Shown here: piece after piece, positions 1 through 64,000 of the stretch | Numbering within the stretch: position 1 is the stretch's first letter | Layout: the number at the start of each line of letters is the position of its first letter | DNA from: Patescibacteria group bacterium | GTDB lineage: Bacteria > Patescibacteriota > Saccharimonadia > Saccharimonadales > UBA4665 | Direction: 5' to 3' | DNA: 64,000 nucleotides | NCBI GenBank assembly: GCA_030271625.1 | Contig: JARXKN010000001.1 | Location: 310,001-374,000, forward strand | The notes under the pieces: model-generated | Database searches by the model: none | What the model was told of the DNA's origin: nothing | What the model saw: only the letters and a program-made list of their open reading frames with translations | Made by a program: the position numbers and the translations under genes

Positions 1-1218
1 AAAGAACTTGGTAACACGGTGATTGTGGTGGAGCATGATGAGGATACGATTCGAACTGCTGATTATCTGTTGGATATTGGTCCTGGTGCCGGTATCCATG
101 GTGGTACGGTTGTTGCCGCTGGCACGCCCGAGGAAGTTATGAAAGTTACTAAAAGCATCACCGCCCAGTACTTATCAGGACGAAAAGAGATTGCCACCCC
201 CAAGAAGCGCCGAGCAGGCAACGGCAAAGCTATTACCATTAAAGGAGCTCGCGAAAATAACTTACGTGATGTAACAGTCGATATCCCGCTTGGTAAATTA
301 GTTGTGGTTAGTGGTGTTTCCGGGTCTGGTAAATCTAGTCTTATTAACGACATTCTGGCTAAAGAGTTACTGGCTCGTTTGCACCGGGCCAGTACGGTTC
401 CGGGTAAGCACGAAGATATTATTGGCATTAAAGAACTCGATAAAGCTATCATCATCGATCAGAGTCCAATTGGTCGCACGCCACGCTCTAACCCAGCCAC
501 CTACACCGGTTTGTTTACACCCATCCGTGAACTATTTGCCAGCGTGCCCGAAGCTAAATTACGTGGTTATAGTGCCGGTCGCTTTAGTTTTAATGTTCGT
601 GGTGGTCGCTGTGAAAACTGTTCCGGCGATGGCATTATAAAAATCGAAATGCACTTCCTGCCTGATGTCTATGTGCCTTGTGAAGTCTGTCACGGCAAGC
701 GCTACAACCGTGAAGCCTTGGAAATTCACTTTAAGGGCAAGACTATTAGTGATGTCTTGGAACTGACCTGTGAAGCTGCCCTAGAATTCTTTAACAATAT
801 TCCTAGCATTGCCCGCAAACTACAAACCATGGTAGATGTGGGCTTAGGTTATATTTCATTAGGGCAACCAGCCACCACGCTGTCCGGTGGTGAAGCTCAG
901 CGTATCAAGCTATCGACCGAACTTAGTCGTCGGCCAACCGGTCGAACCTTATACATTCTTGACGAACCAACAACCGGGTTACATATTGCTGATGTCGACC
1001 GGTTACTGCACATGCTGCACGCGCTGGTCGATACCGGCAATAGTATGGTCGTGATTGAGCACAACTTAGATGTCATCAAGAATGCCGACTGGCTAATTGA
1101 TATGGGCCCAGAGGGTGGTAGCGCTGGCGGTCAAGTGGTTGCCGAAGGTACGCCTGAGCAAGTTGCTAAAATCGCTGCCAGCTACACCGGACAATTTTTG
1201 AAGAAGATGCTACGTTAA
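1..1218 (+). CDS. uvrA: UvrABC excinuclease subunit UvrA (C-terminal part, 5' end outside window)
   Basis: Damage-recognition ATPase of nucleotide excision repair. The reading frame is open from base 1, so this is the C-terminal ~405 residues of a protein that is usually ~940. Visible in order: the end of the first ABC domain ([14 protein letters not shown]), the second Walker A (GVSGSGKSS) near nt 313-340, a CxxC...CxxC zinc module (RCENC and PCEVC, nt ~607-700), the ABC signature [11 protein letters not shown] (nt ~880-912), Walker [10 protein letters not shown] (nt ~958-985) and the His switch VIEHNLD. All family landmarks expected in this half are intact. The first in-frame start-like codon at 19 is internal. 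The gene ends 13 nt before the convergent DedA gene with no obvious terminator between them. Confidence 0.97.
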
Positions 1219-1231
1219 CAAATCGAAGCGA

Positions 1232-1846
1232 CTAATCTTTTTTAGGGGTAGAAGAGCGTTGCTTTAATTTCATTTTTATAACGTGAAGTATGGTCGGCGC
1301 GGCGGCCAGCAGGATAACCGCTACCAGTACAATCTGAATGTATTTATCAATTCCGGGGATACGGCTGCCGACGTAGTAGCCTAACAACGGCACTGAAATT
1401 GCCCACGCAATATCGCCGATGACATCATAAATTACGAAGCGCTTATACGGCATGCGGCTGACGCCAGTTAGTAGCGGCTGAAAGGTGCGAATGAAGGGTA
1501 GAAAGTGCGATATCAGGAGCGTTTTAGCGCCATATTTTTCATAAAAGGCCTCGGCCTTGTCGATGTGGTCTTTGCGGAATATTAGTCCATCTGGTTTATT
1601 AAACACCCGGGGACCTAACTTACGACCGATGTAATAGCCGGTGCTATCACCTACAATTGCCGCCACTGCCACTACTGCTATGACACTCACAATCGAAAGA
1701 TGTCCGGCGTGGGCGTAGATACCAGCCGCAATCAACAGCGTGTCGCCGGGTAGGAAAAAGCCAAGTAATAAACCGACTTCAGCAAAGACAATAATTGCTA
1801 ATAGTAATAAGCCGCCGGACTGAATTAAGGTATTAACATCAAACAT
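1232..1846 (-). CDS. DedA family membrane protein (VTT/SNARE-associated domain)
   Basis: 204-residue polytopic inner-membrane protein of the DedA/VTT family. Members act in envelope homeostasis, and some recycle polyprenyl-phosphate or phospholipid carriers. Visible: an N-terminal membrane segment, the conserved GFFLPGDTLLIAAG re-entrant region (residues ~29-42), and the family motif around HFLPFIRTFQPLLTG (~114-128) with its essential Arg. The C-terminal TM is followed by a basic tail. The length is typical. On the minus strand a TATAAG box (1857-1862) lies 10 nt before the ATG and no Shine-Dalgarno is present. A second membrane protein of lipid-transport type occurs at 14192-15136. The exact substrate cannot be told. 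Confidence 0.9.
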   Translation of the reverse strand: MFDVNTLIQSGGLLLLAIIVFAEVGLLLGFFLPGDTLLIAAGIYAHAGHLSIVSVIAVVAVAAIVGDSTGYYIGRKLGPRVFNKPDGLIFRKDHIDKAEAFYEKYGAKTLLISHFLPFIRTFQPLLTGVSRMPYKRFVIYDVIGDIAWAISVPLLGYYVGSRIPGIDKYIQIVLVAVILLAAAPTILHVIKMKLKQRSSTPKKD

Positions 1847-1963
1847 GTACTGCTAGCTTATACGGAATCGTAGAGGCCGTCCAGTTTAGTAAAAGCGTAT
1901 AAAACCCAAATTCCGTCAAAAAACTGCTATAATAGACGGAACTGTTAAGGAGTCCCTACCGAT

Positions 1964-2686
1964 ATGAGCCAAGATACTATTAGTCTGCAAGTAACCAATC
2001 GTGATGTTACCGGCAAAGCCGTCAAGCACCTGCGCAAAGCTGGAACTGTTCCAGCCGTCATCCATGACCACGGCAAACCGTCTATAAACATCCAGGGTGA
2101 TTTTGTAGCTATGACCAAAGTTTGGCGCCAAGCTGGCAAGCACCACCCGGTTAGTCTAACGAACGAAGGCAAGAACTACACCGCACTGATTAAGACTGCT
2201 ACCTTCGATCCGCGGAAGCATTTATTAACCCACATTGTTTTTAACGCCGTAAGTGCTACCGAAAAAGTTGAAGCTGAAATCCCGGTTCGGGCCCGCTACG
2301 ATGAAGGCAACGAATCTAGCCCGGCTGAGCGTTCAGGCCTGTTAGTCCTGAGCCAGTTAGAAGCCGTAATGGTTTCGGCTATCGCCAGTAAATTACCTGA
2401 TTTCTTGGAATACGATGCTGAAAAACTTGTAGCCATTGGTGACCACGTGACCGTCGCTGATTTAATTGTGCCGACTGGCGTTGAACTTAAGGTAGAAGCC
2501 GAACACACCCTAGCAACTGTCTTTGAACCAAGTGCCTTAGCGGCTGCTAACGAAGCTGCTGGTGGCGATGCACCTGAAGATGCTCCAGCTCCTGAGAGCG
2601 AGCAGGGAACTGAAGCCGATGAGTCTGGTAATGCTGCTGAAGATAAGCCTGGTGGTAAAGAGCAGGCTCAGCCAAAAGGCGAGTAA
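1964..2686 (+). CDS. rplY: 50S ribosomal protein bL25 (Ctc form with acidic C-terminal extension)
   Basis: 5S rRNA-binding ribosomal protein. Residues 1-~90 form the L25 domain (R-x2-GK-x3-LRKAG-x-VPAV pattern near the N-terminus). Residues ~95-190 form the TL5/Ctc beta domain. The last ~50 residues are an Ala/Glu/Pro-rich, low-complexity acidic tail seen in many Ctc proteins. A TATAAT box at 1928-1933 and an AAGGAG Shine-Dalgarno at ~1945-1950 precede the ATG, so this gene has a normal leader unlike many neighbours. The following methyltransferase starts 8 nt after its stop and is probably co-transcribed. Confidence 0.93.
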   Translation: MSQDTISLQVTNRDVTGKAVKHLRKAGTVPAVIHDHGKPSINIQGDFVAMTKVWRQAGKHHPVSLTNEGKNYTALIKTATFDPRKHLLTHIVFNAVSATEKVEAEIPVRARYDEGNESSPAERSGLLVLSQLEAVMVSAIASKLPDFLEYDAEKLVAIGDHVTVADLIVPTGVELKVEAEHTLATVFEPSALAAANEAAGGDAPEDAPAPESEQGTEADESGNAAEDKPGGKEQAQPKGE

Positions 2687-2694
2687 ATTCTCCC

Positions 2695-3474
2695 ATGCCT
2701 GATGAACCTATCACGACATTTGACGGGGTAGCTGGCAGTTTTTCTAAATATGACACTACCTTGCGGGGACATGTTCGTTACCAAGTGGTCCGTCGTAACT
2801 TAACGCCCTATCTGGGCAAGGCACCGCTTAAGGTGCTTGATGTTGGTGGCGGTAGTGGACCTGATGCGGCTTGGCTGGTTAGTCTTGGCCACCAAGTGAC
2901 AATTGTTGAAATTTCTAAAGAACAACGGCTGTATGCCGAACGACGCTTCAATTTTTTTCTACGACCGGAAGAACGAGCCCTAATTACCATGGTAGAAGGC
3001 GAGCTCTCAAGCTTACCGGCCCCGGCTGCTAGTTTTGATGTCGTACTCTGTCACGGCGTAGCTATGTATCAACCGGCGCCACGAAAATTTATAGCCGAAG
3101 TCATTAGCTGGGCTAAGCCGGGTGGCTTAGTATCGTTGCTCGAAAAAGGTTATTACGGTGCTGAAGCGCGAGCGATTTATAAGCAAGATTTTGAACAACT
3201 GGAAAGCCTGCACGCCAGTCAAAAAATTATTAATAATCTTGGGCTGCGGGTTCATGCTTTTACGCCCGATGCGTTAGAGACTATCATTGAAATGACAGGA
3301 GCCAAAATTGAACAGTGGTCTGGCGTTCGCGTCATCACCGATCGGCTACCGATGCGGGTTGCTGACATGTCAAAGCCGGCTCTAGAAACAGTTATTGAAG
3401 CTGAGTATTCCCAAGGTAATAACTCTGGTATTCGTGCCCAGGGCCAAATGCTGCACTTCATAATACGTCGCTAA
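2695..3474 (+). CDS. class I SAM-dependent methyltransferase (CmoM/SmtA-like)
   Basis: 259-residue Rossmann-fold methyltransferase. Motif I, VLDVGGGSGPDAAWL (~residues 43-57), binds SAM. An acidic residue ends strand beta2 (VTIVEIS), and a motif IV-like FDVVLCHGVAMY follows near residue 115. The fold and the post-motif region with LLEKGYYG resemble tRNA-modification methyltransferases of the CmoM/SmtA type, but the substrate cannot be assigned from sequence alone. It sits 8 nt behind rplY, consistent with co-expression and a ribosome/tRNA-related role (inference). The C-terminal ~60 residues are less conserved. The next 126 nt up to position 3600 hold the promoter of the next gene. Confidence 0.85.
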   Translation: MPDEPITTFDGVAGSFSKYDTTLRGHVRYQVVRRNLTPYLGKAPLKVLDVGGGSGPDAAWLVSLGHQVTIVEISKEQRLYAERRFNFFLRPEERALITMVEGELSSLPAPAASFDVVLCHGVAMYQPAPRKFIAEVISWAKPGGLVSLLEKGYYGAEARAIYKQDFEQLESLHASQKIINNLGLRVHAFTPDALETIIEMTGAKIEQWSGVRVITDRLPMRVADMSKPALETVIEAEYSQGNNSGIRAQGQMLHFIIRR

Positions 3475-3523
3475 ATATTTTCCAGCAGAATGATGAAACC
3501 GTAATTACTAGGGGTAGCACGCT

Positions 3524-3557
3524 TTGCAAAATGTTGACTACCATAGTATACTATGGT
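3524..3557 (+). promoter_or_regulatory. promoter with a perfect 18-bp palindrome over the -10 box (candidate operator)
   Basis: TTGCAA (3524-3529), a 17-bp spacer and TATACT (3547-3552) form a good sigma-70-type promoter for the gene at 3601. The -10 box lies in the middle of ACCATAGTATACTATGGT (3540-3557), which is a perfect 18-bp inverted repeat. Such placement is typical of repressor operators. The predicted transcript start is near 3560, giving a ~40-nt leader that contains a second short palindrome, AACTGCGCAGTT. The regulator is unknown. Confidence 0.6.
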
Positions 3558-3600
3558 GTTTGTGACTGCGAACTGCGCAGTTAGATAAAAGACTTATTAT

Positions 3601-5145
3601 ATGTCAGAGAACTTATCACCATTTACAGCCGAAACGTCTACTAACGAAGACGACACTGACCGCTCTAAAAGCAAATCTAAAAAAAAGGCCATTGGGGCTT
3701 TTGTTGTCGAAGTTGAACCACCTAACGAAGCGGCCGCACGTGCCGACCGTCGCAAGGAACGAGCGACAGACGCAGCTGTAGCCGACAAGAAACTGAAGAT
3801 TGTTGAGAGCGAGCCCGAAGCCGAATCTAAAAGCCTGGCTGTTGAAAGTTTAGAGCCGGAAGAAATTAGTTACGTCACTAAGCAACTTGCCGCTGCTCGT
3901 TTGGCGGAAATAGCCGAACAATCGCCGGTAACTGCCGAAGAGCAGGCGGAGCATGATGCCGTTGCTGCCTATTTAGTGGCTGTTGAGGCGTCGGGAAATA
4001 TTGCTAGCAATGCTGACACTTCTGCTCCTGCCGAACAGACTATCGATACCTACGTTCCCAATGAGGGTGAAATTAATCTCCACGATGCTAGCCAACATAA
4101 GGCAATCGAGACGACAAAAACCTCAGAAGAGCAGGCTGAACCAACAGCCAGCGAACCCGTCACGTCAGCTCCGGCGGGCGGCGGTAGCGGTGGACGCCCA
4201 CCTCGTAATCCTGGCGCTAGCGGCGAAACCGCGCCTGACCCAAATGAGCCACCGCGCTCCACCCCAACCGCTGAGCAGGTTATTTCGGTTGATGAAGCCG
4301 GCCGTAATGAGCGCCAAGCCGAAGCCGATGGTTTATTGGTCGGCGCGATTATTGGCTACTTGTTTGGGCGCCGTCGCGGCCGTATTAAAACTGAAAAGCG
4401 CTTGGCACCTGTCCAACGCAAGTTGGAAAAACAGGTCAAAAACCTGCAGGCTGAATTACTTACTAATGAAACACTAGTGCGCCGCAGCGTTCGCCAACAA
4501 TCGGTTGAACGACTTACGCAACCACGGGCTCAAAAAGTTGAAGCTGACGGGACGACGGTACCGCCGGAGCGGATTGGCCATGTCTTGGTAGCGGCCAGCG
4601 CCGAACGCGTCGTACGCCGACCCGAACTAACAGCTAAAAAGGTTTCTAAAACTGAGATTCTAACGGCTAAAAAACAAGCGGAAACCATGAGCCGTAACGA
4701 GCTACTCGCACTGAGCGAGAAAGTCCTCGTTGATGGAACAAATTTACGACAAATTTACGAAACTCAGTTAGTGAGTGAACGAGGCCTTCGCCGCTTAGTC
4801 GCCGAGCATCTGCGGGGTGGCAATGTCTCAAGGGCGTTACGTCGTGAGCTTATCGAACGCCAGATAGATTTTGAACGTGACCCAATTTTGCGTGATAAAG
4901 CCCATGGCGAGGCGGTAGTTAGCAGTGGTAAAGCCGTGTTCTCCAAGCTCTTAGCACAGGCCGGTGTGTCCGCTGATGCTGATACCGGGTCGTCCTTTCA
5001 AGTAATTTCTAAGCAGCCAACTAAGACACAAGACGGCAGTGCTCAGGCCAAGAAACGGCAGCAAGTTGTGATTGATTCAGCCCTGGTGACGCTTATCACC
5101 GTCTTAACACTATTAATCATTCTCGTCTTACTGAGAAATCGCTAA
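3601..5145 (+). CDS. large acidic Ala/Glu-rich tail-anchored protein, unknown function
   Basis: 514 residues, no recognised enzyme domain. Layout: a charged N-terminal region (1-~195) rich in Ala, Glu and Lys; a Gly/Pro-rich linker (GGGSGGRPPRNPG, ~200-212); a short glycine-containing hydrophobic segment, GLLVGAIIGYLFGRRRGR (~244-261); a coiled-coil-like stretch (RKLEKQVKNLQAELL); a long charged helical region; and a C-terminal transmembrane anchor (~488-511) ending in RNR. The GYLxGRRRGRIKTEK-type segment is, to my knowledge, recurrent in Saccharibacteria hypothetical proteins. No signal peptide is visible, so most of the chain probably faces the cytoplasm. It may be a scaffold or membrane-organising protein (guess). 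A palindrome overlaps its promoter, so it is probably regulated. Confidence 0.8.
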   Translation: MSENLSPFTAETSTNEDDTDRSKSKSKKKAIGAFVVEVEPPNEAAARADRRKERATDAAVADKKLKIVESEPEAESKSLAVESLEPEEISYVTKQLAAARLAEIAEQSPVTAEEQAEHDAVAAYLVAVEASGNIASNADTSAPAEQTIDTYVPNEGEINLHDASQHKAIETTKTSEEQAEPTASEPVTSAPAGGGSGGRPPRNPGASGETAPDPNEPPRSTPTAEQVISVDEAGRNERQAEADGLLVGAIIGYLFGRRRGRIKTEKRLAPVQRKLEKQVKNLQAELLTNETLVRRSVRQQSVERLTQPRAQKVEADGTTVPPERIGHVLVAASAERVVRRPELTAKKVSKTEILTAKKQAETMSRNELLALSEKVLVDGTNLRQIYETQLVSERGLRRLVAEHLRGGNVSRALRRELIERQIDFERDPILRDKAHGEAVVSSGKAVFSKLLAQAGVSADADTGSSFQVISKQPTKTQDGSAQAKKRQQVVIDSALVTLITVLTLLIILVLLRNR

Positions 5146-5245
5146 CCCAGCCGTATCAAGAAGCGGCGTCTATTGCTACAATAGAGCTATGATTTAGTAC
5201 CCATCACTACTAACACCTAATACCGATTAATACGAGGAGTGTGTG

Positions 5246-6529
5246 ATGATAGATACCGTTGTTGCTAAATTGATTGCTCAAGAAGAGCAGCGCCAACGCG
5301 AGGGCTTAGAGTTAATCCCCAGCGAAAATTATGTCAGCCGTGACGTGCTGGACGCCATGGGTAGTATTTTTACTAACAAATATTCGGAAGGTTATCCAGG
5401 CAAGCGTTACTACGGCGGCCAAGAAAACACCGACTTGGTGGAGCAGCTAGCAATCGACCGAGCCAAGCAACTATTTAAAGCCGATCATGCCAACGTGCAA
5501 TCACACAGTGGTGCGCCGGCTAACGAAGCCGTCTACAGCGCTTGGCTAGAGCCCGGTGACACGGTGTTGGCAATGGACCTTAGTCATGGTGGCCACTTAA
5601 CTCACGGTGCGCCAGTTACGCGGTCGGCGAAACTCTATAACTTTGTGCGTTACAAAATGAAAGATCCAGCTACTGGTGAAATTGATTACGACGAGATGCG
5701 CCGCTTAGCGCTTGAACATCAGCCAAAACTTATTATCGCTGGCTTTAGTGCCTACCCCCGCGAGCTTGATTACGCCAAGTTTGCAGCCATCGGTAACGAA
5801 GTTGGTGCCTTACTAATGGCTGATATGGCGCACATCGCTGGTTTAATTGTTGGCGGCGTGTCGGCCAATCCATTCGATTTTGGTTTTCATGTCATTACTA
5901 CTACGACGCACAAAACCTTACGCGGGCCACGCGGTGGACTCATCCTTAGCCGCGGTACCGTTAGTAGCCCATTGAAAGCCCCAGAAAAAACGCTCGAAAA
6001 CATCCCGACTTTAATTGACCGCGCTATTTTCCCCGGCATGCAGGGTGGACCGCACATGCATATCATTGCCGCCAAGGCGATTGCCTTTGGTGAAGCTCTG
6101 AAACCTGAGTTTAAACAGTATGCCCAGCAAATCGTCGATAACGCCAAAGCCCTGGCTAGCGCTATGACCGACCGTGGTTTTAGTCTGTTAACCGGTGGAA
6201 CCAGCAATCACCTGATTTTAGCTGATGTCTATTCTAGCTTTGGGCTGGATGGCAAAATTGTCGAGGAAGCGTTCGATAAGATTAACTTAACGCTTAACAA
6301 AAACGCCATTGCTAACGACACACTGCCGCCGTTCCGTCCGAGTGGTATTCGCTTAGGAACGCCCGCCATAACGACGCGCGGCCTCAAGGTAGCCAATATG
6401 GAGCAACTGGCAGAATGGATGAAGCAAGCCGTTGATGCTCACGATGACGACCAAAAACTAGCAGCTATCCAACAAGAGGTGAAAGCCTTTGCGTTGCAGT
6501 TTCCGCTTCCTAGTGACGCTAAGAATTAG
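5246..6529 (+). CDS. glyA: serine hydroxymethyltransferase
   Basis: PLP enzyme that interconverts serine and glycine while charging tetrahydrofolate with a C1 unit. At 427 residues it has the usual length. Visible: the N-terminal QRQREGLELIPSENY substrate region, YPGKRYYGGQ, the PLP-lysine motif TTTTHKTLRGPRGG (~residue 223), and the conserved C-terminal region FRPSGIRLGTPAITTRG. The ATG at 5246 is preferred over the GTG at 5243 because the GAGGAG Shine-Dalgarno (5234-5239) is 6 nt away. A TACAAT box at 5177-5182 suggests a ~60-nt leader. It overlaps convergent murB by 4 nt. It works with folD (42652) and folC (20138) elsewhere in this window. Confidence 0.97.
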   Translation: MIDTVVAKLIAQEEQRQREGLELIPSENYVSRDVLDAMGSIFTNKYSEGYPGKRYYGGQENTDLVEQLAIDRAKQLFKADHANVQSHSGAPANEAVYSAWLEPGDTVLAMDLSHGGHLTHGAPVTRSAKLYNFVRYKMKDPATGEIDYDEMRRLALEHQPKLIIAGFSAYPRELDYAKFAAIGNEVGALLMADMAHIAGLIVGGVSANPFDFGFHVITTTTHKTLRGPRGGLILSRGTVSSPLKAPEKTLENIPTLIDRAIFPGMQGGPHMHIIAAKAIAFGEALKPEFKQYAQQIVDNAKALASAMTDRGFSLLTGGTSNHLILADVYSSFGLDGKIVEEAFDKINLTLNKNAIANDTLPPFRPSGIRLGTPAITTRGLKVANMEQLAEWMKQAVDAHDDDQKLAAIQQEVKAFALQFPLPSDAKN

Positions 6530-7548
6530 GGTAGGAGTTCGGGTTCTTGTTCTAGTTGAACCCCAAATTTTGCTGCCACGGCATTTACAATCTGCTGTTT
6601 AAAAGCTAGTAGATCGGCCGTACTTTTGGCATGCTCGTTGACTAAAACCAGCGGTTGACTATACCAGGTTGCCATGCCGGTTGCAGTGTCATGAAAGTCT
6701 TTAAATCCGGCTTGTTCAATCAGCCAGGCGCCGGATAGTTTCACGCCTTCGCTCACTTCCCAATGAGGTATTTGACCGTGGCCAGCCTCTAGTTGCGTAT
6801 AATCGCCGGTGCTAATGATGGGGTTGGCAAAGAAAGAGCCGTTATTGCCAATAATGCTCGGGTCGGGTAATTTACTGCTCCGGACCGATATGACCGCTTC
6901 ACGGATTGTGGCCGGGTTAGCGGCCTTATGCATGTCGGTAAGGTAGTGCTCAACGGCTGGGTAGTAGGGAGGCAAGGGGTTGGAACGCACTAAGTGAAAG
7001 GTGACGGAGGTGATAATAAACCGTCCACGATCTGAAGTGTTAAATCGACTGGTCCGATAGCCAAAGCCACAATCGAATCCAGGGATCGTAACGTAGGCTT
7101 GTTGGCTGGTGTCGTAGGCCTCAATGGTGGCCACGGTCTGAGAAACGTCTTGACCATAGGCACCAACATTTTGAATCGGCGTCGCGCCGGCAGTACCAGG
7201 GATTAAGCTGAGGGCCTCAATACCAGATAATCCAGCCGCTACGCTTCGCTCAACGACACTATCCCATGGTTCGCCCGCTCCAACCGTTAGGTAGCTATTC
7301 TGCTCGTCTTCGTCATAGAGCTCAAAGCCTTTAATGGCGTTAATAATTAGTAAGCCTTGAAAGCCCTCGTCGGCCCAAATTATATTACTACCACTACCAA
7401 TAACTCGATACGGCAGTTGCTGGCTGCTGGCCCAGCCAAGTGCTTCTACCAGCTCAGCCCGACTGGCAATTTCGCAGCTGTACGCAGCAATCCCGCCCAA
7501 GCGCATTGTAGAGTGGTCAGCCAAACTGACGTTTTGGAGAATCTGCAT
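6526..7548 (-). CDS. murB: UDP-N-acetylmuramate dehydrogenase (UDP-N-acetylenolpyruvoylglucosamine reductase)
   Basis: FAD/NADPH enzyme reducing UDP-GlcNAc-enolpyruvate to UDP-MurNAc, the first committed peptidoglycan pathway product. 340 residues, as for E. coli-type (type I) MurB. Visible: an FAD-binding N-terminal domain with GSGSNIIWADEGFQG, the central SLIPGTAGATPIQNVGAYGQD-like block (residues ~117-137), and the catalytic-Ser region GNNGSFFANP (~232-241). On the minus strand TATACT (7556-7561) ends 7 nt before the ATG with no Shine-Dalgarno, so the message is probably leaderless. The stop overlaps the glyA stop. Confidence 0.96.
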   Translation of the reverse strand: MQILQNVSLADHSTMRLGGIAAYSCEIASRAELVEALGWASSQQLPYRVIGSGSNIIWADEGFQGLLIINAIKGFELYDEDEQNSYLTVGAGEPWDSVVERSVAAGLSGIEALSLIPGTAGATPIQNVGAYGQDVSQTVATIEAYDTSQQAYVTIPGFDCGFGYRTSRFNTSDRGRFIITSVTFHLVRSNPLPPYYPAVEHYLTDMHKAANPATIREAVISVRSSKLPDPSIIGNNGSFFANPIISTGDYTQLEAGHGQIPHWEVSEGVKLSGAWLIEQAGFKDFHDTATGMATWYSQPLVLVNEHAKSTADLLAFKQQIVNAVAAKFGVQLEQEPELLP

Positions 7549-7622
7549 ATCTGTCAGTATAGCTTATCGTGACTGTACTTGTAACGCTTGCACCCGTTAT
7601 AACCAAGCGGTACTATGGAAGC

Positions 7623-8180
7623 ATGAGAGAACCAGAAAATAAGCCATTTCAACCGCTCGGTGGACACCTGAAGTATCTGCGTGAGCAGTCGCATCAAAGT
7701 CTGGCTGAGGTTTCCGGGGCCGTCGAAATTGATGAAGCGGTTTTAGAACGTATTGAAGCTGGTTTAGAACGACCGGCCGAAGACGTCTTGCTGCTGCTCA
7801 TCAGCTACTTCGATATGAAGGACCAAGAAGCGGTTCAGCTCTGGGAAATGGCTGGTTACAACGGGGAAATACCTGAACAAATTCGACCTAATGATGACGT
7901 TACCTTTAACCATAAAAATGTGGTTATGTTACTAGCCATGGATATGCGCACTGTCTATACCGATGGTGTAGAAGTAGTCACCAACAACGCTGGCGTAACT
8001 ATAAATTTTGCCCAAACTACCGGCCACAATAAAACTGCGCCAGTTGCTCGCGTAGGTATGAGCTTTGAACAGGCTAAACAAGTTGCTCAGGCTATCGAAC
8101 AAGCCTTACTAAAAGCTAAGTATCAAACTGGACCTCGGTTATTGCCGCCGCAGGGATCTAACGGCTCGGCAGCAAATTAA
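7623..8180 (+). CDS. XRE-type helix-turn-helix protein with DUF3467-like C-terminal domain
   Basis: 185 residues from the ATG at 7623. This start is chosen because a TACTAT -10 box (7611-7616) sits exactly 6 nt upstream, and a longer in-frame reading would run through that promoter. Residues ~8-75 form a Cro/C1-type HTH (HLKYLREQSHQSLAEVSGAV...). The remainder, with VYTDGVEVVTNNAGVTINF and a closing ARVGMSFEQAKQVAQAI block, resembles DUF3467 proteins. The combination suggests a small DNA-binding regulator with a beta-rich sensing or oligomerisation domain (inference). The target is unknown. The YdjM-like gene follows 6 nt later. Confidence 0.75.
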   Translation: MREPENKPFQPLGGHLKYLREQSHQSLAEVSGAVEIDEAVLERIEAGLERPAEDVLLLLISYFDMKDQEAVQLWEMAGYNGEIPEQIRPNDDVTFNHKNVVMLLAMDMRTVYTDGVEVVTNNAGVTINFAQTTGHNKTAPVARVGMSFEQAKQVAQAIEQALLKAKYQTGPRLLPPQGSNGSAAN

Positions 8181-8186
8181 GCCTGT

Positions 8187-8762
8187 ATGACTGGTCGCAC
8201 CCATGATTTGGCGGCCTTTACTAGCTTGGTTGCCGTCGTTTGTCTAAACCCTCCGGCTACCATTTCCTTATCAACCCTCCTGCTCAGCTTGCTAGCAAAT
8301 CAAATAGGCGGCGTGCTTCCTGACATCGACCAGCCGACGGCGCCGTTTTGGCGGAACCTGCCAATCGGCAACATCTTTGGTAGAACGTTTGGTAAATTAG
8401 CTGGTGGTCATCGATTTATAACGCACTCTGTATTAGGGCTGGCTATAACCGGCTTTGGCTTCCAGGCTCTACTAACCTTTCTCGGCCCAATTTTAGGACA
8501 CGCTGACACCGGTTTTATATGGTGGGCATTTATTATCGGTTTAATCTCACATTTACTTATGGATAGTTTCACGAAAGAGGGCGTCCCTTTGTTGTTGCCA
8601 ATTCCTTGGCACTTCGGCATTCCACCGCTGAAAGCCCTTCGCATTACTACCGGTAAAAAAGTGGAAGGTCTGATTGTGTTTCCGTTACTATTTATAGCTG
8701 CAACAACACTGTTTATTAGTCATCACGGCCGCTTTATAACCTTACTGCACAGCATTCGATAA
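8187..8762 (+). CDS. YdjM/DUF457-like membrane-bound metal-dependent hydrolase
   Basis: 191-residue polytopic membrane protein. The conserved features of the YdjM (LexA-binding inner membrane hydrolase)/DUF457 family are visible: an early RTHD segment, a central DIDQP motif (~residues 46-50), GGHRFITHS (~71-79) and HLLMDSFTKEG (~120-130). These His/Asp residues are the presumed metal ligands. The biochemical role in this family is poorly known. It starts 6 nt behind the HTH gene and is probably in the same transcript. Confidence 0.8.
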   Translation: MTGRTHDLAAFTSLVAVVCLNPPATISLSTLLLSLLANQIGGVLPDIDQPTAPFWRNLPIGNIFGRTFGKLAGGHRFITHSVLGLAITGFGFQALLTFLGPILGHADTGFIWWAFIIGLISHLLMDSFTKEGVPLLLPIPWHFGIPPLKALRITTGKKVEGLIVFPLLFIAATTLFISHHGRFITLLHSIR

Positions 8763-8858
8763 CAAGACATAGATCACAAACGTATTGTAAGAAATTTAAC
8801 AGTATGATTTATGGAATAAGCTTATGCTTTATAGACCAAAGAATAGGAGAAACAAAAA

Positions 8859-8942
8859 ATGACAACTGAACAATACTTAAGCGGCTTACACGCTTTAACC
8901 ATAAAAAATGCCCTTACTAAAATTCAGCCTAAAGCAAAATAG
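8859..8942 (+). CDS. small ORF, 27 residues
   Basis: Short ORF reading MTTEQYLSGLHALTIKNALT followed by KIQPKAK and TAG. AGGAGA (8845-8850) is spaced 8 nt from the ATG, a better ribosome binding site than most long genes here possess. A TATGCT-like -10 sequence lies near 8823. No family is recognised. A hairpin follows directly (8947-8976). It belongs to a 438-bp stretch between the YdjM-like gene and crtE that holds two such small ORFs. Confidence 0.5.
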   Translation: MTTEQYLSGLHALTIKNALTKIQPKAK

Positions 8943-8946
8943 GCTA

Positions 8947-8976
8947 GTCTGAAAAGTAAGAAATCTTATTTCAGAC
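8947..8976 (+). terminator. hairpin after small ORF (weak terminator or structural element)
   Basis: GTCTG/CAGAC plus AAGTAAG/CTTATTT (one G-T pair) form a stem of about 12 bp with a two-A bulge and a 4-nt loop. It starts 4 nt after the 27-residue ORF. There is no U-tract after it, so it may be a weak terminator or an RNA-stabilising structure. Confidence 0.4.
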
Positions 8977-9022
8977 CTACTGCTTAACCCGTAGACTAAG
9001 GGTAGCAATCAAGGAGCTTAGT

Positions 9023-9133
9023 ATGAAAAAAAATTGGGACAAAATCGCCGAGGAACAATTTAACTCGTTAGACACTGATATGCAGCAAGAGTGGAGCGAT
9101 TTACATAATCGCACCAGTGGTCATGCTCGCTAA
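9023..9133 (+). CDS. small ORF, 36 residues, acidic/amphipathic
   Basis: ORF beginning MKKNWDKIAEEQFNSLDTDM and ending in HNRTSGHAR before TAA. AAGGAG (9011-9016) is 6 nt before the ATG, an optimal Shine-Dalgarno. The product has several Trp and acidic residues, no signal peptide and no membrane segment. No family is recognised. It lies just upstream of the carotenoid promoter (9160-9198) in the same direction. It may be an independent small protein or may affect read-through into the operon. Confidence 0.5.
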   Translation: MKKNWDKIAEEQFNSLDTDMQQEWSDLHNRTSGHAR

Positions 9134-9159
9134 TTAACCGGTCTTAGATAGTTATATTT

Positions 9160-9198
9160 TTGCCCAATAGCGTATACTTTTACTAGTATAGGTATACG
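9160..9198 (+). promoter_or_regulatory. crt operon promoter with 28-bp imperfect palindrome (candidate operator)
   Basis: TTGCCC (9160-9165), an 18-bp spacer and TAGTAT (9184-9189) are a plausible promoter. TATACT at 9173-9178 is an alternative -10. The segment 9171-9198 has two outer CGTATAC/GTATACG arms and a central ACTAGT, all sharing one symmetry axis at 9184.5. Twenty-four of 28 positions are symmetric. It covers the core promoter, as operators of carotenoid repressors (for example MerR-type CarA/CarH/LitR) do, but no regulator gene is adjacent. The start codon is only 3 nt past the palindrome and lacks a Shine-Dalgarno. Confidence 0.5.
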
Positions 9199-9200
9199 TT

Positions 9201-10301
9201 ATGAAAAAAAATATCGGTACTGCTTCTGTAGTCCAAACCCCCAGTCATAGCTTGCAAGCTGTCCGTAGCGACATCAATGATTTCCTTAATCAACATTATG
9301 AACAACAGCGAATGCGCGCCGGTCTACTGCATGCTGATTATGGGTTCTTATGGGATGCCATAGCCACTCAGCACCGGGCTGGTGGCAAGCGTTTCCGCCC
9401 CTATCTTTGCTTACTGGCCTATGAGGCCTTAGGCGGCACAAATTATACGTCGGCTGTACCGATTGCGGCGGCGCTTGAATTACTGCACGCTGCTATGTTA
9501 ATGCACGATGACATTATCGATCGTGACTTTGTTCGTCATAACGAACTGAATGTGGCTGGTACGTATCAGCAACATTACGGCATGCTGCTGACTGACGAGA
9601 ACGAGGTCAAGCATTTCGCGAACAGCGCGGCTATTTTAAGTGGTGACCTGCTTCTGTCGGATGCCTACCAATTAATCATTGGTAGCCAGATTCCTGCCGG
9701 CCAACGCTTGCGGGCTGCTGAATTGTTGGGCGAGGCGATTTACGCCGTTTCTGCCGGCGAACTGCTTGATACCGAAGCCGCTCTGTATCCGCCGGATTAT
9801 GCCGATAGCCTTAAGATTGCCGAACTGAAGACGGCGCTCTATTCATGCTCCATTCCACTAGCCTTGGGCGGAATGCTGGCCGGCGCCAACCGGGAAACCG
9901 AACTGGCCTTACGTCAGATAGGTAGTGGCCTCGGTATTGCCTTCCAGCTGGCCGATGATTTATTGGGCGTGTTTGGCTCCGAGCAGTTAACCGGCAAGAC
10001 AGTTATTGGCGACCTACGCGAAGGCAAGCGGACTTATTTACTGCAGCGCACATTGCACTTAGCTTCTCCGGAGCAGTTAACCGTACTAGAAACAATCATC
10101 GGTAATAGTGATTGTACCGAGGCTATGGCTGACGAGGCGCGAGCTATTATGATAGCCTGCGGCGCCAAAGCCGAGCTAGAGCAGTTAATGCGGACCTATG
10201 CGGATACAGCGACTAAATTAGTTGCTGAGCTGCCCGTCGATGCTGCTGCCCAGGCACGATTAACCGACTTCATTGACCAAGCCATCTGGAGAACTAGTTA
10301 A
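9201..10301 (+). CDS. crtE: geranylgeranyl diphosphate synthase (polyprenyl synthetase)
   Basis: All-alpha trans-prenyltransferase making GGPP, the C20 precursor for phytoene. 366 residues. Visible: GGKRFRPYL (~61-69) for IPP binding, the first Asp-rich motif MHDDIIDRD (~101-109), and the second Asp-rich motif LADDLLGVFG (~250-259) followed by GDLREGKRT. This second motif form is typical of actinobacterial GGPP synthases. It is the first gene of a six-gene operon whose following genes are all carotenoid enzymes, hence the crtE call. The product length could also be longer than C20. No IPP-forming genes are seen in the window. Confidence 0.93.
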   Translation: MKKNIGTASVVQTPSHSLQAVRSDINDFLNQHYEQQRMRAGLLHADYGFLWDAIATQHRAGGKRFRPYLCLLAYEALGGTNYTSAVPIAAALELLHAAMLMHDDIIDRDFVRHNELNVAGTYQQHYGMLLTDENEVKHFANSAAILSGDLLLSDAYQLIIGSQIPAGQRLRAAELLGEAIYAVSAGELLDTEAALYPPDYADSLKIAELKTALYSCSIPLALGGMLAGANRETELALRQIGSGLGIAFQLADDLLGVFGSEQLTGKTVIGDLREGKRTYLLQRTLHLASPEQLTVLETIIGNSDCTEAMADEARAIMIACGAKAELEQLMRTYADTATKLVAELPVDAAAQARLTDFIDQAIWRTS

Positions 10302-10303
10302 CA

Positions 10304-11140
10304 GTGGACCAATATGACGCTGTTGCGACCCAGACCGCCCGCTTAGTGACTAATAGTTACTCTAGTTCATTTGGGCTGGCGACGCGCTTGTTTCCGCTCA
10401 GTATACGGGCTGATATCTATAACATTTATGGTTTAGTGCGCCTGGCCGATGAAATTGTTGACACCTATTTAGGTACTGACACGAGGCAGCAACTCGATGC
10501 GCTTGAAGCAGAGGTCTATCTTGCGCTTAAACAGCACTATAGTACCAATTTAATCGTCCATGCTTTTCAGCTGACGGCTAATAAGTATCGTATCGGTAAA
10601 GATTTAATTGCCCCGTTCTTTTACAGTATGCGTCTTGATACTAGTCTTCAGCAGTACACACCAGCCCTCTATAAACGCTATATCGACGGATCGGCAGAAG
10701 TCGTCGGACTGATGTGTTTAAAAGTGTTTGTCGACAATGAGACTGAGTACAAGCATCTCGAACCAGGCGCTCGAGCCCTCGGTTCGGCCTTCCAGAAAGT
10801 AAACTTCTTACGTGATTTAGCGGCTGATCAAACCGAATTACAGCGCTTTTATTTCCCGCATACCAGCTTTAAGACCTTTGATGATAACGCCAAAGCGGTA
10901 ATCATTGCTGACATTGAAGCTGATTTTATGGCTGCTAAACAAGCAATTCCGCAGTTGCCGGTCAGCGCCCGAGCTGCTGTCAGTGCCGCCTATACCTATT
11001 ATTTCCGGCTGCTTTGGAAGCTTAAAGTTGCTTCCGCCAAAGATTTATTACAAAAGCGAGTCCGCATAAATAATGCCACAAAGTTAGGCCTGCTCGGTAA
11101 GACAGTTATCCGAGCCAAGTTTGCCAAAGGTAAATCATGA
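10304..11140 (+). CDS. crtB: phytoene synthase
   Basis: Squalene/phytoene synthase family enzyme that condenses two GGPP to 15-cis-phytoene. 278 residues. Visible: the substrate-binding SYSSSFGLATRLFP region near residue 20-33, the first Asp motif RLADEIVDTY (~46-55) and the second, NFLRDLAADQ (~165-174). It starts with GTG 2 nt after the crtE stop and shares an ATGA overlap with crtI, so translation is likely coupled. It is slightly short compared with ~300-residue homologues, but both metal-binding motifs are intact. Confidence 0.93.
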   Translation: MDQYDAVATQTARLVTNSYSSSFGLATRLFPLSIRADIYNIYGLVRLADEIVDTYLGTDTRQQLDALEAEVYLALKQHYSTNLIVHAFQLTANKYRIGKDLIAPFFYSMRLDTSLQQYTPALYKRYIDGSAEVVGLMCLKVFVDNETEYKHLEPGARALGSAFQKVNFLRDLAADQTELQRFYFPHTSFKTFDDNAKAVIIADIEADFMAAKQAIPQLPVSARAAVSAAYTYYFRLLWKLKVASAKDLLQKRVRINNATKLGLLGKTVIRAKFAKGKS

Positions 11141-12675
11141 ATGCACCTAAAACTGTTGCTATTATTGGCGGTGGTATCGGCGGCCTAGCAACGGCAAACT
11201 TACTGGCTAAAGCCGGCTACAAAGTTACTATTTACGAATCGCGCCACCAATTGGGCGGCCGCATGGGGTTATTAGAGCGCGACGGTTTTCGGTTCGATAC
11301 TGGCCCATCGTGGTATTTGATGCCGGAAGTCTATGATAACTACTTAAAGCTACTAGGCACCTCAGCCGCCGAACAATTACAGCTAACCAAGTTAACACCG
11401 GCGTACCAAGTGTTCTTACAAGATGAACCCGAACCGATAGTAATTACCGGTAACGAAACCACAGACGCTGCTACTTTTGAAGCCAGGGAAGTCGGTGCCG
11501 GCCGAGCGCTCACGCGGTATTTAGACAGCGCCGAACGCACCTATCATTTGTCCCAGAAGCACTTTTTATACACTACTTTCGAACGTCCGCTGTCGTTAGC
11601 TAGGCCGGATATACTTCGTAACGGCCCCGCCATGCTACGAGCCGCGCTGCAACCTATCGATAAATTTGTTAGTAAATACGTCAAGGAACTTGGCCTGCGT
11701 CAAATTTTAGAGTATCCGGCGGTCTTTCTTGGCTCCTCACCGTTCACCGCTCCCGCTCTCTACCATCTTATGAGCTACTTAGATTTCCGACAGGGGGTCT
11801 TTTATCCGCAGGGGGGGCTGTACAGCGTCACCGAAGCCTTTACGAAGCTGGGTCGTGAACTAGGCGTAACCTATCAACTTAATACGGCGGTGACCGCTAT
11901 CGAAATTGCGGACGGCGTAGCGACGGGCGTTCGTTTGGCGAGTGGTGAAGTTGCTGTAGCAGACATTGTAATCTCAAACGCTGACATGCATTTTACTCAG
12001 ACCAAGTTACTACCGGCAGCTGCTCAAGATTATCCAGCTAGCTACTGGCAAAAGCGCCAAGCCGGCCCGTCGGCTTTATTGATGTATCTAGGCGTCAAGG
12101 GCCAGCTGCCACAATTGCAGCATCACAACTTATTCTTCGTAAAAGCTTGGCGCCAAAATTTTAGTGATATTTTTACAGCCAAGGATTGGCCAACCCCAGC
12201 TTCGATTTACGTTAGCAAGCCGAGTGCAACTGATACTAGCGTGGCGCCGACCGGACACGAAAACGTCTTTGTACTAGTGCCGTTACCAGCTAACCCTGGA
12301 CTACATGCTAAAGACCTAGTAAGCTATGCCGACCGTTATCTAAATCAGATAGCCGAGCAAGCTGGTATTCCAGATTTAATGCAGCGGATAGTGACGCGCC
12401 AATTATTTGGCCCCAACGATTTCGTTACCCAGTACAACGCTTGGAATGGCACGGCCTTGGGACTGTCACATGAATTAAAACAGAGCGCCTTATTCCGGCC
12501 AAAGACGCGCAGCAAAAAAGTTCGAAACCTGTATTATGTGGGAGCGAATGTCCAGCCCGGTATTGGTGTACCGATGTGCCTGATTAGCGCTGAGCTGGTG
12601 TACAAACAGATTACTGGCGATCGTTCCAGTGGTCGTTTACTGAAACCTATAACAAACCGTCTGGAGCCTGCCTAA
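11137..12675 (+). CDS. crtI: phytoene desaturase (CrtI-type), producing lycopene
   Basis: FAD-dependent desaturase/isomerase of 512 residues, usual length. The N-terminal dinucleotide-binding motif IIGGGIGGLATANLLAKAGY (residues ~8-27) is followed by GGRMGLLERDGFRFDTGPSW. The C-terminal signature YVGANVQPGIGVPMCLISAE near residue 470-489 is the CrtI family carotenoid-binding/FAD region. Its position between crtB and lycopene-processing genes supports desaturation of phytoene to lycopene. The start overlaps crtB by 4 nt and the stop overlaps the next gene by 1 nt (TAATG). Confidence 0.94.
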   Translation: MNAPKTVAIIGGGIGGLATANLLAKAGYKVTIYESRHQLGGRMGLLERDGFRFDTGPSWYLMPEVYDNYLKLLGTSAAEQLQLTKLTPAYQVFLQDEPEPIVITGNETTDAATFEAREVGAGRALTRYLDSAERTYHLSQKHFLYTTFERPLSLARPDILRNGPAMLRAALQPIDKFVSKYVKELGLRQILEYPAVFLGSSPFTAPALYHLMSYLDFRQGVFYPQGGLYSVTEAFTKLGRELGVTYQLNTAVTAIEIADGVATGVRLASGEVAVADIVISNADMHFTQTKLLPAAAQDYPASYWQKRQAGPSALLMYLGVKGQLPQLQHHNLFFVKAWRQNFSDIFTAKDWPTPASIYVSKPSATDTSVAPTGHENVFVLVPLPANPGLHAKDLVSYADRYLNQIAEQAGIPDLMQRIVTRQLFGPNDFVTQYNAWNGTALGLSHELKQSALFRPKTRSKKVRNLYYVGANVQPGIGVPMCLISAELVYKQITGDRSSGRLLKPITNRLEPA

Positions 12676-13007
12676 TGTGGTGGCAGCATGCGGTGTATGC
12701 AGTCGGGTTACTCGGGGCACTAGGTTGTATGGGGCTAATTGATTACCGTCACAAGTACGCTTGGTTTGCCAATCGCCGCCGCACCCTCCGTACTTTATTG
12801 CCAGCAATTTTATTTTTCACTGTCTGGGATAGTGCCGGTATAGTTGCCAAGATATTTTCGGATGGTGATGGAAAATACCGGACCGGGCTTGAACTGGGAC
12901 CACACTTTCCTATCGAAGAGATTTTGTTTTTAGCGTTGCTAACGTACACGGCGCTGATAATCTGGTTAAGTCTAGCGACTACTGTAAAGACAGGCAAACA
13001 TGACTAG
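12675..13007 (+). CDS. crtYc: lycopene cyclase subunit, CrtYc/CrtYe type
   Basis: 110-residue membrane protein with three hydrophobic segments. It contains the cyclase-domain signature FPIEEILFLALL (~residues 76-87), where the PxEE motif is characteristic of heterodimeric (CrtYc/Yd, CrtYe/Yf, LbtA/B) lycopene cyclases of Actinobacteria. It cannot be told from sequence whether beta-, gamma- or epsilon-rings are formed. It needs the partner encoded next door, and the two genes overlap by 8 nt. Confidence 0.88.
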   Translation: MWWQHAVYAVGLLGALGCMGLIDYRHKYAWFANRRRTLRTLLPAILFFTVWDSAGIVAKIFSDGDGKYRTGLELGPHFPIEEILFLALLTYTALIIWLSLATTVKTGKHD

Positions 13008-13296
13008 GTATCTATTACTCAACTTGGGATTTATGCTGTTGGCAGGCAGCTATTTCATGGCTGTTTGGGCTCGTCATTCAGAAGTTAAGCGGTTGTTTGT
13101 CGTCATGGCTGCACTGGTAACCATGACAGCTGTTTTTGACAGTCTTATCATAGGCCTCAACTTAGTGAACTATAATCCAGCCCATATACTGAGAGTCTTT
13201 ATTGGCAAGGCTCCAATTGAAGATTTCAGTTACACCATAATTGCTGCCATACTAGTACCAATACTGTGGGAGCAGGGAGCAAAACATGAAAAATAA
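13000..13296 (+). CDS. crtYd: lycopene cyclase subunit, CrtYd/CrtYf type
   Basis: 98-residue, three-TM partner of the preceding protein. The second-half signature KAPIEDFSYTII (~residues 68-79) contains the PxED motif that mirrors PxEE of the first subunit. Gene order cyclase-c, cyclase-d, elongase is that of C50 clusters in Corynebacterium, Micrococcus and Dietzia. It overlaps the elongase gene by 11 nt. Confidence 0.88.
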   Translation: MTRYLLLNLGFMLLAGSYFMAVWARHSEVKRLFVVMAALVTMTAVFDSLIIGLNLVNYNPAHILRVFIGKAPIEDFSYTIIAAILVPILWEQGAKHEK

Positions 13297-14203
13297 GACT
13301 ATACCAACAACACTCTTACAAAAATTACGTTACATAACGTTATCGTCGCGACCAGTATCGTGGCTCAATACGGCTTATCCATTTGCGGCTGGTTACATTA
13401 TCGTTTCGCACCATTTTTCATGGCTACTCGTCCTGGGGACAGTGTATTTTCTAATTCCGTATAACTTGATGATGTACGGTGTAAACGACGTCTTCGATTA
13501 CGAATCGGACATCTTAAATCCCCGCAAAGGTGGTCTGGAGGGCGCCAAGCTAGCCAAGTCGCAACATCGCAATATTCTTATCGCAGTAGCTATCACTAAC
13601 CTGCCGTTTTTAGCTGTCTTATTCACGGTTGGTAGCGCGGCCGCTAAGCTAACGTTGGCGTTGGTGATTTTCATGGTCTTGGCCTATAGCGTGCCGAAGC
13701 TGCGCTTTAAAGAGCGACCATTTCTTGACTCAATTACGTCAAGCTGTCATTTTGTTGGGCCATTAGTCTATGCTTTAGTCTTACTCGGCTGGCACCGAGC
13801 TTACCTGCCATACGTTGTAGCATTTTTCCTGTGGGGTATGGCTAGTCACGCCTTCGGGGCGGTGCAGGATATTCCGTCTGATAGAGCAGGTAAGCTAGCT
13901 TCGATTGGTACCGTTTTAGGCGCCCGTTCTACGACCTGGTTTTCGCTGGTGCTGTATGTAGCCAGTGTGCTAGTGCTCGCTACGCGCGGTTTGGCCGGAT
14001 TAGTGATTGCCATGGCTGGGCTGTTGTACATTGCTAATATTGCACCTTACTGGAAGATTACCGACAAAACAGCCGAGACAGCTAATGTCGCTTGGCGCCG
14101 CTTCATCTGGCTTAATCTGGTTACTGGATTTGTAGTAACCATGGTGCTGATTCAAGTCTATTTACGCCATGTGCCAGCCTGCCAACTGCTGTTAACGGCT
14201 TAA
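13286..14203 (+). CDS. crtEb: UbiA-type prenyltransferase, probable lycopene elongase (C50 carotenoid)
   Basis: 305-residue polytopic UbiA-superfamily prenyltransferase. The first Asp-rich motif, NDVFDYESD, followed by LNPRKGGLEGA (~residues 67-87), and the second, DIPSDRAGK (~195-203), match the CrtEb/LbtC/LyeJ group. These add C5 units to both ends of lycopene, giving C45/C50 chains that the adjacent cyclase pair can ring-close. Eight to nine TM helices are visible. It is the last gene of the crt operon and overlaps the convergent flippase gene by 12 nt. A menaquinone-type prenyltransferase is the alternative, but operon context and the NPRKGG motif argue against it. Confidence 0.87.
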   Translation: MKNKTIPTTLLQKLRYITLSSRPVSWLNTAYPFAAGYIIVSHHFSWLLVLGTVYFLIPYNLMMYGVNDVFDYESDILNPRKGGLEGAKLAKSQHRNILIAVAITNLPFLAVLFTVGSAAAKLTLALVIFMVLAYSVPKLRFKERPFLDSITSSCHFVGPLVYALVLLGWHRAYLPYVVAFFLWGMASHAFGAVQDIPSDRAGKLASIGTVLGARSTTWFSLVLYVASVLVLATRGLAGLVIAMAGLLYIANIAPYWKITDKTAETANVAWRRFIWLNLVTGFVVTMVLIQVYLRHVPACQLLLTA

Positions 14204-15136
14204 AACAGAGCGAGCCGACAAGGCACCAAGTGTAATCGGGAACCAGTACGATACAAATCGGAAGAGAATACTACCGGTAATAATTGGCGCCACGGCAAAA
14301 CCGTAGGAACTAAATAGTAGGGCTGAAGTGGCTTCAATTTCACCCACACCACCTGGAAAGATCGGAATAAAGCGGAACATTTTAACGAAAGTATAGGCAT
14401 AAAACGATAGTAAGATAGGCGCTTGGACGCCAAAGGCCTTCAGGCAGGCTACGTAGCCGCAACCTTCCAGTAGCCAAGTGAAGAGCAAGGGTGAAACTAA
14501 TAATAAATTTTTATGGATTGGTCGATGAGAAAATTCTAAAACACTAAACGGTGAATCCAGTTTACTTCCCAGGTATTTTTGAAAGAAGGCCTGAGTCCGG
14601 CGGGTTAGTTGAGGCGAGCGTCGCAGTAAGTAAAGCGCTACTAAAATGCCAGTTAAGACTAACGGGATAAAGACGAATTTGCCCGCAAAACTTGTGCTGA
14701 CTTTATTAGGGTAGAATATGAAAACCAGGGCCTGAAATCCTAAAAAGAGCGTAATCAAACCGAGCAGGCCAAAACTATATAGCACCGTTATGTAGCGCAG
14801 CGGCGCCCTAATGGGTAACTTGTGGCGGTCAAAATAAAATCGTTGGGCAAAGTAATCACCAAACGGCACTAGGTGCGAAAAACTTTCTGACGCTAACAAT
14901 AGCGTAAAGGCTCGATAATACGTAAAAGGGACCTTTTCACGGGCATAAAAACTGCGGGCAAAGGGAGTCAAAACGGCAAACGCTAAAAATTCAAACAACA
15001 ACGCTAACAAAATATAGCCAAGTTCTAAAGGCGCTTTTAATTTAGGAATTAGAATGGCGCTGGCAATAATTTGGATGGCCAGACTAACAAGCGATAGTCC
15101 AATTATTACTTTACTGACGTTAAGTTTATTGTTCAT
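14192..15136 (-). CDS. lysylphosphatidylglycerol synthase TM-domain/UPF0104 family flippase-like protein
   Basis: 314-residue membrane protein with about eight TM helices. It resembles the N-terminal flippase-type domain of MprF and stand-alone UPF0104 proteins. The family-typical C-terminal region FRFIPIFPGGVGEIEAT (~251-267) is present. No aminoacyl-transferase domain follows, so it cannot by itself modify lipids. It starts with an ATGA overlap behind the oxidoreductase gene. Whether its presence beside the carotenoid operon reflects joint envelope function is speculation. The transport substrate is unknown. Confidence 0.82.
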   Translation of the reverse strand: MNNKLNVSKVIIGLSLVSLAIQIIASAILIPKLKAPLELGYILLALLFEFLAFAVLTPFARSFYAREKVPFTYYRAFTLLLASESFSHLVPFGDYFAQRFYFDRHKLPIRAPLRYITVLYSFGLLGLITLFLGFQALVFIFYPNKVSTSFAGKFVFIPLVLTGILVALYLLRRSPQLTRRTQAFFQKYLGSKLDSPFSVLEFSHRPIHKNLLLVSPLLFTWLLEGCGYVACLKAFGVQAPILLSFYAYTFVKMFRFIPIFPGGVGEIEATSALLFSSYGFAVAPIITGSILFRFVSYWFPITLGALSARSVLSR

Positions 15137-16581
15137 GAACGTAGGCTAATACGGCGGAGCAGACTAATTAATTTGCGCCGTGGACCCGATTCAAAAGTCC
15201 TAAGTGACAGCCCGCTGGCAAAAACTTTAAGGCCGAAGGCATATGTCGGATAGGCATGTAAGCTACCGCCCAGCTCGCTGAACTTCATGCCTTTTTGTTT
15301 AGCTAAAACCAATAACCCCAATAACTCAGCGGCTGGTCCACCGATAATTGTGGCCCCTAAGATATGTCCTTTTTTATCAGTCAATACTTTAATCAGTCCG
15401 GTTTCTTGATCGGCCACAGCTTTATCAATGGTATTAAAATCAATGACTTCTTTACGGTAAGCAGTTTTGCTAGCGATTAAGCTGGCTTCGTCCGCCCCAA
15501 GATGAGCAATTTCTGGGTAGGTAAATGTTGCCCAGGCTAGTTCGTTCAGGTTGCGTTTACGGCGGCCTAAACCAAGGAGCGAATTTTGAGTGGCACTAAC
15601 TGCTTGATCAACGGCTACATGCGTAAAATTAGGGCCACCCATCACGTCACCGACAGCGTACACATGCTTATTGGTGGTTTGGAATTTGGCGTTCGTGACT
15701 ATTAATCGATCGGTGTACTCGATGCCGGCAACTTCTAAATTCATGCCGGTACTGGCGGCTCGGCCGGTAGCAACTAATAATCGTTCAGCGCTTACCTGTT
15801 GGGACTGTTCGCCGACAGCGTAGTGGACAGTGCTACCATTATCGGCAGTGACCTTGGATATTTTGGCGTTAAAGACTAAACGTACATTGGCGTATTGTTC
15901 CAAGCTGGCTTGAAGGGCGGCCGAGGCTTCCGGCTCGTCACGGGGTAGAAGCCGCTCGTCCTGACTGATAATAGTGACTTGGCAGCCAAACATCGCGAGC
16001 GCTTGCCCTAGTTCACAGCCAATTGGACCACCACCAATAACTACTAGGCTGGCTGGTAATTTTGCTAGCTTAAAAATATTTTCGTTAGTTAAGAAATCAG
16101 TGTCAGTCAGGCCTTCGATGGCCGGAATCAGCGGCTTGCTGCCGGTGGCAATCATAAAGCGCTTGGCGGTCAAAACCGTACCGTCGGCTAGGGTTATCTG
16201 GCGTTTACCACTAAATTCGGCTCGGCTATGAAAAACAGTTACGCCTTTGACTTCATAGAATCCATCATTATCGTGTTCGGCTTCTACGGCATCGATACTG
16301 GCGTTAACAGCTTGCATGGCTTTTACAAAACTGTCGTTGGTTAGCTCGTCCCACGGCTTCAGCTGCTCTCGGATAGTTTGAAAGCGACGGGCAGCATGGA
16401 TAAGCGCTTTGCTGGGCACACAACCAGCATGCAGGCACTCACCCCCTAAGCGGGCATCGGCTTCGACTAAGGCCACCTTGGCCCCTAAAGCAGCACCAAA
16501 TTCGGCGGCGGTAAGACCTCCGGAGCCGCCACCAATTACTATCAAATCAAATGCTTGGGATGTGGGAGAGGTCGTAGTCAT
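15133..16581 (-). CDS. class I pyridine nucleotide-disulfide oxidoreductase (dihydrolipoamide dehydrogenase/mercuric reductase-like)
   Basis: 482-residue flavoprotein. FAD motif VIGGGSGGLTAAEFGAALGA (residues ~15-34), redox-active pair GGECLHAGCVPSK (~47-59), NAD(P)-binding VVIGGGPIGCELGQAL (~180-195), second FAD motif VYAVGDVMGG (~310-319) and the C-terminal dimer HAYPT motif (~444-448) providing the catalytic His are all present. No lipoyl-dehydrogenase complex genes or MerA metal-binding HMA domain are nearby, so the true disulfide substrate is unclear. A leaderless start is likely: TATACT on the minus strand (16588-16593) is 6 nt before the ATG. Confidence 0.88.
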   Translation of the reverse strand: MTTTSPTSQAFDLIVIGGGSGGLTAAEFGAALGAKVALVEADARLGGECLHAGCVPSKALIHAARRFQTIREQLKPWDELTNDSFVKAMQAVNASIDAVEAEHDNDGFYEVKGVTVFHSRAEFSGKRQITLADGTVLTAKRFMIATGSKPLIPAIEGLTDTDFLTNENIFKLAKLPASLVVIGGGPIGCELGQALAMFGCQVTIISQDERLLPRDEPEASAALQASLEQYANVRLVFNAKISKVTADNGSTVHYAVGEQSQQVSAERLLVATGRAASTGMNLEVAGIEYTDRLIVTNAKFQTTNKHVYAVGDVMGGPNFTHVAVDQAVSATQNSLLGLGRRKRNLNELAWATFTYPEIAHLGADEASLIASKTAYRKEVIDFNTIDKAVADQETGLIKVLTDKKGHILGATIIGGPAAELLGLLVLAKQKGMKFSELGGSLHAYPTYAFGLKVFASGLSLRTFESGPRRKLISLLRRISLRS

Positions 16582-16613
16582 GGCAACAGTATAGCAACAG
16601 CGTTGAGCTTATG

Positions 16614-16985
16614 TTAGTCCGTAAAACTTTTGAACTTGCGTTTGCTACGATAATTTTGGGCTTCCCAGACGGTCCCAATTATTAGCTGGGAAATAAGGAT
16701 GGTAGCAGTAGTATGGTTAAGTAGGTTGTTATGGTTGCGAGCGGCACTGAACTGAATAGGCGCTAGGATTGTGAACACCGACCAGAAAGCAATGTGGCGG
16801 TTAAACTGTTTCGCTAGCAACGTACTGACTGCAACGTACAAGTAGGTCACTGCCCAAATCATATACCCCACGGTCGTAAACTTTAGTCCAGCAGGATAGT
16901 GCAGGGGCGAAAGTATCAATCGACCCAAACTGTTTATAAATATTCCAATTAAGAAGAAGGTTGGAACTATCGGATGAAATTTCAT
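16614..16985 (-). CDS. small integral membrane protein, unknown function
   Basis: 123 residues with four hydrophobic segments (about residues 8-24, 40-58, 66-82 and 90-106) and a basic C-terminal tail (RSKRKFKSF). No family is recognised. TATACT on the minus strand (16992-16997) lies exactly 6 nt before the ATG and no Shine-Dalgarno is present, giving one of the clearest leaderless promoters of the window. Confidence 0.7.
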   Translation of the reverse strand: MKFHPIVPTFFLIGIFINSLGRLILSPLHYPAGLKFTTVGYMIWAVTYLYVAVSTLLAKQFNRHIAFWSVFTILAPIQFSAARNHNNLLNHTTATILISQLIIGTVWEAQNYRSKRKFKSFTD

Positions 16986-17082
16986 AGACGCAGTATAACA
17001 GTCTGCTAGTATTACCTAATAACGAAGGCGACAAGCCGAACACAGCGGCTATTACTGACCTCATCTGTGCTGCAATCGGCGC

Positions 17083-17808
17083 TTAATCGATACGGTAAAA
17101 GTGGCTATCGATTAGCTTTTTGTAAGGGTCCCACATTTGGCGAGCTTTTTTATGGGTTAAGGTCGACATTTTTACTAGAATTACTAATAACATAGATAAG
17201 CCGGTGCAGAGCAGTGCGGCTAATAACTGGTATATAAATCCGCTACCGGCATCCAAGAACAGTACAAAAGTCAGTGTGACGCTAAACAGAACCAGCATAA
17301 TCATCCACTCGTTACTAAATACTTTGTTACTCATCTGCATGGTGAAATTGGTCCGGTTTTGTTGGTTGGCAACAAGCTTATCAAGCAATTTATCAATTTC
17401 TGTTTGGTGTTCCCCAGTATAGTTCAAGCAGTAGCTAATTAAGCCTTCATAGTTTGCTTCACCGCCGCCTGCCTTTTTGGAACGGACAATTTTCTTTAAG
17501 TAGGTAATAAACATGGTTTGGATCTCGTTACGCAACTCGGGCGGTAGCTTCTTAAGACTTAAGACCATAGCAAAAATAGCATTCGACTCGGAACGGACAA
17601 TTCTGTGTAGTTCTTCTATCCGGGCTTTTTGAGCGCTTAAAATGGGGGCAATGTAAAAACCATATAAGAACGAATTTACCGAAAAAAGAGTTAAGGCACC
17701 ACTTTCAAATTTCATACCTGGCGTTAGAAAAACAATAAAACAGAAGATGACGAACAGAAACACAAAGTACTGCGTTAAGCGAATTTTGTTAAGAAGTAGA
17801 TTTTGCAT
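17083..17808 (-). CDS. four-TM membrane protein with helical cytosolic domain, unknown (DUF4239-like topology)
   Basis: 241 residues. Two TM helices near the N-terminus (~13-31 and ~40-55), a charged helical domain (~60-160) and two TM helices at ~167-185 and ~192-212, then a basic/aromatic tail. This arrangement resembles DUF4239/bestrophin-like proteins, but no decisive motif is visible. AAGGAT is present 4 nt before the ATG, so translation appears Shine-Dalgarno driven. Confidence 0.65.
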   Translation of the reverse strand: MQNLLLNKIRLTQYFVFLFVIFCFIVFLTPGMKFESGALTLFSVNSFLYGFYIAPILSAQKARIEELHRIVRSESNAIFAMVLSLKKLPPELRNEIQTMFITYLKKIVRSKKAGGGEANYEGLISYCLNYTGEHQTEIDKLLDKLVANQQNRTNFTMQMSNKVFSNEWMIMLVLFSVTLTFVLFLDAGSGFIYQLLAALLCTGLSMLLVILVKMSTLTHKKARQMWDPYKKLIDSHFYRID

Positions 17809-17891
17809 TTTTATCCTTATAGATTATGGGCATATAGTACCATAACTTATTGCTGATACTGTAGCTAGTCCAGGTTTGCTATAGTTGCTGT

Positions 17892-18431
17892 ATGACCTAT
17901 ATCGCACTGCTTCGAGGCATTAATGTTGGTGGTAATAACAAAGTTCCCATGACCGACTTAAAAGCCGCCCTGGTGGCAGTTGGCTGTAGCTCAGTTGTGA
18001 GCTACATTAATTCGGGCAATTTGGTGTTTACTGATAATCGTTCAGTTGCGGAGTTACAGAACATTATCGAAGCTAAGATTCTAGCTACCTTCGGTTTTGC
18101 AGTGAAGCTGTTAATTATTCCTGGCAACATCTTTATGGCAATTGCAGCTGCCTTGCCTACGGAGTGGCGCAATGACGCCACCATGAAGTGTGATGTCATG
18201 TTCCTATGGAACGATAAAGATAACGAGCAGGTTTTAGAAGCACTAAGCCTTAAACCCGGCATTGATACTGTCCGTTACGTGCCGGGGGCTATCCTGTGGT
18301 TAGTTGATCGTCGTCACACCGCTAAGAGCGGCATGCAGCAACTACCGGGCACTGAACTTTATCGTAAAATGACAATCCGTAACTGTAACACCGTCCGCAA
18401 ACTAGCACAATTAGCGGGAGAGAATCAATAA
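17892..18431 (+). CDS. DUF1697 family protein
   Basis: 179 residues. The N-terminal YIALLRGINVGGNNKVPMTDL block and SYINSGNLVF are diagnostic of DUF1697, a widespread cytosolic family of unknown function, and GxxLWxxD-type residues follow in the second half (GAILWLVDRR). TATAGT (17880-17885) lies 6 nt before the ATG, so the message is probably leaderless. The end faces the convergent gene at 18450. A 7-bp stem (TAGCGTG/CACGCTA, ~18442-18467) spans the junction. Confidence 0.9.
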   Translation: MTYIALLRGINVGGNNKVPMTDLKAALVAVGCSSVVSYINSGNLVFTDNRSVAELQNIIEAKILATFGFAVKLLIIPGNIFMAIAAALPTEWRNDATMKCDVMFLWNDKDNEQVLEALSLKPGIDTVRYVPGAILWLVDRRHTAKSGMQQLPGTELYRKMTIRNCNTVRKLAQLAGENQ

Positions 18432-18449
18432 CAAACCAAAGTTAGCGTG

Positions 18450-18929
18450 CTACTCGGTACACGCTACAAATGATGTAAGTTTCCATGAGCCATCGCCAGC
18501 GCTGCGTCGTATGCCGAAATTAAATGATTTAAGATCACCAACAAACGATTGTTGATTCTGGTCTGAAAAGGTCTCATAACCTGTCGCACTGGTATTGGTA
18601 TAAGTGTGCAGATATGTCGTGGTATTGCCAGCAGGCATATCTGGAATGACGGTGCCAAGCGCTGGACTCATTGATTCTTCATATCGTAGCTTATCGTCCG
18701 CCTGAACCGTTTGATCTAACGCCGTATTGCGGCTTAAGCAAATTGGTTTTTTGCCGACCGACAACTCACGCACTCTGGCAAAATATGTGCCTTGTGGAAT
18801 TTGCTGAGCATATTGTTGAGAAAGCTTAGTGCTTTTGATTCTGGTAGCGTGCGCTTCAATGCCTATTGCTCCAGTAACTAATACCGCTACTACGAGAGCC
18901 GTTATCAGAGACAATTTTTTATGATTCAT
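18450..18929 (-). CDS. secreted or membrane-anchored small protein, unknown
   Basis: 159 residues from the ATG at 18929. A longer upstream reading is rejected because it would run through the tRNA-Arg gene. Residues 1-~28 form a signal peptide or N-terminal anchor (MNHKKLSLITALVVAVLVTG). The mature part has two Cys residues (KKPICLSRN and a Cys near the C-terminus, SFVACTE) that could form a disulfide. No family is recognised. A TATGCT box lies 6 nt before the start. Confidence 0.65.
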   Translation of the reverse strand: MNHKKLSLITALVVAVLVTGAIGIEAHATRIKSTKLSQQYAQQIPQGTYFARVRELSVGKKPICLSRNTALDQTVQADDKLRYEESMSPALGTVIPDMPAGNTTTYLHTYTNTSATGYETFSDQNQQSFVGDLKSFNFGIRRSAGDGSWKLTSFVACTE

Positions 18930-18981
18930 GAGGCAAGCATAAGCTTGAATAAAATAAATTGCAACTATTACATGTCTGTTG

Positions 18982-19058
18982 TGGTACACCCGATAGGATT
19001 TGAACCTACGACCTTTGGTACCGGAAACCAACGCTCTATCCAGCTGAGCTACGGGTGC
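18982..19058 (-). tRNA. tRNA-Arg (anticodon CCG)
   Basis: 77 nt including encoded CCA. Acceptor stem GCACCCG/CGGGTGT with discriminator A; anticodon stem TTGGT/ACCAA with loop TTCCGGT giving anticodon CCG; T-arm with TTCGAATC. It reads CGG codons. It shares its acceptor and D-arm with the second tRNA-Arg about 1 kb away. Its gene blocks any upstream extension of the neighbouring secreted-protein ORF. Confidence 0.96.
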
Positions 19059-19122
19059 ACGCCAGATTAGTTTACCATCTGATAGTGCGAACGAGAATGT
19101 GCAGAGCTGTTACTATAAGATA

Positions 19123-20001
19123 ATGAGCGCATTCACTAAGGCCTTTGTAATTTTTAACCCCAACAGCACCGGGGACAGCAAAACTATTGCTGAAACATTC
19201 TGCCAGCAGCTGCGTGAACTGCAGCCAGCTTGCAACGTAACGCTCACCGAAACGACCCACGCCGGTCACGGTGAGGAACTAGGTTATGAGCTCGCCAAAA
19301 AAGGCAAGGATACCTTACTAGTGTCGGTGAGTGGCGACGGTGGCTACAACGAACTGGTGAACGGAGTTATGAAAGCCGTTGACGAAGGCAGCGAGGCACC
19401 AATCTGTGCCGTACTACCGGGTGGCAACGCCAACGACCACTATAGTTTTATCGCTAAACGTCCTTTGATTGACGCAATTGCTGCCGAAGGCCTAACGCGG
19501 CTGGACCTGCTCAAAGTTGAAGCCAGCGCGACGCGGTATGCGCACTCGTATGTCGGTCTGGGCCTAACGCCGTTAGTAGCCGTAGAGTTAAACAAACACA
19601 AACTGTCGGCTATAAAGGAACTCTGGCTGTCATTAAAAACCTTCTGGCAGTTTAAGCCGTTCAAAATTGTAGAATCTGGAAAACAGCGAACCTTCGACAG
19701 CTTAATCATGGCCAATATTGGCGTTATGGCTAAGCACCTAACGCTCGACCCGGATGCTGGCCCGCCAAAAGACGGCCTGTTTGAAGTTTTGCGCTGGCCG
19801 CATAATCACAAACTACGATTAGTGCAGCAATTAGCTAAAGCAGCTATTGGTAAAACTAATTCCCCGAAATCGGTTGAAAAGTTTGAGTTTACGACTGTTT
19901 TGCCAATGCCGATGCAGTTAGACGGTGAGTTACAAAAGTTGAAAGCCGATCAGCCAGTAACCGTGACTTCGGCAGCCGGTACGTTACGAACCTACCGATA
20001 A
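19123..20001 (+). CDS. diacylglycerol kinase-like lipid kinase (DAGK catalytic domain)
   Basis: 292 residues from the ATG at 19123. A TACTAT -10 box (19111-19116) ends 6 nt before it, and an in-frame ATG 24 nt upstream would lie within or before that promoter. Visible: [13 protein letters not shown] (~7-19), the nucleotide-binding [13 protein letters not shown] (~69-81) and [10 protein letters not shown] (~99-108), the hallmarks of the DAGK/YegS/BmrU lipid kinase family. The lipid substrate (diacylglycerol, undecaprenol or other) is unknown. The gene lies between two tRNA-Arg genes on the opposite strand. Confidence 0.87.
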
Positions 20002-20013
20002 AATATACAAATT

Positions 20014-20090
20014 TGGTGCACCCGGCAGGATTCGAACCTACGACCCCTTGGTTCGAAGCCAAGTACTCTATCCAGCTGAGCTACGGGTGC
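20014..20090 (-). tRNA. tRNA-Arg (anticodon TCG)
   Basis: 77 nt with encoded CCA. Acceptor GCACCCG/CGGGTGC, discriminator A, anticodon stem CTTGG/CCAAG and loop CTTCGAA giving anticodon TCG (reads CGA and likely CGG). It lies between the lipid kinase and folC, antiparallel to both. Confidence 0.96.
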
Positions 20091-20137
20091 GCAGTAACGT
20101 CTACCATCGTACCAGAGAAGAGCGCATAATAACAGGG

Positions 20138-21358
20138 ATGCCCGTAATTAAAACCTTTAGCGAAGTCCAAGCCGTACTGGAGCCGTACATCCAAGAACTG
20201 CCGACGGTCCACCAGGCTTACTCTTTGTCGCGTATGCTAGAGCTACTGTTGGCACTGGGAAATCCCCAAGATAAGCTCCGGATTGTCCATGTCGCCGGTA
20301 CATCTGGCAAGACCTCAACCTGCTACTACCTTGCAGCCATGCTGGGACAAGCGGGGCAGAAAGTTGGGCTAACCGTCTCGCCGCACATCATGGAAGTTAA
20401 TGAACGGCTACAAATAAACCTTGAGCCGCTCGCCGAGCCTGCCTACTGCGCGGCTTTGACTGAATTTATTGCAATCGTTGAAACGCTAGCGGTACGACCT
20501 ACCTACTTCGAATTATTAATTGCCATGGCCTATTGGTACTTTGCAAAGGAGGGTGTGGACTATGCGGTGGTAGAGGTCGGGCTCGGCGGCCTGCTGGACA
20601 GCACTAATGTCTGTAGCCGCCCCGATAAAGTCTGCATTATTACCGATATCGGCCTTGATCACCAAGCTGTACTGGGCGATACCTTGGCGGCTATCAGCAG
20701 CCAAAAAGCCGGCATCATCCAAGCCGGAAATGCTGTCTTCTGCTATCGCCAGGCACCAGTGGTTTTAGCGGCTATAGAAGCGAGAGCCATTAGTAAAAAC
20801 GCTCGCCTAACGCTCTATGATTTTCTGCCCAATCCACAGGATAATTTGAAGCTGCCCTCCTTCCAACAACGAAACTGGCAGCTAGCCGCCAAGGTGTACG
20901 ACTACATCCGAATTCGGGATGGCCTGGCTGAACTGAGCGCTGGAGCTTGGACGGGCACCAAACAAATTTACATTCCAGGCCGTATGGAAGTCGTCCAGTA
21001 TGAAGGTAAAACACTCATCTTGGACGGGGCTCACAATCCGCAAAAAATGCAGGCCTTCTTGACTAGCGTGTCTCAAATGTATGCCAGTGAATCAATTGCC
21101 GCGCTAGCAGCTTTTAAAGCTACAAAAGACGCAACTGGTTGCTTACAGAGCCTGACTGCTATTGCCAATCGAGTTATTCTGACGCAATTAGCGGCCGGGA
21201 ACGAAATTCCAGCAACACTTCCAACCGGTAACGTCGAAAATGTAACGGATATTCCGGCCGCCCTAAAGCAGTTAATAGCCGGCGACGAAACGCTGCTATT
21301 AGTAACGGGGTCGTTCATGCTCGTACAATCAATTAAGCAATTAATTGCAACTGAGTAA
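20138..21358 (+). CDS. folC: folylpolyglutamate synthase / dihydrofolate synthase family (Mur ligase fold)
   Basis: 406 residues from the ATG at 20138; an upstream extension would run through the tRNA-Arg gene. ATP-dependent ligase adding glutamate to folates. Visible: the P-loop HVAGTSGKTSTCYYLAAML (~residues 52-70), the folate-binding loop SPHIMEVNERLQIN (~85-98), DYAVVEVGLGGLLDSTN (~143-159), ITDIGLDHQAVLGDT (~169-183) and the C-terminal LDGAHNPQKM (~292-301). CATAAT (20125-20130) is 7 nt before the start and there is no Shine-Dalgarno. It complements glyA and folD in this window. Confidence 0.92.
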   Translation: MPVIKTFSEVQAVLEPYIQELPTVHQAYSLSRMLELLLALGNPQDKLRIVHVAGTSGKTSTCYYLAAMLGQAGQKVGLTVSPHIMEVNERLQINLEPLAEPAYCAALTEFIAIVETLAVRPTYFELLIAMAYWYFAKEGVDYAVVEVGLGGLLDSTNVCSRPDKVCIITDIGLDHQAVLGDTLAAISSQKAGIIQAGNAVFCYRQAPVVLAAIEARAISKNARLTLYDFLPNPQDNLKLPSFQQRNWQLAAKVYDYIRIRDGLAELSAGAWTGTKQIYIPGRMEVVQYEGKTLILDGAHNPQKMQAFLTSVSQMYASESIAALAAFKATKDATGCLQSLTAIANRVILTQLAAGNEIPATLPTGNVENVTDIPAALKQLIAGDETLLLVTGSFMLVQSIKQLIATE

Positions 21359-21359
21359 T

Positions 21360-21506
21360 CTATGCAATGTCGGTTGCTTCGCGTTCGTAGTATTCAATAG
21401 TAAAGTTATCGGCCGGCTTTCGGATGTTAAGTAAGCGGCGATTTCGCAGTTTAGAGGTTCGTAATTTAACCGTTAAGGCTGTGGTATTCTCTGGTGTGGT
21501 ATTCAT
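21360..21506 (-). CDS. small basic ORF, 48 residues
   Basis: ORF starting MNTTPENTTALTVKLRTSKL, continuing with a very basic RNRRLLNIRK stretch and ending in an acidic tail before TAG. A perfect GGAGG lies 8 nt upstream of the ATG, and a TATAAT -10 box on the minus strand (21545-21550) is embedded in an inverted repeat. The convergent folC stop lies 2 nt away. No family is recognised. The basic centre could bind nucleic acid (guess). Confidence 0.55.
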   Translation of the reverse strand: MNTTPENTTALTVKLRTSKLRNRRLLNIRKPADNFTIEYYEREATDIA

Positions 21507-21524
21507 ATGGCAGGCCTCCAATAA

Positions 21525-21557
21525 TGGTTACTAATTAATACTCAATTATAGTAACCA
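21525..21557. repeat. 33-bp inverted repeat over a divergent promoter region (candidate operator)
   Basis: TGGTTACTA (21525-21533) and TAGTAACCA (21549-21557) form perfect 9-bp arms separated by 15 nt of A/T-rich sequence. On the minus strand it contains the TATAAT that would drive the 48-residue ORF. Arm length and spacing fit a dimeric repressor or a strong RNA hairpin in the opposite transcript. Confidence 0.5.
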
Positions 21558-21669
21558 ATACGCTGATATGCAGTTAAATTGCTCACTATTATTGTGTTAG
21601 AAAATTCATAGTAGACAACAGCTATTAAGCCTATGCTGTGACTGTTAACTTAAACAGGAGGCCAACAAG

Positions 21670-21774
21670 ATGCCATCGCAATTAGACCGTTGCAAGCCCG
21701 TAGAACACTCGTACTACGACTTCAACCGACAATTTGGACACGTCTTGACAGTCAATCGACTGACTACTGTTTAG
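21670..21774 (+). CDS. small ORF, 34 residues
   Basis: ORF starting MPSQLDRCKPVEHSYYDFNR and ending LTTV before TAG. AGGAGG (21657-21662) is 7 nt before the ATG. It contains one Cys and an aromatic YYDF patch; no membrane segment. It is transcribed away from the 48-residue ORF and lies 37 nt before the GlsB-like gene, with which it may share a transcript. No family is recognised. Confidence 0.5.
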   Translation: MPSQLDRCKPVEHSYYDFNRQFGHVLTVNRLTTV

Positions 21775-21811
21775 GTTTGTTAATAATATTATTTTAGAAG
21801 GGAGCTTACAT

Positions 21812-22078
21812 ATGAGCTTAATAATCTACATTATTTTAGGTGGAATCGTCGGTTACGTAGCAGCTCGCCTGCTTGGTCGTGACGAAGGAATTTTAGCAAG
21901 TATCATTATCGGTATTGTCGGATCATTTATTGGTGGCTTTGTTTCACGCCTCTTCACCGGTGGTGACCAATCTTTGCTAGCCTTCAGTATGACTGGTTTG
22001 TTCTGGTCAGTCATTGGTTCACTAATTCTAGTGGCTATTCTGAATGCGGTCCGCCGCCCACGACACAACACTATCTAA
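21812..22078 (+). CDS. GlsB/YeaQ/YmgE family (transglycosylase-associated) membrane protein
   Basis: 88 residues, three TM segments. The glycine-rich pattern IIYIILGGIVGYVAARLLG and later IIIGIVGSFIGGFVSRLF are typical of this family of small stress-associated membrane proteins. GGGAGC lies about 7 nt upstream as a Shine-Dalgarno. A strong intrinsic terminator follows 20 nt after the stop. The family's biochemical role is not established. Confidence 0.9.
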   Translation: MSLIIYIILGGIVGYVAARLLGRDEGILASIIIGIVGSFIGGFVSRLFTGGDQSLLAFSMTGLFWSVIGSLILVAILNAVRRPRHNTI

Positions 22079-22097
22079 TCAAATTTAGTTACTGTAT

Positions 22098-22130
22098 AAA
22101 AGTCCCCTCCTCGTGAGGGGACTTTTGTTT
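22098..22130 (+). terminator. intrinsic terminator after the GlsB-like gene
   Basis: AAAAGTCCCCTC (22098-22109), 5-nt loop CTCGT and GAGGGGACTTTT (22115-22126), a 12-bp perfect stem ending in a T-rich run. It can act on both strands. The next gene's -10 box (22143-22148) lies only 13 nt beyond. Confidence 0.92.
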
Positions 22131-22155
22131 GCTCTGGAACGTTATAATAGTAAGG

Positions 22156-23601
22156 ATGAGCAATTTGAGAGCAGCAATTTTTAGTACGCCGTTGGTTTTT
22201 GTAGATATTGAAACTAACGGTTTGAATCATATTCGGGGACGGGTCATAGAAGTGGCCGCTATACGGGTAGAAAACGGCAAAGTCACCCAGACATTTCGAT
22301 CACTGATAGATCCGGAAACTGAGTTGCCATATTACATTACTAAGCTTACCGGCATTACCACGAACGATTTGAAGGGCGCGCCGACATTCGACCAGATTGC
22401 CGAAGAACTTAAGGCTGTGCTCCAAGACGCTATCTTTGTAGCTCATAACGTCCGGTTTGATTACTCCTTTCTCAAGCAGGAGTTTGGGCGACTGGGACTT
22501 ACCTTCTTGCCAAAACAACTCTGTACCGTCAAGCTTTCGCGGGCTTTGTATCCGCATGTCAAAGGTCATAAGCTGGCTGATATTATCCAACGCCATAACT
22601 TCAGTTTTAGCGCCCGGCACCGGGCCTACGACGACGCGGCTATCCTCTGGCAGTTCTTGCAATATATCGACAAGAATTTCACTCCCGAGCAGATACAAAT
22701 GGCAATCGGCCGCCAATTACAACAGCCGGCAATTCCCAAAAGCCTGCAGCCGGAATTAGTGCGGAACTTACCAGAGACTGCCGGGGTCTATATTTTTGAA
22801 GATGCTGAGGGTCGTCCGCTGTATGTCGGGAAGAGCATCAATATTAAAAAGCGCGTTATGAGCCATTTCGGTCGTGACCATGCTGAAAGTAAAGAGTTTA
22901 AAATTGCTCAGGCCATAGAGAACATTACGACTCATGAAACGGGCGGTGAACTGGCGGCCTTGCTGCTAGAGTCGAAGTTGGTTAAAGAACTACAGCCGCT
23001 ATATAACCGGCAGCTACGCCGAACCGCAAAGTTAACGCTCGCCAAACATGTTCGTAACGTGGACGGCTATCTAACGGTAGTGATTGAAGAAGCCAGTCAA
23101 ATTGACGCTGGCCTGGCTGGACAGGTACTTGGCGTCTATCCACGGCGCGGTAAAGCCAAAGATGCTGTTATGGAACTCACTAAGCAACATGAATTATGTC
23201 CTAAGCTAATGGGGCTTGAGAAATCAGCGGGCAGCTGCTTTTGGCGACAATTAGACAAGTGTCGCGGAGCCTGTGTTGGTCAAGAAGATTCCGATGCTTA
23301 TAACGCTCGTTTGCTCATGGCCTTTGAGCGTCAGCGAATCCATGCCTGGCCCTACAAAGGCCCAATCTTATTACAAGAAAAAGTACTCGGTAGTAACGAT
23401 GTGAAAGCCCTCGTAGTTGACCAATGGTGTGTCTTGGGTGAAGTAACGCAGGAAGAGTATTGCGACCCGGTGCTGGAAGCTCGGCCACGGCATTTTGACC
23501 TCGATACCTATAAGATTTTGCAGTCATTTTTAGCTAGTAAAATCGACCGCTTACGTATCCAACGCATGACGGCCGAACAGCTGACAGCTCTAGGAGCTTA
23601 G
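22156..23601 (+). CDS. DEDDh 3'-5' exonuclease fused to GIY-YIG endonuclease (DnaQ-UvrC/Cho-like fusion)
   Basis: 481 residues from the ATG at 22156; TATAAT (22143-22148) ends 7 nt upstream, so the longer in-frame start is rejected. Residues ~10-170 are a DnaQ-type exonuclease: VFVDIETNG (Exo I), HNVRFDYSF (Exo II) and HRAYDDAAIL (Exo III, DEDDh). Residues ~200-290 are a GIY-YIG domain like UvrC N-terminus or Cho: GVYIFEDAEGRPLYVGKSIN. A Cys-containing segment (CFWRQLDKCRGACVG) follows. Fusions of this kind are known in Actinobacteria and other phyla and are presumed to act in DNA repair. uvrA is at the other end of this region. Confidence 0.9.
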   Translation: MSNLRAAIFSTPLVFVDIETNGLNHIRGRVIEVAAIRVENGKVTQTFRSLIDPETELPYYITKLTGITTNDLKGAPTFDQIAEELKAVLQDAIFVAHNVRFDYSFLKQEFGRLGLTFLPKQLCTVKLSRALYPHVKGHKLADIIQRHNFSFSARHRAYDDAAILWQFLQYIDKNFTPEQIQMAIGRQLQQPAIPKSLQPELVRNLPETAGVYIFEDAEGRPLYVGKSINIKKRVMSHFGRDHAESKEFKIAQAIENITTHETGGELAALLLESKLVKELQPLYNRQLRRTAKLTLAKHVRNVDGYLTVVIEEASQIDAGLAGQVLGVYPRRGKAKDAVMELTKQHELCPKLMGLEKSAGSCFWRQLDKCRGACVGQEDSDAYNARLLMAFERQRIHAWPYKGPILLQEKVLGSNDVKALVVDQWCVLGEVTQEEYCDPVLEARPRHFDLDTYKILQSFLASKIDRLRIQRMTAEQLTALGA

Positions 23602-25022
23602 CTATCTGTTATCTGGCTGGCGCTAGCTTCTCGATAACGATCTAAAGCGGCTACTCGTGCTAGCTTATGATCAACAATAGGCGCCGGATAATCCCGCCCG
23701 ATTAGACAGTTACTAGACTGCTGAATAGCAGCTGGCGTGGTCCACGGTTCGGCTAAGTATTTATCAGGAACATCATTCAACTCAGGCACAAATTTACGGA
23801 CATAGCTGCCGTCAGGGTCGTAATTTAGTTGTTGTAAAGTGGGGTTGTAGAGACGGCGAAAAACCGGCGCTGGATCGACGCCAACGCTCGCTATCCATTG
23901 CCAGTTGCCATTGTTATTGGCTTCATCGCCGTCGATGAGCCAACGCATAAAGTGTTGCTCGCCCAATCGCCAATCAAGTCCAAGATCTTTGGTAAGAAAT
24001 GACCCCACAATAAGGCGAGATCGGTTATGCATCCAACCTTCCTGTAGTAACTGTCGCATCGCTGCATCAACCACTGGATAACCGGTTTTCCCAAGTGCCC
24101 AAGCAACAAAGGCTGTTTCATTCTTTTCCCATTTTAGGCTTCGGAAGCGTTCTTGAAATTCCTGTTGGGCGTTATTCGGAAAGAAGAACAGAATATAGTG
24201 ATAAAATTCGCGCCAGGCTAATTGTCGACGCCAGGCTTCTGCGCCGGTTGATTGCGGCAATAATGTTTCGATTTCCAAGGGGCTTAAACAGCCAAAGTGT
24301 AAATAACTGCTCAGTCGTGAGGTCCCCGCCATACTCATGTTATTATTCGTTTCTTGGTACGTGTTGATGCCAGTGTCTAGGAACTCAGTTAAGCGCTTTC
24401 GGGCTGCCGTCTCGCCGCCTTTTAATACGTCTGGCGATAGTAATTTGGTGTCGATGGAATCTTCAATTACTTCAAAGTTACCAACATCGATGTGAGTCGC
24501 AAGAGGTGTTAATGAATCGGGCAGGACTGCCAGCTGCCGGCGTTCTATCTGCAGCCAATTCTTATAAAAAGGCGTAAAGACTTTGTGTAGTGTCCCGGCT
24601 TTTGTTTTTAGATTCTCCAGACTGCTGACTGCCAGTCGGCCTGGGAAACCGCGAAATTTTAGCCCGGCGCTTTCTAAGGCAGCTTTAACGGCTTTATCGC
24701 GTTTTATAGCGTGGGGGGTGTAATCGGCAGAATAGTAAATTTCGTCCGCCTCAAGCTCGTTTGCTAGAGCGACTAATATTTCTTCGGCCTGGCCGGAGCG
24801 GACAAGTAAATCACTGCCTTTGGCTTGTAAATTATGCTTTAGATCGCTCAGACATTCTAGCAGGAAGCGATTGCGATTAGCGCTGCTATGGTGGCCCGTA
24901 AGTAAGCTGTCATTAAAAATAAAGACTGGCACAACGACATCAGCAGCCTCAACCGCCGTGATGAGGGCGGGGTGGTCAGACAGACGGAGGTCATTTCGGT
25001 ACCAGACAATGATGGTTTTCAT
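23598..25022 (-). CDS. phrB: deoxyribodipyrimidine photolyase (cryptochrome/photolyase family)
   Basis: 474 residues, light-driven repair of UV-induced pyrimidine dimers. The N-terminal alpha/beta antenna domain begins IIVWYRNDLRLSDHPAL. The C-terminal FAD domain shows SRLSSYLHFG (~254-263), RQLAWREFYHYI (~286-297) and the signature WMHNRSRLIVGSFLTKDL (~342-359), followed by GDEANNNGNWQW (~380-391). A class I CPD photolyase is most likely; a (6-4) or cryptochrome role cannot be excluded. TACAAT on the minus strand (25029-25034) is 6 nt before the ATG. It fits with carotenoid genes as light protection. Confidence 0.92.
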   Translation of the reverse strand: MKTIIVWYRNDLRLSDHPALITAVEAADVVVPVFIFNDSLLTGHHSSANRNRFLLECLSDLKHNLQAKGSDLLVRSGQAEEILVALANELEADEIYYSADYTPHAIKRDKAVKAALESAGLKFRGFPGRLAVSSLENLKTKAGTLHKVFTPFYKNWLQIERRQLAVLPDSLTPLATHIDVGNFEVIEDSIDTKLLSPDVLKGGETAARKRLTEFLDTGINTYQETNNNMSMAGTSRLSSYLHFGCLSPLEIETLLPQSTGAEAWRRQLAWREFYHYILFFFPNNAQQEFQERFRSLKWEKNETAFVAWALGKTGYPVVDAAMRQLLQEGWMHNRSRLIVGSFLTKDLGLDWRLGEQHFMRWLIDGDEANNNGNWQWIASVGVDPAPVFRRLYNPTLQQLNYDPDGSYVRKFVPELNDVPDKYLAEPWTTPAAIQQSSNCLIGRDYPAPIVDHKLARVAALDRYREASASQITDS

Positions 25023-25060
25023 AGGTTAATTGTAAGTGATTTAGCAGTAATCAATAGTAA

Positions 25061-25867
25061 CTATTTAACAAATAGCAGAATGATGATTCCCAACACAATC
25101 CGGTAATAGGCAAACGGTCGGAAATTATGGCGTGAGACGTAGCGTAATAACCAAGAAATGCTCAATAGTGCCGTTATGAAGGCGCCAATTAGCCCAATAA
25201 TTAAGGTAGCGGCACCGCCTGAAATCTGGCTGACGGCCTCCGGATGCTTAACAAGCTTTAAGGCGCTTGCTAAAACTAGGATTGGAATGCCGAGGTAAAA
25301 CGAAAAGGCCGTGGCGGTTGGGCGATCTAGACCTAAGCTTAAGCCGGTCACAATCGTAGCGCCAGAGCGCGAGACGCCGGGAATAACGGCCACAGCTTGA
25401 CCCAATCCTACCAGCACAGCTTGCTTAAAGGTTAACTTTTCAATTTGAGGTTCTAGGGTGCGGCGACCACGTACTACCGGGTGCCGATCGACGACCCACA
25501 AAATGACTCCGCCAATAATCAAGGACCAGGCAATAACCGTTGGTGTACCAAACTTATTAAGTGTCTTATCGAGGGCTAAGCCTATCAAGCCGGCCGGAAT
25601 TGTGGCAATAATAAGTAATTTCCAGAAGTGCAGGGCAGCTTCATCGCGCGCTAGTAAGCCACAGACTTTACTTAATAAATCTATCCGGTAAAACCAGACC
25701 ACCGCGGCAATGGCGCCCAGTTGAATAATCACCGTAAACACGTCTTGAACGTCTTTAAAATGGGTCAGGCGCTCGGCAATTAACAAATGGCCGGTGCTAC
25801 TGATTGGTAAAAATTCGGTGACCCCTTCGAGAAGGCCCAGGATAATCGCAATTAAAAATATAGGCAT
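25061..25867 (-). CDS. uppP: undecaprenyl-diphosphatase (UppP/BacA)
   Basis: Integral membrane phosphatase that recycles undecaprenyl diphosphate to the monophosphate carrier for wall synthesis; it can confer bacitracin tolerance. 268 residues, usual length. Conserved GLLEGVTEFLPISSTGHL (residues ~11-28) and IPGVSRSGAT (~161-170) hold the catalytic residues. It follows uppS by 39 nt but has its own -10 box (TACACT, 25874-25879), exactly 6 nt before the ATG. Confidence 0.96.
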   Translation of the reverse strand: MPIFLIAIILGLLEGVTEFLPISSTGHLLIAERLTHFKDVQDVFTVIIQLGAIAAVVWFYRIDLLSKVCGLLARDEAALHFWKLLIIATIPAGLIGLALDKTLNKFGTPTVIAWSLIIGGVILWVVDRHPVVRGRRTLEPQIEKLTFKQAVLVGLGQAVAVIPGVSRSGATIVTGLSLGLDRPTATAFSFYLGIPILVLASALKLVKHPEAVSQISGGAATLIIGLIGAFITALLSISWLLRYVSRHNFRPFAYYRIVLGIIILLFVK

Positions 25868-25906
25868 ATAGCTAGTGTAACGTACTCTATATTGTTCTAA
25901 GTAAAA

Positions 25907-26602
25907 TTATTTACCAAAGCGACGATGGCGCTGACCATAATGGTCCATGGCTGCACGTAAATCGGTTTCGTTAAACTCTGGCCAATTTTTGTCGTTGAAA
26001 CTTAGCTCGCTGTAGGCTGCTTCCCAGGTCATGAAATTACTAAGGCGCTGTTCGCCGGAGGTGCGAATAATAAGATCCAGCGGCGGGACGTCGGGCGCAT
26101 ACATATTGTCAGCAATTAAGTCGGCAGTAATATCGGCTGGTGCAACGCCGGTGGCTGCAATTCGCTTCACGGCATCAACAATCTCTTGCTGACCACCATA
26201 ATCTAGGCACAGTAAAATCGTGCCGGCCGTATTATTCTCGGTCAGTTTCTCGGCATCATGGATAGCCGTTAATAAGGCGGCACCAAGTTTGGCTTTAGAG
26301 CCAATGACTCGGAGGCGGATGTTCTCTTTATTGAATTGCTTAACCTCATGACGCAGCACCCATTTTAGAATGCTCATAATGTCACGCACCTCTTGTTGGT
26401 CGCGTTGCCAGTTTTCGGTTGAAAATACGTAGGCTGAAACATAGCGTACCCCGTACTTTATGGCCGCTCGCGCAACGGTTTTAAGGTTTTGGTAGCCTTG
26501 GCGGTGACCCTGAGCCACGCTAACGCCATTGGCCTTAGCCCAACGACGATTACCATCGAGAATCAGACCTAAATGAGTTGGAATTTCCGCAGAATTTGAC
26601 AT
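25907..26602 (-). CDS. uppS: isoprenyl transferase (undecaprenyl diphosphate synthase family)
   Basis: cis-prenyltransferase making the polyprenyl carrier lipid. 231 residues. Visible: HLGLILDGNRRWAKANG (~11-27, catalytic Asp), VSAYVFSTENWQR (~54-66), and IIRTSGEQRLSNF with WEAAYSELSF (~178-203). CATACT on the minus strand (26609-26614) is 6 nt before the ATG. The GAGG inside that 6-nt gap is too close to act as a Shine-Dalgarno. Uses IPP and FPP or GGPP, the same precursor pool as crtE. Confidence 0.95.
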   Translation of the reverse strand: MSNSAEIPTHLGLILDGNRRWAKANGVSVAQGHRQGYQNLKTVARAAIKYGVRYVSAYVFSTENWQRDQQEVRDIMSILKWVLRHEVKQFNKENIRLRVIGSKAKLGAALLTAIHDAEKLTENNTAGTILLCLDYGGQQEIVDAVKRIAATGVAPADITADLIADNMYAPDVPPLDLIIRTSGEQRLSNFMTWEAAYSELSFNDKNWPEFNETDLRAAMDHYGQRHRRFGK

Positions 26603-26669
26603 AACCTCAGTATGACAGTGTTTAAAACAAAATACGAGCTATCGGGAGAAGTATTATACAATTGTGCAT

Positions 26670-27722
26670 ATGCTTACGTCAGCTTTGTTTTTTATGAGTG
26701 GAATACTAGGATTATTTGCGGCTACACCAGCCAGCACTAACTTTACCTTAAAGGATTACGACTTTGGTAATGGCGGCGCCACCAGTACCAGTAGTTCCTA
26801 TAACTTAAACGGTACGGTGGGCAGTCAAAGCGGGGCTAGTCCGGCTAACGGCGTGACCATCTTAAATCCTGGTGAAAAGTCGACTCAAAATGCCAACGTC
26901 CCCCCGGCCGCAACACTGACTAACCCCAACAATACCTATAATAAGCTGCATCTAGTAATCAGTACGGGTGGTAATCCATCCGATACTCGTTACGCCATAG
27001 CGATTAGTAGTGACGGTTTTAGTACTACGAAATACATCCAAGCTGATAACAGTCCAGGGAGCAGTCTAACCATCAGTAACTATCAGACCTACGTACAGTG
27101 GGGCAGTGGTAGCGGTTTTGATATTCTAGGTTTACTGCCGAGCACTACCTATGCCGTTAAAGTCAGTGCCTATCAAGGTGCCTTTACCGCCAGCGGCTTC
27201 GGTCCGGCGTCGACGGCAGTAGCTACGCAAGCACCGTCCGTGAGTTTTTCGGTTGCAACCACTTCCAATAATACGCCGCCCTTTAATGTAAATTTCTCCA
27301 GTCTGGCGGCCGGATCGGTCTTTACCGCTAGTTCTAATGCGCTCGTAACGCTGACAACTAATGCCGTATTTGGCGGTGGTGTCTATATTCAAGATAATAA
27401 CGCCGGCCTAAAAAGTACGACCGCCAACTACACTATCACCTCCGCTACAGCAGATCTTGGTGTTGCCGCTAGCGGCTATGGCGGCCAAGTCTCGACACTC
27501 GGTCAAACCAGTGGTGGGCCGTTCACAGCCGTTGCCCCATACAGTGGTGCGGGCAATAATGTCGGCCAGCTTAGTACCAGTCTGCAGCAGATTTTGGGCT
27601 TAACTAGTCCAATCACCGTTGGAACTGCTCAAATTAAATTTATGGCTAAGACCGCGACCACTACACCAGCAGCGACCGATTACACCGATACGGAGACAAT
27701 TGTCGCAGCTATGACATTTTAG
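26670..27722 (+). CDS. secreted surface protein with C-terminal domain shared with the next protein
   Basis: 350 residues from the ATG at 26670 (a GTG two codons upstream is possible). Signal peptide ~1-20 (MLTSALFFMSGILGLFAATP). The mature chain starts with FTLKDYDFGNGGATSTSSSY, a pattern seen at the start of CPR surface proteins, then a fibronectin-like segment ending TYAVKVSAY (~155-165). The C-terminal ~120 residues, with QDNNAGLKSTTANYTI and TPAATDYTDTETI at the extreme end, are paralogous to the C-terminus of the protein at 27822. No membrane anchor is visible, so attachment must be non-covalent or via partners. Confidence 0.75.
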   Translation: MLTSALFFMSGILGLFAATPASTNFTLKDYDFGNGGATSTSSSYNLNGTVGSQSGASPANGVTILNPGEKSTQNANVPPAATLTNPNNTYNKLHLVISTGGNPSDTRYAIAISSDGFSTTKYIQADNSPGSSLTISNYQTYVQWGSGSGFDILGLLPSTTYAVKVSAYQGAFTASGFGPASTAVATQAPSVSFSVATTSNNTPPFNVNFSSLAAGSVFTASSNALVTLTTNAVFGGGVYIQDNNAGLKSTTANYTITSATADLGVAASGYGGQVSTLGQTSGGPFTAVAPYSGAGNNVGQLSTSLQQILGLTSPITVGTAQIKFMAKTATTTPAATDYTDTETIVAAMTF

Positions 27723-27724
27723 GC

Positions 27725-27753
27725 TTGCAATACCCAAAGTGGTTATGCATAAT
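27725..27753 (+). promoter_or_regulatory. promoter of surface-protein gene at 27822
   Basis: TTGCAA (27725-27730), a 17-bp spacer and CATAAT (27748-27753). Predicted start ~27760, leaving a ~60-nt leader with an AGGAG Shine-Dalgarno before the ATG. In contrast to the leaderless neighbours, this gene looks arranged for strong translation. Confidence 0.65.
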
Positions 27754-27821
27754 AGCGTGTAAGTATTGCGCAAAAATACCAACAATGTAATTACAAAAAA
27801 TAAACCTCCCAGGAGAACACC

Positions 27822-28847
27822 ATGTACAAATCCCGTAAGATAGCCATCCGGACAGCCCTCGCTGCTCTCGCGGTAGCTATCGTGTCCCCGGCTATTCTAG
27901 CTAGCATGGCCAGCGCCGCCTCACTATCCTCAGTAACGGTACGGTTTGACCGTATGAAAGTTAGTACACCAACCACTGGTACTGTTTGTGCTAAGCCAGC
28001 CAGTACCGCTACCGAAGCCTTTGTTAAGGTTACCTTCCCAACTGGTTACGCATTAGGTGCCTTTGGTACCTTTACAGTCAGCACAACCAACTTAGCCTGG
28101 CCGTCTGGTGCTGCTGCCTGGCCGAGCATTGCCACAGCCACGAATGTTACCGGACAAGTCGTAACTTTCCCTAGTGGTGACTTAACGGCCGCTACGCTGT
28201 ACTGTTTCAACTGGACTAACTCCGCCGCCGTCCAAGTGTCGGCTGCCGCCACCTCAAATAATGCTGGTGCGGTCGAAACCGACGCTGCCGGCCCGACTTT
28301 AATCGACTCAGCTCCTTATAGCACAGCTAGTATTGCCGACGACCAGATTGTTGTTACCGCTACCGTCCCGCAAGCTTTTAGTTTTGCGCTCAGTGGCACT
28401 ACAGATGCGCTTGGAACGTTAAGTAGCGGCACAGTGTCCGCCAGTCCTACACCACGAACGGTGACCATTAACACTAACGCCGCTGGCGGCTGGAGTGTCT
28501 GGGCTCAAGACAATAATGCTGGACTTAAGTCTATTACGGCCAATAAGACCATAGCCGCGATAGCTGGCAATACGACTCTGGTCGCGGGAACCGAGGGCTA
28601 CAACACTGGTGTTACCTCTACCAATGGTGGCGGCTCGGGTACGATTACCGTTGCTCCAACCTTTGTTGGCGGCGTGCTCGGTAAGGGTGGTGGCTTGGCT
28701 ACCGCGTTTAATACTTTGGCAACTGCTAACGGAACAGCTACTAACCACGTTTTAACCTTAACTAACAACGCGGCAGTTGCTGGATCAACCCCGGCAGCTA
28801 CCGACTACACCGACACGATTACAATCGTCGGTGCAGCAACCTTCTAA
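27822..28847 (+). CDS. secreted surface protein with WxL-like C-terminal domain
   Basis: 341 residues. Classic signal peptide with basic N-region and AXA-type cleavage (SMASAASL, ~residues 29-36). The mature protein is Thr/Ala/Ser-rich. The C-terminal half contains GGWSVWAQDNNAGLKS (~222-237) and ends TPAATDYTDTITIVGAATF; both stretches are matched by the preceding gene's product. The spacing of an early W-x-V motif and a final TYT-type beta strand is reminiscent of Gram-positive WxL wall-binding domains, but the match is by eye only. AGGAG lies before the start. Confidence 0.72.
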   Translation: MYKSRKIAIRTALAALAVAIVSPAILASMASAASLSSVTVRFDRMKVSTPTTGTVCAKPASTATEAFVKVTFPTGYALGAFGTFTVSTTNLAWPSGAAAWPSIATATNVTGQVVTFPSGDLTAATLYCFNWTNSAAVQVSAAATSNNAGAVETDAAGPTLIDSAPYSTASIADDQIVVTATVPQAFSFALSGTTDALGTLSSGTVSASPTPRTVTINTNAAGGWSVWAQDNNAGLKSITANKTIAAIAGNTTLVAGTEGYNTGVTSTNGGGSGTITVAPTFVGGVLGKGGGLATAFNTLATANGTATNHVLTLTNNAAVAGSTPAATDYTDTITIVGAATF

Positions 28848-28858
28848 CTAGTAAACAC

Positions 28859-28890
28859 AAGCGGTCTGGGATAGCTCGGCCGCTTTTGTT
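28859..28890 (+). terminator. intrinsic terminator after surface-protein gene
   Basis: AAGCGGTC (28859-28866) pairs with GGCCGCTT (28878-28885, one T-G pair), followed by TTGTT. The T-run merges with the TATACT -10 box (28890-28895) of the next gene, a very tight terminator-promoter arrangement. Confidence 0.75.
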
Positions 28891-28903
28891 ATACTTCGTG
28901 CAG

Positions 28904-29959
28904 ATGCAGATAAAAAAAGTAGGAGTTTGGTCTAGCTTAGGGGTGCTTATCATTAGTTTGCTGCTGCCAGCTGTTACTAGCGCTGCCAGCACGACCAGCC
29001 TGCCCGACGCTGGTCTATCCTTGGAAGTAAGTCCGTCGCCGATTGTACTGACTATAAAACCTGGTGAAAGTAAGTCAGTTGATGTCAAAATCTTTAATGC
29101 CGGTAGTGCGGCTGAGAATCTTAAAATTGGACTCCAGAATTTTTCTATAAACAAGTCCAATAGCACTGTTACACTTCAGAAAGGTGTGCCGCCAGAAGTC
29201 AGTGACTGGGTAAAATTTTCACTGGCTAACTTTTCTATTAAGTCCGGCGAAAGAATTACCGAAACCGTAACTATCAAGGTGCCAGCGTCGGCTGGCTTTA
29301 GCTACAACTTTGCGATGGTCATTAGTCGACAGACGCCGCCAAAGGCTGTGGCAGGGCAGTCGGCTGTAGTCGGATCAGTAGCCATCTTTACCCTGTTAAA
29401 TATCGATCGGCCAGACGCGGTGAGAAAACTAGTTGTTGATTCGCTTACCACTGATAAGCACTACTATGAATACCTGCCTGCGACCTTAAAGTTAAAGTTA
29501 AGGAATGACGGTAATTCACTACTACTACCGGGCGGTAATGCCTATATCCAACGCAAGGGTACCAGTGCCACGCCGATTTCAGTACTGGCGGTAAACCCTG
29601 GTAATTTGTACTTACTACCTGGTATAACCCGCGAGTATCAGTTTACTTGGAAAGATGGTTTACCAGCTTACGTGACCTCTCAAACCGCCATCAATGTGGC
29701 CCCGGAACGGCACCTGGAATGGAACTGGCGCAACTCACATTTTAGAATCGGCAAATATGTAGCCAAAGTGGTGATAGTGTACGACAATGGCCGACGGGAT
29801 GTTCCTGTCGAAACAGAAGTCAGCTTTTGGGTTTTGCCATGGAAATTGCTGCTCGGAATAACAGTTGGTTTTATAACGCTGCTGGTGGGCGTTGGTGCGA
29901 TTTTACGGTTAGTGTTTATGACCCTCAAACGTAATCGCTTTAAGTATCGTGCCAAGTAA
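28904..29959 (+). CDS. membrane-anchored Ig-like surface protein (DUF916/WxL-interacting-protein-like)
   Basis: 351 residues from the ATG at 28904; TATACT (28890-28895) is 8 nt upstream, so an upstream TTG start is rejected. Signal peptide ~1-30, two beta-sandwich regions, then one C-terminal TM (~318-340) and a basic tail RNRFKYRAK. The N-terminal region (LEVSPSPIVLTIKPGESKSV... N.G) is a cohesin/NEW3-like fold, and the overall plan equals DUF916-DUF3324 WxL-interacting proteins of Firmicutes: an exported Ig-like pair anchored in the membrane. It overlaps the next gene by 11 nt. Confidence 0.7.
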   Translation: MQIKKVGVWSSLGVLIISLLLPAVTSAASTTSLPDAGLSLEVSPSPIVLTIKPGESKSVDVKIFNAGSAAENLKIGLQNFSINKSNSTVTLQKGVPPEVSDWVKFSLANFSIKSGERITETVTIKVPASAGFSYNFAMVISRQTPPKAVAGQSAVVGSVAIFTLLNIDRPDAVRKLVVDSLTTDKHYYEYLPATLKLKLRNDGNSLLLPGGNAYIQRKGTSATPISVLAVNPGNLYLLPGITREYQFTWKDGLPAYVTSQTAINVAPERHLEWNWRNSHFRIGKYVAKVVIVYDNGRRDVPVETEVSFWVLPWKLLLGITVGFITLLVGVGAILRLVFMTLKRNRFKYRAK

Positions 29960-31001
29960 GCGCCACCTGCTTGCGTTGGGCGCTATCGTCGGCGTGTTGC
30001 TAGCTCCGGCCGTCACAAATCACCAGGTTGCAGCCGCTATACCCGAGCCAGCAACTATGACCGTTTCACCGGCGCTTTTGACTGCCCAAGTTGGGACTAA
30101 ACAAAGCCAAACTACAATTGCTGTCAGCGTTCGTAACGGCTACGATACACCGATTACGGTGAAGGCAAATTTGAACGGTTTTGACATTCGTAATAATGCG
30201 CTGGTGCCGGCTAAAACTGCCGAAGCAGCACTGACGAAAGTGGTTACCATTAATCCGTCAGAAATAACCATTCCGGCTCACAGTTCAAAGAATATTACTG
30301 TCCAAATTAACGACGATGCTAGTTTGTCGCCAGGTGGACATTATTTATCACTTTTGATTTCTCAACTAACCGCAACGAGCGATACCAGCACACCGCAGTT
30401 GTCGCTTAAAACGGCCGTTAGCGCCACTATCTACGTCATAAAAGAAGATGGTGCTATCCGCAGTTTGCAAGTTACTAACCTTCATGCCAAGCACAGTATT
30501 TTTAGCTTGCCAACGACGGCTGATATTACCTTTTTTAATAACGGTAATGTGGTGGTAGTGCCACGGAGTGTGGTGCAGATTGGAACGGCAGCTACTGGTA
30601 GTATTGCAGCCCAAGCAGTGCTGAATCAAGACTCCGTACCCCTGTATCCCGGTTCACGGGTTACGCTGCAGGCACCACTGCAACGTATCGATAAAATCTC
30701 AGGCATTGGCCGCGTGTCACTAGTTGCCCATTACCGGGCCGATGGTCAGGAGCTCACTAAATCAGCTCAAATCTCATTCTGGTATATTCCCAAAAAAATT
30801 GTCGTCGCGGGCATATTTTTGCTAGCCATTGTGGCAGTTTTGGGCGCGCCGACTAGCCGCCAATGGATACTGACGTGGCATCGCCAGCGGCATCGCCGCC
30901 GACCGAGCGCTTTTGTGGCGCCGACTGCGGATGATATTGCAAAAAGCAAGCTCGCTGCCACCTCTGTAAGAAAGAAATCTTCGCGACGTATTTCGTTGTA
31001 A
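29949..31001 (+). CDS. second membrane-anchored Ig-like surface protein (paralogue of preceding)
   Basis: 350 residues. Signal peptide (ALGAIVGVLLAPAV, ~8-21), then MTVSPALLTAQVGTKQSQ similar in plan to the previous protein, a beta-rich ectodomain, a C-terminal TM (~277-296) and an Arg/His-rich cytoplasmic tail (WHRQRHRRRPS). Overlapping starts suggest co-translation with the preceding gene, so the two may form a heteromeric membrane receptor for the secreted proteins upstream (inference). Confidence 0.7.
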   Translation: MPSKRHLLALGAIVGVLLAPAVTNHQVAAAIPEPATMTVSPALLTAQVGTKQSQTTIAVSVRNGYDTPITVKANLNGFDIRNNALVPAKTAEAALTKVVTINPSEITIPAHSSKNITVQINDDASLSPGGHYLSLLISQLTATSDTSTPQLSLKTAVSATIYVIKEDGAIRSLQVTNLHAKHSIFSLPTTADITFFNNGNVVVVPRSVVQIGTAATGSIAAQAVLNQDSVPLYPGSRVTLQAPLQRIDKISGIGRVSLVAHYRADGQELTKSAQISFWYIPKKIVVAGIFLLAIVAVLGAPTSRQWILTWHRQRHRRRPSAFVAPTADDIAKSKLAATSVRKKSSRRISL

Positions 31002-31092
31002 CGCTGTTTTTAAATTTTTGATAGCAGCCTACGCTGGTAACCCTGTGGATAAGCTTGAGCATTATAGGGAAATTTAGTATAATAATAGGTAA

Positions 31093-34000
31093 ATGAAACC
31101 GTGGAAAATAAAAAGCAGTCTCGGGTTAGTCTTTGCTTTGTTTTTTGTATTTATTACAACCGTTTCCACGAGTGCTGCCATTAACCCCCAAATCAATTTT
31201 CAGGGTAAGATAACAAACCCTGATGGCACTAATCTTACCAACGGCAGTTACAGTATACGATTTCGCCTTTACAGCGACCCCAGCCTCGATGGTGCTAACG
31301 CCTGTTCGGCCAATACCTGTATGTGGGAGGAGACCAAATCAGTCACTCTGAACGATGGTATCTTCCAGACTTCGCTCGGTGACACTACTACCTTACCGGG
31401 CAGTGTAGATTTTAATAATTCAGCAATTTACCTCGGTATTAAGGTAGCGACTGATTCCGAAATGACACCCCGAGTACGCTTTACTGCCAGCCCCTATGCC
31501 TTCAACTCTGACAAGGTCGGAGGTTTTACGGCCGCTCAGCTAGTGCAGCTAACTCCTGCCAGCCAACAGTCCGGAACCATTAACGTCAGCGGATCGATTA
31601 CGACGGCCGCCGCCGCTTTCATTCAGGGCGCAGCCACACTTGGCTCAACTACAGGAAACGGTCAACTGAAATTCTTGGATGGCACGGCCGACGGCTTTAG
31701 TGGCACGATTCAGCTCGGCGGCACACTGAGTGCCAGCCAAACCTTTACCTTGCCAACCAGCGGCGGTGCAATCTGCGTGAGCACACCAAACAACTGTAAC
31801 TACCAAACTGCTGGCTCCTACGAAACCACCACCGGCACCGATTTTGTTCGTAACCAAAATGGTAGTGCTCAAACCACTGCCAACTTCTGGATTTCCGGTT
31901 CGGGCCGAGCTGACACTAGCTTGTTAGCGCCCAGTCTTGATGCCGCAGCTATCGGCACGCTCAGCATTGGTACTGGCACTGCAAATGCACTGAGTATTTC
32001 AAAAACGGGCGTAACAACGACGATAAACGGTAGCTTGACAGTCACCCAAGCCAGTACCTTCAACGGCAGTGTAAGCATTTCTGGAACCAACACCCTAACG
32101 GTCGGCACCGGAGCCACGAGCCTCGGCGGCACCTTAGCGGTAACAGGAACAACAACCCTGACTGGAGCATTAACCGCCGACGGTGGAATAACTGATACGG
32201 GTGCCTTCAGCCAAACCGGAACCGGTACCTTTGGAACGGGAACTGGTGCAGTATCACTCAACGGTGCAACCGCCATAACAGGGACTAACACGCTTACGGT
32301 TGGCACCGGGGCTACATCATTTGGCGGGTCATTGACTGTGACCGGCATAACCACGCTGAGCGGCGGTTCCAGCATCACCGGCGCTACTACCATCAACACT
32401 ACTGGTACAGCCACCACAGCTATTGGCAATGCCACCGGAACGTTTGCCTTAGCCTCTTCAGCTTTAAATGTTTCTACTACCGGAGCTGTGAGTGGCGTAA
32501 CGACGCTATCAGCTTCCAGTACTATCACTGGCTTAACTCTCAACGGTACGTCAGGTATTAACACCGGCGCAGTTGCCGGCACGCAGCGTATTGATGCCTC
32601 TGGTAATTTAGTAAACATTGGTAATCTAACCACCAGTGGCGCTTCGACGTTTACCACCACTGGTGCAACCGGTATCACTATCAAGCCAGGGTCTGAAGCT
32701 GCTGCCGCTTTCCTGTTGCAAAATGCGGCTGGCGTTAGCTTCATTGCTTTCAACTCCACAACCAGCACTTTAAACGTCGGGCCGACTACAGCGAATGCCG
32801 GTACGCTTAATGTGGCTACCGGGGCCGCTGTACAGGCCGTTACTATCGGCTCCACAAACACTACTAGCAGTACGACGATTCAAGGTGGAGCAACCGGTTC
32901 TATTAACATTGGATCAACCGGCAGCTCAACACTTTCAAGCACGGTAAACATCGGTTCGACGAGTAACGCAACAGGTACGCAGATAGTTGTAATAGGTTCA
33001 AACGCCAATGCTGCCAACTCGGTCGATATCGATGCTGGTAATACCGGCTTAGTCCAAATTGGCGACTCTACCACCGCCCACACCATTAAAATTGGTACGG
33101 CTGGAACGGCTGCCGGTAGCGCTCAAAATATTACCATTGGCTCCAACACTACTACTACTGCCAGCCTACTGACGTTGCAGGGCAGTACAATCAGCACCAC
33201 AAATGGCAATACTGGCGTAGTGATTGGTGGTGGCTTTTCTACTTCCGACACTAACTTAACAGCATTAACCCTCGACAGTACTTCAACCCTCTCAGAAGTC
33301 GCTAATACCTGTTCGGCAACGGTAAATAACGGCGCCTTGTATTACAACTCCAACGCTGGTTCAAACGCTATCCGCGCCTGTGTGGCCGGCGGCTGGGAAG
33401 ATCTGATATCAACAGCTGGTGCTTTCTTTACGTTCTTTGGGGTCGTGCCCGATAGTGGTACCGTACCCGGTGATACCCAAGCATTATCAACCGCTGCTGT
33501 CAGCGGACCTTGTCGAGTTTATTGGGCAACCGCAACAACCGTCGGTGTCCAAGCCTGTACGGCTTATTCGGGTGGACGCAAGGTTTCAGTGACGGCGAAT
33601 ACTTCAATAACAATTACCACTACCAACAATGCCTTTACCCACATTTGTTTAAGTGGTACCAACAACCAACCGGTTGCCTCAACGGCTTCCACTACTGAAT
33701 CTGCTAACCTTACTACCTCCTCGTTCCCGAATGCCAACTCGCCAATTGTTTGTTTAGCCGATGTTAAAACTAGCGCCAGTGCCATTAACGCTATTTACGA
33801 CACCAGGGTATTTACAACCACAACTAAAGAATTTGGCTATGCCGCCGCCGCCTTGCCGCTTGGGGTTATGGTCAAGCCAGATACCGTTAACGCCAATAGA
33901 TTAGCACTGCCAGGTACGGTAGCTACCGGCTTTATGCGTGGCGTGGTCGTCGCCAGTAACGGTGCGGCCTGGGCCTCGGGTGGTCCAAACGTTATTATTG

Positions 34001-34221
34001 CCACTGGCGGTCTGGCGTCTATCAAAGCCACTGCCGGTACCATGGCGGCCGCTAGTACAGTACAGAACAGTACTACCACTAGCGGCTATGCAATTACTGT
34101 AGCCGCCGCCAGTGCCATGGCCTATGGCAACCTTGGTATTGCCCAGAACTCATTCTTTACCACCTGTACGACAGCGGCTACCTGTACTGGCAGTCTGCTG
34201 ACTGATTTGCGCTTGCGATAA
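31093..34221 (+). CDS. giant secreted repeat protein (fibre/adhesin-like)
   Basis: 1042 residues. Signal peptide ~1-29. Residues ~30-150 form a CPR-typical N-terminal module beginning INPQINFQGKITNPDGTNL and ending TASPYAFNSDKVGG. Then ~500 residues of degenerate Thr/Gly/Ala/Ser repeats built on TLTVGTGATSxGG and related units (for example around 32,090 and 32,285), suggestive of a beta-helical or fibrous stalk. The C-terminal ~230 residues form a different, Cys-containing globular region. A tail-fibre-like surface adhesin is the best guess. TATAAT (31078-31083) is 9 nt before the ATG. The next gene starts 4 nt after the stop. Confidence 0.78.
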   Translation: MKPWKIKSSLGLVFALFFVFITTVSTSAAINPQINFQGKITNPDGTNLTNGSYSIRFRLYSDPSLDGANACSANTCMWEETKSVTLNDGIFQTSLGDTTTLPGSVDFNNSAIYLGIKVATDSEMTPRVRFTASPYAFNSDKVGGFTAAQLVQLTPASQQSGTINVSGSITTAAAAFIQGAATLGSTTGNGQLKFLDGTADGFSGTIQLGGTLSASQTFTLPTSGGAICVSTPNNCNYQTAGSYETTTGTDFVRNQNGSAQTTANFWISGSGRADTSLLAPSLDAAAIGTLSIGTGTANALSISKTGVTTTINGSLTVTQASTFNGSVSISGTNTLTVGTGATSLGGTLAVTGTTTLTGALTADGGITDTGAFSQTGTGTFGTGTGAVSLNGATAITGTNTLTVGTGATSFGGSLTVTGITTLSGGSSITGATTINTTGTATTAIGNATGTFALASSALNVSTTGAVSGVTTLSASSTITGLTLNGTSGINTGAVAGTQRIDASGNLVNIGNLTTSGASTFTTTGATGITIKPGSEAAAAFLLQNAAGVSFIAFNSTTSTLNVGPTTANAGTLNVATGAAVQAVTIGSTNTTSSTTIQGGATGSINIGSTGSSTLSSTVNIGSTSNATGTQIVVIGSNANAANSVDIDAGNTGLVQIGDSTTAHTIKIGTAGTAAGSAQNITIGSNTTTTASLLTLQGSTISTTNGNTGVVIGGGFSTSDTNLTALTLDSTSTLSEVANTCSATVNNGALYYNSNAGSNAIRACVAGGWEDLISTAGAFFTFFGVVPDSGTVPGDTQALSTAAVSGPCRVYWATATTVGVQACTAYSGGRKVSVTANTSITITTTNNAFTHICLSGTNNQPVASTASTTESANLTTSSFPNANSPIVCLADVKTSASAINAIYDTRVFTTTTKEFGYAAAALPLGVMVKPDTVNANRLALPGTVATGFMRGVVVASNGAAWASGGPNVIIATGGLASIKATAGTMAAASTVQNSTTTSGYAITVAAASAMAYGNLGIAQNSFFTTCTTAATCTGSLLTDLRLR

Positions 34222-34225
34222 ACCT

Positions 34226-34780
34226 ATGGCCGGGCGACAAAAATATACGATTCAAAAAAAGTACGGCCAGGGGAGTAACTCTCGCTATCTCCTAAGCCTC
34301 GGATTAATAATCGTCTTAGTTTGCGCTATTGGCGGCTTTGCAGTTTATAAGAGTAATCAACCAAAAGGGCCAATTCCCCGCGCCATCAAACAGCAGATTG
34401 CTTTTGTTATTTTCTATCCTAGCATTACAACTGGGGCCGCTGTTAATGCAGCCAGTTTCAAGTATGACACCCAAAGTAAGTTGCTTAGTTACGTCGTTAG
34501 CTATAGCGGAAGGTCGATAACGGTGGCCGAACAAGCGACGCCCCAAAACTTTATTGATATTCCCCAAGCCTACGATAAACTGACCGAAAGTTTAAACGAA
34601 TTTGCTAGTTTTGATTCTTATTACGACAAAGTATCACTTGTCCATCCCAAAGAGTTTAATGGGCAACAATCAGCGGTTATGAATAGCAAGGGAACACTTA
34701 TCTTTGCGCATCCAACCAATGGCGATCTCACAGTCGATCAATGGAAAAAGTTGTTCAACGGCTTTGAAATTATCCGCTAA
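34226..34780 (+). CDS. single-TM protein with extracytoplasmic domain, unknown
   Basis: 184 residues. A basic N-terminus is followed by one TM helix (LLSLGLIIVLVCAIGGFAVY, ~19-38), then an ectodomain of about 145 residues without recognised motifs. It is 4 nt behind the giant repeat protein and is surely co-transcribed, so it may help assemble or anchor that fibre (inference). The gene ends 11 nt before the convergent GH25-like gene. Confidence 0.65.
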   Translation: MAGRQKYTIQKKYGQGSNSRYLLSLGLIIVLVCAIGGFAVYKSNQPKGPIPRAIKQQIAFVIFYPSITTGAAVNAASFKYDTQSKLLSYVVSYSGRSITVAEQATPQNFIDIPQAYDKLTESLNEFASFDSYYDKVSLVHPKEFNGQQSAVMNSKGTLIFAHPTNGDLTVDQWKKLFNGFEIIR

Positions 34781-34790
34781 ACTCCTTACT

Positions 34791-35597
34791 TTAAATACAG
34801 GAGTAGTTGTAGTCTAGACGATTGGCAACATACTGAGTAAGGGTAACTTTGCCGCCAGTGGTGAGGGCGGGTAGTGAACAGTTGGCCTGAGCACCTTTTT
34901 GGGAAGTAGCACCCGCCAACCAGCTGGAAAGGTAGTTGAGGTTGCTAGTTGCAGTAGTTTGACCGACAATTTCGCCCCACTGGTAGCCAGTAGAATAGAG
35001 GCCAACAGCTTTGACGTTAATTGACTTAAAGTAAGCGACCATACCTTCCAAATCGGCTGCATTAGCGACCTTGTTAGTTTCCCAGCTGTTGGTAGTCTCG
35101 ACATCTAACCACCAGGTATAGCTTGACGGGCTTATGACATCGCGGATGGTGGCATCATCGTTGGCTTTTGCATAGCCGTAAATGTAGGCGCAAGCTGCCG
35201 TGTCGTCATGATGACAAGTGCCATAGGGGTTAGTGATAGCTGTGCCATTGTAGCTGTTAGAATCAGGCCAAAAGGTTCCGGCTAGCCCCGGGTTAGCAGT
35301 ATTAACGTAAATGGCTGCCTTGTCCTGCACGGTGGTACCCTTAGACTGCTGGGCCCACGATAGCTCGCTAGTAAAACAAGGGTTGCTATTGTTTGCTAGG
35401 CCGTTGTTTAAGCCGACAATACCAAAAGCCTGGCCAGTAGGGTAGGGCTTGTTACATTGGGGCCACGAGATGTCATTACCGAGTGGAATGGTGGGCCCAG
35501 AACCGGGTTTAGCGGCAAAGACGTTGCCTAATCCGGCCAGCCCAAATACACCTATTACAGCACTTATAACTAATAGTCGGGACAGAGGCTTCTGCAT
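34791..35597 (-). CDS. secreted glycoside hydrolase family 25/DUF1906-like protein
   Basis: 268 residues with a signal peptide (LLVISAVIGVFGLAGLGNVFA, ~8-28). The mature part begins with NDISWPQCN, has YVNTANPG at mid-chain and WWLDVETTNSW (~167-177) with an acidic pair in a TIM-barrel-strand context, then VGLYSTGYQWGEI. This resembles DUF1906/GH25-type lysozyme-like domains of Actinobacteria. Several Cys residues suggest disulfides. Possible peptidoglycan-degrading or wall-binding role. TATAAT on the minus strand (35604-35609) is 6 nt before the ATG. Confidence 0.75.
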   Translation of the reverse strand: MQKPLSRLLVISAVIGVFGLAGLGNVFAAKPGSGPTIPLGNDISWPQCNKPYPTGQAFGIVGLNNGLANNSNPCFTSELSWAQQSKGTTVQDKAAIYVNTANPGLAGTFWPDSNSYNGTAITNPYGTCHHDDTAACAYIYGYAKANDDATIRDVISPSSYTWWLDVETTNSWETNKVANAADLEGMVAYFKSINVKAVGLYSTGYQWGEIVGQTTATSNLNYLSSWLAGATSQKGAQANCSLPALTTGGKVTLTQYVANRLDYNYSCI

Positions 35598-35636
35598 AGC
35601 TTAATTATAGCATGCGGGCCCGAAGTCGGCGGTCGC

Positions 35637-36428
35637 TCATGAGCGGGTCGGACGGTTTGGCAGCGGTATTAAGACGCTAGTTTGTTGCTTGTAGGTCTCG
35701 TATTCTGGCTTGGTGGCATACTTCTTCTCCAGCAATGGGATTCCAGAGATTTTGATGATTAGTAGCGACAACACGGCTGGACCAATCAGTCCAACCCAGC
35801 CATATGAACAGCTGAGAGCAATCAGGCCAATACCCCACCATTGCGTCAGCTCACCGAAGTAATTAGGATGCCGACTGTAGCGCCACAAGCCGCTCATCAT
35901 CAGGTGACCTTTGTTAGCCGGGTTACGCATAAATGTTTGCAGTTGGGCATCACTAATACTTTCGAAAATAAAGCCAAACAGCCAGACCGCTGCACCAACA
36001 ATAGTGAGCCCGGGCAATCCGATAGGAGCCTGCGAGTTAACTAGAATAACTGGCGTTACAACGATGCCTATCAAGAAGCCTTGAAATAGAAAAACTTGGA
36101 AGAATGATCGGATTCGAAACCACTTACCCCAGCTATCGCGCCACGCTTTGTAGCGATAATCTTCTGATTTTTTACTATTCCTGACAGCAATATGAAAGCT
36201 GAGCCGTAAGCCCCAGATTACAACCAGCGTGTTTATGAGCAGAACCGTCGCGGTGTAATGATGGACATATAGCAAACTAGCTAGAGCAGCGACTACAAAG
36301 CCGGTTCCCCAAGCCACGTCAGCCACATCATTGCGATTAATAATCTGAGCTACGATAAACCAGCAGGATATGTAGGCTAATAGTGCCAGTGCCACGACCG
36401 GTAAAAGCTGAAAAAAGGTATGCAGCAT
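35637..36428 (-). CDS. DUF1295 family membrane protein (steroid 5-alpha-reductase-like)
   Basis: 263 residues with six to seven TM helices. The diagnostic C-terminal region GLWRYSRHPNYFGELTQWWG (~182-201) is that of DUF1295/isoprenylcysteine methyltransferase-like and 3-oxo-5-alpha-steroid reductase-like proteins. The substrate is unknown. It begins immediately after the DUF2177 gene's stop and is the last gene of a four-gene minus-strand operon headed by an ABC exporter. Confidence 0.85.
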   Translation of the reverse strand: MLHTFFQLLPVVALALLAYISCWFIVAQIINRNDVADVAWGTGFVVAALASLLYVHHYTATVLLINTLVVIWGLRLSFHIAVRNSKKSEDYRYKAWRDSWGKWFRIRSFFQVFLFQGFLIGIVVTPVILVNSQAPIGLPGLTIVGAAVWLFGFIFESISDAQLQTFMRNPANKGHLMMSGLWRYSRHPNYFGELTQWWGIGLIALSCSYGWVGLIGPAVLSLLIIKISGIPLLEKKYATKPEYETYKQQTSVLIPLPNRPTRS

Positions 36429-36429
36429 A

Positions 36430-36834
36430 TTATTTAATCAGTGCGCTGAGGATACTGACCGAAACTACCGAGGTAGCGGTCGTAATGACAGCGCCCCAGG
36501 TCATGTCAACAATTGTCACAATCTTCGGCCAGTTTTTTAAGGTGGCGTGATTGGTTAGGTCGTAGGTACCGTAGGTTACTAGTCCAAACAAGGCGCCCTT
36601 ACCGGCGACGGCTAGTAAGCTTCGGTGCTCAATCCAACCGGGGTAAATTACGAAGGCGGCAATACCCAATATAAAGACTAAATAAAATATGACGGCCGCC
36701 GTACGGTTAGCTTTTGGGGCCATTAAATGTCCAAGATGTTTCTTGTAGAAAGCCGGTGCCACTAAACCTAACCAGGCGGCATCTAGGATGGTCATAGTGC
36801 CTAGGGATATCAAGTAAGCGTATAGGAAGTTCAT
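36430..36834 (-). CDS. DUF2177 family membrane protein
   Basis: 134 residues from the ATG at 36834; a longer upstream reading would overlap the ABC permease and cross the TATACT box at 36844-36849. Four TM helices; MNFLYAYLISLGTMTILDAAWLG at the N-terminus (shown in part) and GTYDLTNHATLKNWP (~86-100) are typical of DUF2177. Function unknown. It frequently accompanies DUF1295 genes, as here. Confidence 0.85.
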   Translation of the reverse strand: MNFLYAYLISLGTMTILDAAWLGLVAPAFYKKHLGHLMAPKANRTAAVIFYLVFILGIAAFVIYPGWIEHRSLLAVAGKGALFGLVTYGTYDLTNHATLKNWPKIVTIVDMTWGAVITTATSVVSVSILSALIK

Positions 36835-36880
36835 GCTAGTAACAGTATAGCAAATTTGCTTAACAAACTTAATCGAAAAG

Positions 36881-37684
36881 CTAGGAAATATCGCGGTGGC
36901 GGAATCCCAGCCACGATACAATTGTGCAGACCACAAGTAGGCCAAGTAGGTATAGATTTAGTCCAAGGCCGACCTTGCCTTGGAGGATATCGGTAGGCAC
37001 GTAATAGTGGTAGGGCAGTAATTTTGCTGGCAGCCGTATTGCCGAACTAAGGCCACTTAATGTTGCTAGCAAATAGCCGCCAAAACTGACGGCGGCAGCG
37101 ACCGCCATACTGCTGCGGCGGGTGGCAGCACTGGCCGCGCTGAGTGTAAACGCAATCGCTCCAAAACTAAGCGCCAGCAAACTACTGTACGTGCTGGCTA
37201 GTAACAAATAGCCCGCAGAAATTTGCATGTCGACGACTTTGGCTAGCCAAACAGTTACCAAAGCAGAGATGAATCCCACGCCGAGTACCAGCAGCACACC
37301 GCTGCCAGCTTTAGCAAACAATAACTTACCACGGCTGATGGGACGCGCTAGCAACAATTCCAGCGTACGGTTTTGTTCTTCTCGAGCTAATAATGAGCTC
37401 CCCAGCCCAATCGCCATACTAATCTGCACTAGCGGCAGTGTTAAGTAGTAGAGCTGCGAATTGAGGTAGCCAACGGGTGACGAAATGTCGACCGTGCTGC
37501 CGCCGGTTTTTAGGTCACGCAGTGCCACTGGTAGCTGGTTGAGAACTTTATTAAGTTGGGTCGCTTGGCTATGAATCGACGGATACAGCAACAGCAGTAG
37601 AGTAATCAAACCAATCGTGACTATGGTCCACCAAAAGAAATAGCTTTTGCGTTGCCGTAACTCCCATAGTAGTACCGGCTTCAT
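36881..37684 (-). CDS. ABC-2 type transporter permease
   Basis: 267 residues with six TM helices. A large loop after TM1 is followed by QNRTLELLLARPISRGKLL (~103-121), the conserved cytoplasmic coupling segment of ABC-2 permeases of the multidrug/bacitracin exporter type. It overlaps the ATPase gene by 4 nt (ATGA). Works with the ATPase at 37681-38574 as an exporter of unknown substrate. Confidence 0.87.
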   Translation of the reverse strand: MKPVLLWELRQRKSYFFWWTIVTIGLITLLLLLYPSIHSQATQLNKVLNQLPVALRDLKTGGSTVDISSPVGYLNSQLYYLTLPLVQISMAIGLGSSLLAREEQNRTLELLLARPISRGKLLFAKAGSGVLLVLGVGFISALVTVWLAKVVDMQISAGYLLLASTYSSLLALSFGAIAFTLSAASAATRRSSMAVAAAVSFGGYLLATLSGLSSAIRLPAKLLPYHYYVPTDILQGKVGLGLNLYLLGLLVVCTIVSWLGFRHRDIS

Positions 37685-38574
37685 GATTTATCTCCGTAAA
37701 ACTCTAAGAACTCATCTTCGAGGTCGAGCGTCTCGGTACTAAATTCCTCTATTGCAAATCGGCCAAAGGTCTGCAGAGCAGCCGACAGGGTACTGGTTGG
37801 TTTAAAAATCGCCGTCTGAGGATCGAGCTGAGAAACAAATTTTAGGCCGGCGGCGGCTTTGCTTAATTTTAAATCAGACGCTGTACTAAACTTAACCTTG
37901 AAGGTAGTAGCACCAAGTCGGGCGTCGCTGCCAATTGACTCTTCACGAATCAGTCGACCGCGTTTAATGATGCCTATCCGGTCACAAATCCGTTGAGCTT
38001 CCGTCAAATTATGACTACTCATAAGTATGGCGGCACCTTGTTGCTTGCTTTCTAGCACGGTTTCGTAAAAGGCTTCTTGCATCAACGGGTCAAGACCGCT
38101 AGTTGGTTCATCGAGAATGAGCACCGCCGGTTGATGCATAAAGGCTTGAATGATACCGATTTTTTGCCGGTTACCCTTAGATAGGTCGCTCATAGGTTTG
38201 TCTAAATCAGCCTTAAAGCGTTTTTCTAGTACGGCCCGATACTTAGTAGCTTTTTGTAGGCTATCAAGGTAGTCAAGTACTTGCCGACCAGTTGGTTTTT
38301 GAAAGATGGCGATATCACCGGCTAAATAACCGACCTGTTTTTTTACCGCCACCGTGTCTTTCACGATGTCCAAACCCATAATCGCGGCTGATCCACTGCT
38401 GGGCGATAAGAAGTTCATTAGTAAGCGGATAGCCGTAGATTTTCCGGCACCATTAGCGCCTAAAAAGCCGTAAATTTCACCCGGCTGTACCTGGAGCGAC
38501 AGGGCATCTAAAGCTGGTAGTTTGTCTTTGCCGTAGTATTTCGTCAGTTTGTCGGTAACTATACTGTTGCTCAT
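37681..38574 (-). CDS. ABC transporter ATP-binding protein
   Basis: 297 residues from the ATG at 38574; an ATG 6 nt upstream lies only 1 nt from the TATACT box (38582-38587) and is less likely. Walker A GANGAGKSTA (~38-47), a Q-loop region, signature-like LSKGNRQKIG (~132-141), Walker B VLILDEPTSGLDP (~152-164) and the H-loop SSHNLTEAQ follow. The C-terminal ~90 residues are an accessory domain typical of BcrA/drug-export ATPases. First gene of the four-gene operon; transcript probably leaderless. Confidence 0.92.
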   Translation of the reverse strand: MSNSIVTDKLTKYYGKDKLPALDALSLQVQPGEIYGFLGANGAGKSTAIRLLMNFLSPSSGSAAIMGLDIVKDTVAVKKQVGYLAGDIAIFQKPTGRQVLDYLDSLQKATKYRAVLEKRFKADLDKPMSDLSKGNRQKIGIIQAFMHQPAVLILDEPTSGLDPLMQEAFYETVLESKQQGAAILMSSHNLTEAQRICDRIGIIKRGRLIREESIGSDARLGATTFKVKFSTASDLKLSKAAAGLKFVSQLDPQTAIFKPTSTLSAALQTFGRFAIEEFSTETLDLEDEFLEFYGDKS

Positions 38575-38608
38575 AACCATCAGTATACCTTTTAAATCTA
38601 TATAGCCG

Positions 38609-38971
38609 CTAACCTTTAACGTACGATAGTTTTTCGGATACTTTGTTGTCTCGTACCGTAATAATATCTACGCCCCGCACATGTCCTGGTCGGCCCGGTA
38701 GGTCATCGGCCCAACGATATAGCCAGCGCACTACGGCGCGGTCTCCGGCTACAAATAATTCCTCGGCGGTAAAATCTTGGGCCCCGCTTTTAAACATTTT
38801 CTGCCAGTAGGCTCTGACATCAGTTTGGCCAACTAATCTCGTTCCGTCGGGAGCTGGTTCCGTGTCTTCAAACACGCAGTCGTCGGTCATGAGTTGCATG
38901 ACTGCCTCGACATCACCACGTCCGAATGCCTCATTAAACTTATCAACGATAACTTTGGTATTTGCGTCCAT
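38609..38971 (-). CDS. SnoaL-like/NTF2-fold polyketide cyclase-family protein
   Basis: 120 residues in a cone-shaped NTF2 fold. The N-terminal helix KVIVDKFNEAFGRGDVEAVMQ and MTDDCVFEDTEP, with the later VVRWLYRW strand, are typical of SnoaL-like nuclear-transport-factor-2 proteins, which include ketosteroid isomerases and many uncharacterised small enzymes. AGGAGG lies 4 nt before the ATG, so it is Shine-Dalgarno driven. No pathway can be inferred. Confidence 0.82.
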   Translation of the reverse strand: MDANTKVIVDKFNEAFGRGDVEAVMQLMTDDCVFEDTEPAPDGTRLVGQTDVRAYWQKMFKSGAQDFTAEELFVAGDRAVVRWLYRWADDLPGRPGHVRGVDIITVRDNKVSEKLSYVKG

Positions 38972-39060
38972 AGCGCCTCCTGTAGTTACCCTTTAATTAT
39001 ACTCTTTGGGGTACAGTGGCGGCACTATGGTACTGGTGTTAATCTGTACGCAAAGACAGT

Positions 39061-39324
39061 TTAGTGAATATCAAATTTAGCTTCGACTTGTTCCTTATTG
39101 ATACCGTTAGTGATATCGGTGAATCCTAAAGACTTCAGAATATTCATGGCTACATTACTTCTACTGCCGGTTCGACAGTACACGATGATAGCGCTATCTT
39201 TGGGCACGCCATCTAACTTAGCTGCGCCCTTCATCAGTTGATCGGGCGGGATGTTGAGGGCACCAGCTACATGGCTGCTTTGATATTCCTCCGGTTCACG
39301 AACATCGATAACGGTATATTGCAT
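39061..39324 (-). CDS. rhodanese-like domain protein (single domain)
   Basis: 87 residues, a single rhodanese domain: YTVIDVREPEEYQSSHVAGA at the N-terminus and the active-site loop VYCRTGSRSN (~49-58) with the catalytic Cys. Sulfur-transfer or thiol-sensing role is likely. TATGAT on the minus strand (39331-39336) is 6 nt before the ATG, indicating a leaderless message. Confidence 0.92.
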   Translation of the reverse strand: MQYTVIDVREPEEYQSSHVAGALNIPPDQLMKGAAKLDGVPKDSAIIVYCRTGSRSNVAMNILKSLGFTDITNGINKEQVEAKFDIH

Positions 39325-39393
39325 AACACCATCATAGCAAATACCATCGCAGCCGTTATATGAATCTACCGTCGGTATTGCTAAGCTTGGTTT

Positions 39394-40098
39394 ATGGCTC
39401 CTACAAAATCGAATCTAATAGACTTAAGACAGATATCCAATATAGCTGATGTCTTGACTGCCCTTAAAGAGCTCGACACCCGACTCAACAGCCTCAATAT
39501 GGGTCAATTCAAACTTTTCAACCAAGCCTACCAAGTCCTGACGAACTACATCCTACAAGCTATCGAAGCAGATTATTTCAAAAACCCACACTTTATAGAA
39601 GAATTTATTGTCAGTTTTTCAAGCTATTACTTTCAGGCCGTCAATGACGCCGCAAGTAAGGAACCTAATCTATCGCTGCCGTGGGCAAAACTGAATCAGT
39701 ACGCCACACATAAGTCGGCGCCAGTTTTTATTTCATTGCTGCTGGGTGCCAATGCTCACATTAATAATGACTTACCGCAAGTTCTATATAAACTTATGCA
39801 GCAAGAGAAAACCGAAGAACTTCTGGGAGATATTGTCAAAATAGATAAACTTGTAATGAGAAGTGGTAAAGATATCATCGGCTTATTTACGGAGCCAAAC
39901 AAATCCCTAAATTTCCTAAAACAGCGATTTCAGTTTACGTATTATCGACCTGCCATGTATACGATCTTATATTGGCGCATCAGTGCGTGGAAAAACTACC
40001 GCCGACTTAAAAATGACAGTTCCGCGATGCGAGACATTTCGACCAGGAGTGTGAAGATTGCCAATCATCTATTGTATTTATCAAATGTTTTAGCGTAG
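39394..40098 (+). CDS. DUF5995 family protein
   Basis: 234 residues, mostly helical and soluble. The central HKSAPVFISLLLGANAHINNDLP (around residues 110-130, shown in part) is the conserved block of DUF5995 with its invariant HIN-D pattern. No enzymatic role is known. A TAAGCT-like -10 box lies 6 nt before the ATG. The 3' end overlaps a broken small ORF on the opposite strand. Confidence 0.8.
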   Translation: MAPTKSNLIDLRQISNIADVLTALKELDTRLNSLNMGQFKLFNQAYQVLTNYILQAIEADYFKNPHFIEEFIVSFSSYYFQAVNDAASKEPNLSLPWAKLNQYATHKSAPVFISLLLGANAHINNDLPQVLYKLMQQEKTEELLGDIVKIDKLVMRSGKDIIGLFTEPNKSLNFLKQRFQFTYYRPAMYTILYWRISAWKNYRRLKNDSSAMRDISTRSVKIANHLLYLSNVLA

Positions 40099-40203
40099 GC
40101 CGCTTTTTTGGGTTCCAATAATTGCCAAGCTTAAGCCCACTAGTAGACCAATCGCTACACTCGAAAGCTATCCAGCCGGTGACCTACCTGTTTTTAATGC
40201 CAT
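40090..40203 (-). pseudogene. remnant small membrane-protein ORF with in-frame TAG at codon 12
   Basis: From an ATG at 40203 the frame reads MALKTGRSPAG, TAG (40168-40170), then LSSVAIGLLVGLSLAIIGTQ and KSGLR before TAA. The part after the amber codon is a clean TM helix with a basic end, which is unlikely by chance. The ATG overlaps the end of the DUF4287 gene, so translational coupling would have been possible. It may be a decayed small membrane protein or an assembly error. Low certainty. Confidence 0.3.
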
Positions 40204-40465
40204 CCAATCGTAATGTGTCACTTTCATCGCTATGTGTTCCGCCACTGTTTACGTGCTTCACGCCAATCTTTGGACCATTTTTAATAACGTGCACTAGAGC
40301 CATGGCGTGCCCATGGCCTAAGTCAAAGTCTTGCTTCAGCCAAGTTATAATTTCGCCAGCTTTAGTATCTGGTCCAAAACCTTTGGCTGTAGCTAGTTCG
40401 ATAAATTCATTTGGCGTTTTGCCGGTTTTGGTTTCGATATTGTCTAGATAAGCTTGAAATGACAT
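40184..40465 (-). CDS. DUF4287 family protein
   Basis: 93 residues. SFQAYLDNIETKTGKTPNEF at the N-terminus and KAGEIITWLKQDFDLGHGHA at mid-chain are the hallmarks of DUF4287, a small soluble family of unknown function often found with DUF5655-like domains. The C-terminal ~25 residues are hydrophilic. A GGAGC Shine-Dalgarno lies about 6 nt before the ATG. Confidence 0.9.
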   Translation of the reverse strand: MSFQAYLDNIETKTGKTPNEFIELATAKGFGPDTKAGEIITWLKQDFDLGHGHAMALVHVIKNGPKIGVKHVNSGGTHSDESDTLRLDGIKNR

Positions 40466-40601
40466 GCGTGAGCTCCTGAGTTATATGTTTATCATACAAA
40501 ATTAGGCCCGGGAGGGATAGCGCACCTTAATCCAGCCGCCCGCTAGCGCTGGGGGCTGTGACTAACGACCGAACCTCGTTCTGTTAGCCATCTAGCTCGC
40601 C

Positions 40602-40637
40602 AAATTAAAAGCCTCGCTGGCGCGAGGCGTTTAATTT
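40602..40637 (-). terminator. intrinsic terminator downstream of tRNA-Lys
   Basis: AAATTAAA-A-GCCTCG and CGAGGC-G-TTTAATTT form a long stem with a 6-nt loop. On the minus strand it directly follows the tRNA-Lys CCA end and closes with TTTTAATTT. The upstream stretch 40500-40600 shows another CTAAC/GTTAG stem but no gene. Confidence 0.85.
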
Positions 40638-40713
40638 GGAGGGCCAGGAGGGACTCGAACCCTCGACACCCTGCTTAAGAGGCAGGTGCTCTAACCAGCT
40701 GAGCTACTGGCCC
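40637..40713 (-). tRNA. tRNA-Lys (anticodon CTT)
   Basis: 77 nt including encoded CCA. Acceptor GGGCCAG/CTGGCCC with discriminator T, D-arm AGCTCAGCTGGTTAGAGC, anticodon stem CCTGC/GCAGG with loop CTCTTAA giving CTT, and T-arm GGTTCGAGTCC. It reads AAG. Confidence 0.96.
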
Positions 40714-40809
40714 TTGTTGTTTTACCGATTGGCGGTCAATGCAACCTCACGATTTTAGCAAAGTACCCCTGTTTTTTCAAGTCCAACCGTTTGTCGCTAT
40801 ACTGGGGGT

Positions 40810-41487
40810 ATGCAATATTTTCTGAATGGCGGTCGTGATGAGCGGGGCGTAGTCAAAAATAGCCAAGCTTTAGCTTATTACCAGTCGCTCGGCATTCAGC
40901 GTTTGTTAATCATCCCTTATGCCATTATGGAAGACTTTTGGCAGCAGCTGTGGCACGACAAGCAGGACTTATTTGGCGTTCCGGGCATCGAAACCAGAGC
41001 GCTTACTAGCCTCGACGTTGATCCGCAGATAATTCGCGATTATTTAGAATGGGCTGACTTTATTTATTTGCCCGGCGGCGCTCAAAAAACTTTACTGCGG
41101 CGTATGGAACAACTGGGTACTGCTAAGGTACTACGTGAAGTTATTCAAAACGGTAGCTGCAAGTTGCTCGGTGGCGGTAGTGCTGGGGCGATGGTGATGG
41201 GTACGCAGTGCATTGTTGGTCGGAGTAACGTCGAGACGGTGGTGCCTGGTTTAAACCTGGTGCCGGGCTACATCATCGACTCCCATTTTGCGAATCGTAA
41301 CCGCGAAAGTCGCTTACTGTCGGTACTGGCAGATCACCCCGAACTTAGCGGCCTGGGTATCGACGAAGACACCGGTCTAGTGCTTGGCGAGGACTTCGCT
41401 TTACAGGCTGTCTACGGAGCTGGTACAGTTAGTATCTACACTAAAAACAAAAAAGAAATCTATGATTCAAACAGCCGCTTCAACTAA
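40810..41487 (+). CDS. cyanophycinase-like S51 family peptidase
   Basis: 225 residues. The catalytic-Ser motif GGGSAGAMVMG (~120-130) is that of the S51 family (dipeptidase E/cyanophycinase). The segment DSHFANRNRESRLL followed by LGIDEDTGLV (~157-197) is specifically cyanophycinase-like rather than PepE-like. Cyanophycinases cut beta-Asp-Arg isopeptide polymers; relatives act on other peptides. TATACT (40798-40803) is 6 nt before the ATG, so the message is leaderless. Its 3' end overlaps the ATP-grasp-like gene by 26 nt, implying a functional pair. Confidence 0.85.
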   Translation: MQYFLNGGRDERGVVKNSQALAYYQSLGIQRLLIIPYAIMEDFWQQLWHDKQDLFGVPGIETRALTSLDVDPQIIRDYLEWADFIYLPGGAQKTLLRRMEQLGTAKVLREVIQNGSCKLLGGGSAGAMVMGTQCIVGRSNVETVVPGLNLVPGYIIDSHFANRNRESRLLSVLADHPELSGLGIDEDTGLVLGEDFALQAVYGAGTVSIYTKNKKEIYDSNSRFN

Positions 41488-42637
41488 TGACCTGATAGCC
41501 CACTTATGTGCTGATTTTATCAAGGATAAAGATCCGTTAATAACCTCGGCTGGATTTGCCGATAGCTCGCCGTATGCGGGCCAACCACGCCAGACATTTT
41601 CGCTGGTGCTATCGGCGGCTACAATTCAGGCCATCCGGGACCAAGTGCAAGGCCTGTACGACGAAATAATTCGTGACTGCTGGCCGAAAGGCGAGGTACT
41701 GCCGTTTGATATGATCCGCTTTGATGCTTTTTTAGAGCCGACCACGAATGATATTAAAATCCTGGAAATAAATACTCGCAATGTTGGATTGCACGAAGTA
41801 GTCGAGTGGCTCGACGAAACCGTTGCTGATGAGATTGGCGTCACCAAAAACGGTTCTATTAATCAACGCTTTGTCCAAAACCAAAAAGTCCTGCATGCCA
41901 GCTTATTTGGTGAGGATGAGCCGTTGCTATATATGAGTCCGGCCTTTTTGCCGCGCTGGATATATTTAGCAGAATTAGAAAAAGCTTATAGCAAAGTGGC
42001 GCATATTACGGCTGCTGAACAGGGAGAGTATACCGATAATGGTGTGGTCGTCGATGGTGTTTGCTATCGGGCCATTACCAAGAAGATGGCCTGGCCGGCA
42101 ACCGAGACACTTAAAGAACTCGACGCTAAAAGCGAAGTCCGGATACTGCAACCGCGGTGGATGCGTCAATTCGGTTTCAAGGATTATTTGCAGCGGCTAG
42201 CCAGCCCAACAGTGCTACGAACTGAAACCTACAGCGATGAGCATCTTCCAAGTTATCTAGCCAGTAAAGATCAGCTGGTACTAAAGATTATTGATGGCGG
42301 CAACTCCAAGGCTGTTTTCTTGGGTGGATTATTGACCGATGATGATTGGCGCCAGAAGCTGGAAGCAGCTAGTGAACGCCCGGAAAAATGGATTATCCAA
42401 GACTACTGTGCGCCGCCACGCCTCAATATAATGGCTCATGGGGTAGGCGCTAGAGAACTCCCGAGTCAGCTGGGAATCTTCCTACTGCCATGCCCCGATG
42501 ACCCAACAAAGTTCGATATGGACCTAACAGTAAAATCCTATGCCGGTACGGATCAACACTTTACCTTCGACCCGTCCGGACTGAACCCGGACATCTGGTT
42601 TGGGCACGTTATCAAATCTACCGCTGCCATCCTCTGA
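41462..42637 (+). CDS. ATP-grasp-like ligase (circularly permuted/glutathionylspermidine-synthase-like), function unknown
   Basis: 391 residues from the ATG at 41462, within the end of the previous gene. The segment IRFDAFLEPTTNDIKILEIN (~70-90) resembles the D...LEIN metal-binding strand of ATP-grasp enzymes. QLVLKIIDGGNSKAVFLGG and later KWIIQDYCAPPRLN resemble the nucleotide-binding strands of circularly permuted ATP-grasp domains. Such enzymes make amide or peptide bonds. Coupled translation with a cyanophycinase-like peptidase suggests synthesis and turnover of an unusual peptide (inference). Assignment is by motif only and needs a profile search. Confidence 0.6.
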   Translation: MIQTAASTNDLIAHLCADFIKDKDPLITSAGFADSSPYAGQPRQTFSLVLSAATIQAIRDQVQGLYDEIIRDCWPKGEVLPFDMIRFDAFLEPTTNDIKILEINTRNVGLHEVVEWLDETVADEIGVTKNGSINQRFVQNQKVLHASLFGEDEPLLYMSPAFLPRWIYLAELEKAYSKVAHITAAEQGEYTDNGVVVDGVCYRAITKKMAWPATETLKELDAKSEVRILQPRWMRQFGFKDYLQRLASPTVLRTETYSDEHLPSYLASKDQLVLKIIDGGNSKAVFLGGLLTDDDWRQKLEAASERPEKWIIQDYCAPPRLNIMAHGVGARELPSQLGIFLLPCPDDPTKFDMDLTVKSYAGTDQHFTFDPSGLNPDIWFGHVIKSTAAIL

Positions 42638-42651
42638 TACAATAGAAACTG

Positions 42652-43491
42652 ATGAAAATACTAAACGGTAAAGAACTAGCTGAGTTTATTGCGGAGCGAC
42701 AGGCCCACCAGGTGAGGGCGCTAATTCAGGCGCACGACATCCAACCCAAGCTAGCGATTATCGTTACTGTCGATAATCCAGTTATTAATCTGTATATGCG
42801 CTTAAAGACTGAGTATGGCGCAAGTCTGCAAATTGAAGTTGAAATTCACAAAGTAGACCAAGCCGAGGTGCCAGAATTAATCGAACGCCTCAATGCTGAT
42901 GACGGCGTCCACGGGATTATTATTCAGTTACCTCTCAGTGACCCAACGCAAACCGATGACCTAGTTAATTTAGTAGCTCCTAATAAAGATGTTGATGCCC
43001 TCGGCGTTAATGCTAGTTTTGATCCGGCCACACCGATGGCTATTTTGTGGCTGTTAGCTGGCTATAACGTTGAGCTGCGCGGCAAGCACATCTTGTTAGT
43101 TGGTCGTGGCAAATTGGTTGGGGCGCCACTGGAGCGCATGCTGGCCGCCTCCGACCTCGATGTGGAAGTAGCCGATCGCTCCACGAAGAACCTGACGAAA
43201 GTTGTAAACGGCGCCGATATTATTATTACTGCCACTGGCAGCCCAGCGATTTTATTTGCCGACATGATTAAACCCGGAGCCGTTGTGGTAGACGCCGGTG
43301 TCGCTAGCGAAGATGGCAAAACGGTTGGCGATGTGGCACCCGATGTCTTCACCCGCGACGACCTGACGATTACACCGGTTAAAGGCGGTGTTGGTCCGTT
43401 AACTGTTTGCGCTTTGTTTGATAATGTTATCCGCGCCGCGCGCTTGGTTGTTGACCAACGCGAAACCAATCCGGCTGAAGCTGATGCCTAA
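42652..43491 (+). CDS. folD: bifunctional methylenetetrahydrofolate dehydrogenase/cyclohydrolase
   Basis: 279 residues. NADP-dependent oxidation of methylene-THF and hydrolysis to formyl-THF. Visible: INLYMRLKTEYGASL (~42-56, catalytic Tyr/Lys region), GIIIQLPLSD (~89-98), the dinucleotide-binding HILLVGRGKLVGAPLERML (~145-163), and the C-terminal VKGGVGPLTVCALFDN (~243-258). TACAAT (42638-42643) is 8 nt before the ATG, with no Shine-Dalgarno. It overlaps murI by 8 nt. Partner of glyA and folC in one-carbon metabolism. Confidence 0.96.
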   Translation: MKILNGKELAEFIAERQAHQVRALIQAHDIQPKLAIIVTVDNPVINLYMRLKTEYGASLQIEVEIHKVDQAEVPELIERLNADDGVHGIIIQLPLSDPTQTDDLVNLVAPNKDVDALGVNASFDPATPMAILWLLAGYNVELRGKHILLVGRGKLVGAPLERMLAASDLDVEVADRSTKNLTKVVNGADIIITATGSPAILFADMIKPGAVVVDAGVASEDGKTVGDVAPDVFTRDDLTITPVKGGVGPLTVCALFDNVIRAARLVVDQRETNPAEADA

Positions 43492-44143
43492 GCCACGCAC
43501 GATAGGTGTCTTTGATTCAGGAGTGGGCGGCTTATCGGTAGCCCAAGCAATTGAAAAAGCCTTGCCGTTGGATCGGGTAATCTTTAAAAATGACGCCGAA
43601 CACGTACCGTATGGCAGTCGCACCGCGGCCGAAATCCTGCCCTTAATTTTGCCAATCTTTGAAGCCTTTATTGCTGATGGTTGTGAGGCGATTGTTGTTG
43701 CCTGCAATACGGTCTCGACCACCTTGATAGACGAGCTTCGTGCACGATTTGACGTGCCGTTAATTGCTATGGAACCAATGATTAAACCGGCCGTGCAACT
43801 AACAAGTACGAAAGTCATTGCCGTGTGCGCTACGCCCACCACGCTTACCAGCCCGCGCTATGCGGCGCTGAAACAGCAGTACGCCAATGGCATTACGGTT
43901 ATCGAACCAGATTGCAGCGATTGGTCGGCCCTAATCGAAAATAGCCAGCTCAATAAGGCCCAGATTGCCCAACAGCTCGAGCCAGCTTTGGCAGCCGGTG
44001 CTGACGTAATTGTGCTTGGTTGCACCCATTACCACTGGATAGAGCAGGACATCCTGGCCTTAATTGGCGATAAAGCCACGGTATTGCAGCCGGAGCCAGC
44101 AGTCATTAGTCAGCTTATACGAGTGCTTGGACAGCAGTCTTAA
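43484..44143 (+). CDS. murI: glutamate racemase
   Basis: 219 residues from the ATG at 43484, inside the folD end. Makes D-glutamate for peptidoglycan, the substrate of MurD encoded next to it. Visible: IGVFDSGVGGLSVAQAI (~6-22, Asp base), the first catalytic Cys in IVVACNTVSTT (~67-77) and the second in VLGCTHYHW (~178-186). The protein is shorter than the usual ~265 residues, mostly in loops, but both catalytic Cys are present. Ends overlap murD by 29 nt. Confidence 0.94.
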   Translation: MPKPRTIGVFDSGVGGLSVAQAIEKALPLDRVIFKNDAEHVPYGSRTAAEILPLILPIFEAFIADGCEAIVVACNTVSTTLIDELRARFDVPLIAMEPMIKPAVQLTSTKVIAVCATPTTLTSPRYAALKQQYANGITVIEPDCSDWSALIENSQLNKAQIAQQLEPALAAGADVIVLGCTHYHWIEQDILALIGDKATVLQPEPAVISQLIRVLGQQS

Positions 44144-45413
44144 ACTGAGCACCACGATCTTTGTAATTCTGGAACATCCCAAAGCTGGCGCAGCCGGTCG
44201 ACAATAACACCACATCCCCAGCCTGGGCCAGTTCGCGCGCGGCTGTCACAATGGCCGGCATGGTAGCGCCACCCGGCATAAACTGCGAGTAGCCAACTGC
44301 TTCTAGTGACGTCTGAATGGCCGCGGCCTGGTCCCCAATTAGTAGCACTTGGCGGACATTATTAGCAGCTACCGCCGCCGCTAAATCGTCGTAGCTAGCG
44401 CCCTTATCGGAACCACCAAGGATGACAATTTTGGGTTGTTCGAATGCTTCCATAGCTACGATGGCTGTTTCTGGCGTCGTACCAAAACTGTCATCGTAAT
44501 ACAGCACGTCATTAAACGTCCGGACCAGTTCCAAACGGTGCTCTAACCCACTAAAGCTGGTCAGTACACTGCGTAAAGCTTCAACATTTTGTGTAATTTG
44601 CCAGACGGCAGTAATAGCGGCGCAGGCGTTCTGCCAGTTATGAGCCCCGAGGAGTTTTAACTCGTCTGTCTTACAAATAATCTGTCCGTCGATTGTAATG
44701 GAACCATCTATAACTACTGCACCGGGCGGCGAGTAATAAGAGAGCTTCTGGCCATCACCATGACTAGCTATAGCCCTTGAAGTTTCGTTTTCGGCAAAGT
44801 AAATAGCCAAGTCTGAAGCTGTTTGGTGCATAAATAGTTGGCTCTTGGCGGCTACGTATTCGGCCATGTCAGCGTGCCAGTTAAGGTGTTCGGGCACTAC
44901 CATCAAGCAAACGGCAACGTTAGGCGAGGCTTTTAAGTCAATCAGCTGAAAACTCGACAGCTCTAATACTACCCAAGATTCTGGGGTTAGAGTAGGGAGG
45001 ATATCGAGGGCCGGCACGCCAATATTACCCGCCAACTGTACGTCTAATCTAGCGGCTCGCAGCATCTGCGTAATTAGGGTGCTGGTCGTGCCTTTACCTT
45101 TCGTACCGGTTACGCCAATGGTGTTGCTAGTAGGACAGGCTTTAAAGAACTCATTAATCTGCGTGGTTACTTTGGCTGGATCCAGCTGCGGGTTAGGTTC
45201 GAAAATGACGTGGGGCGGTAAGCCGGCGGTACGAACAATGAGGTCAAATCGGTCTAGGGCATCTAGATAATGAGCACCTAATACGGTATCAGCGCCGGTT
45301 GGAGCCACCAATTCCTCATTCTGGTCTAAGATAGTCAGCTCATGTCCAAGTGCTAAAAAATACTCGTAGGACGAGCGGCCTTCAGTGTCAAAACCAGCAA
45401 TAGCTATCTTCAT
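44115..45413 (-). CDS. murD: UDP-N-acetylmuramoylalanine--D-glutamate ligase
   Basis: 432 residues. Adds D-glutamate to UDP-MurNAc-L-Ala in the cytoplasm. Visible: a Rossmann-like N-terminal domain (IAIAGFDTEGRSSYEYF), P-loop GVTGTKGKGTTSTLI (~98-112), LELSSFQLID (~146-155) and the C-terminal LGGSDKGASYDDL (~331-343) and LLSTGCASFGMF (~405-416), characteristic of MurD. TATACT on the minus strand (45421-45426) is 7 nt before the ATG. Convergent with murI, which supplies its amino-acid substrate. Confidence 0.95.
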   Translation of the reverse strand: MKIAIAGFDTEGRSSYEYFLALGHELTILDQNEELVAPTGADTVLGAHYLDALDRFDLIVRTAGLPPHVIFEPNPQLDPAKVTTQINEFFKACPTSNTIGVTGTKGKGTTSTLITQMLRAARLDVQLAGNIGVPALDILPTLTPESWVVLELSSFQLIDLKASPNVAVCLMVVPEHLNWHADMAEYVAAKSQLFMHQTASDLAIYFAENETSRAIASHGDGQKLSYYSPPGAVVIDGSITIDGQIICKTDELKLLGAHNWQNACAAITAVWQITQNVEALRSVLTSFSGLEHRLELVRTFNDVLYYDDSFGTTPETAIVAMEAFEQPKIVILGGSDKGASYDDLAAAVAANNVRQVLLIGDQAAAIQTSLEAVGYSQFMPGGATMPAIVTAARELAQAGDVVLLSTGCASFGMFQNYKDRGAQFKTAVQALV

Positions 45414-45445
45414 ATAGGGCAGTATACAACGGTTAAGGGCTAAGC

Positions 45446-45814
45446 TTAAGCACTAAGCTGGGTTCGGACTAAGTCAGCCACCTGGCGCGGCGTCATATCA
45501 GCTTTTAGTACAACTGCCGAAACACCGAGGTCTCGGACCTTTTGGGGAATCTCTTGCTCACCCATATTGGTCAGAATAATAACTTTAACGGTCTTGCCCC
45601 AAGGTGTGGCCCGCAGTTTTTCGAGCATGACATCACCGGTCATAATCGGCATCATCAGGTCGAGGAGAATGATGTCTGGCTTCATGGTCTCGACAAGTTC
45701 CAGACCAATCTGCCCGTTCTCGGCAGTCTCGACATCGAAGTTTTCGGCTTCGAACTTAAAACGGTACATTTGGCTAATAGCCTGGTCGTCTTCAACAATC
45801 GCAATTTTTGGCAT
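45446..45814 (-). CDS. receiver-only response regulator (CheY-like) 1
   Basis: 122 residues, a REC domain without output domain. The acidic pocket IVEDD (~5-9), phospho-acceptor Asp in ILLDLMMP (~54-61), the Thr of ILTNMG (~79-84) and the Lys of VLKAD (~100-104) are all present. It must act through protein contacts. A paralogue of similar size lies at 48275-48646, with an ABC system between. TACGAT on the minus strand (45821-45826) is 6 nt before the ATG. The histidine kinase at 50844 is a possible partner. Confidence 0.92.
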   Translation of the reverse strand: MPKIAIVEDDQAISQMYRFKFEAENFDVETAENGQIGLELVETMKPDIILLDLMMPIMTGDVMLEKLRATPWGKTVKVIILTNMGEQEIPQKVRDLGVSAVVLKADMTPRQVADLVRTQLSA

Positions 45815-45927
45815 ATTTATATCGTACGTAATCTATAACGTTCTGGCAATGACTATTGTATTTATGCTTAAACGGCGTTAATTATCATATACATCGGCAA
45901 ATTAACATTGTAATATCAACCATAGTA

Positions 45928-45956
45928 TTGACGATTTCCTCAAGACTTGTTATAAT
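45928..45956 (+). promoter_or_regulatory. consensus promoter of the MacB/FtsX-like permease gene (leaderless)
   Basis: TTGACG (45928-45933), exactly 17 bp, TATAAT (45951-45956). The ATG at 45965 is 8 nt beyond the -10 box, where transcription is expected to begin. This is the clearest complete example of the leaderless promoter arrangement in the window. Confidence 0.8.
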
Positions 45957-45964
45957 ATGTTGTA

Positions 45965-47500
45965 ATGAGCAATGAAGCGTCACCGTTGCCTTCGTCTAAT
46001 AATCCTGCTACCGCTGTGGGCGCAAATAATCTCGAAATCTCAGCCCTAGCCGACCAAGCCTTAGCGCAACTGGAGCGCTCAGACAACAGAGAAGTTCGAC
46101 TTCGCAAAACAGTAGCTGGCTTATTTTTAGCCGGTGGCGCTGTTGCTGCCTGGGGCGTTGGTAGCGGCGAAGCCTCTCACTTAAAGTTTGATAAGCCGAT
46201 GCCCTACATTGAAACACTGCAGCGCGATATCAATAATATCGATAACATTTTAGAAGGCGTCGGCATCGCCGCCTTTATCGGTGGGTTAACTGGCATTGCT
46301 GCCTTAAAGTTAGGTGCTCAAAAAGATACTCGTTTGCAAGTTATTGACCAGTGGTCATCTCGTAACATGTCGGAAGATCGCTTAAATCCCAATCGTTCGG
46401 TTGCTAAGCGCACGCTGGAAGCTACTTTTGCTGGCCGTATTCCCGTCATGACCTGTATTGGCGCTGGATTAGCAGTCTTTGCCGGTGCCATTGGTGGCGA
46501 AGTTGGTAATGGTCCACAACGTCCAATCGAGAAAGCTTTAGCAACTTTTGCTCCTGGGGAAACCATGGTAGTTAATTACGCCGGCGCTATGCCGATGGTG
46601 GAGAGCTACGTGCCGCGAAGTATTGCTGACAGCATCATAGCTACTGCTGCTAAAAGAGGCATCAAAGCTAACATTATGGATGAAGACTTAGGCATCTTAT
46701 CCAAAGGTCAGCAAAACCTGTCTGATCTGTCTATCGGTGTGCAGATGCCATTAAATTCACCCCTTAGCTGGGGAGTTAAAGACGGCTGTTACAACGTGCC
46801 AGTAGCTGTTGATAAAAGCGCCGGCATGAAACTCGGCGAGACCATTCGCCTGAATGGCGTGAGTGCAGTAGTTCGCCAGCAACTTGAGGGTATATCTGCT
46901 ACCAACCGAGTTGGCGTAGTCATGGAGCAAGAAGCAATGGCTGCTTGTTTGCGTGGCGGAGTTGAGGCGCCAGTGCATTCTGTTGTTGTTGATGCGGCAC
47001 CGTCGGTAGTGCAAGAAATTGTAGACACCGCGAACCCTACTCGTTTTAACGTAGCAGTAATTACAAAAAATCAGTACTTAGATAATAGTAAGAAGTTTTG
47101 GGAATCTAACGTCAAGCCGATTACGAGCGTGCTCGCCCTGTTCGCTGGTGTGTTTGCATCGGCAGTTGCTGGCTCAAGAATGCGTGAAAGCCTTGTCCGC
47201 GACCGTCGGGAGTGGGCTGCTAAATTAGTAAATGGCAATAGTCAGGCTATGATCCGCGCAACTGAGTTTACACGCGTTATTAAGGACGGCGTACTAGCTT
47301 CGATTATTGGCGGTGGGATAGCAGCGTTTGCAACACCAGTAGTCGTTAACACCTTAGAATCTGGTTTTCAAGCGACCGTTGGCCTTAAGGAATTCGCCGT
47401 TGGTTCAGCAATTGCTATTGCCGGTTCGATTGCCGGTGCCTTTAAAAGCTTAATCAATCCAAAGAAAATAATTCGCCCCGAAGAAAGCTTGAGAAGCTAA
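45965..47500 (+). CDS. MacB/FtsX-like ABC permease with large extracytoplasmic domain
   Basis: 511 residues. A soluble N-terminus (~1-45), three TM helices (~48-66, ~97-119, ~163-184), a ~200-residue ectodomain (~185-385) with two Cys residues, then three TM helices (~387-404, ~440-459, ~476-496). The last three and the ectodomain match FtsX/MacB-type permease logic, but the three N-terminal helices instead of one are unusual. Its ATPase starts 1 nt after the stop. Likely a mechanotransmission- or export-type ABC system with unknown substrate. Confidence 0.72.
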   Translation: MSNEASPLPSSNNPATAVGANNLEISALADQALAQLERSDNREVRLRKTVAGLFLAGGAVAAWGVGSGEASHLKFDKPMPYIETLQRDINNIDNILEGVGIAAFIGGLTGIAALKLGAQKDTRLQVIDQWSSRNMSEDRLNPNRSVAKRTLEATFAGRIPVMTCIGAGLAVFAGAIGGEVGNGPQRPIEKALATFAPGETMVVNYAGAMPMVESYVPRSIADSIIATAAKRGIKANIMDEDLGILSKGQQNLSDLSIGVQMPLNSPLSWGVKDGCYNVPVAVDKSAGMKLGETIRLNGVSAVVRQQLEGISATNRVGVVMEQEAMAACLRGGVEAPVHSVVVDAAPSVVQEIVDTANPTRFNVAVITKNQYLDNSKKFWESNVKPITSVLALFAGVFASAVAGSRMRESLVRDRREWAAKLVNGNSQAMIRATEFTRVIKDGVLASIIGGGIAAFATPVVVNTLESGFQATVGLKEFAVGSAIAIAGSIAGAFKSLINPKKIIRPEESLRS

Positions 47501-47501
47501 C

Positions 47502-48296
47502 ATGAGCATCTTTAGCCGTCACGAACAGTCCACTGTATTGCAAAATGAAAGTGTTATTGCCGAAGTTCGTAATGCCAGCAAAACCTACGCTGGGGCTTTG
47601 GCTGTTAATAATGTCAGCTTAGACGTACACTTAGGCGAATTTATTATCTTAACCGGCCACAGTGGCTCCGGTAAATCTACCGTACTCGGTATGCTAGAAG
47701 GCGTGGTAGTGCCAGATGCTGGTGATGTGGTACTGTTCGGCCAATCGCTTAATCATATAAAAGACAAGCAACTGAAAAAAATCAAAGAAGCCCACATTGG
47801 CATTGGTTTTCAGGCAGCGTTGTTAGATAGAGGTCACACGGTCGCCAATGTCGTGAAGCAGACGGCCAACGCTAACCACATCAAAGTCGACAATAAACGG
47901 GTTGTTGAGCTAGCGGCTCGGTTCCGTATGTTAGATAAACTCAGCTCCCAGACCGGTGGTTTATCTGGCGGCGAACAAATGCGCGTTTCCATGATGCGAG
48001 CCTTGGCAACTCGACCCGACTTAATTTTGCTGGATGAGCCGACGGGTGCAATTGAAACCAAAGGCAAAGCCGATGCCTTGCAGGTCCTGCGCGAAATTGT
48101 TACCGAGGAGCAAGCAACAGTAGTTATGGTTACCCATGACCCGGATATCGCCCGTGCTTATGCTGATCGAGAATATGTCCTAGAAAGCGGAGAACTGATA
48201 GATACTGTTGTCTATAGCCAGTTTCAACCCCCCACCGATAGCCGCCTGAACCATCAGGTACCGGCGCCACGGTATCAATCGCCTAACGTCTCCTGA
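47502..48296 (+). CDS. ABC transporter ATP-binding protein (MacB/LolD/FtsE type)
   Basis: 264 residues. Walker A LTGHSGSGKSTVLG (~51-64), a Q-loop GIGFQ (~98-102), signature LSGGEQMRVSMMRAL (~155-169), Walker B LILLDEPTGAIETK (~174-187) and VTHDPDIA (~209-216). The LSGGEQ-x-DEPTGA form is that of MacB/LolD/FtsE ATPases, which supports the reading of the preceding gene as its permease. A ~40-residue C-terminal tail is extra. The 3' end overlaps the convergent response regulator gene by 22 nt. Confidence 0.92.
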   Translation: MSIFSRHEQSTVLQNESVIAEVRNASKTYAGALAVNNVSLDVHLGEFIILTGHSGSGKSTVLGMLEGVVVPDAGDVVLFGQSLNHIKDKQLKKIKEAHIGIGFQAALLDRGHTVANVVKQTANANHIKVDNKRVVELAARFRMLDKLSSQTGGLSGGEQMRVSMMRALATRPDLILLDEPTGAIETKGKADALQVLREIVTEEQATVVMVTHDPDIARAYADREYVLESGELIDTVVYSQFQPPTDSRLNHQVPAPRYQSPNVS

Positions 48297-48646
48297 ATCA
48301 TCTCGACAATTTGAGACGGTGTATGGTGGGCTTTTATTACATAACGATCAACTTGCAATATGCGTAACGAGGCCGGGGCTTCTGATTTACTGATATTGGT
48401 TAAAATAAAAACTCGCATCGCTGCTCCCCAGTCCTCTGCCCGTAATTTATGCAGTAACTCATCACCAGACATAATCGGCATTCGAATATCTAACAAAACC
48501 AAATCCGGCGCAAAATGCCGCAGTAATTCTAGTCCAGCTTGACCGTTATCGGCAGTTTTAACTATATAACCAGCCAGTTCTAAACGGTATTTATACATCT
48601 GTTGAATGGTTAAATCATCTTCAACAATCGCAATTTTAGCAGGCAT
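48275..48646 (-). CDS. receiver-only response regulator (CheY-like) 2
   Basis: 123 residues from the ATG at 48646; the longer upstream reading is rejected because TACAAT (minus strand, 48653-48658) lies exactly 6 nt before this ATG. REC domain with IVEDD (~6-10), LVLLDIRMP (~54-62) holding the phospho-acceptor Asp, FILTN (~79-83) and the conserved Lys in VIKAH (~102-106). No output domain. Clearly paralogous to the regulator at 45446. Confidence 0.9.
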   Translation of the reverse strand: MPAKIAIVEDDLTIQQMYKYRLELAGYIVKTADNGQAGLELLRHFAPDLVLLDIRMPIMSGDELLHKLRAEDWGAAMRVFILTNISKSEAPASLRILQVDRYVIKAHHTPSQIVEMIQETLGD

Positions 48647-48708
48647 ACCGGTATTGTAGTCGATAGTCATCATTTTGTCTGCCGTAGGGAGCATGTTTAA
48701 ATAGGTGC

Positions 48709-49458
48709 ATCGATACAACACCAACACATAAAACTACTATTCTCTTTGTACACGGTGCCTGGCATGGTGCGTGGTGCTGGGATGATTGGCTAGCGTATTT
48801 TAATGGGCTGGGCTACGATGCGGTGGCCGTTGATTTACGCGGTCATGGTTACAAGACCGGGTCATACAATAAAGCGCGACTAAAAAATTACATTGCTGAT
48901 GTCGAGACCATAATTAATGAGTACGAGACTAAGCCAATTCTAGTCGGGCATTCCTTAGGGTGTTCGATTATTCGGCATATTGCTGCCAAAGATACCTACC
49001 CAGCCACTATCCTCATAGCGCCCATACCACCAGCAGCAATCTTTAGAAAAATCTTTATAAAACTAATACTTAAGCACCCGGTCTTATCACTTAAGTCGTT
49101 TTTAACATTAAATATGCGCCCTTGGATAACCAGTCGGATAAGTCCCCGCTTGTTTTTTAGCGCAATCCTAAGTCGGGAACGCGCCCATAAATATTTGCAA
49201 CAAATGCAAGGTGAATCCTTTAATCTTTTTCTCTACGATTTATTACGTGACAAAACTTTGACCTCGAGGGCCGCCGCCACTTTAGTTGTGGCTGCCGAAG
49301 TTGATTCATTTTTTAACCTCAAGGCCCAAAAGCGGACGGCCCAGCTTTTAGAGGCTGATTTTATGACCGCCGCACAGGTTGGTCACGACGTTATGCTAGA
49401 TGTTGATAACACCCGGATTGCCAGTGAAATACAGGCTTGGATTAAACAGTTAAGATAA
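48709..49458 (+). CDS. alpha/beta hydrolase; N-terminus lacks a canonical start codon
   Basis: The coding frame runs from at least 48733 and encodes TILFVHGAWHGAWCW, the oxyanion-hole block of alpha/beta hydrolases, then DLRGHG and the nucleophile elbow VGHSLGCS, with catalytic acid in AAEVDSFF and His in VGHDVML. No ATG, GTG or TTG lies in frame between the stop at 48685 and this block; only ATC (48709) or ATT (48739) could start it. The first canonical start, GTG at 48823, would remove the HG motif. The end is certain and the start is not. Esterase- or lipase-like; substrate unknown. Confidence 0.7.
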   Translation: MDTTPTHKTTILFVHGAWHGAWCWDDWLAYFNGLGYDAVAVDLRGHGYKTGSYNKARLKNYIADVETIINEYETKPILVGHSLGCSIIRHIAAKDTYPATILIAPIPPAAIFRKIFIKLILKHPVLSLKSFLTLNMRPWITSRISPRLFFSAILSRERAHKYLQQMQGESFNLFLYDLLRDKTLTSRAAATLVVAAEVDSFFNLKAQKRTAQLLEADFMTAAQVGHDVMLDVDNTRIASEIQAWIKQLR

Positions 49459-49461
49459 AGC

Positions 49462-49490
49462 TTCAAAATGCTTGCATTTAACAATATAAT
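49462..49490 (+). promoter_or_regulatory. promoter of the methyltransferase leader
   Basis: TTCAAA (49462-49467), 17-bp spacer, TATAAT (49485-49490). Predicted start ~49497, giving an unusually long leader (~115 nt for this genome) that contains two hairpins. Confidence 0.6.
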
Positions 49491-49496
49491 ATGTTA

Positions 49497-49584
49497 ACAT
49501 AATCTTAATCTTTTACAAGATTGATCCTTTGCAGCACCAGCGACATGAAACAGTTTTGGCTGCTTCATGTCGCTATATTTTTTT
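49497..49584 (+). ncRNA. structured leader ending in an intrinsic terminator (attenuator or small RNA candidate)
   Basis: Downstream of the promoter come AATCTT-TTAC-AAGATT (49507-49522) and then AGCGACATGAA (49539-49549) pairing with TTCATGTCGCT (49564-49574), with an inner CAG/CTG, followed by ATATTTTTTT. This 11-bp stem plus T-run is a strong terminator located before, not after, the methyltransferase gene at 49611. It may yield an ~85-nt RNA or control read-through. Confidence 0.5.
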
Positions 49585-49610
49585 AAATCTGTAATTAAGA
49601 GTAAAAATTT

Positions 49611-50807
49611 ATGACTGTATCAGTCAGCCCCGAAAATTTTGAATCCAGTCCAGAGCTTTACCGGCTCGGTGAAGTCACGGAAAATCGTGTAATTCAGCCT
49701 CAGGAATTTGGAATTGCCGAGCCGCATGCACCCTTAAAAATTATCGAAACTATTGTGTCTGACCCCTACGTTGAGGAATATAACTTTATCGATGCGGCAG
49801 AGGTTAAGCAGATAGAGTCTGATGTCAGCTTAGCGGCGCAAGAGCGACGCCTGCAGGGCCTTTGGGAGCGTAAACAGGGAACTGTTTATTTTGATGAAAA
49901 TGGCGTTGAACAAGAAAAGAAGGGCTGGGGCGATCCTGTCTCCCGCGATAATTTCTTCAATAAAATCCTAAAGAGTCCGGCTATCAATGCTTGGCGTTCT
50001 AAAATACCATCGGCGAACGCTTTAGCCGACTTATCTGATCCGCAGACAAAAACCGAGGTTACCGATAACCGCGGTAATATTGTCGATATGGACGAGACGG
50101 CCCACAAATGGTTAACGCTGTGTACGGATGCCGTAGCTATACGCAGTCGTGGAAGTATTATGGCTAATGTTGTGAAGCAGTTTATCGACGAGCAAAAGCT
50201 GGCTACTGACAGCGACGAGGGGCAGTCCCTAAAATGGATGAGTATTGCTTGTGGAACAGCGCTGCCTGCCATGAAAGCCGCTCTGCACGCTGGGATTCAG
50301 CCACAGATGTTACTGGTTGACCTTGATAGTAAAGCGCTTCAGGCGACACGCGACTTGGCGGACGAAATTGGTTTTGAAGGTGCTATGAGCCAACGCAGTG
50401 ATGTTAATATCTTCGTACCGGCTGAGATGGCAAAACTACGTGACGAGCTGGGCAGCAATGGTGATCGCCCGATGCTGATTGATCTAATGGGAATTTTTGA
50501 GTACACCGGCAATAATCTTGGTGTTGACCCAGTCCACTTCTTGCGCTCGGTATACGATATGCTCCACCCCGGTGGTCGGTTGGTATTTGGCCAAATGCGT
50601 GATGATCGTCCAGTGGCAGACTTTACTATGGGTGTAGTTAGTTGGCCGTATGTAGAAATGCGCAGCCCTAAAGAGTTCATGGAAATTATTGAGGCTGCCG
50701 GTATTCCGGTTAAAGCGACAACACTGTATTTACCGACGGATAATGTCTATACAGTCGGTGTTATTGATAAGCCACTCGATAACGAATCTTTCTCAGTTCC
50801 AGCCTAA
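49611..50807 (+). CDS. class I SAM-dependent methyltransferase-like protein with long N-terminal extension
   Basis: 398 residues. The N-terminal ~195 residues have no recognised motif. A Rossmann methyltransferase follows: MSIACGTALPAMKAAL (~210-225, motif I), MLLVDLDSKAL (~232-242, acidic end of beta2), PMLIDLMGIFEY (~286-297) and LHPGGRLVFGQM (~318-329). The substrate is unknown. AAGAG lies ~11 nt before the ATG, a weak Shine-Dalgarno. Expression probably depends on read-through of the upstream leader terminator. Confidence 0.8.
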   Translation: MTVSVSPENFESSPELYRLGEVTENRVIQPQEFGIAEPHAPLKIIETIVSDPYVEEYNFIDAAEVKQIESDVSLAAQERRLQGLWERKQGTVYFDENGVEQEKKGWGDPVSRDNFFNKILKSPAINAWRSKIPSANALADLSDPQTKTEVTDNRGNIVDMDETAHKWLTLCTDAVAIRSRGSIMANVVKQFIDEQKLATDSDEGQSLKWMSIACGTALPAMKAALHAGIQPQMLLVDLDSKALQATRDLADEIGFEGAMSQRSDVNIFVPAEMAKLRDELGSNGDRPMLIDLMGIFEYTGNNLGVDPVHFLRSVYDMLHPGGRLVFGQMRDDRPVADFTMGVVSWPYVEMRSPKEFMEIIEAAGIPVKATTLYLPTDNVYTVGVIDKPLDNESFSVPA

Positions 50808-50843
50808 TTTAAAGCATAAGCGTATAAGTGCTAAAATGGGGAC

Positions 50844-53102
50844 ATGAAATGGCTTCCACTGATACTGCTAGTGCTAGCCGCCCTACTGAGCTTGATTATT
50901 GGTCTGGTGGTACTGGCACGTGATAATCGCAAGGTTGAGAATCTGGCGTTTTTTGGCATTTCACTCGGTATTACTGGCTGGGCTGTCGGTATTGCCGGCT
51001 TCTTACAGACGCGTGATACGGAAAGCGCCTTATTGTGGGCTAAATTTTACTACTTTGCCCCGATATTGATAGTGTTCTGCTCAGTTATATTTGCACAGCG
51101 GTTTCTGTACAACAAAACTTTAGGTAAATACACCATCGGCATCCTATTTGTTTTGGCCAGTGCACTTTCGATTGTTCTGTTGAGCGATAAGCATTTTATT
51201 ACCGATCACATTGTTCTGAAAGATTACGGTAAGCAAGTTATTCTAAACCCGAGAGACTATTTGCTATACTCAGCTCTTTTACTGAGTTGTTTTATCGCAA
51301 CTATCGTCCTTACTTTCCTGAAGGCTAATAAAAGCAAGTATAGCTTGGACCGGCAACAGGCTAAGATATTCTTGATTGGTTACAGTGCTTCATGTTTATT
51401 GGGAGTCTACTTTAATTTATTACTACCTGGCTTTGGTAACTATGGATATATCGCCCTGGGCCCAGTGTTTACGGTAATTTTTGTGTCGGCAGTGGCCTAC
51501 GCGATTGCCCGTCACAAATTATTTGATGTTCGGCTGGTAGTAGCTCGAACTTTGGGCTACGCATCTTCCATACTTCTCTTGTCAGTGGCCTATGGCGTCC
51601 TCGTATTTGGTACTGCCAATAGAATCTTTGATCTGCATTTTACATTGTCGGCCCAAGCCTTTTTATCGATTGCGACTAGCTTTTTAGCCTTAACTTTTGG
51701 ACAGTTCAGACGACAGTTCGACAAGCTAACGAACAAAGTTTTCTATCGAGATGCGTATGAGCCACAGGAACTGTTCGACAATCTTAATAAGGTTTTAGTA
51801 TCGACCGTTGACCTTAACCATCTTCTTAAGCAAAGCTCCCACGTGCTAGCTGAAAGCTTGAAATCGGCTTTCTGTATGGTTGGCCTCCGCGAGACCGAAA
51901 CGAGTTCACGGCGTTTGGTTGGTACAACACAATTGAAGTTTAGTGAAGCCGATATTGCAGCCGTTAGAAAACTGACACCGCATGTTCATGACACAGTGAT
52001 TATTGCCGACTACCTCGAACCAAAATATGGCAGTTTAAAAGAACTCATGCAACGAAATGGTGTGGCCGTTATTGTTCGCATGGCTGCCAATGTGCATCGT
52101 ACCGATGAAGGAATTGGCTACATATTGTTAGGGCCGAAGCGGAGCGGTAACCCTTACACGAACATTGATAGTAATGTGCTTAATACGGTTTCCAAGGAGC
52201 TGATTATAGCTATCCAAAATGCCGTTAGATTCGAAGAGATTCAGAACTTCAACATCACCCTCCAAGAAAAGGTCAACGACGCTACCCGTAAGCTGCGTCG
52301 CAGCAACGAGAAGCTGAAGCAAATGGACGAGACCAAGGACGACTTTATTAGTATGGCCAGTCACCAGTTGCGAACACCACTGACCAGTGTCAAGGGCTAT
52401 ATCTCGATGGTGCTCGAAGAAGACGCCGGTAAGATTACCGCCACCCAACGTGACATGCTAGGGCAGGCCTTCTTTAGCTCGCAGCGGATGGTCTACTTAA
52501 TTGCTGACTTGCTAAACGTGTCGCGGCTGAAGACCGGCAAATTTATTATTGAGCGAGCACCAGTGCAGTTAGACCAGATAGTCCAGCAAGAACTGCGCCA
52601 GTTGCAGGAAACAGCGGCGGCTCGGAGCTTGACCTTGCAATACGACCAACCAGACAACTTCCCAAGCATGATGCTCGACGAGACCAAGACCCGTCAGATT
52701 ATCATGAACTTTATTGACAACGCCATTTACTACACCCCGGCCGGCGGGCATATTGTCGTCCGCTTAGTAGATAACCCAGGTTCGGTGGAGCTGCGCGTTG
52801 AAGACAATGGTATTGGCGTACCAAAGGCCGAGCAGCAACACCTGTTTACCAAGTTCTACCGGGCTGGCAATGCCCGCCAGGCTCGACCCGACGGTACCGG
52901 TCTTGGTTTGTACATGGCCAAGAAGGTAATCGTAGCTCAAGGCGGCTCACTGTTATTCGAGAGTGAAGAAGGCAAGGGCAGTACCTTTGGCTTTATCTTT
53001 AGTAAGAGCTGGGCGGCCGATGCTAGTGCTGCTCCACCAGTGGCAACCGTACCTGTTACGGCGCCCGCCGAAACCCCAAAAGTACCTGCGTCTGTAAAAT
53101 AA
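50844..53102 (+). CDS. membrane sensor histidine kinase (7TM-type N-terminus, GAF-like, HisKA, HATPase)
   Basis: 752 residues. Seven to eight TM helices in ~1-270, a GAF-like region (~300-465), a coiled coil, the H-box MASHQLRTPLTSVKGY (~502-517) with the phospho-His, N-box MNFIDNAIYYTPAGG (~621-635), G1 VEDNGIGVP and G2 GTGLGLYMAKK. The tail is Ala/Pro-rich. It has no receiver domain, and the two free receiver proteins at 45446 and 48275 are natural candidates for partners. TAAAAT (50832-50837) is 6 nt before the ATG, so it is leaderless. Confidence 0.93.
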   Translation: MKWLPLILLVLAALLSLIIGLVVLARDNRKVENLAFFGISLGITGWAVGIAGFLQTRDTESALLWAKFYYFAPILIVFCSVIFAQRFLYNKTLGKYTIGILFVLASALSIVLLSDKHFITDHIVLKDYGKQVILNPRDYLLYSALLLSCFIATIVLTFLKANKSKYSLDRQQAKIFLIGYSASCLLGVYFNLLLPGFGNYGYIALGPVFTVIFVSAVAYAIARHKLFDVRLVVARTLGYASSILLLSVAYGVLVFGTANRIFDLHFTLSAQAFLSIATSFLALTFGQFRRQFDKLTNKVFYRDAYEPQELFDNLNKVLVSTVDLNHLLKQSSHVLAESLKSAFCMVGLRETETSSRRLVGTTQLKFSEADIAAVRKLTPHVHDTVIIADYLEPKYGSLKELMQRNGVAVIVRMAANVHRTDEGIGYILLGPKRSGNPYTNIDSNVLNTVSKELIIAIQNAVRFEEIQNFNITLQEKVNDATRKLRRSNEKLKQMDETKDDFISMASHQLRTPLTSVKGYISMVLEEDAGKITATQRDMLGQAFFSSQRMVYLIADLLNVSRLKTGKFIIERAPVQLDQIVQQELRQLQETAAARSLTLQYDQPDNFPSMMLDETKTRQIIMNFIDNAIYYTPAGGHIVVRLVDNPGSVELRVEDNGIGVPKAEQQHLFTKFYRAGNARQARPDGTGLGLYMAKKVIVAQGGSLLFESEEGKGSTFGFIFSKSWAADASAAPPVATVPVTAPAETPKVPASVK

Positions 53103-53119
53103 CCAACTCTGTCATATAA

Positions 53120-53155
53120 TTGACTTAAAAGTATAATCATGATATTATCGTGATT
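53120..53155 (+). promoter_or_regulatory. strong promoter with palindrome over -10 (candidate operator) for the VWA-MoxR-DUF58 operon
   Basis: TTGACT (53120-53125), 17 bp, TATTAT (53143-53148). AATCATGAT (53135-53143) and ATCGTGATT (53147-53155) are inverted arms (8 of 9 matching) separated by 3 nt and centred on the -10 box. This position would let a dimeric regulator block polymerase. Predicted start ~53155. Confidence 0.6.
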
Positions 53156-53169
53156 AGAAAAGAGACGCT

Positions 53170-54186
53170 ATGGCCCAGACGTACGAAACTATTATCGAAG
53201 CAGTCCAACACGTCCCCACCGACGTACATAACCCGATCGCTACGGGTCTGGCCGTTGCAGCTGTAGCCGGTGTCGGCTTTCTTACCAAGCAGTATCATAC
53301 CGCCACCAACGAGCGCGGCGCTTACGATGCCCGTGGCAATGGCGATCAGATTCGGGCCAGCCTGATTGGCTACGAGGCTAAGAATAACAAATACCGGTTT
53401 GCGCCGGTTAAAAAGATTGCTGCTGGCTTAGGATTAGTAGCCGTACAGTATATCGCCCAGCCCGGCTACCAATCCAGTTATGCCGATGCCGGTGCCGAAG
53501 CCATGGTAGTGGCCGATGCTTCTAGTAGCATGATTTTTACCCATGATCTTGGTCAGGCTAAGCTGTCTCGCTACGACGCCGCCGTCAAGGCTATTGAGCA
53601 GGCGGACTTTAAGGGTAAACTCGGCTTTATCGAACCGGCAATCGATGCCAAAAGCCCGGCCACCGTTATTAGTAAGCCGGCTCAAAACTGGCGGGCGCTG
53701 GCACCTAAGCTACAAAAACCTGTGGTTAGTCCAAACGGTGCCCAGCTAGTACCAGCTATGGAACAGGCAGCAGCCTTGTTGACTGAGGATCCTAAAACCC
53801 ATAAACGAGATGGTACGCTAGTCGTTATCTCGGATGGCACCGTTAACGAGTCGGCCAGTGACATTAGTGAGGAAATTACCAAACTCCGCCGCAGTGGCGT
53901 AACGGTTCGGGTGGTGGTGCCGGGTACAACGAGCGGCACCTACCGCTTGCCGCAAACCGTCAAACAATCAAAAGCCGGCGTTACGCCGGGCGTCTTTGCG
54001 GCTGCCAGCGACAATTTGCGGCTGGCAACCGACAGCCAAGCCGTTACGGCAGCAGTGCAGGCCGAGATTAAGACCGCCGGCACTGGTCACGAACACCACG
54101 ACTGGCCAATCCCTGGTGCCTTAGGCGTCCTGGCTTTAGCGCTCGGCGGCGGTCAATTTATAGAGCGAACCCTACGGAAGAAATAA
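53170..54186 (+). CDS. von Willebrand factor A domain membrane protein (BatA/B-like)
   Basis: 338 residues. A short N-terminal hydrophobic segment, then a VWA domain (~110-290) with MIDAS motif VADASSSM (~114-121) and VVISDGTVNES (~217-227), and a C-terminal TM (~311-330) with a basic end. VWA proteins paired with MoxR ATPases are thought to act as substrate or metal-dependent adaptors. First gene of a three-gene operon, with AAAAGAG as a modest Shine-Dalgarno. Confidence 0.87.
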   Translation: MAQTYETIIEAVQHVPTDVHNPIATGLAVAAVAGVGFLTKQYHTATNERGAYDARGNGDQIRASLIGYEAKNNKYRFAPVKKIAAGLGLVAVQYIAQPGYQSSYADAGAEAMVVADASSSMIFTHDLGQAKLSRYDAAVKAIEQADFKGKLGFIEPAIDAKSPATVISKPAQNWRALAPKLQKPVVSPNGAQLVPAMEQAAALLTEDPKTHKRDGTLVVISDGTVNESASDISEEITKLRRSGVTVRVVVPGTTSGTYRLPQTVKQSKAGVTPGVFAAASDNLRLATDSQAVTAAVQAEIKTAGTGHEHHDWPIPGALGVLALALGGGQFIERTLRKK

Positions 54187-54205
54187 CGAGTTTAAGGAGA
54201 ATATG

Positions 54206-55177
54206 ATGAACTTATCGAATGCTGAATTACAACATCAACGCGTCGAGGCCTACCAGACCATCGAGGCTTTAACTGCCGAACTTACCCGTTCCGTCGAACT
54301 GAGTGACATGGACACCCGGGCCCTCGTGGGCGCGGCAGCCGTCGGCTCTGTCTTACTGGAAGGTCAGCCAGGCACTGGTAAAACCTTAATCGCCCGCTCC
54401 CTGGCGACGGCCATGAACGGTAGTTTCCAACGTATTCAAGGTGCTCCAGACAAGCAGCCCGGTGATATCGTTGGTTATGAGTACTGGCGTGATGGTGCCA
54501 TGGTGTTCCAGCCAGGCCCAGCTTTAGTGGCCAACGTTTTGTTAGCCGATGAGCTCAACCGTAACACCGAAAAAACTCAAGCTGCTTTCCTAGAAGTTAT
54601 GGGCGAAGGCCAAGCTACCGTCGGTACGATTACCCACAAAGCTTTAAGTCCGCTCACCGTCATTGCGACCCAGAACCCCTTAGAAGAGCCCGGCACTAAC
54701 GAATTGCCCCGAGCCGAACTCGACCGTTTTGCCTTGTCGATGCAAACGGTGCAAGACGTCTTTGCCGAAGACAAAATTCTTGACCGTTACTTACACAGCA
54801 ATTACGAGGCTCAGCCAGTCGTAGAACTATTTGCGGTCCAAAGTTTACGCCGGGCCATTAAGACCGTCGAAATCTCTCGTGAAATGGCAAGTAAGATCAT
54901 GCTCGTTAAAGAAAATTACGCTAATCACCCAGCAGTCGATAAAGACTACTCAATCCTAGATGGTCGCGCCAAATTGCGGATGGCTGATTTAGCTCGCTAC
55001 CACGCCTTGGCGCGCGGTAAGGGAGCGGCGAACGTCACTACCGAAGATGTTTTGTTTGCCGCTCAGTATGTGCTGCCACACCGGGTGGCCATTACTGACG
55101 AAGCCATTGGCAAAGACTACACCCACAGCTACGTAATTGGCCAGGCGTTCGCGTCTGCCAGCAGTAGTGTGAACTAG
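54206..55177 (+). CDS. MoxR family AAA+ ATPase
   Basis: 323 residues from the second ATG (54206), 6 nt from AGGAG; an ATG 3 nt earlier is possible. Walker A LEGQPGTGKTLIARSLA (~52-68), RIQGAPDKQPGDIVGYEYW, Walker B VLLADELNRNTEKTQAAFLE (~111-130), MGEGQATVG and sensor-1 IATQNPLEEPG (~154-164). MoxR ATPases act as chaperones in maturation or stress pathways with VWA and DUF58 partners, both present here. Confidence 0.94.
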   Translation: MNLSNAELQHQRVEAYQTIEALTAELTRSVELSDMDTRALVGAAAVGSVLLEGQPGTGKTLIARSLATAMNGSFQRIQGAPDKQPGDIVGYEYWRDGAMVFQPGPALVANVLLADELNRNTEKTQAAFLEVMGEGQATVGTITHKALSPLTVIATQNPLEEPGTNELPRAELDRFALSMQTVQDVFAEDKILDRYLHSNYEAQPVVELFAVQSLRRAIKTVEISREMASKIMLVKENYANHPAVDKDYSILDGRAKLRMADLARYHALARGKGAANVTTEDVLFAAQYVLPHRVAITDEAIGKDYTHSYVIGQAFASASSSVN

Positions 55178-55192
55178 TAAGTAAGGCTAACC

Positions 55193-56188
55193 ATGGAAAC
55201 TGCACCAAGTATCCAACCAACCTTCGATCCCACTAATGTGGGAACCGTCTCCGACTACCTGAAAGGCCGACTGCCAATCCATGGCACGATTATGTCCGGC
55301 CACGTGCAAGGTGACATTTCAATGCGGGCGCGCGGTGAAGGTACTGACCCGCGGGCTGTGCGCGACTACGCCATTGGCGACAATCCGCGCCATATTGATT
55401 GGAAAGCGACTGCTCGCCAGCCGCTCGGAAAGTTGCAAGTGCAAGAATTTAACCGCGACATCAAACCAAACTTTTTCGTGGTGACCGATGTTTTGCAATC
55501 GCGCTTCCAAAGCATGGCCGGTGTGCAGGATTACTTTTCGGAACAGAATTTAGCGCTCGGTGCTTGTATTGGCCTGGTCCAGCTGGCATCGCGCAATGGC
55601 TTACCGGCTTCTAGCCTAGCTATTAATGATGACCGGACACTGCGCTTTGGCCGTCCTGGCCGTGGCCAGCGCCACGTTGTTGGCCAGGCGCGCCAGTACG
55701 CTGACGGCATTTCGACCAACCATCAATTGGAGACGTTACTGACCGCTGGCCCAGATACCGCCATCCAGCGCCCTCGCTTAGTCGATGTTTTAGAGTACGC
55801 CGGTCAGCGCTTAAGCCACAGCGTGGTAGCGGTTGTCTCCGATTTCCGCGACGCTGCTCCGCAAGACCCACAGTACGGCTGGCAACCGGCGCTGGCCGCC
55901 TTGAAGGCTCGCAAGAACGACATCATCAGTGTTACCGTTACTAACCCAGGCGACTTTGCGTTGCCAGCCGCGCGTGATCGCTTTGCTACTGAGCAGGGTG
56001 TAATCTACGTTCCAAAGGGCGCCGCTGGCCGCGAACAACGCGATCAGTATGCGGCCGATGCGGTAGCCCAAACTGAGGCCATCCGAGCCGCCTTGCAGTC
56101 CGTAAAGGCGGCTCAAATTGAGCTTTCGACCGCCGATCCGCGCTGGGTCGACAGTTTTAAACTTCAGTTACAAAGCAAGAAAGCATAA
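55193..56188 (+). CDS. DUF58 domain protein (MoxR-associated)
   Basis: 331 residues. The DUF58 signature RAVRDYAIGDNPRHIDWKAT (~54-73, preceded by RGEGTDP) and QVQEFNRD are clear, followed by a VWA-like fold. Homologues usually have N-terminal TM helices; none is seen here, so this copy seems soluble. Starts 15 nt after moxR. Completes the VWA-MoxR-DUF58 module. Confidence 0.9.
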   Translation: METAPSIQPTFDPTNVGTVSDYLKGRLPIHGTIMSGHVQGDISMRARGEGTDPRAVRDYAIGDNPRHIDWKATARQPLGKLQVQEFNRDIKPNFFVVTDVLQSRFQSMAGVQDYFSEQNLALGACIGLVQLASRNGLPASSLAINDDRTLRFGRPGRGQRHVVGQARQYADGISTNHQLETLLTAGPDTAIQRPRLVDVLEYAGQRLSHSVVAVVSDFRDAAPQDPQYGWQPALAALKARKNDIISVTVTNPGDFALPAARDRFATEQGVIYVPKGAAGREQRDQYAADAVAQTEAIRAALQSVKAAQIELSTADPRWVDSFKLQLQSKKA

Positions 56189-56236
56189 GCATTTAAGATG
56201 ATATATTTGTATAAAAAGACAAAAAATAGAATAGTA

Positions 56237-56265
56237 TTGTTTTTGTTAACCTATAGTGCTATCAT
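56237..56265 (+). promoter_or_regulatory. promoter of the lipoprotein gene
   Basis: TTGTTT (56237-56242), 17 bp, TATCAT (56260-56265), with a leader of ~40 nt and a strong AAGGAG Shine-Dalgarno before the ATG at 56311. The 122-nt intergenic region holds no other feature I can support. Confidence 0.6.
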
Positions 56266-56310
56266 TTCAACATAATTGAGAACAGTTTAGAGAGACTGGA
56301 AGGAGATCAT

Positions 56311-57585
56311 ATGTCAGAGGTTTTACAACAGATCCGAGAAGCGCAAAGTCGCACAGTCATTCGAGTAGCAGAAATGGGCCTAACCGCGCTCCTAGCGGCC
56401 GGCTGTAGCAGCGGCAACACCGCCAAGCACAACAGCACTAGCAATAACGAAGCGGCCGCAGCTACCGTATCAGTTGCCAACACTTGTGGCGATATCGATT
56501 TCAGCAAGAACTACGCCGATACGCACTTTGGTGCTCCAACCGCTATCTTCCCTAATCTCTACGCTGAAAAAGATGGTAAAAAGGCCGTCTACGACACTGA
56601 TACTACCAGCAAAACTCTCAAAACGACGGTTGCTAACGATTACCGCGCTTTAGCCTACGTTAAAGCCTTTGTCTTCGACACCCGTTCGGCTGTTACCCCT
56701 GCTGATTTAGCAGCCAGTAACATCGTCAACAACGCTCAGAACTTGATTGCCAAGTACGAGAAAAATCCAGACAGCATTAAAGCCGATGTAGCTGAAGTCT
56801 GTGACGGCTTAGCTCCTAGCTTAATCTCTAAGAACAATAAGTTCCGCGTTGCCCGAAACCTGACCAGCGAAGCTGACTTTGAGCGCACCAACGGTAAAGT
56901 AGTTAAGACCGGTATTATCCCAGCTTCAACACCTGGTGTTTTGGAAGTCTTCCAGATTAACCCGAACTTTGACGACGGTGCCGACGCTAGCCGCCGCGAT
57001 AGCCTCGAAGAATTAGCCAGCAGTATTGGCGTTACAATTGACGGTAAGCTTATCATTAAGCTCACCACCGGACCACTGATGTTCGATATTTCTAAGAACA
57101 GCAACGCTACTCCAGTAAATATTAAGATTGGTGGTAACCAAACTATTACTGTTAAGCCAAACACCAAGACCGGCCAAGTTCAGGCTGGCGGCAGTAACAG
57201 CACTAGCAATGGCGGCGTAACTGGCGGTACAAATGGTACCTCTGGCAAAACCGGCACCAGCGTTGGTAACACCCCAGAGAAAAACACTGGCCCAGCCGGT
57301 GGCAACACACCAGGTAGTGGTTCGAACCCAGAAGCCTCACCTGGTGGCACCGACAACACGCCTGGTGGTGGCACTGGTCCACGACCAACAGCTGGCCCTG
57401 GCGGCACCGCACCAACACCGGCTCCAACCCATGAAGCCACTCAGCCACCAGCCACCCAACCGCCCGCCACTCAGCCACCGGCTACCCACCCACCCACCGC
57501 TCAGCCGAGCCCAAGCCCAACTTCTGGGTCTAAGGGCGCTGAGCCAACCCCGAGCTGTACACCAAGTGAATATAAGCCCTGCTAA
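56311..57585 (+). CDS. lipoprotein with Gly/Thr/Asn- and Pro/Thr-rich C-terminal tail
   Basis: 424 residues. The lipobox LLAAGC (~27-32) follows a hydrophobic stretch that is preceded by an unusually long N-region (~20 residues). A folded domain of unknown family spans ~50-285. From ~290 the chain is low complexity: Gly/Thr/Asn/Ser-rich, then Pro/Thr/Gln units of the form ATQPPATQPP, ending with two Cys near the C-terminus (SCTPSEYKPC). The tail looks like a wall-spanning spacer. The next surface gene starts 26 nt later, so they are co-transcribed. Confidence 0.75.
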   Translation: MSEVLQQIREAQSRTVIRVAEMGLTALLAAGCSSGNTAKHNSTSNNEAAAATVSVANTCGDIDFSKNYADTHFGAPTAIFPNLYAEKDGKKAVYDTDTTSKTLKTTVANDYRALAYVKAFVFDTRSAVTPADLAASNIVNNAQNLIAKYEKNPDSIKADVAEVCDGLAPSLISKNNKFRVARNLTSEADFERTNGKVVKTGIIPASTPGVLEVFQINPNFDDGADASRRDSLEELASSIGVTIDGKLIIKLTTGPLMFDISKNSNATPVNIKIGGNQTITVKPNTKTGQVQAGGSNSTSNGGVTGGTNGTSGKTGTSVGNTPEKNTGPAGGNTPGSGSNPEASPGGTDNTPGGGTGPRPTAGPGGTAPTPAPTHEATQPPATQPPATQPPATHPPTAQPSPSPTSGSKGAEPTPSCTPSEYKPC

Positions 57586-57610
57586 CGATTAAGGAAAAGA
57601 GGAAATACCC

Positions 57611-58771
57611 ATGAAAGCATCGACATTTTTCAAGAAAGCATCTTTAGCCGTTAGCGGTTTAGTCGCTGGTCTCTTACTATCAACAGCTGTCGTTGGCGCC
57701 ATCCCATACGACGGCGCGCAGACCAACGCCTCACCAGTGCCAGCCTTCAACGTCTTTACCGGCGTGCCAAGCTACGGTGACGAAAGCGACTTCTTACGAG
57801 CTCGTGTTCCAGCCAACGGCAACCTACACGATGGCAGCACTCCATACACCGACCCCATCGCTACCACTTGTACCGACAAGCAGTTCTTGCAACTTCGCGT
57901 CTACGTACACAATGGTGCCAGTAAAGACGGCAACAACAATGGTGCCGGCCCAAGCGTTATCCACGGCGCCAAAGTCAAAGTTACGCTGCCTACCGATGAA
58001 GCAACTAGCTTCACACCAAGTGCTACCCTAAGCGCCAGCAATGCCGCAACCGTCAACGACAGCGCTACCATTAACTGTAATGGCCAAAAAGTTAAGCTGC
58101 ACTACGTTGCTGGTTCTGCCAGTCAGTTCAGCGATGGCACTAACACTGCCTCAGCTTTAGACGATTCAATTGTTACTACCGGTGCTCCAATTCAAAGCCA
58201 AGCTACTCCTGGCGATGTCTGGGGTTGTTGGGAACAACGTGTTTATGTCATCCTCACTGTCCAAGTTGAAGTTGCGCCACCAACACTGCCAGTCACTGCA
58301 ACTTGCGATCTGTTCAAAATCGAAACTGCCGATGACCGCACCGTCAAAGTTAGCGCCTTCAAGTACACCGCTACTAACGCGACCTACAAGAACACTGTCA
58401 TAAACTGGGATGCTGGTAAAACTAATGACAGCACCGCAGCTATCACCGACGCAACTAAGGTAGTCGGTCAGACCCACCAGTACAGTGCCGATGGTACCTA
58501 CCTGATTACCGCTACGGTTCACTTCAGCACCGCTGATAACGCTGACCTCGCTGCCAGCACCGAGAACTGTCAGCAACAGGTTGTCTTTACAACCAAGAAG
58601 CCACCAGTCGTTACCACTACCACAACTGAAACACCCGCTACGCCAGTCGTTGCTAAGCCAACCGCTTTGGTTAACACCGGTGCCGGTAGCGTGATGGCTC
58701 TATTCGGCGCCACTACCGTCTTAGCCGCCACCGCTTACCGCTGGTTCCTCGGTCGCCGCCTCGAAGCCTAA
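57611..58771 (+). CDS. cell-wall anchored surface protein (LVNTG-type sorting signal)
   Basis: 386 residues. Signal peptide ~1-31 (LAVSGLVAGLLLSTAVVG). The mature N-terminus carries VPAFNVFTGVPSYGDESDFL, a motif I associate with CPR surface proteins. A PKD-like domain (~238-330: DDRTVKVSAFKYTA...VGQTHQYSADGTY) is shared with the next protein. The C-terminus is a sorting signal: LVNTG followed by a hydrophobic helix and RWFLGRRLEA. The motif deviates from LPxTG by V instead of P. GGAAA-type purines lie upstream of the ATG. Confidence 0.82.
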   Translation: MKASTFFKKASLAVSGLVAGLLLSTAVVGAIPYDGAQTNASPVPAFNVFTGVPSYGDESDFLRARVPANGNLHDGSTPYTDPIATTCTDKQFLQLRVYVHNGASKDGNNNGAGPSVIHGAKVKVTLPTDEATSFTPSATLSASNAATVNDSATINCNGQKVKLHYVAGSASQFSDGTNTASALDDSIVTTGAPIQSQATPGDVWGCWEQRVYVILTVQVEVAPPTLPVTATCDLFKIETADDRTVKVSAFKYTATNATYKNTVINWDAGKTNDSTAAITDATKVVGQTHQYSADGTYLITATVHFSTADNADLAASTENCQQQVVFTTKKPPVVTTTTTETPATPVVAKPTALVNTGAGSVMALFGATTVLAATAYRWFLGRRLEA

Positions 58772-58821
58772 ACAGTTCTACCTCTGTTGAATAGTTAACA
58801 GTACAGGGAACAGTAAACAAC

Positions 58822-58857
58822 TATAATAGCCCCCAGAATGCATAGGGGGCTATTATA
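58822..58857. terminator. bidirectional-type intrinsic terminator
   Basis: TATAATAGCCCCC (58822-58834) and GGGGGCTATTATA (58845-58857) are a perfect 13-bp stem around a 10-nt loop. It ends the lipoprotein/surface-protein transcript and abuts the -35 box of the next promoter without a gap. Confidence 0.9.
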
Positions 58858-58886
58858 TTGACAAATAATACAGCTTGTGCTATTAT
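58858..58886 (+). promoter_or_regulatory. near-consensus promoter of the surface-protein gene at 58950
   Basis: TTGACA (58858-58863), exactly 17 bp, TATTAT (58881-58886). This is the strongest promoter visible in the window. A ~55-nt leader with GGAGG before the ATG follows, suggesting abundant expression of an S-layer-like or dominant surface protein. Confidence 0.85.
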
Positions 58887-58949
58887 AAATAAATCATCGC
58901 GAGCAATCGTGTGTGGGAGTGAGTTACGAAATTTAATTGGAGGCCTGAT

Positions 58950-60380
58950 ATGAGTTATCTATCGAGCATGAAAAAGAGTCTAAAAGCTGGTATTCTTGCC
59001 GCTTTAGTTATTGGTACTGGTGCCTTTGCCCTCGGCAACGCTAGTGCACTTAGTTTAAGCGGTCCGACCGACTGTGATGACAACGCTGTTATCTACTGTG
59101 GTGCGCAGAGCACTGACAGTCTTATTAGCAAGTACACTAACGGTACAAGCCATAACACTGCCAAAAGTATCCACGATATTTACAGCAAGTTCGGTATTAG
59201 TGCCGCTGAAGTAAAGGCTATGAATGCTACAGCAGTTGCTGGTAGCGTTACCGCTAACGGTGATGTCTTGGTTGGCAACAAAGTTGTTGCTAAGAACGCC
59301 TTAACCGCTGGTCGCCAAGCTATTGGTAACAGCACCCAAGTTACCTACAACGGTACAACTTTCTACACCCGCTCACCTCGTGTTTCTTTCCGAAGCGCTA
59401 GCATTCCTGCCTACGTTGTCCTAAAAGACGGTGTCTTCCAATTCGCCGTTATCGAAAGCTGTGCTAACCCAGTTACAGCTACACCCGTTACTCCTCCTGC
59501 AACTCCTAACTACACCATCGTCAAGAGCGTCGCCATTAAGGGCAGCACCGACTTTAAAGATTCAATTGCTAACCTGGCACCTGGAACCCACGTTGTCTAC
59601 CAGATCAACGTTGCCAGCACCGGTAAAACTGCTGTCGAGAACTTGACCGTCAAAGACGTCCTGCCAGCCCACGTTACTTATGTAGCTCACACCTTACACA
59701 TGGGTGCCACCGAAATTAACAGCGCTCCATTCTTCGGTACTGGTTACCCCGTAACTAGCTTGGCCGCTGGTAGCAGCCTGAGCTTTACGTACGAAGCTGT
59801 TGTTGGCACTGCCGACAGTGGTACGCCTTGTACTAAGGAAACCTTAACCAACACTGGTACCATTACGGCTACCAGCTTACCGACTACTAGCGATACCGCT
59901 ACCGTCGCTACCGTCTGTTCGACCGTGAAGATTGTAAATGCTCCTACCTGTAACAACTTCGAGATCGCCGCTGGCGACAACCGTACCATCAATGTTACCA
60001 AGTTTGACTTTACCGCTAACGACGCCAAGTTTGTCAGCGCTGTCATTAACTGGGACATTAACAAAACTAATGTCAGCACCGCTGCCATTACCGATAGCAA
60101 CGCTGTTGTTGGCCAAAGCCACCAGTACGCTGCCGACGGTACCTACGTTGTTGGTGTAACAATTACGTTTACACTTGATGGTAAGACCGTGACTGCTACT
60201 GGTCTGCAGTGTGAGAAGCAAGTTGCTTTCACCACTCAGCCACCAGTGGTCACCCCTCCAACCGCTCCGGTCGCTCTTGTTAACACGGGTGCCGGAAGCA
60301 CCGCTGCAATGTTTGCCGGTGTCAGTGCTGTCGCAGCTGTAGGTTACTACCTCAACCTGCGCCGCCGCTTGAGCCTCTAG
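58950..60380 (+). CDS. cell-wall anchored surface protein (DUF11-like and PKD-like domains, LVNTG-type signal)
   Basis: 476 residues. Signal peptide ~1-33. N-terminal domain (~34-170, with YCGAQSTDSLISKY and IHDIYSKFGIS), a DUF11/conserved-repeat domain (~187-325: VVYQINVASTGKTAVENLTV), a PKD-like domain (~330-440) that closely matches the one in the protein at 57611, and a C-terminal sorting signal LVNTGAGSTAAMFAGV plus basic tail NLRRRLSL. Strong promoter, strong Shine-Dalgarno and a strong terminator make it a candidate major surface protein. Confidence 0.85.
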   Translation: MSYLSSMKKSLKAGILAALVIGTGAFALGNASALSLSGPTDCDDNAVIYCGAQSTDSLISKYTNGTSHNTAKSIHDIYSKFGISAAEVKAMNATAVAGSVTANGDVLVGNKVVAKNALTAGRQAIGNSTQVTYNGTTFYTRSPRVSFRSASIPAYVVLKDGVFQFAVIESCANPVTATPVTPPATPNYTIVKSVAIKGSTDFKDSIANLAPGTHVVYQINVASTGKTAVENLTVKDVLPAHVTYVAHTLHMGATEINSAPFFGTGYPVTSLAAGSSLSFTYEAVVGTADSGTPCTKETLTNTGTITATSLPTTSDTATVATVCSTVKIVNAPTCNNFEIAAGDNRTINVTKFDFTANDAKFVSAVINWDINKTNVSTAAITDSNAVVGQSHQYAADGTYVVGVTITFTLDGKTVTATGLQCEKQVAFTTQPPVVTPPTAPVALVNTGAGSTAAMFAGVSAVAAVGYYLNLRRRLSL

Positions 60381-60449
60381 GGTTCATGTGCTACAGTAGC
60401 ACTCAGTAACCTTGGGCTCGTGACTGACCGCTCTCGGGTAGCAATACTC

Positions 60450-60492
60450 GGAAATCCCTCTGACTTTAGTGGCAGAGGGATTTCCATTTCTT
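60450..60492 (+). terminator. intrinsic terminator downstream of the major surface protein
   Basis: GGAAATCCCTCTG (60450-60462), 10-nt loop, CAGAGGGATTTCC (60473-60485), a perfect 13-bp stem followed by ATTTCTT. It lies 70 nt after the stop codon. Confidence 0.92.
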
Positions 60493-60503
60493 ATCTGTTG
60501 TGG

Positions 60504-60509
60504 TATAAT
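60504..60509 (+). promoter_or_regulatory. extended -10 promoter box of tRNA-Glu
   Basis: TGGTATAATTT: a consensus TATAAT (60504-60509) with an upstream TG extension. The tRNA begins 113 nt past the expected start, so the primary transcript carries a long structured leader. Confidence 0.6.
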
Positions 60510-60546
60510 TTTTCGAGCCGAAAGGCTACCCAAACGTTTGAAAGTT

Positions 60547-60636
60547 TTTGGTCCCATATGCTTCGCATAGCGGACCAAATGCTCGGAATGAAATTTTATG
60601 TAAACACAAAATTTCATTCCTGCGCTTTGGTCCCAT
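60547..60636. repeat. palindromic insertion flanked by 11-bp direct repeats at the tRNA-Glu 5' end
   Basis: TTTGGTCCCAT occurs at 60547-60557 and again at 60626-60636, where it forms the tRNA-Glu 5' end. Between them are an inverted GGACCAAAT copy, a TATG-CTTCG-CATA hairpin, and a perfect 13-bp inverted repeat GGAATGAAATTTT/AAAATTTCATTCC (around 60585-60620). The pattern looks like a miniature mobile repeat with target duplication, or a decayed recombination site. Confidence 0.45.
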
Positions 60637-60703
60637 CGTCTATCGGTTAGGACACCGGGTTTTCATCCCGGCAAGAGGAGTTCGACTCTCCTTGGGATCA
60701 CCA
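60629..60703 (+). tRNA. tRNA-Glu (anticodon TTC)
   Basis: 75 nt with encoded CCA. Acceptor GGTCCCA/TGGGATC (one G-T pair), discriminator A, D-arm TCGTCTATCGGTTAGGACA, anticodon stem CCGGG/CCCGG with loop TTTTCAT giving TTC, and T-arm GGAGTTCGACTCTCC. It lies at the border to AT-richer accessory genes. Confidence 0.97.
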
Positions 60704-60751
60704 AGTATTGCAATAATTATAAAAGCATGCTATATTATAGTTATCAAGACG

Positions 60752-60791
60752 AAAAGAGTTCCGAACGGTTAATTACCTAAGGAGCTCTTTT
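60752..60791. terminator. terminator between tRNA-Glu and the NYN gene
   Basis: AAAAGAGTTCC (60752-60762) pairs with GGAGCTCTTTT (60781-60791) with one T-G pair; T- or A-rich ends on both strands allow function in both directions. Confidence 0.75.
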
Positions 60792-60797
60792 CTTATT

Positions 60798-61321
60798 TTA
60801 GTCAGTTTTTGAATCAATCCATTGAATCTTTTTCTTAACATCTTGGTCGTCAAGGTACGCAAAATTAGGAGCTCCAATTTTCTTATAGAGCGATGACCGA
60901 TACTTTCTGTTTGGAAACAGAATCTTCTCGAAACGATCTTCTTCAATTAAAAAATCAACAAGCATCTTGTAGTCACCATCGCCTGAAACAAGGACTATTT
61001 TGTCGAACTCCTCTTGCTTGTAAAGTCTTCTCATCGCACTGAAAATAATATCGGAATCAACGTTCCCCTTTTTAGTGCCAACCATAGCAGAGTTGTGTTG
61101 CCTAAATACGAGAATGAAACCGGCATTTTGTATTCTTTCGTATAACTGTTCAATCTTTTGCCCTTCTTGAACGTATCCAAGATAGTAGTAGGCCTTTTGA
61201 ACAGCATATTTTTCCCTTAGGTATACACGAATTTCGCGAGGTCTATATGCCAAGCACCCTCTGTAAGCCCTTTGGTTCCAAGGTGAAGATTTTGGCCGTC
61301 TATATACGCGATGTTATTCAT
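60798..61321 (-). pseudogene. NYN domain (DUF88/LabA-like) protein, frameshifted near its N-terminus
   Basis: From the ATG at 61321, which has TATAGT 8 nt upstream, the frame encodes MNNIAYIDGQNLHLGTK... and then stops at 61217-61219. The rest of a NYN domain continues in another frame (VYLREKYAVQKAYYYLGY, then KIVLVSGDGDYKMLVDFLI with catalytic Asp residues) to the stop at 60798. The junction lies near 61228-61236, in GCGAAATTCGTG, where one missing base would restore a continuous protein. NYN proteins are metal-dependent RNases. A sequencing error is possible. Confidence 0.75.
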
Positions 61322-61414
61322 TGTGATCAACTATACTCCATTGAACATCGAATGGATGCAACCTATGCAGCTTAACTTCAGCATAGAACAAGTTAAGATA
61401 ATTTAAGTTACTGT

Positions 61415-62545
61415 TTAATCCCGCTGGCGTAAGTGCGCCCGCAGTACGTAAAACATAGCGGGTAATTTTATAATGGCTACGACAAAAAACGCTAAGGCTA
61501 TCGAGCTTGAAGAAATAAATCCAGCAAACACGATAATTAGTGCTCCAGCTCCATTTCTAATAACACTTCCTAGCGAAAGAACCGCAGCCCGGTTACTGGT
61601 AATCATCTCATTTAAGACGGTTGACATATAAATTCTGAAATAGTTTTCGCTAAAAAGATACATACACAGGGCAATTAGGCTAACTACGGTTATTGAAGTG
61701 CCAAATGATATAAACGATACCAGCATTATTAAAAACGTAATTGCAATATCGCGCTTATGAAATGAACGATACCGAGCCATAATTGATCCAGCCAGAGAGG
61801 CAAGTTTTAACCCAGCAAATATCAACCCAAAGCTGGCAATATCTATTCCAATACTTTGCATGTGTGGCTGCCATAGAGGTCTCAGGCCTTCGTAAACTAC
61901 AGCAAATGCTAACATTACAAAGATTATTGGCAGGTCTACTTTATTCCGTAAAAACCCTAAGGTGACTAAACGGGTTGCCTTAGTAACGCGCGTAGCCAAA
62001 AGTAGTTTGCTACTTGGAAGGAAGATTGCCGCATACAGGAAGTGTACGAATAAAAGCCCACTTGCAATTATAAAGAGGATACGTAGGTTAAGTCCTAGGT
62101 ATATCAGTAAACTGGCTGATACCATGCCTATGATAGTAAATAATTCATCAATGATAACGGAACTCGAAAACACTTTTTTATATTCGTCTGAGTTTTCAAT
62201 GTAATCGTCGTGGATGTAGGCTTCGTCGGCTCCTGACACAAATGCCCAAGCAGCACCTGTGAAGATGGCCGCGATAAAGAATACAGAAAATGAACTACCA
62301 GCTGCTAGCAATATCATCCCGAGCAAATGGAGTAAGGCACCGAGCACTAACGAACGCTTGTTGTTAATTACATTCGCAATGAGGCCCGCGGGCAGGTCGA
62401 CAATAGCTGTTACTAACAGAACGATTGCTTCAGTAAAAACTGCCTGAGGAAGTGTTAAGCCATTTTGAAGCTTCCATATGATTGCAATAGGTATAATTAA
62501 ACCCATTGCATAATGCTGTAGTGCTATCTTAATGTAGTATTTCAT
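61415..62545 (-). CDS. MFS transporter
   Basis: 376 residues with 11-12 TM helices. The loop 2-3 region VINNKRSLVLGALLHLLGM (~59-77) is a degenerate MFS motif A, and YIHDDYIENSDEYKKVFSS is a further loop pattern common in drug-type MFS proteins. TATAAT on the minus strand (62553-62558) is 7 nt before the ATG. It diverges from the oxygenase gene at 62602 and may export or import a small molecule that gene cluster handles (inference). Codon use looks AT-richer than in the core genes. Confidence 0.85.
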   Translation of the reverse strand: MKYYIKIALQHYAMGLIIPIAIIWKLQNGLTLPQAVFTEAIVLLVTAIVDLPAGLIANVINNKRSLVLGALLHLLGMILLAAGSSFSVFFIAAIFTGAAWAFVSGADEAYIHDDYIENSDEYKKVFSSSVIIDELFTIIGMVSASLLIYLGLNLRILFIIASGLLFVHFLYAAIFLPSSKLLLATRVTKATRLVTLGFLRNKVDLPIIFVMLAFAVVYEGLRPLWQPHMQSIGIDIASFGLIFAGLKLASLAGSIMARYRSFHKRDIAITFLIMLVSFISFGTSITVVSLIALCMYLFSENYFRIYMSTVLNEMITSNRAAVLSLGSVIRNGAGALIIVFAGFISSSSIALAFFVVAIIKLPAMFYVLRAHLRQRD

Positions 62546-62601
62546 ATTGAAGATTATAGTTGCGTAATTAACAATAGTATGTTATATATTAATCAATTAG
62601 G

Positions 62602-63555
62602 ATGACTATGTCGGAAACTGAAATGAATTTACATACTCCTGCCAAACTCTTTGAGTATGACCTGGCTTCCTCGTTAGACTATACCAGAATTACTGACTCA
62701 CTTACATCAACAGTCAACAAATATGGAACAGCAAACAAAACTTTTGCGAGTTTGGGCCAAATTGGTTTGATAAATATCTTATCGACTGTTTCGCCATCGT
62801 CAATAGAATTGCTTAAAGATGCTAAGTATCAGGTAAAAAATGGGCTCGGAGCAGTCGTACTTCATAATACCTGTGTAGAACTAGTGCCTGATCAAACCGC
62901 ACAACTTATATCAATTACTTTAAGCTCTACTTTTGGTGAGCCTACAAAAACAGACCGCCAGCTTGAGCAGATCAGCTGGCCCATAAAGTACGTGCCAGAT
63001 CTCAAAATAACCCCAACATTTTCGCAATCATTAGGTGAGGCTGCATACCATACAGATACACAGTACTTTCCTGAACCAGAAGCATATTTTGGATTGTTTT
63101 GTAGACAGGCTGATATCATAGGTAAAGGCACGAATCGTCTACTGCCACTAGCAAAAGTTGTTGATAGTTTAGTCAAAATTTATGGTCATGATATCACCGA
63201 CAAACTGTCCACTTCATATCCCTTTAAAGTTCCAAGTGTTTTTACGGAATCAGTTCAGGATAGTGACACAGAAATAATATGGGAACCTATCTTAACTAAT
63301 AATGCTACGAGCATACGATACCGAAAAGATACAATTGATGCAGCTTTGGCAATTCCAGGAATCAAAATTGATAATTCTAAGTATGTAGCTCTCAATCGGC
63401 TCAATCTTGTCTTAGACGAGTTAGAACCTATTGAATACCATCTTCAGCCGGGCGATGCTTTATTCGTAAATAACTATCGGTTACTTCATGCGCGTACAGC
63501 GTTTGATAGTATGGACAGGTGGCTTTATAGAGTGCGTATGAAGGAAATCCTGTAA
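62602..63555 (+). CDS. TauD/TfdA-like Fe(II)/2-oxoglutarate-dependent oxygenase
   Basis: 317 residues. The iron-binding facial triad is visible: H150 and D152 in AAYHTDTQYF, and H296 in RLLHARTAF. R310 or R312 in YRVRM is the probable 2-oxoglutarate-binding Arg. The layout is that of TauD/clavaminate synthase-like enzymes, which hydroxylate small metabolites. It starts at either of two nearby ATGs (62602 or 62608). The stop overlaps the SDR start (TAATG), so the two are translationally coupled. AT-rich compared with the core genes, suggesting transfer. Confidence 0.82.
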   Translation: MTMSETEMNLHTPAKLFEYDLASSLDYTRITDSLTSTVNKYGTANKTFASLGQIGLINILSTVSPSSIELLKDAKYQVKNGLGAVVLHNTCVELVPDQTAQLISITLSSTFGEPTKTDRQLEQISWPIKYVPDLKITPTFSQSLGEAAYHTDTQYFPEPEAYFGLFCRQADIIGKGTNRLLPLAKVVDSLVKIYGHDITDKLSTSYPFKVPSVFTESVQDSDTEIIWEPILTNNATSIRYRKDTIDAALAIPGIKIDNSKYVALNRLNLVLDELEPIEYHLQPGDALFVNNYRLLHARTAFDSMDRWLYRVRMKEIL

Positions 63556-64000
63556 TGAATAACTATCAGACTGCAATTGTTACCGGTGCTAGCTCTGGTA
63601 TTGGTAGAGCACTTACGCAACAGTTGTGCGCTCAAGGCGTCACGGTCTATGCACTGGCACGTAGTAAGCGTAATCTTGAGCTAGCTAAGAATAGTCTACC
63701 TAAAGTATACAGAAATCTGTTAATACCTGTGGTATGTGATATTTCAAAGACCGAGGAAACGCAAGTTAAAATTAAAGAGATATTCTCATGTAGTCAGATT
63801 TACCTCGTAATTAATAATGCGGGCATAGGCTATAGTCGCAACTTTGTTGATTATTCAGATAACGAAATAGATACAGTGATAGCAACTAATTTGCGAGGTA
63901 CAATTACAGTTATTCAGGCATGCCTTAAACTGCGGGATAAGCAGCGCCCTATACATTTTGTTAATACAACTTCTTTAGCTGGTAAAATGGGCTTTCCTGA
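63555..64000 (+). CDS. short-chain dehydrogenase/reductase (3' end outside window)
   Basis: The first ~148 residues of an SDR. Visible: the NAD(P)-binding VTGASSGIGRAL (~8-19), the ALARS region after beta2 indicating possible NADP preference, CDI (~62-64), NNAGIG (~91-96) and the catalytic-Ser strand FVNTTSLAG. The active-site YxxxK would lie just past the window end. Starts in a TAATG overlap with the oxygenase gene. Likely acts on the same or a related metabolite. Confidence 0.9.
   Translation, partial: MNNYQTAIVTGASSGIGRALTQQLCAQGVTVYALARSKRNLELAKNSLPKVYRNLLIPVVCDISKTEETQVKIKEIFSCSQIYLVINNAGIGYSRNFVDYSDNEIDTVIATNLRGTITVIQACLKLRDKQRPIHFVNTTSLAGKMGFP

Follow-up and report, generated by a model that had tools for sequence, protein, structure and literature searches.

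Analysis of the window, a 64,000-nucleotide stretch of DNA from an ultrasmall bacterium of the Patescibacteria, revealed a locus of six open reading frames (A to F), all on the + strand between 26664/26670 and 34780, at the positions given by the earlier note, and bordered on both sides by genes on the opposite strand (Table 1). The likely start codons of A and C are ATG 26670 and ATG 28904, respectively. A scan for promoters and terminators gave results at or below chance and thus no evidence for an operon, and searches of PHROGs and NCBIfam returned no meaningful match. As the earlier note had recognized, A and B have a C-terminal region in common (143 columns, 40% identity, E=2e-12), referred to here as CT2, while the two overlapping genes that follow were rightly described as encoding membrane-anchored Ig-like proteins: C and D are homologous from end to end (23% identity, E=3e-8), and in both a signal peptide precedes ~270 residues in beta domains, followed by a TM helix at the C-terminus with a basic tail.

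Table 1. Features of the A to F locus, with positions in the window
Feature	Position	Strand	Description
A	26664/26670-27722	+	352 aa; secreted, C-terminal CT2 domain; signal peptide by eye and hydropathy
CT2 domain of A	27201..27719	+	last ~173 residues; terminal sequence YTDTETIVAAMTF
B	27822..28847	+	341 aa; secreted; BslA-like N-terminal domain and C-terminal CT2 domain
CT2 domain of B	28314..28844	+	terminal sequence YTDTITIVGAATF
C	28886/28904-29959	+	357 aa; WxLIP homologue with signal peptide, PGBD-like and HBD-like domains, TM helix, and basic tail
PGBD (DUF916)-like domain of C	29021..29401	+	without NQIDKxxxYFDLK segment
HBD (DUF3324)-like domain of C	29429..29833	+	
TM helix of C	29840..29908	+	helix 319-356 in AlphaFold model, and hydropathy
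D	29949..31001	+	350 aa; second WxLIP homologue; 11-bp overlap with C
E	31093..34221	+	1042 aa; secreted, fibrous, Thr/Gly/Ala-rich; conserved N-terminal domain
F	34226..34780	+	184 aa; small single-TM protein

The earlier description of E as a fibrous repeat protein holds in that its sequence is visibly repetitive, but no tandem repeat array was called in the DNA. The portion of E common to relatives is its N-terminal domain (~20-170), and a gene with this domain lies at most three genes from the anchored gene in 14 of 32 class-level loci. F contains a single hydrophobic segment, close to the N-terminus, in agreement with its reading as a single-TM protein, and no relatives of it were detected in the loci compared. 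Downstream, a convergent gene (34791-35597, - strand) encodes a secreted protein of 268 aa that has no Pfam match and by eye appears glycoside-hydrolase-like (Rv2525c-type).

In searches with single proteins, Pfam family PF06030 matches D at E=5e-5, under the cut-off, while C has no PF06030 match and nothing useful in Pfam; a PDB sequence search with C alone returned nothing, and an HMM of nine Firmicutes WxLIP sequences matched neither protein singly. Within the anchored-protein family as a whole (A1, 47 Saccharibacterial members), WxLIP_PGBD (PF06030) matches 19 members, with a best E-value of 5.8e-10, several unrelated Ig-type Pfam families also match weakly, and PF11797 (DUF3324) is absent among the 25 families listed. 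Against the PDB, the A1 profile finds EfmWxLIP1 at 2.5e-6. Using as reference nine plasmid-encoded WxLIPs of Lactobacillales (annotated 'DUF916 and DUF3324' in eight cases and as a cell surface protein in one), hhalign aligned A1 at E=1.5e-17 over 248 columns across both Ig domains, compared with 0.036 for the reversed profile and a score reached by none of 60 column shuffles.

The AlphaFold model of C (pLDDT 90) carries helices at both ends, supporting the signal peptide and the C-terminal TM helix seen by hydropathy in C and D. When this model was compared with 350,542 PDB chains using Foldseek, the top three matches were E. faecium WxLIP (9i1y_A, 9i25_C, and 9i1y_B), one of which, 9i25_C, is labelled 'bound to long WxL'; CsuC-type and CFA/I pilus chaperones and other Ig proteins came next. 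The hhalign and Foldseek alignments both span the two domains, placing an HBD (DUF3324) after the PGBD in C. By profile and by fold, C and D are homologous to the WxL-interacting protein (WxLIP; DUF916+DUF3324+TM) of gut Firmicutes, beyond the mere likeness of layout from which they had been called DUF916-like. They resemble the described WxLIPs (DUF916/PF06030, DUF3324/PF11797, and TM; PMC10599100; PDB 9i1y and 9i25) in the signal peptide, the order of the Ig domains, the C-terminal TM helix, a length of ~350 aa, and their location next to genes for secreted proteins. They differ in being present as two copies in the locus, in having CT2 rather than WxL as partner, and in missing the NQIDKxxxYFDLK segment, with 10 residues where all nine Firmicutes WxLIPs have 21. 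A search beside C and D for at least two WxL genes found none, the two secreted CT2 genes there being both without PF13731. Since the segment and the WxL neighbors are missing, C and D are not classed as standard WxLIPs; they are a WxLIP subfamily that has neither.

By contrast with the anchored proteins, the secreted proteins would not count as WxL domain proteins by any membership test applied to their sequences, contrary to what had been proposed for their C-terminal domains. PF13731 (WxL) has no match in the genome itself, it is not listed for any of the 57 and 62 relatives in the A2 and A4 sets (in the second, among the 25 families listed out of 29), and two W-x-L strings within the last 240 residues occur in just one of 153 CT2 proteins. 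The CT2 set comprises 132 C-terminal domains, with a profile iterated over class-level and phylum-level loci that matches A at E=2.3e-35 and B at E=1.5e-38; A has an orthologue at 68% in L034. In size and place (~160-190 aa, C-terminal, in secreted proteins beside a WxLIP), CT2 does agree with WxL, whose ~175-aa C-terminal domain likewise lies beside a WxLIP in the Csc clusters of Lactobacillales and Bacillales (PMC9772566). CT2 forms the extreme C-terminus of proteins of ~180 to 1712 aa, a range that recalls the small/large WxL division, as both kinds of protein are small (~350 aa) or, elsewhere in the phylum, large (900-1700 aa).

For Firmicutes WxL, the first search bait was a WxL-like consensus peptide, and annotated database proteins only were used afterwards. 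Against this set, CT2/A2 aligned over the last ~15-22 columns only (E=0.17 to 0.018), with the CT2 consensus TNAxxGY and AGxYxxxxxY where WxL has xGWxL and AxxYxTTLTW. The WxL proteins of Patescibacteria (E=1.4e-17 against Firmicutes WxL) in most cases carry Y, F, or a different residue in place of the second W, and CT2 matches them at E=1.7e-4 with a score of 33.5, restricted to the ~27 last columns. This score compares with at most 12.9 in 150 shuffles, none of which reaches it, and with 11-21 for unrelated families. The last strand of CT2 (AGxYxTTLTY) resembles that of WxL (AxxYxTTLTW) but is 6-8 residues longer, and a WxL HMM without the last strand shows no enrichment of CT2 among its top matches. 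A PDB sequence search found no WxL sequence that could serve as a structural yardstick. Because the score lies above noise yet covers ~27 columns only, homology is likely, and the most likely identity of CT2 from these profile comparisons is a WxL domain that has diverged strongly. The earlier reading of a WxL-like locus is thus partly supported.

The AlphaFold model of B (pLDDT 90.8) consists of two beta domains. With the whole protein rather than CT2 alone as the Foldseek query, WxL is absent from the best 50 matches, and integrin alpha and cohesin, which head them in two-domain alignments with a TM-score of ~0.2, were given no weight as evidence. The N-terminal domain of B (27822-28313) resembles YweA/BslA, with a profile E-value of 1e-4 and a Foldseek probability of 1.00 for 4bhu. 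It has in common with BslA/YweA, a Bacillus biofilm hydrophobin, the Ig fold, although BslA is a free one-domain protein, unlike B. A relationship between A1 and A2 was also considered, and the profile-profile comparison found them unrelated.

C-type proteins occur in 41 of 60 relatives, and among 241 genomes sampled across the Patescibacteria phylum the A1 profile matches 120 and the A2 profile 74. A CT2 gene lies at most two genes away on the same strand in 31 of 32 class-level loci, a count that is partly circular because A2 was seeded at class level, and in 31 of 34 phylum loci picked on A1 alone; among genes four or more away from the anchored gene, CT2 occurs in 2 of 374. The gene arrangement is therefore conserved in Saccharibacteria and further afield, and for the anchored half neither an unrelated fold nor an absence of the arrangement from relatives was found. 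PF13731 matches 14 of the 241 genomes at E<=1, four of them over the cut-off, and most of these loci have an A1-family gene nearby. The three A1-family neighbors of PF13731 genes that were tested at full length pass the PF06030 cut-off, as does the one in L124. A few Patescibacteria lineages hold true WxL genes in the place of CT2. These WxL-WxLIP clusters (L121, L123-L126, L128-L130, L132, and L133) resemble the present locus in belonging to the same phylum and in the closeness of this anchored family to secreted C-terminal beta domains, and differ in their PF13731-type domains, in a longer WxLIP segment, and, in some, in the presence of LysM.

The PGBD segment that lies between a conserved VxP and a conserved PG, and that is NQIDKxxxYFDLK in Firmicutes WxLIPs, is 21 residues long there, 15-27 residues in 16 Patescibacterial WxLIPs beside WxL, and 9-12 residues in 106 WxLIPs beside CT2 (exactly 10 in 101 of them), with zero overlap between the WxL-paired and CT2-paired lengths. 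The two genomes that hold both types of WxLIP fit the same rule, with 21 and 11 residues in G072 and 16 and 10 in G105. In a tree of WxLIPs, segment length corresponds to one or two ancient changes, with low support at the key split, so that a p-value for the association of length with partner does not represent 106 independent events.

As an explanation of the whole locus, we consider it reasonably probable that A to F form a Saccharibacterial surface cluster of the WxL/WxLIP type, in which CT2 docks, C and D anchor, and the secreted proteins are displayed non-covalently. From their sequences, C and D would be exported and held in the membrane by the C-terminal TM helix, presenting two Ig-like domains whose homologues in WxLIP are the PGBD and the HBD. 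A and B would likewise be exported, with differing N-terminal domains and CT2 at the C-terminus. By analogy with WxL, CT2 would most likely dock onto C and D at their PGBD, probably through a strand from the PGBD hairpin that would complete its beta-sandwich, in the way that Hassan et al. 2023 (PMC10599100) predicted for WxL. C and D would then hold A and B at the membrane or wall, and E may form a long fibre, produced along with the complex, that extends outward. Such a cluster would likely serve to display adhesive or coat proteins non-covalently, probably so that the cell can make contact with its host bacterium. Hassan et al. (PMC10599100) suggested that the WxLIP TM helix enters the host membrane; for C and D, the signal peptide, C-terminal TM helix, and basic tail make an anchor in the cell's own membrane the simpler reading. 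That attachment is independent of sortase, as had been suggested, is plausible for the locus because it contains no LPxTG protein or sortase gene. It does not extend to a genome without sortase, which is ruled out by five sortase genes (PF04203; L135-L139) elsewhere in the 1.15-Mb genome.

Three other explanations were weighed against this one. If CT2 were not homologous to WxL, another beta domain would have taken the WxL slot on WxLIP-type anchors, docking in the same or a similar way, and the last-strand motif would be convergent. The missing PF13731 match and paired motifs, the confinement of the likeness to the last strand, and the absence of the proposed WxL-contact segment from CT2-paired WxLIPs all agree with this. 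We nevertheless hold it to be rather unlikely, given that the motif order FG, TNAxxG[WY], AGxYxTTLT[YFW] matches end to end (with a full-length alignment that is not significant), that Y or F already replaces the second W in Patescibacterial WxL, and that the last-strand score is far over shuffles and unrelated families.

C and D could also be chaperone-like helpers in the folding or assembly of A and B (and of the fibre E), as CsuC is for CsuA/B pilins, and not a permanent anchor. The final YxDTxTV strand of CT2 recalls pilin C-termini, and the Csu and CFA/I chaperones directly follow WxLIP among the Foldseek matches of C. WxLIP ranks ahead of them, C and D have a TM helix, unlike periplasmic chaperones, and the locus contains no usher gene, which together make this role improbable. 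Still less probable is that these are generic Ig-like surface proteins that do not bind each other, with a neighborhood conserved for expression only: Ig-like folds are common and unrelated Ig-type families do match weakly, but WxLIP is the best match by two independent methods (hhalign and Foldseek), the pairing of CT2 with the anchor is kept across the phylum, and the partner type tracks the PGBD segment.

Nearly all descriptions of WxL proteins and WxLIPs come from Bacilli (PMC9772566, PMC10599100), and a literature search that excluded most subscription journals and preprints found no paper combining WxL with Saccharibacteria, WxL with Candidate Phyla Radiation, or DUF916 with Patescibacteria. 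In the present survey, roughly half of the Patescibacteria genomes sampled have WxLIP homologues; true WxL occurs in a few of them, and in the others the partner is substituted or strongly diverged. For host attachment in this phylum, type IV pili and unspecified close-range adhesins have been proposed (PMC12206443, PMC10633639), and Tn-seq of a cultured Saccharibacterium found fibronectin III, VCBS, and dockerin domains in envelope proteins that are essential (PMC10633639). The WxLIP-CT2 pairing probably fixes surface proteins to Patescibacteria cells. It is a tentative possibility, to which we give somewhat less than even weight, that it constitutes a modular, phylum-wide system of non-covalent display, in which WxLIP-type receptors bind an undescribed docking domain, CT2, on many small and giant secreted proteins, among them probably adhesins for holding the host cell. 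The outcome is a named set of surface proteins for knock-out and a natural comparison of the PGBD segment with partner type.

Several further arrangements were observed among the loci compared. LysM or LysM-like motifs lie C-terminal to the TM helix in WxLIPs near true WxL (L124:5977-7599, L129:7068-8462, L123, L125, and L133), with three LysM in L124 (E=1.7e-21), one in L129, and those of the other three found by simple motif. Were the TM helix a simple anchor, a LysM after it would lie on the cytoplasmic side although it is a wall-binding domain; these WxLIPs are thus a poor fit with a simple membrane anchor. CT2 and anchored genes occur a second time in the genome itself (L054, C6:284299-289636), as a more diverged set that adjoins mnmA- and alaS-like genes (identified by eye) and has the same place in many relatives. 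A third genomic site, at a contig end (L065:5577-7214, C10), has an A-type CT2 gene. Located 5' of it is a gene for a conserved single-TM protein of ~200 aa with SWxW at its end, of a family found beside A-type genes in ~15 loci; F was compared with this family and is unrelated to it. Giant secreted proteins of 1100-1700 aa that end in CT2 beside a WxLIP, like 'large WxL', occur in L058, L075, L079, L082, L088, L103, and L146. Finally, dockerin-like C-termini (e.g. DINSDGIVDLADFS) are found on secreted proteins adjoining a WxLIP homologue in L076:1178-1960, with similar ones in L079, L080, L081, L088, and L093.
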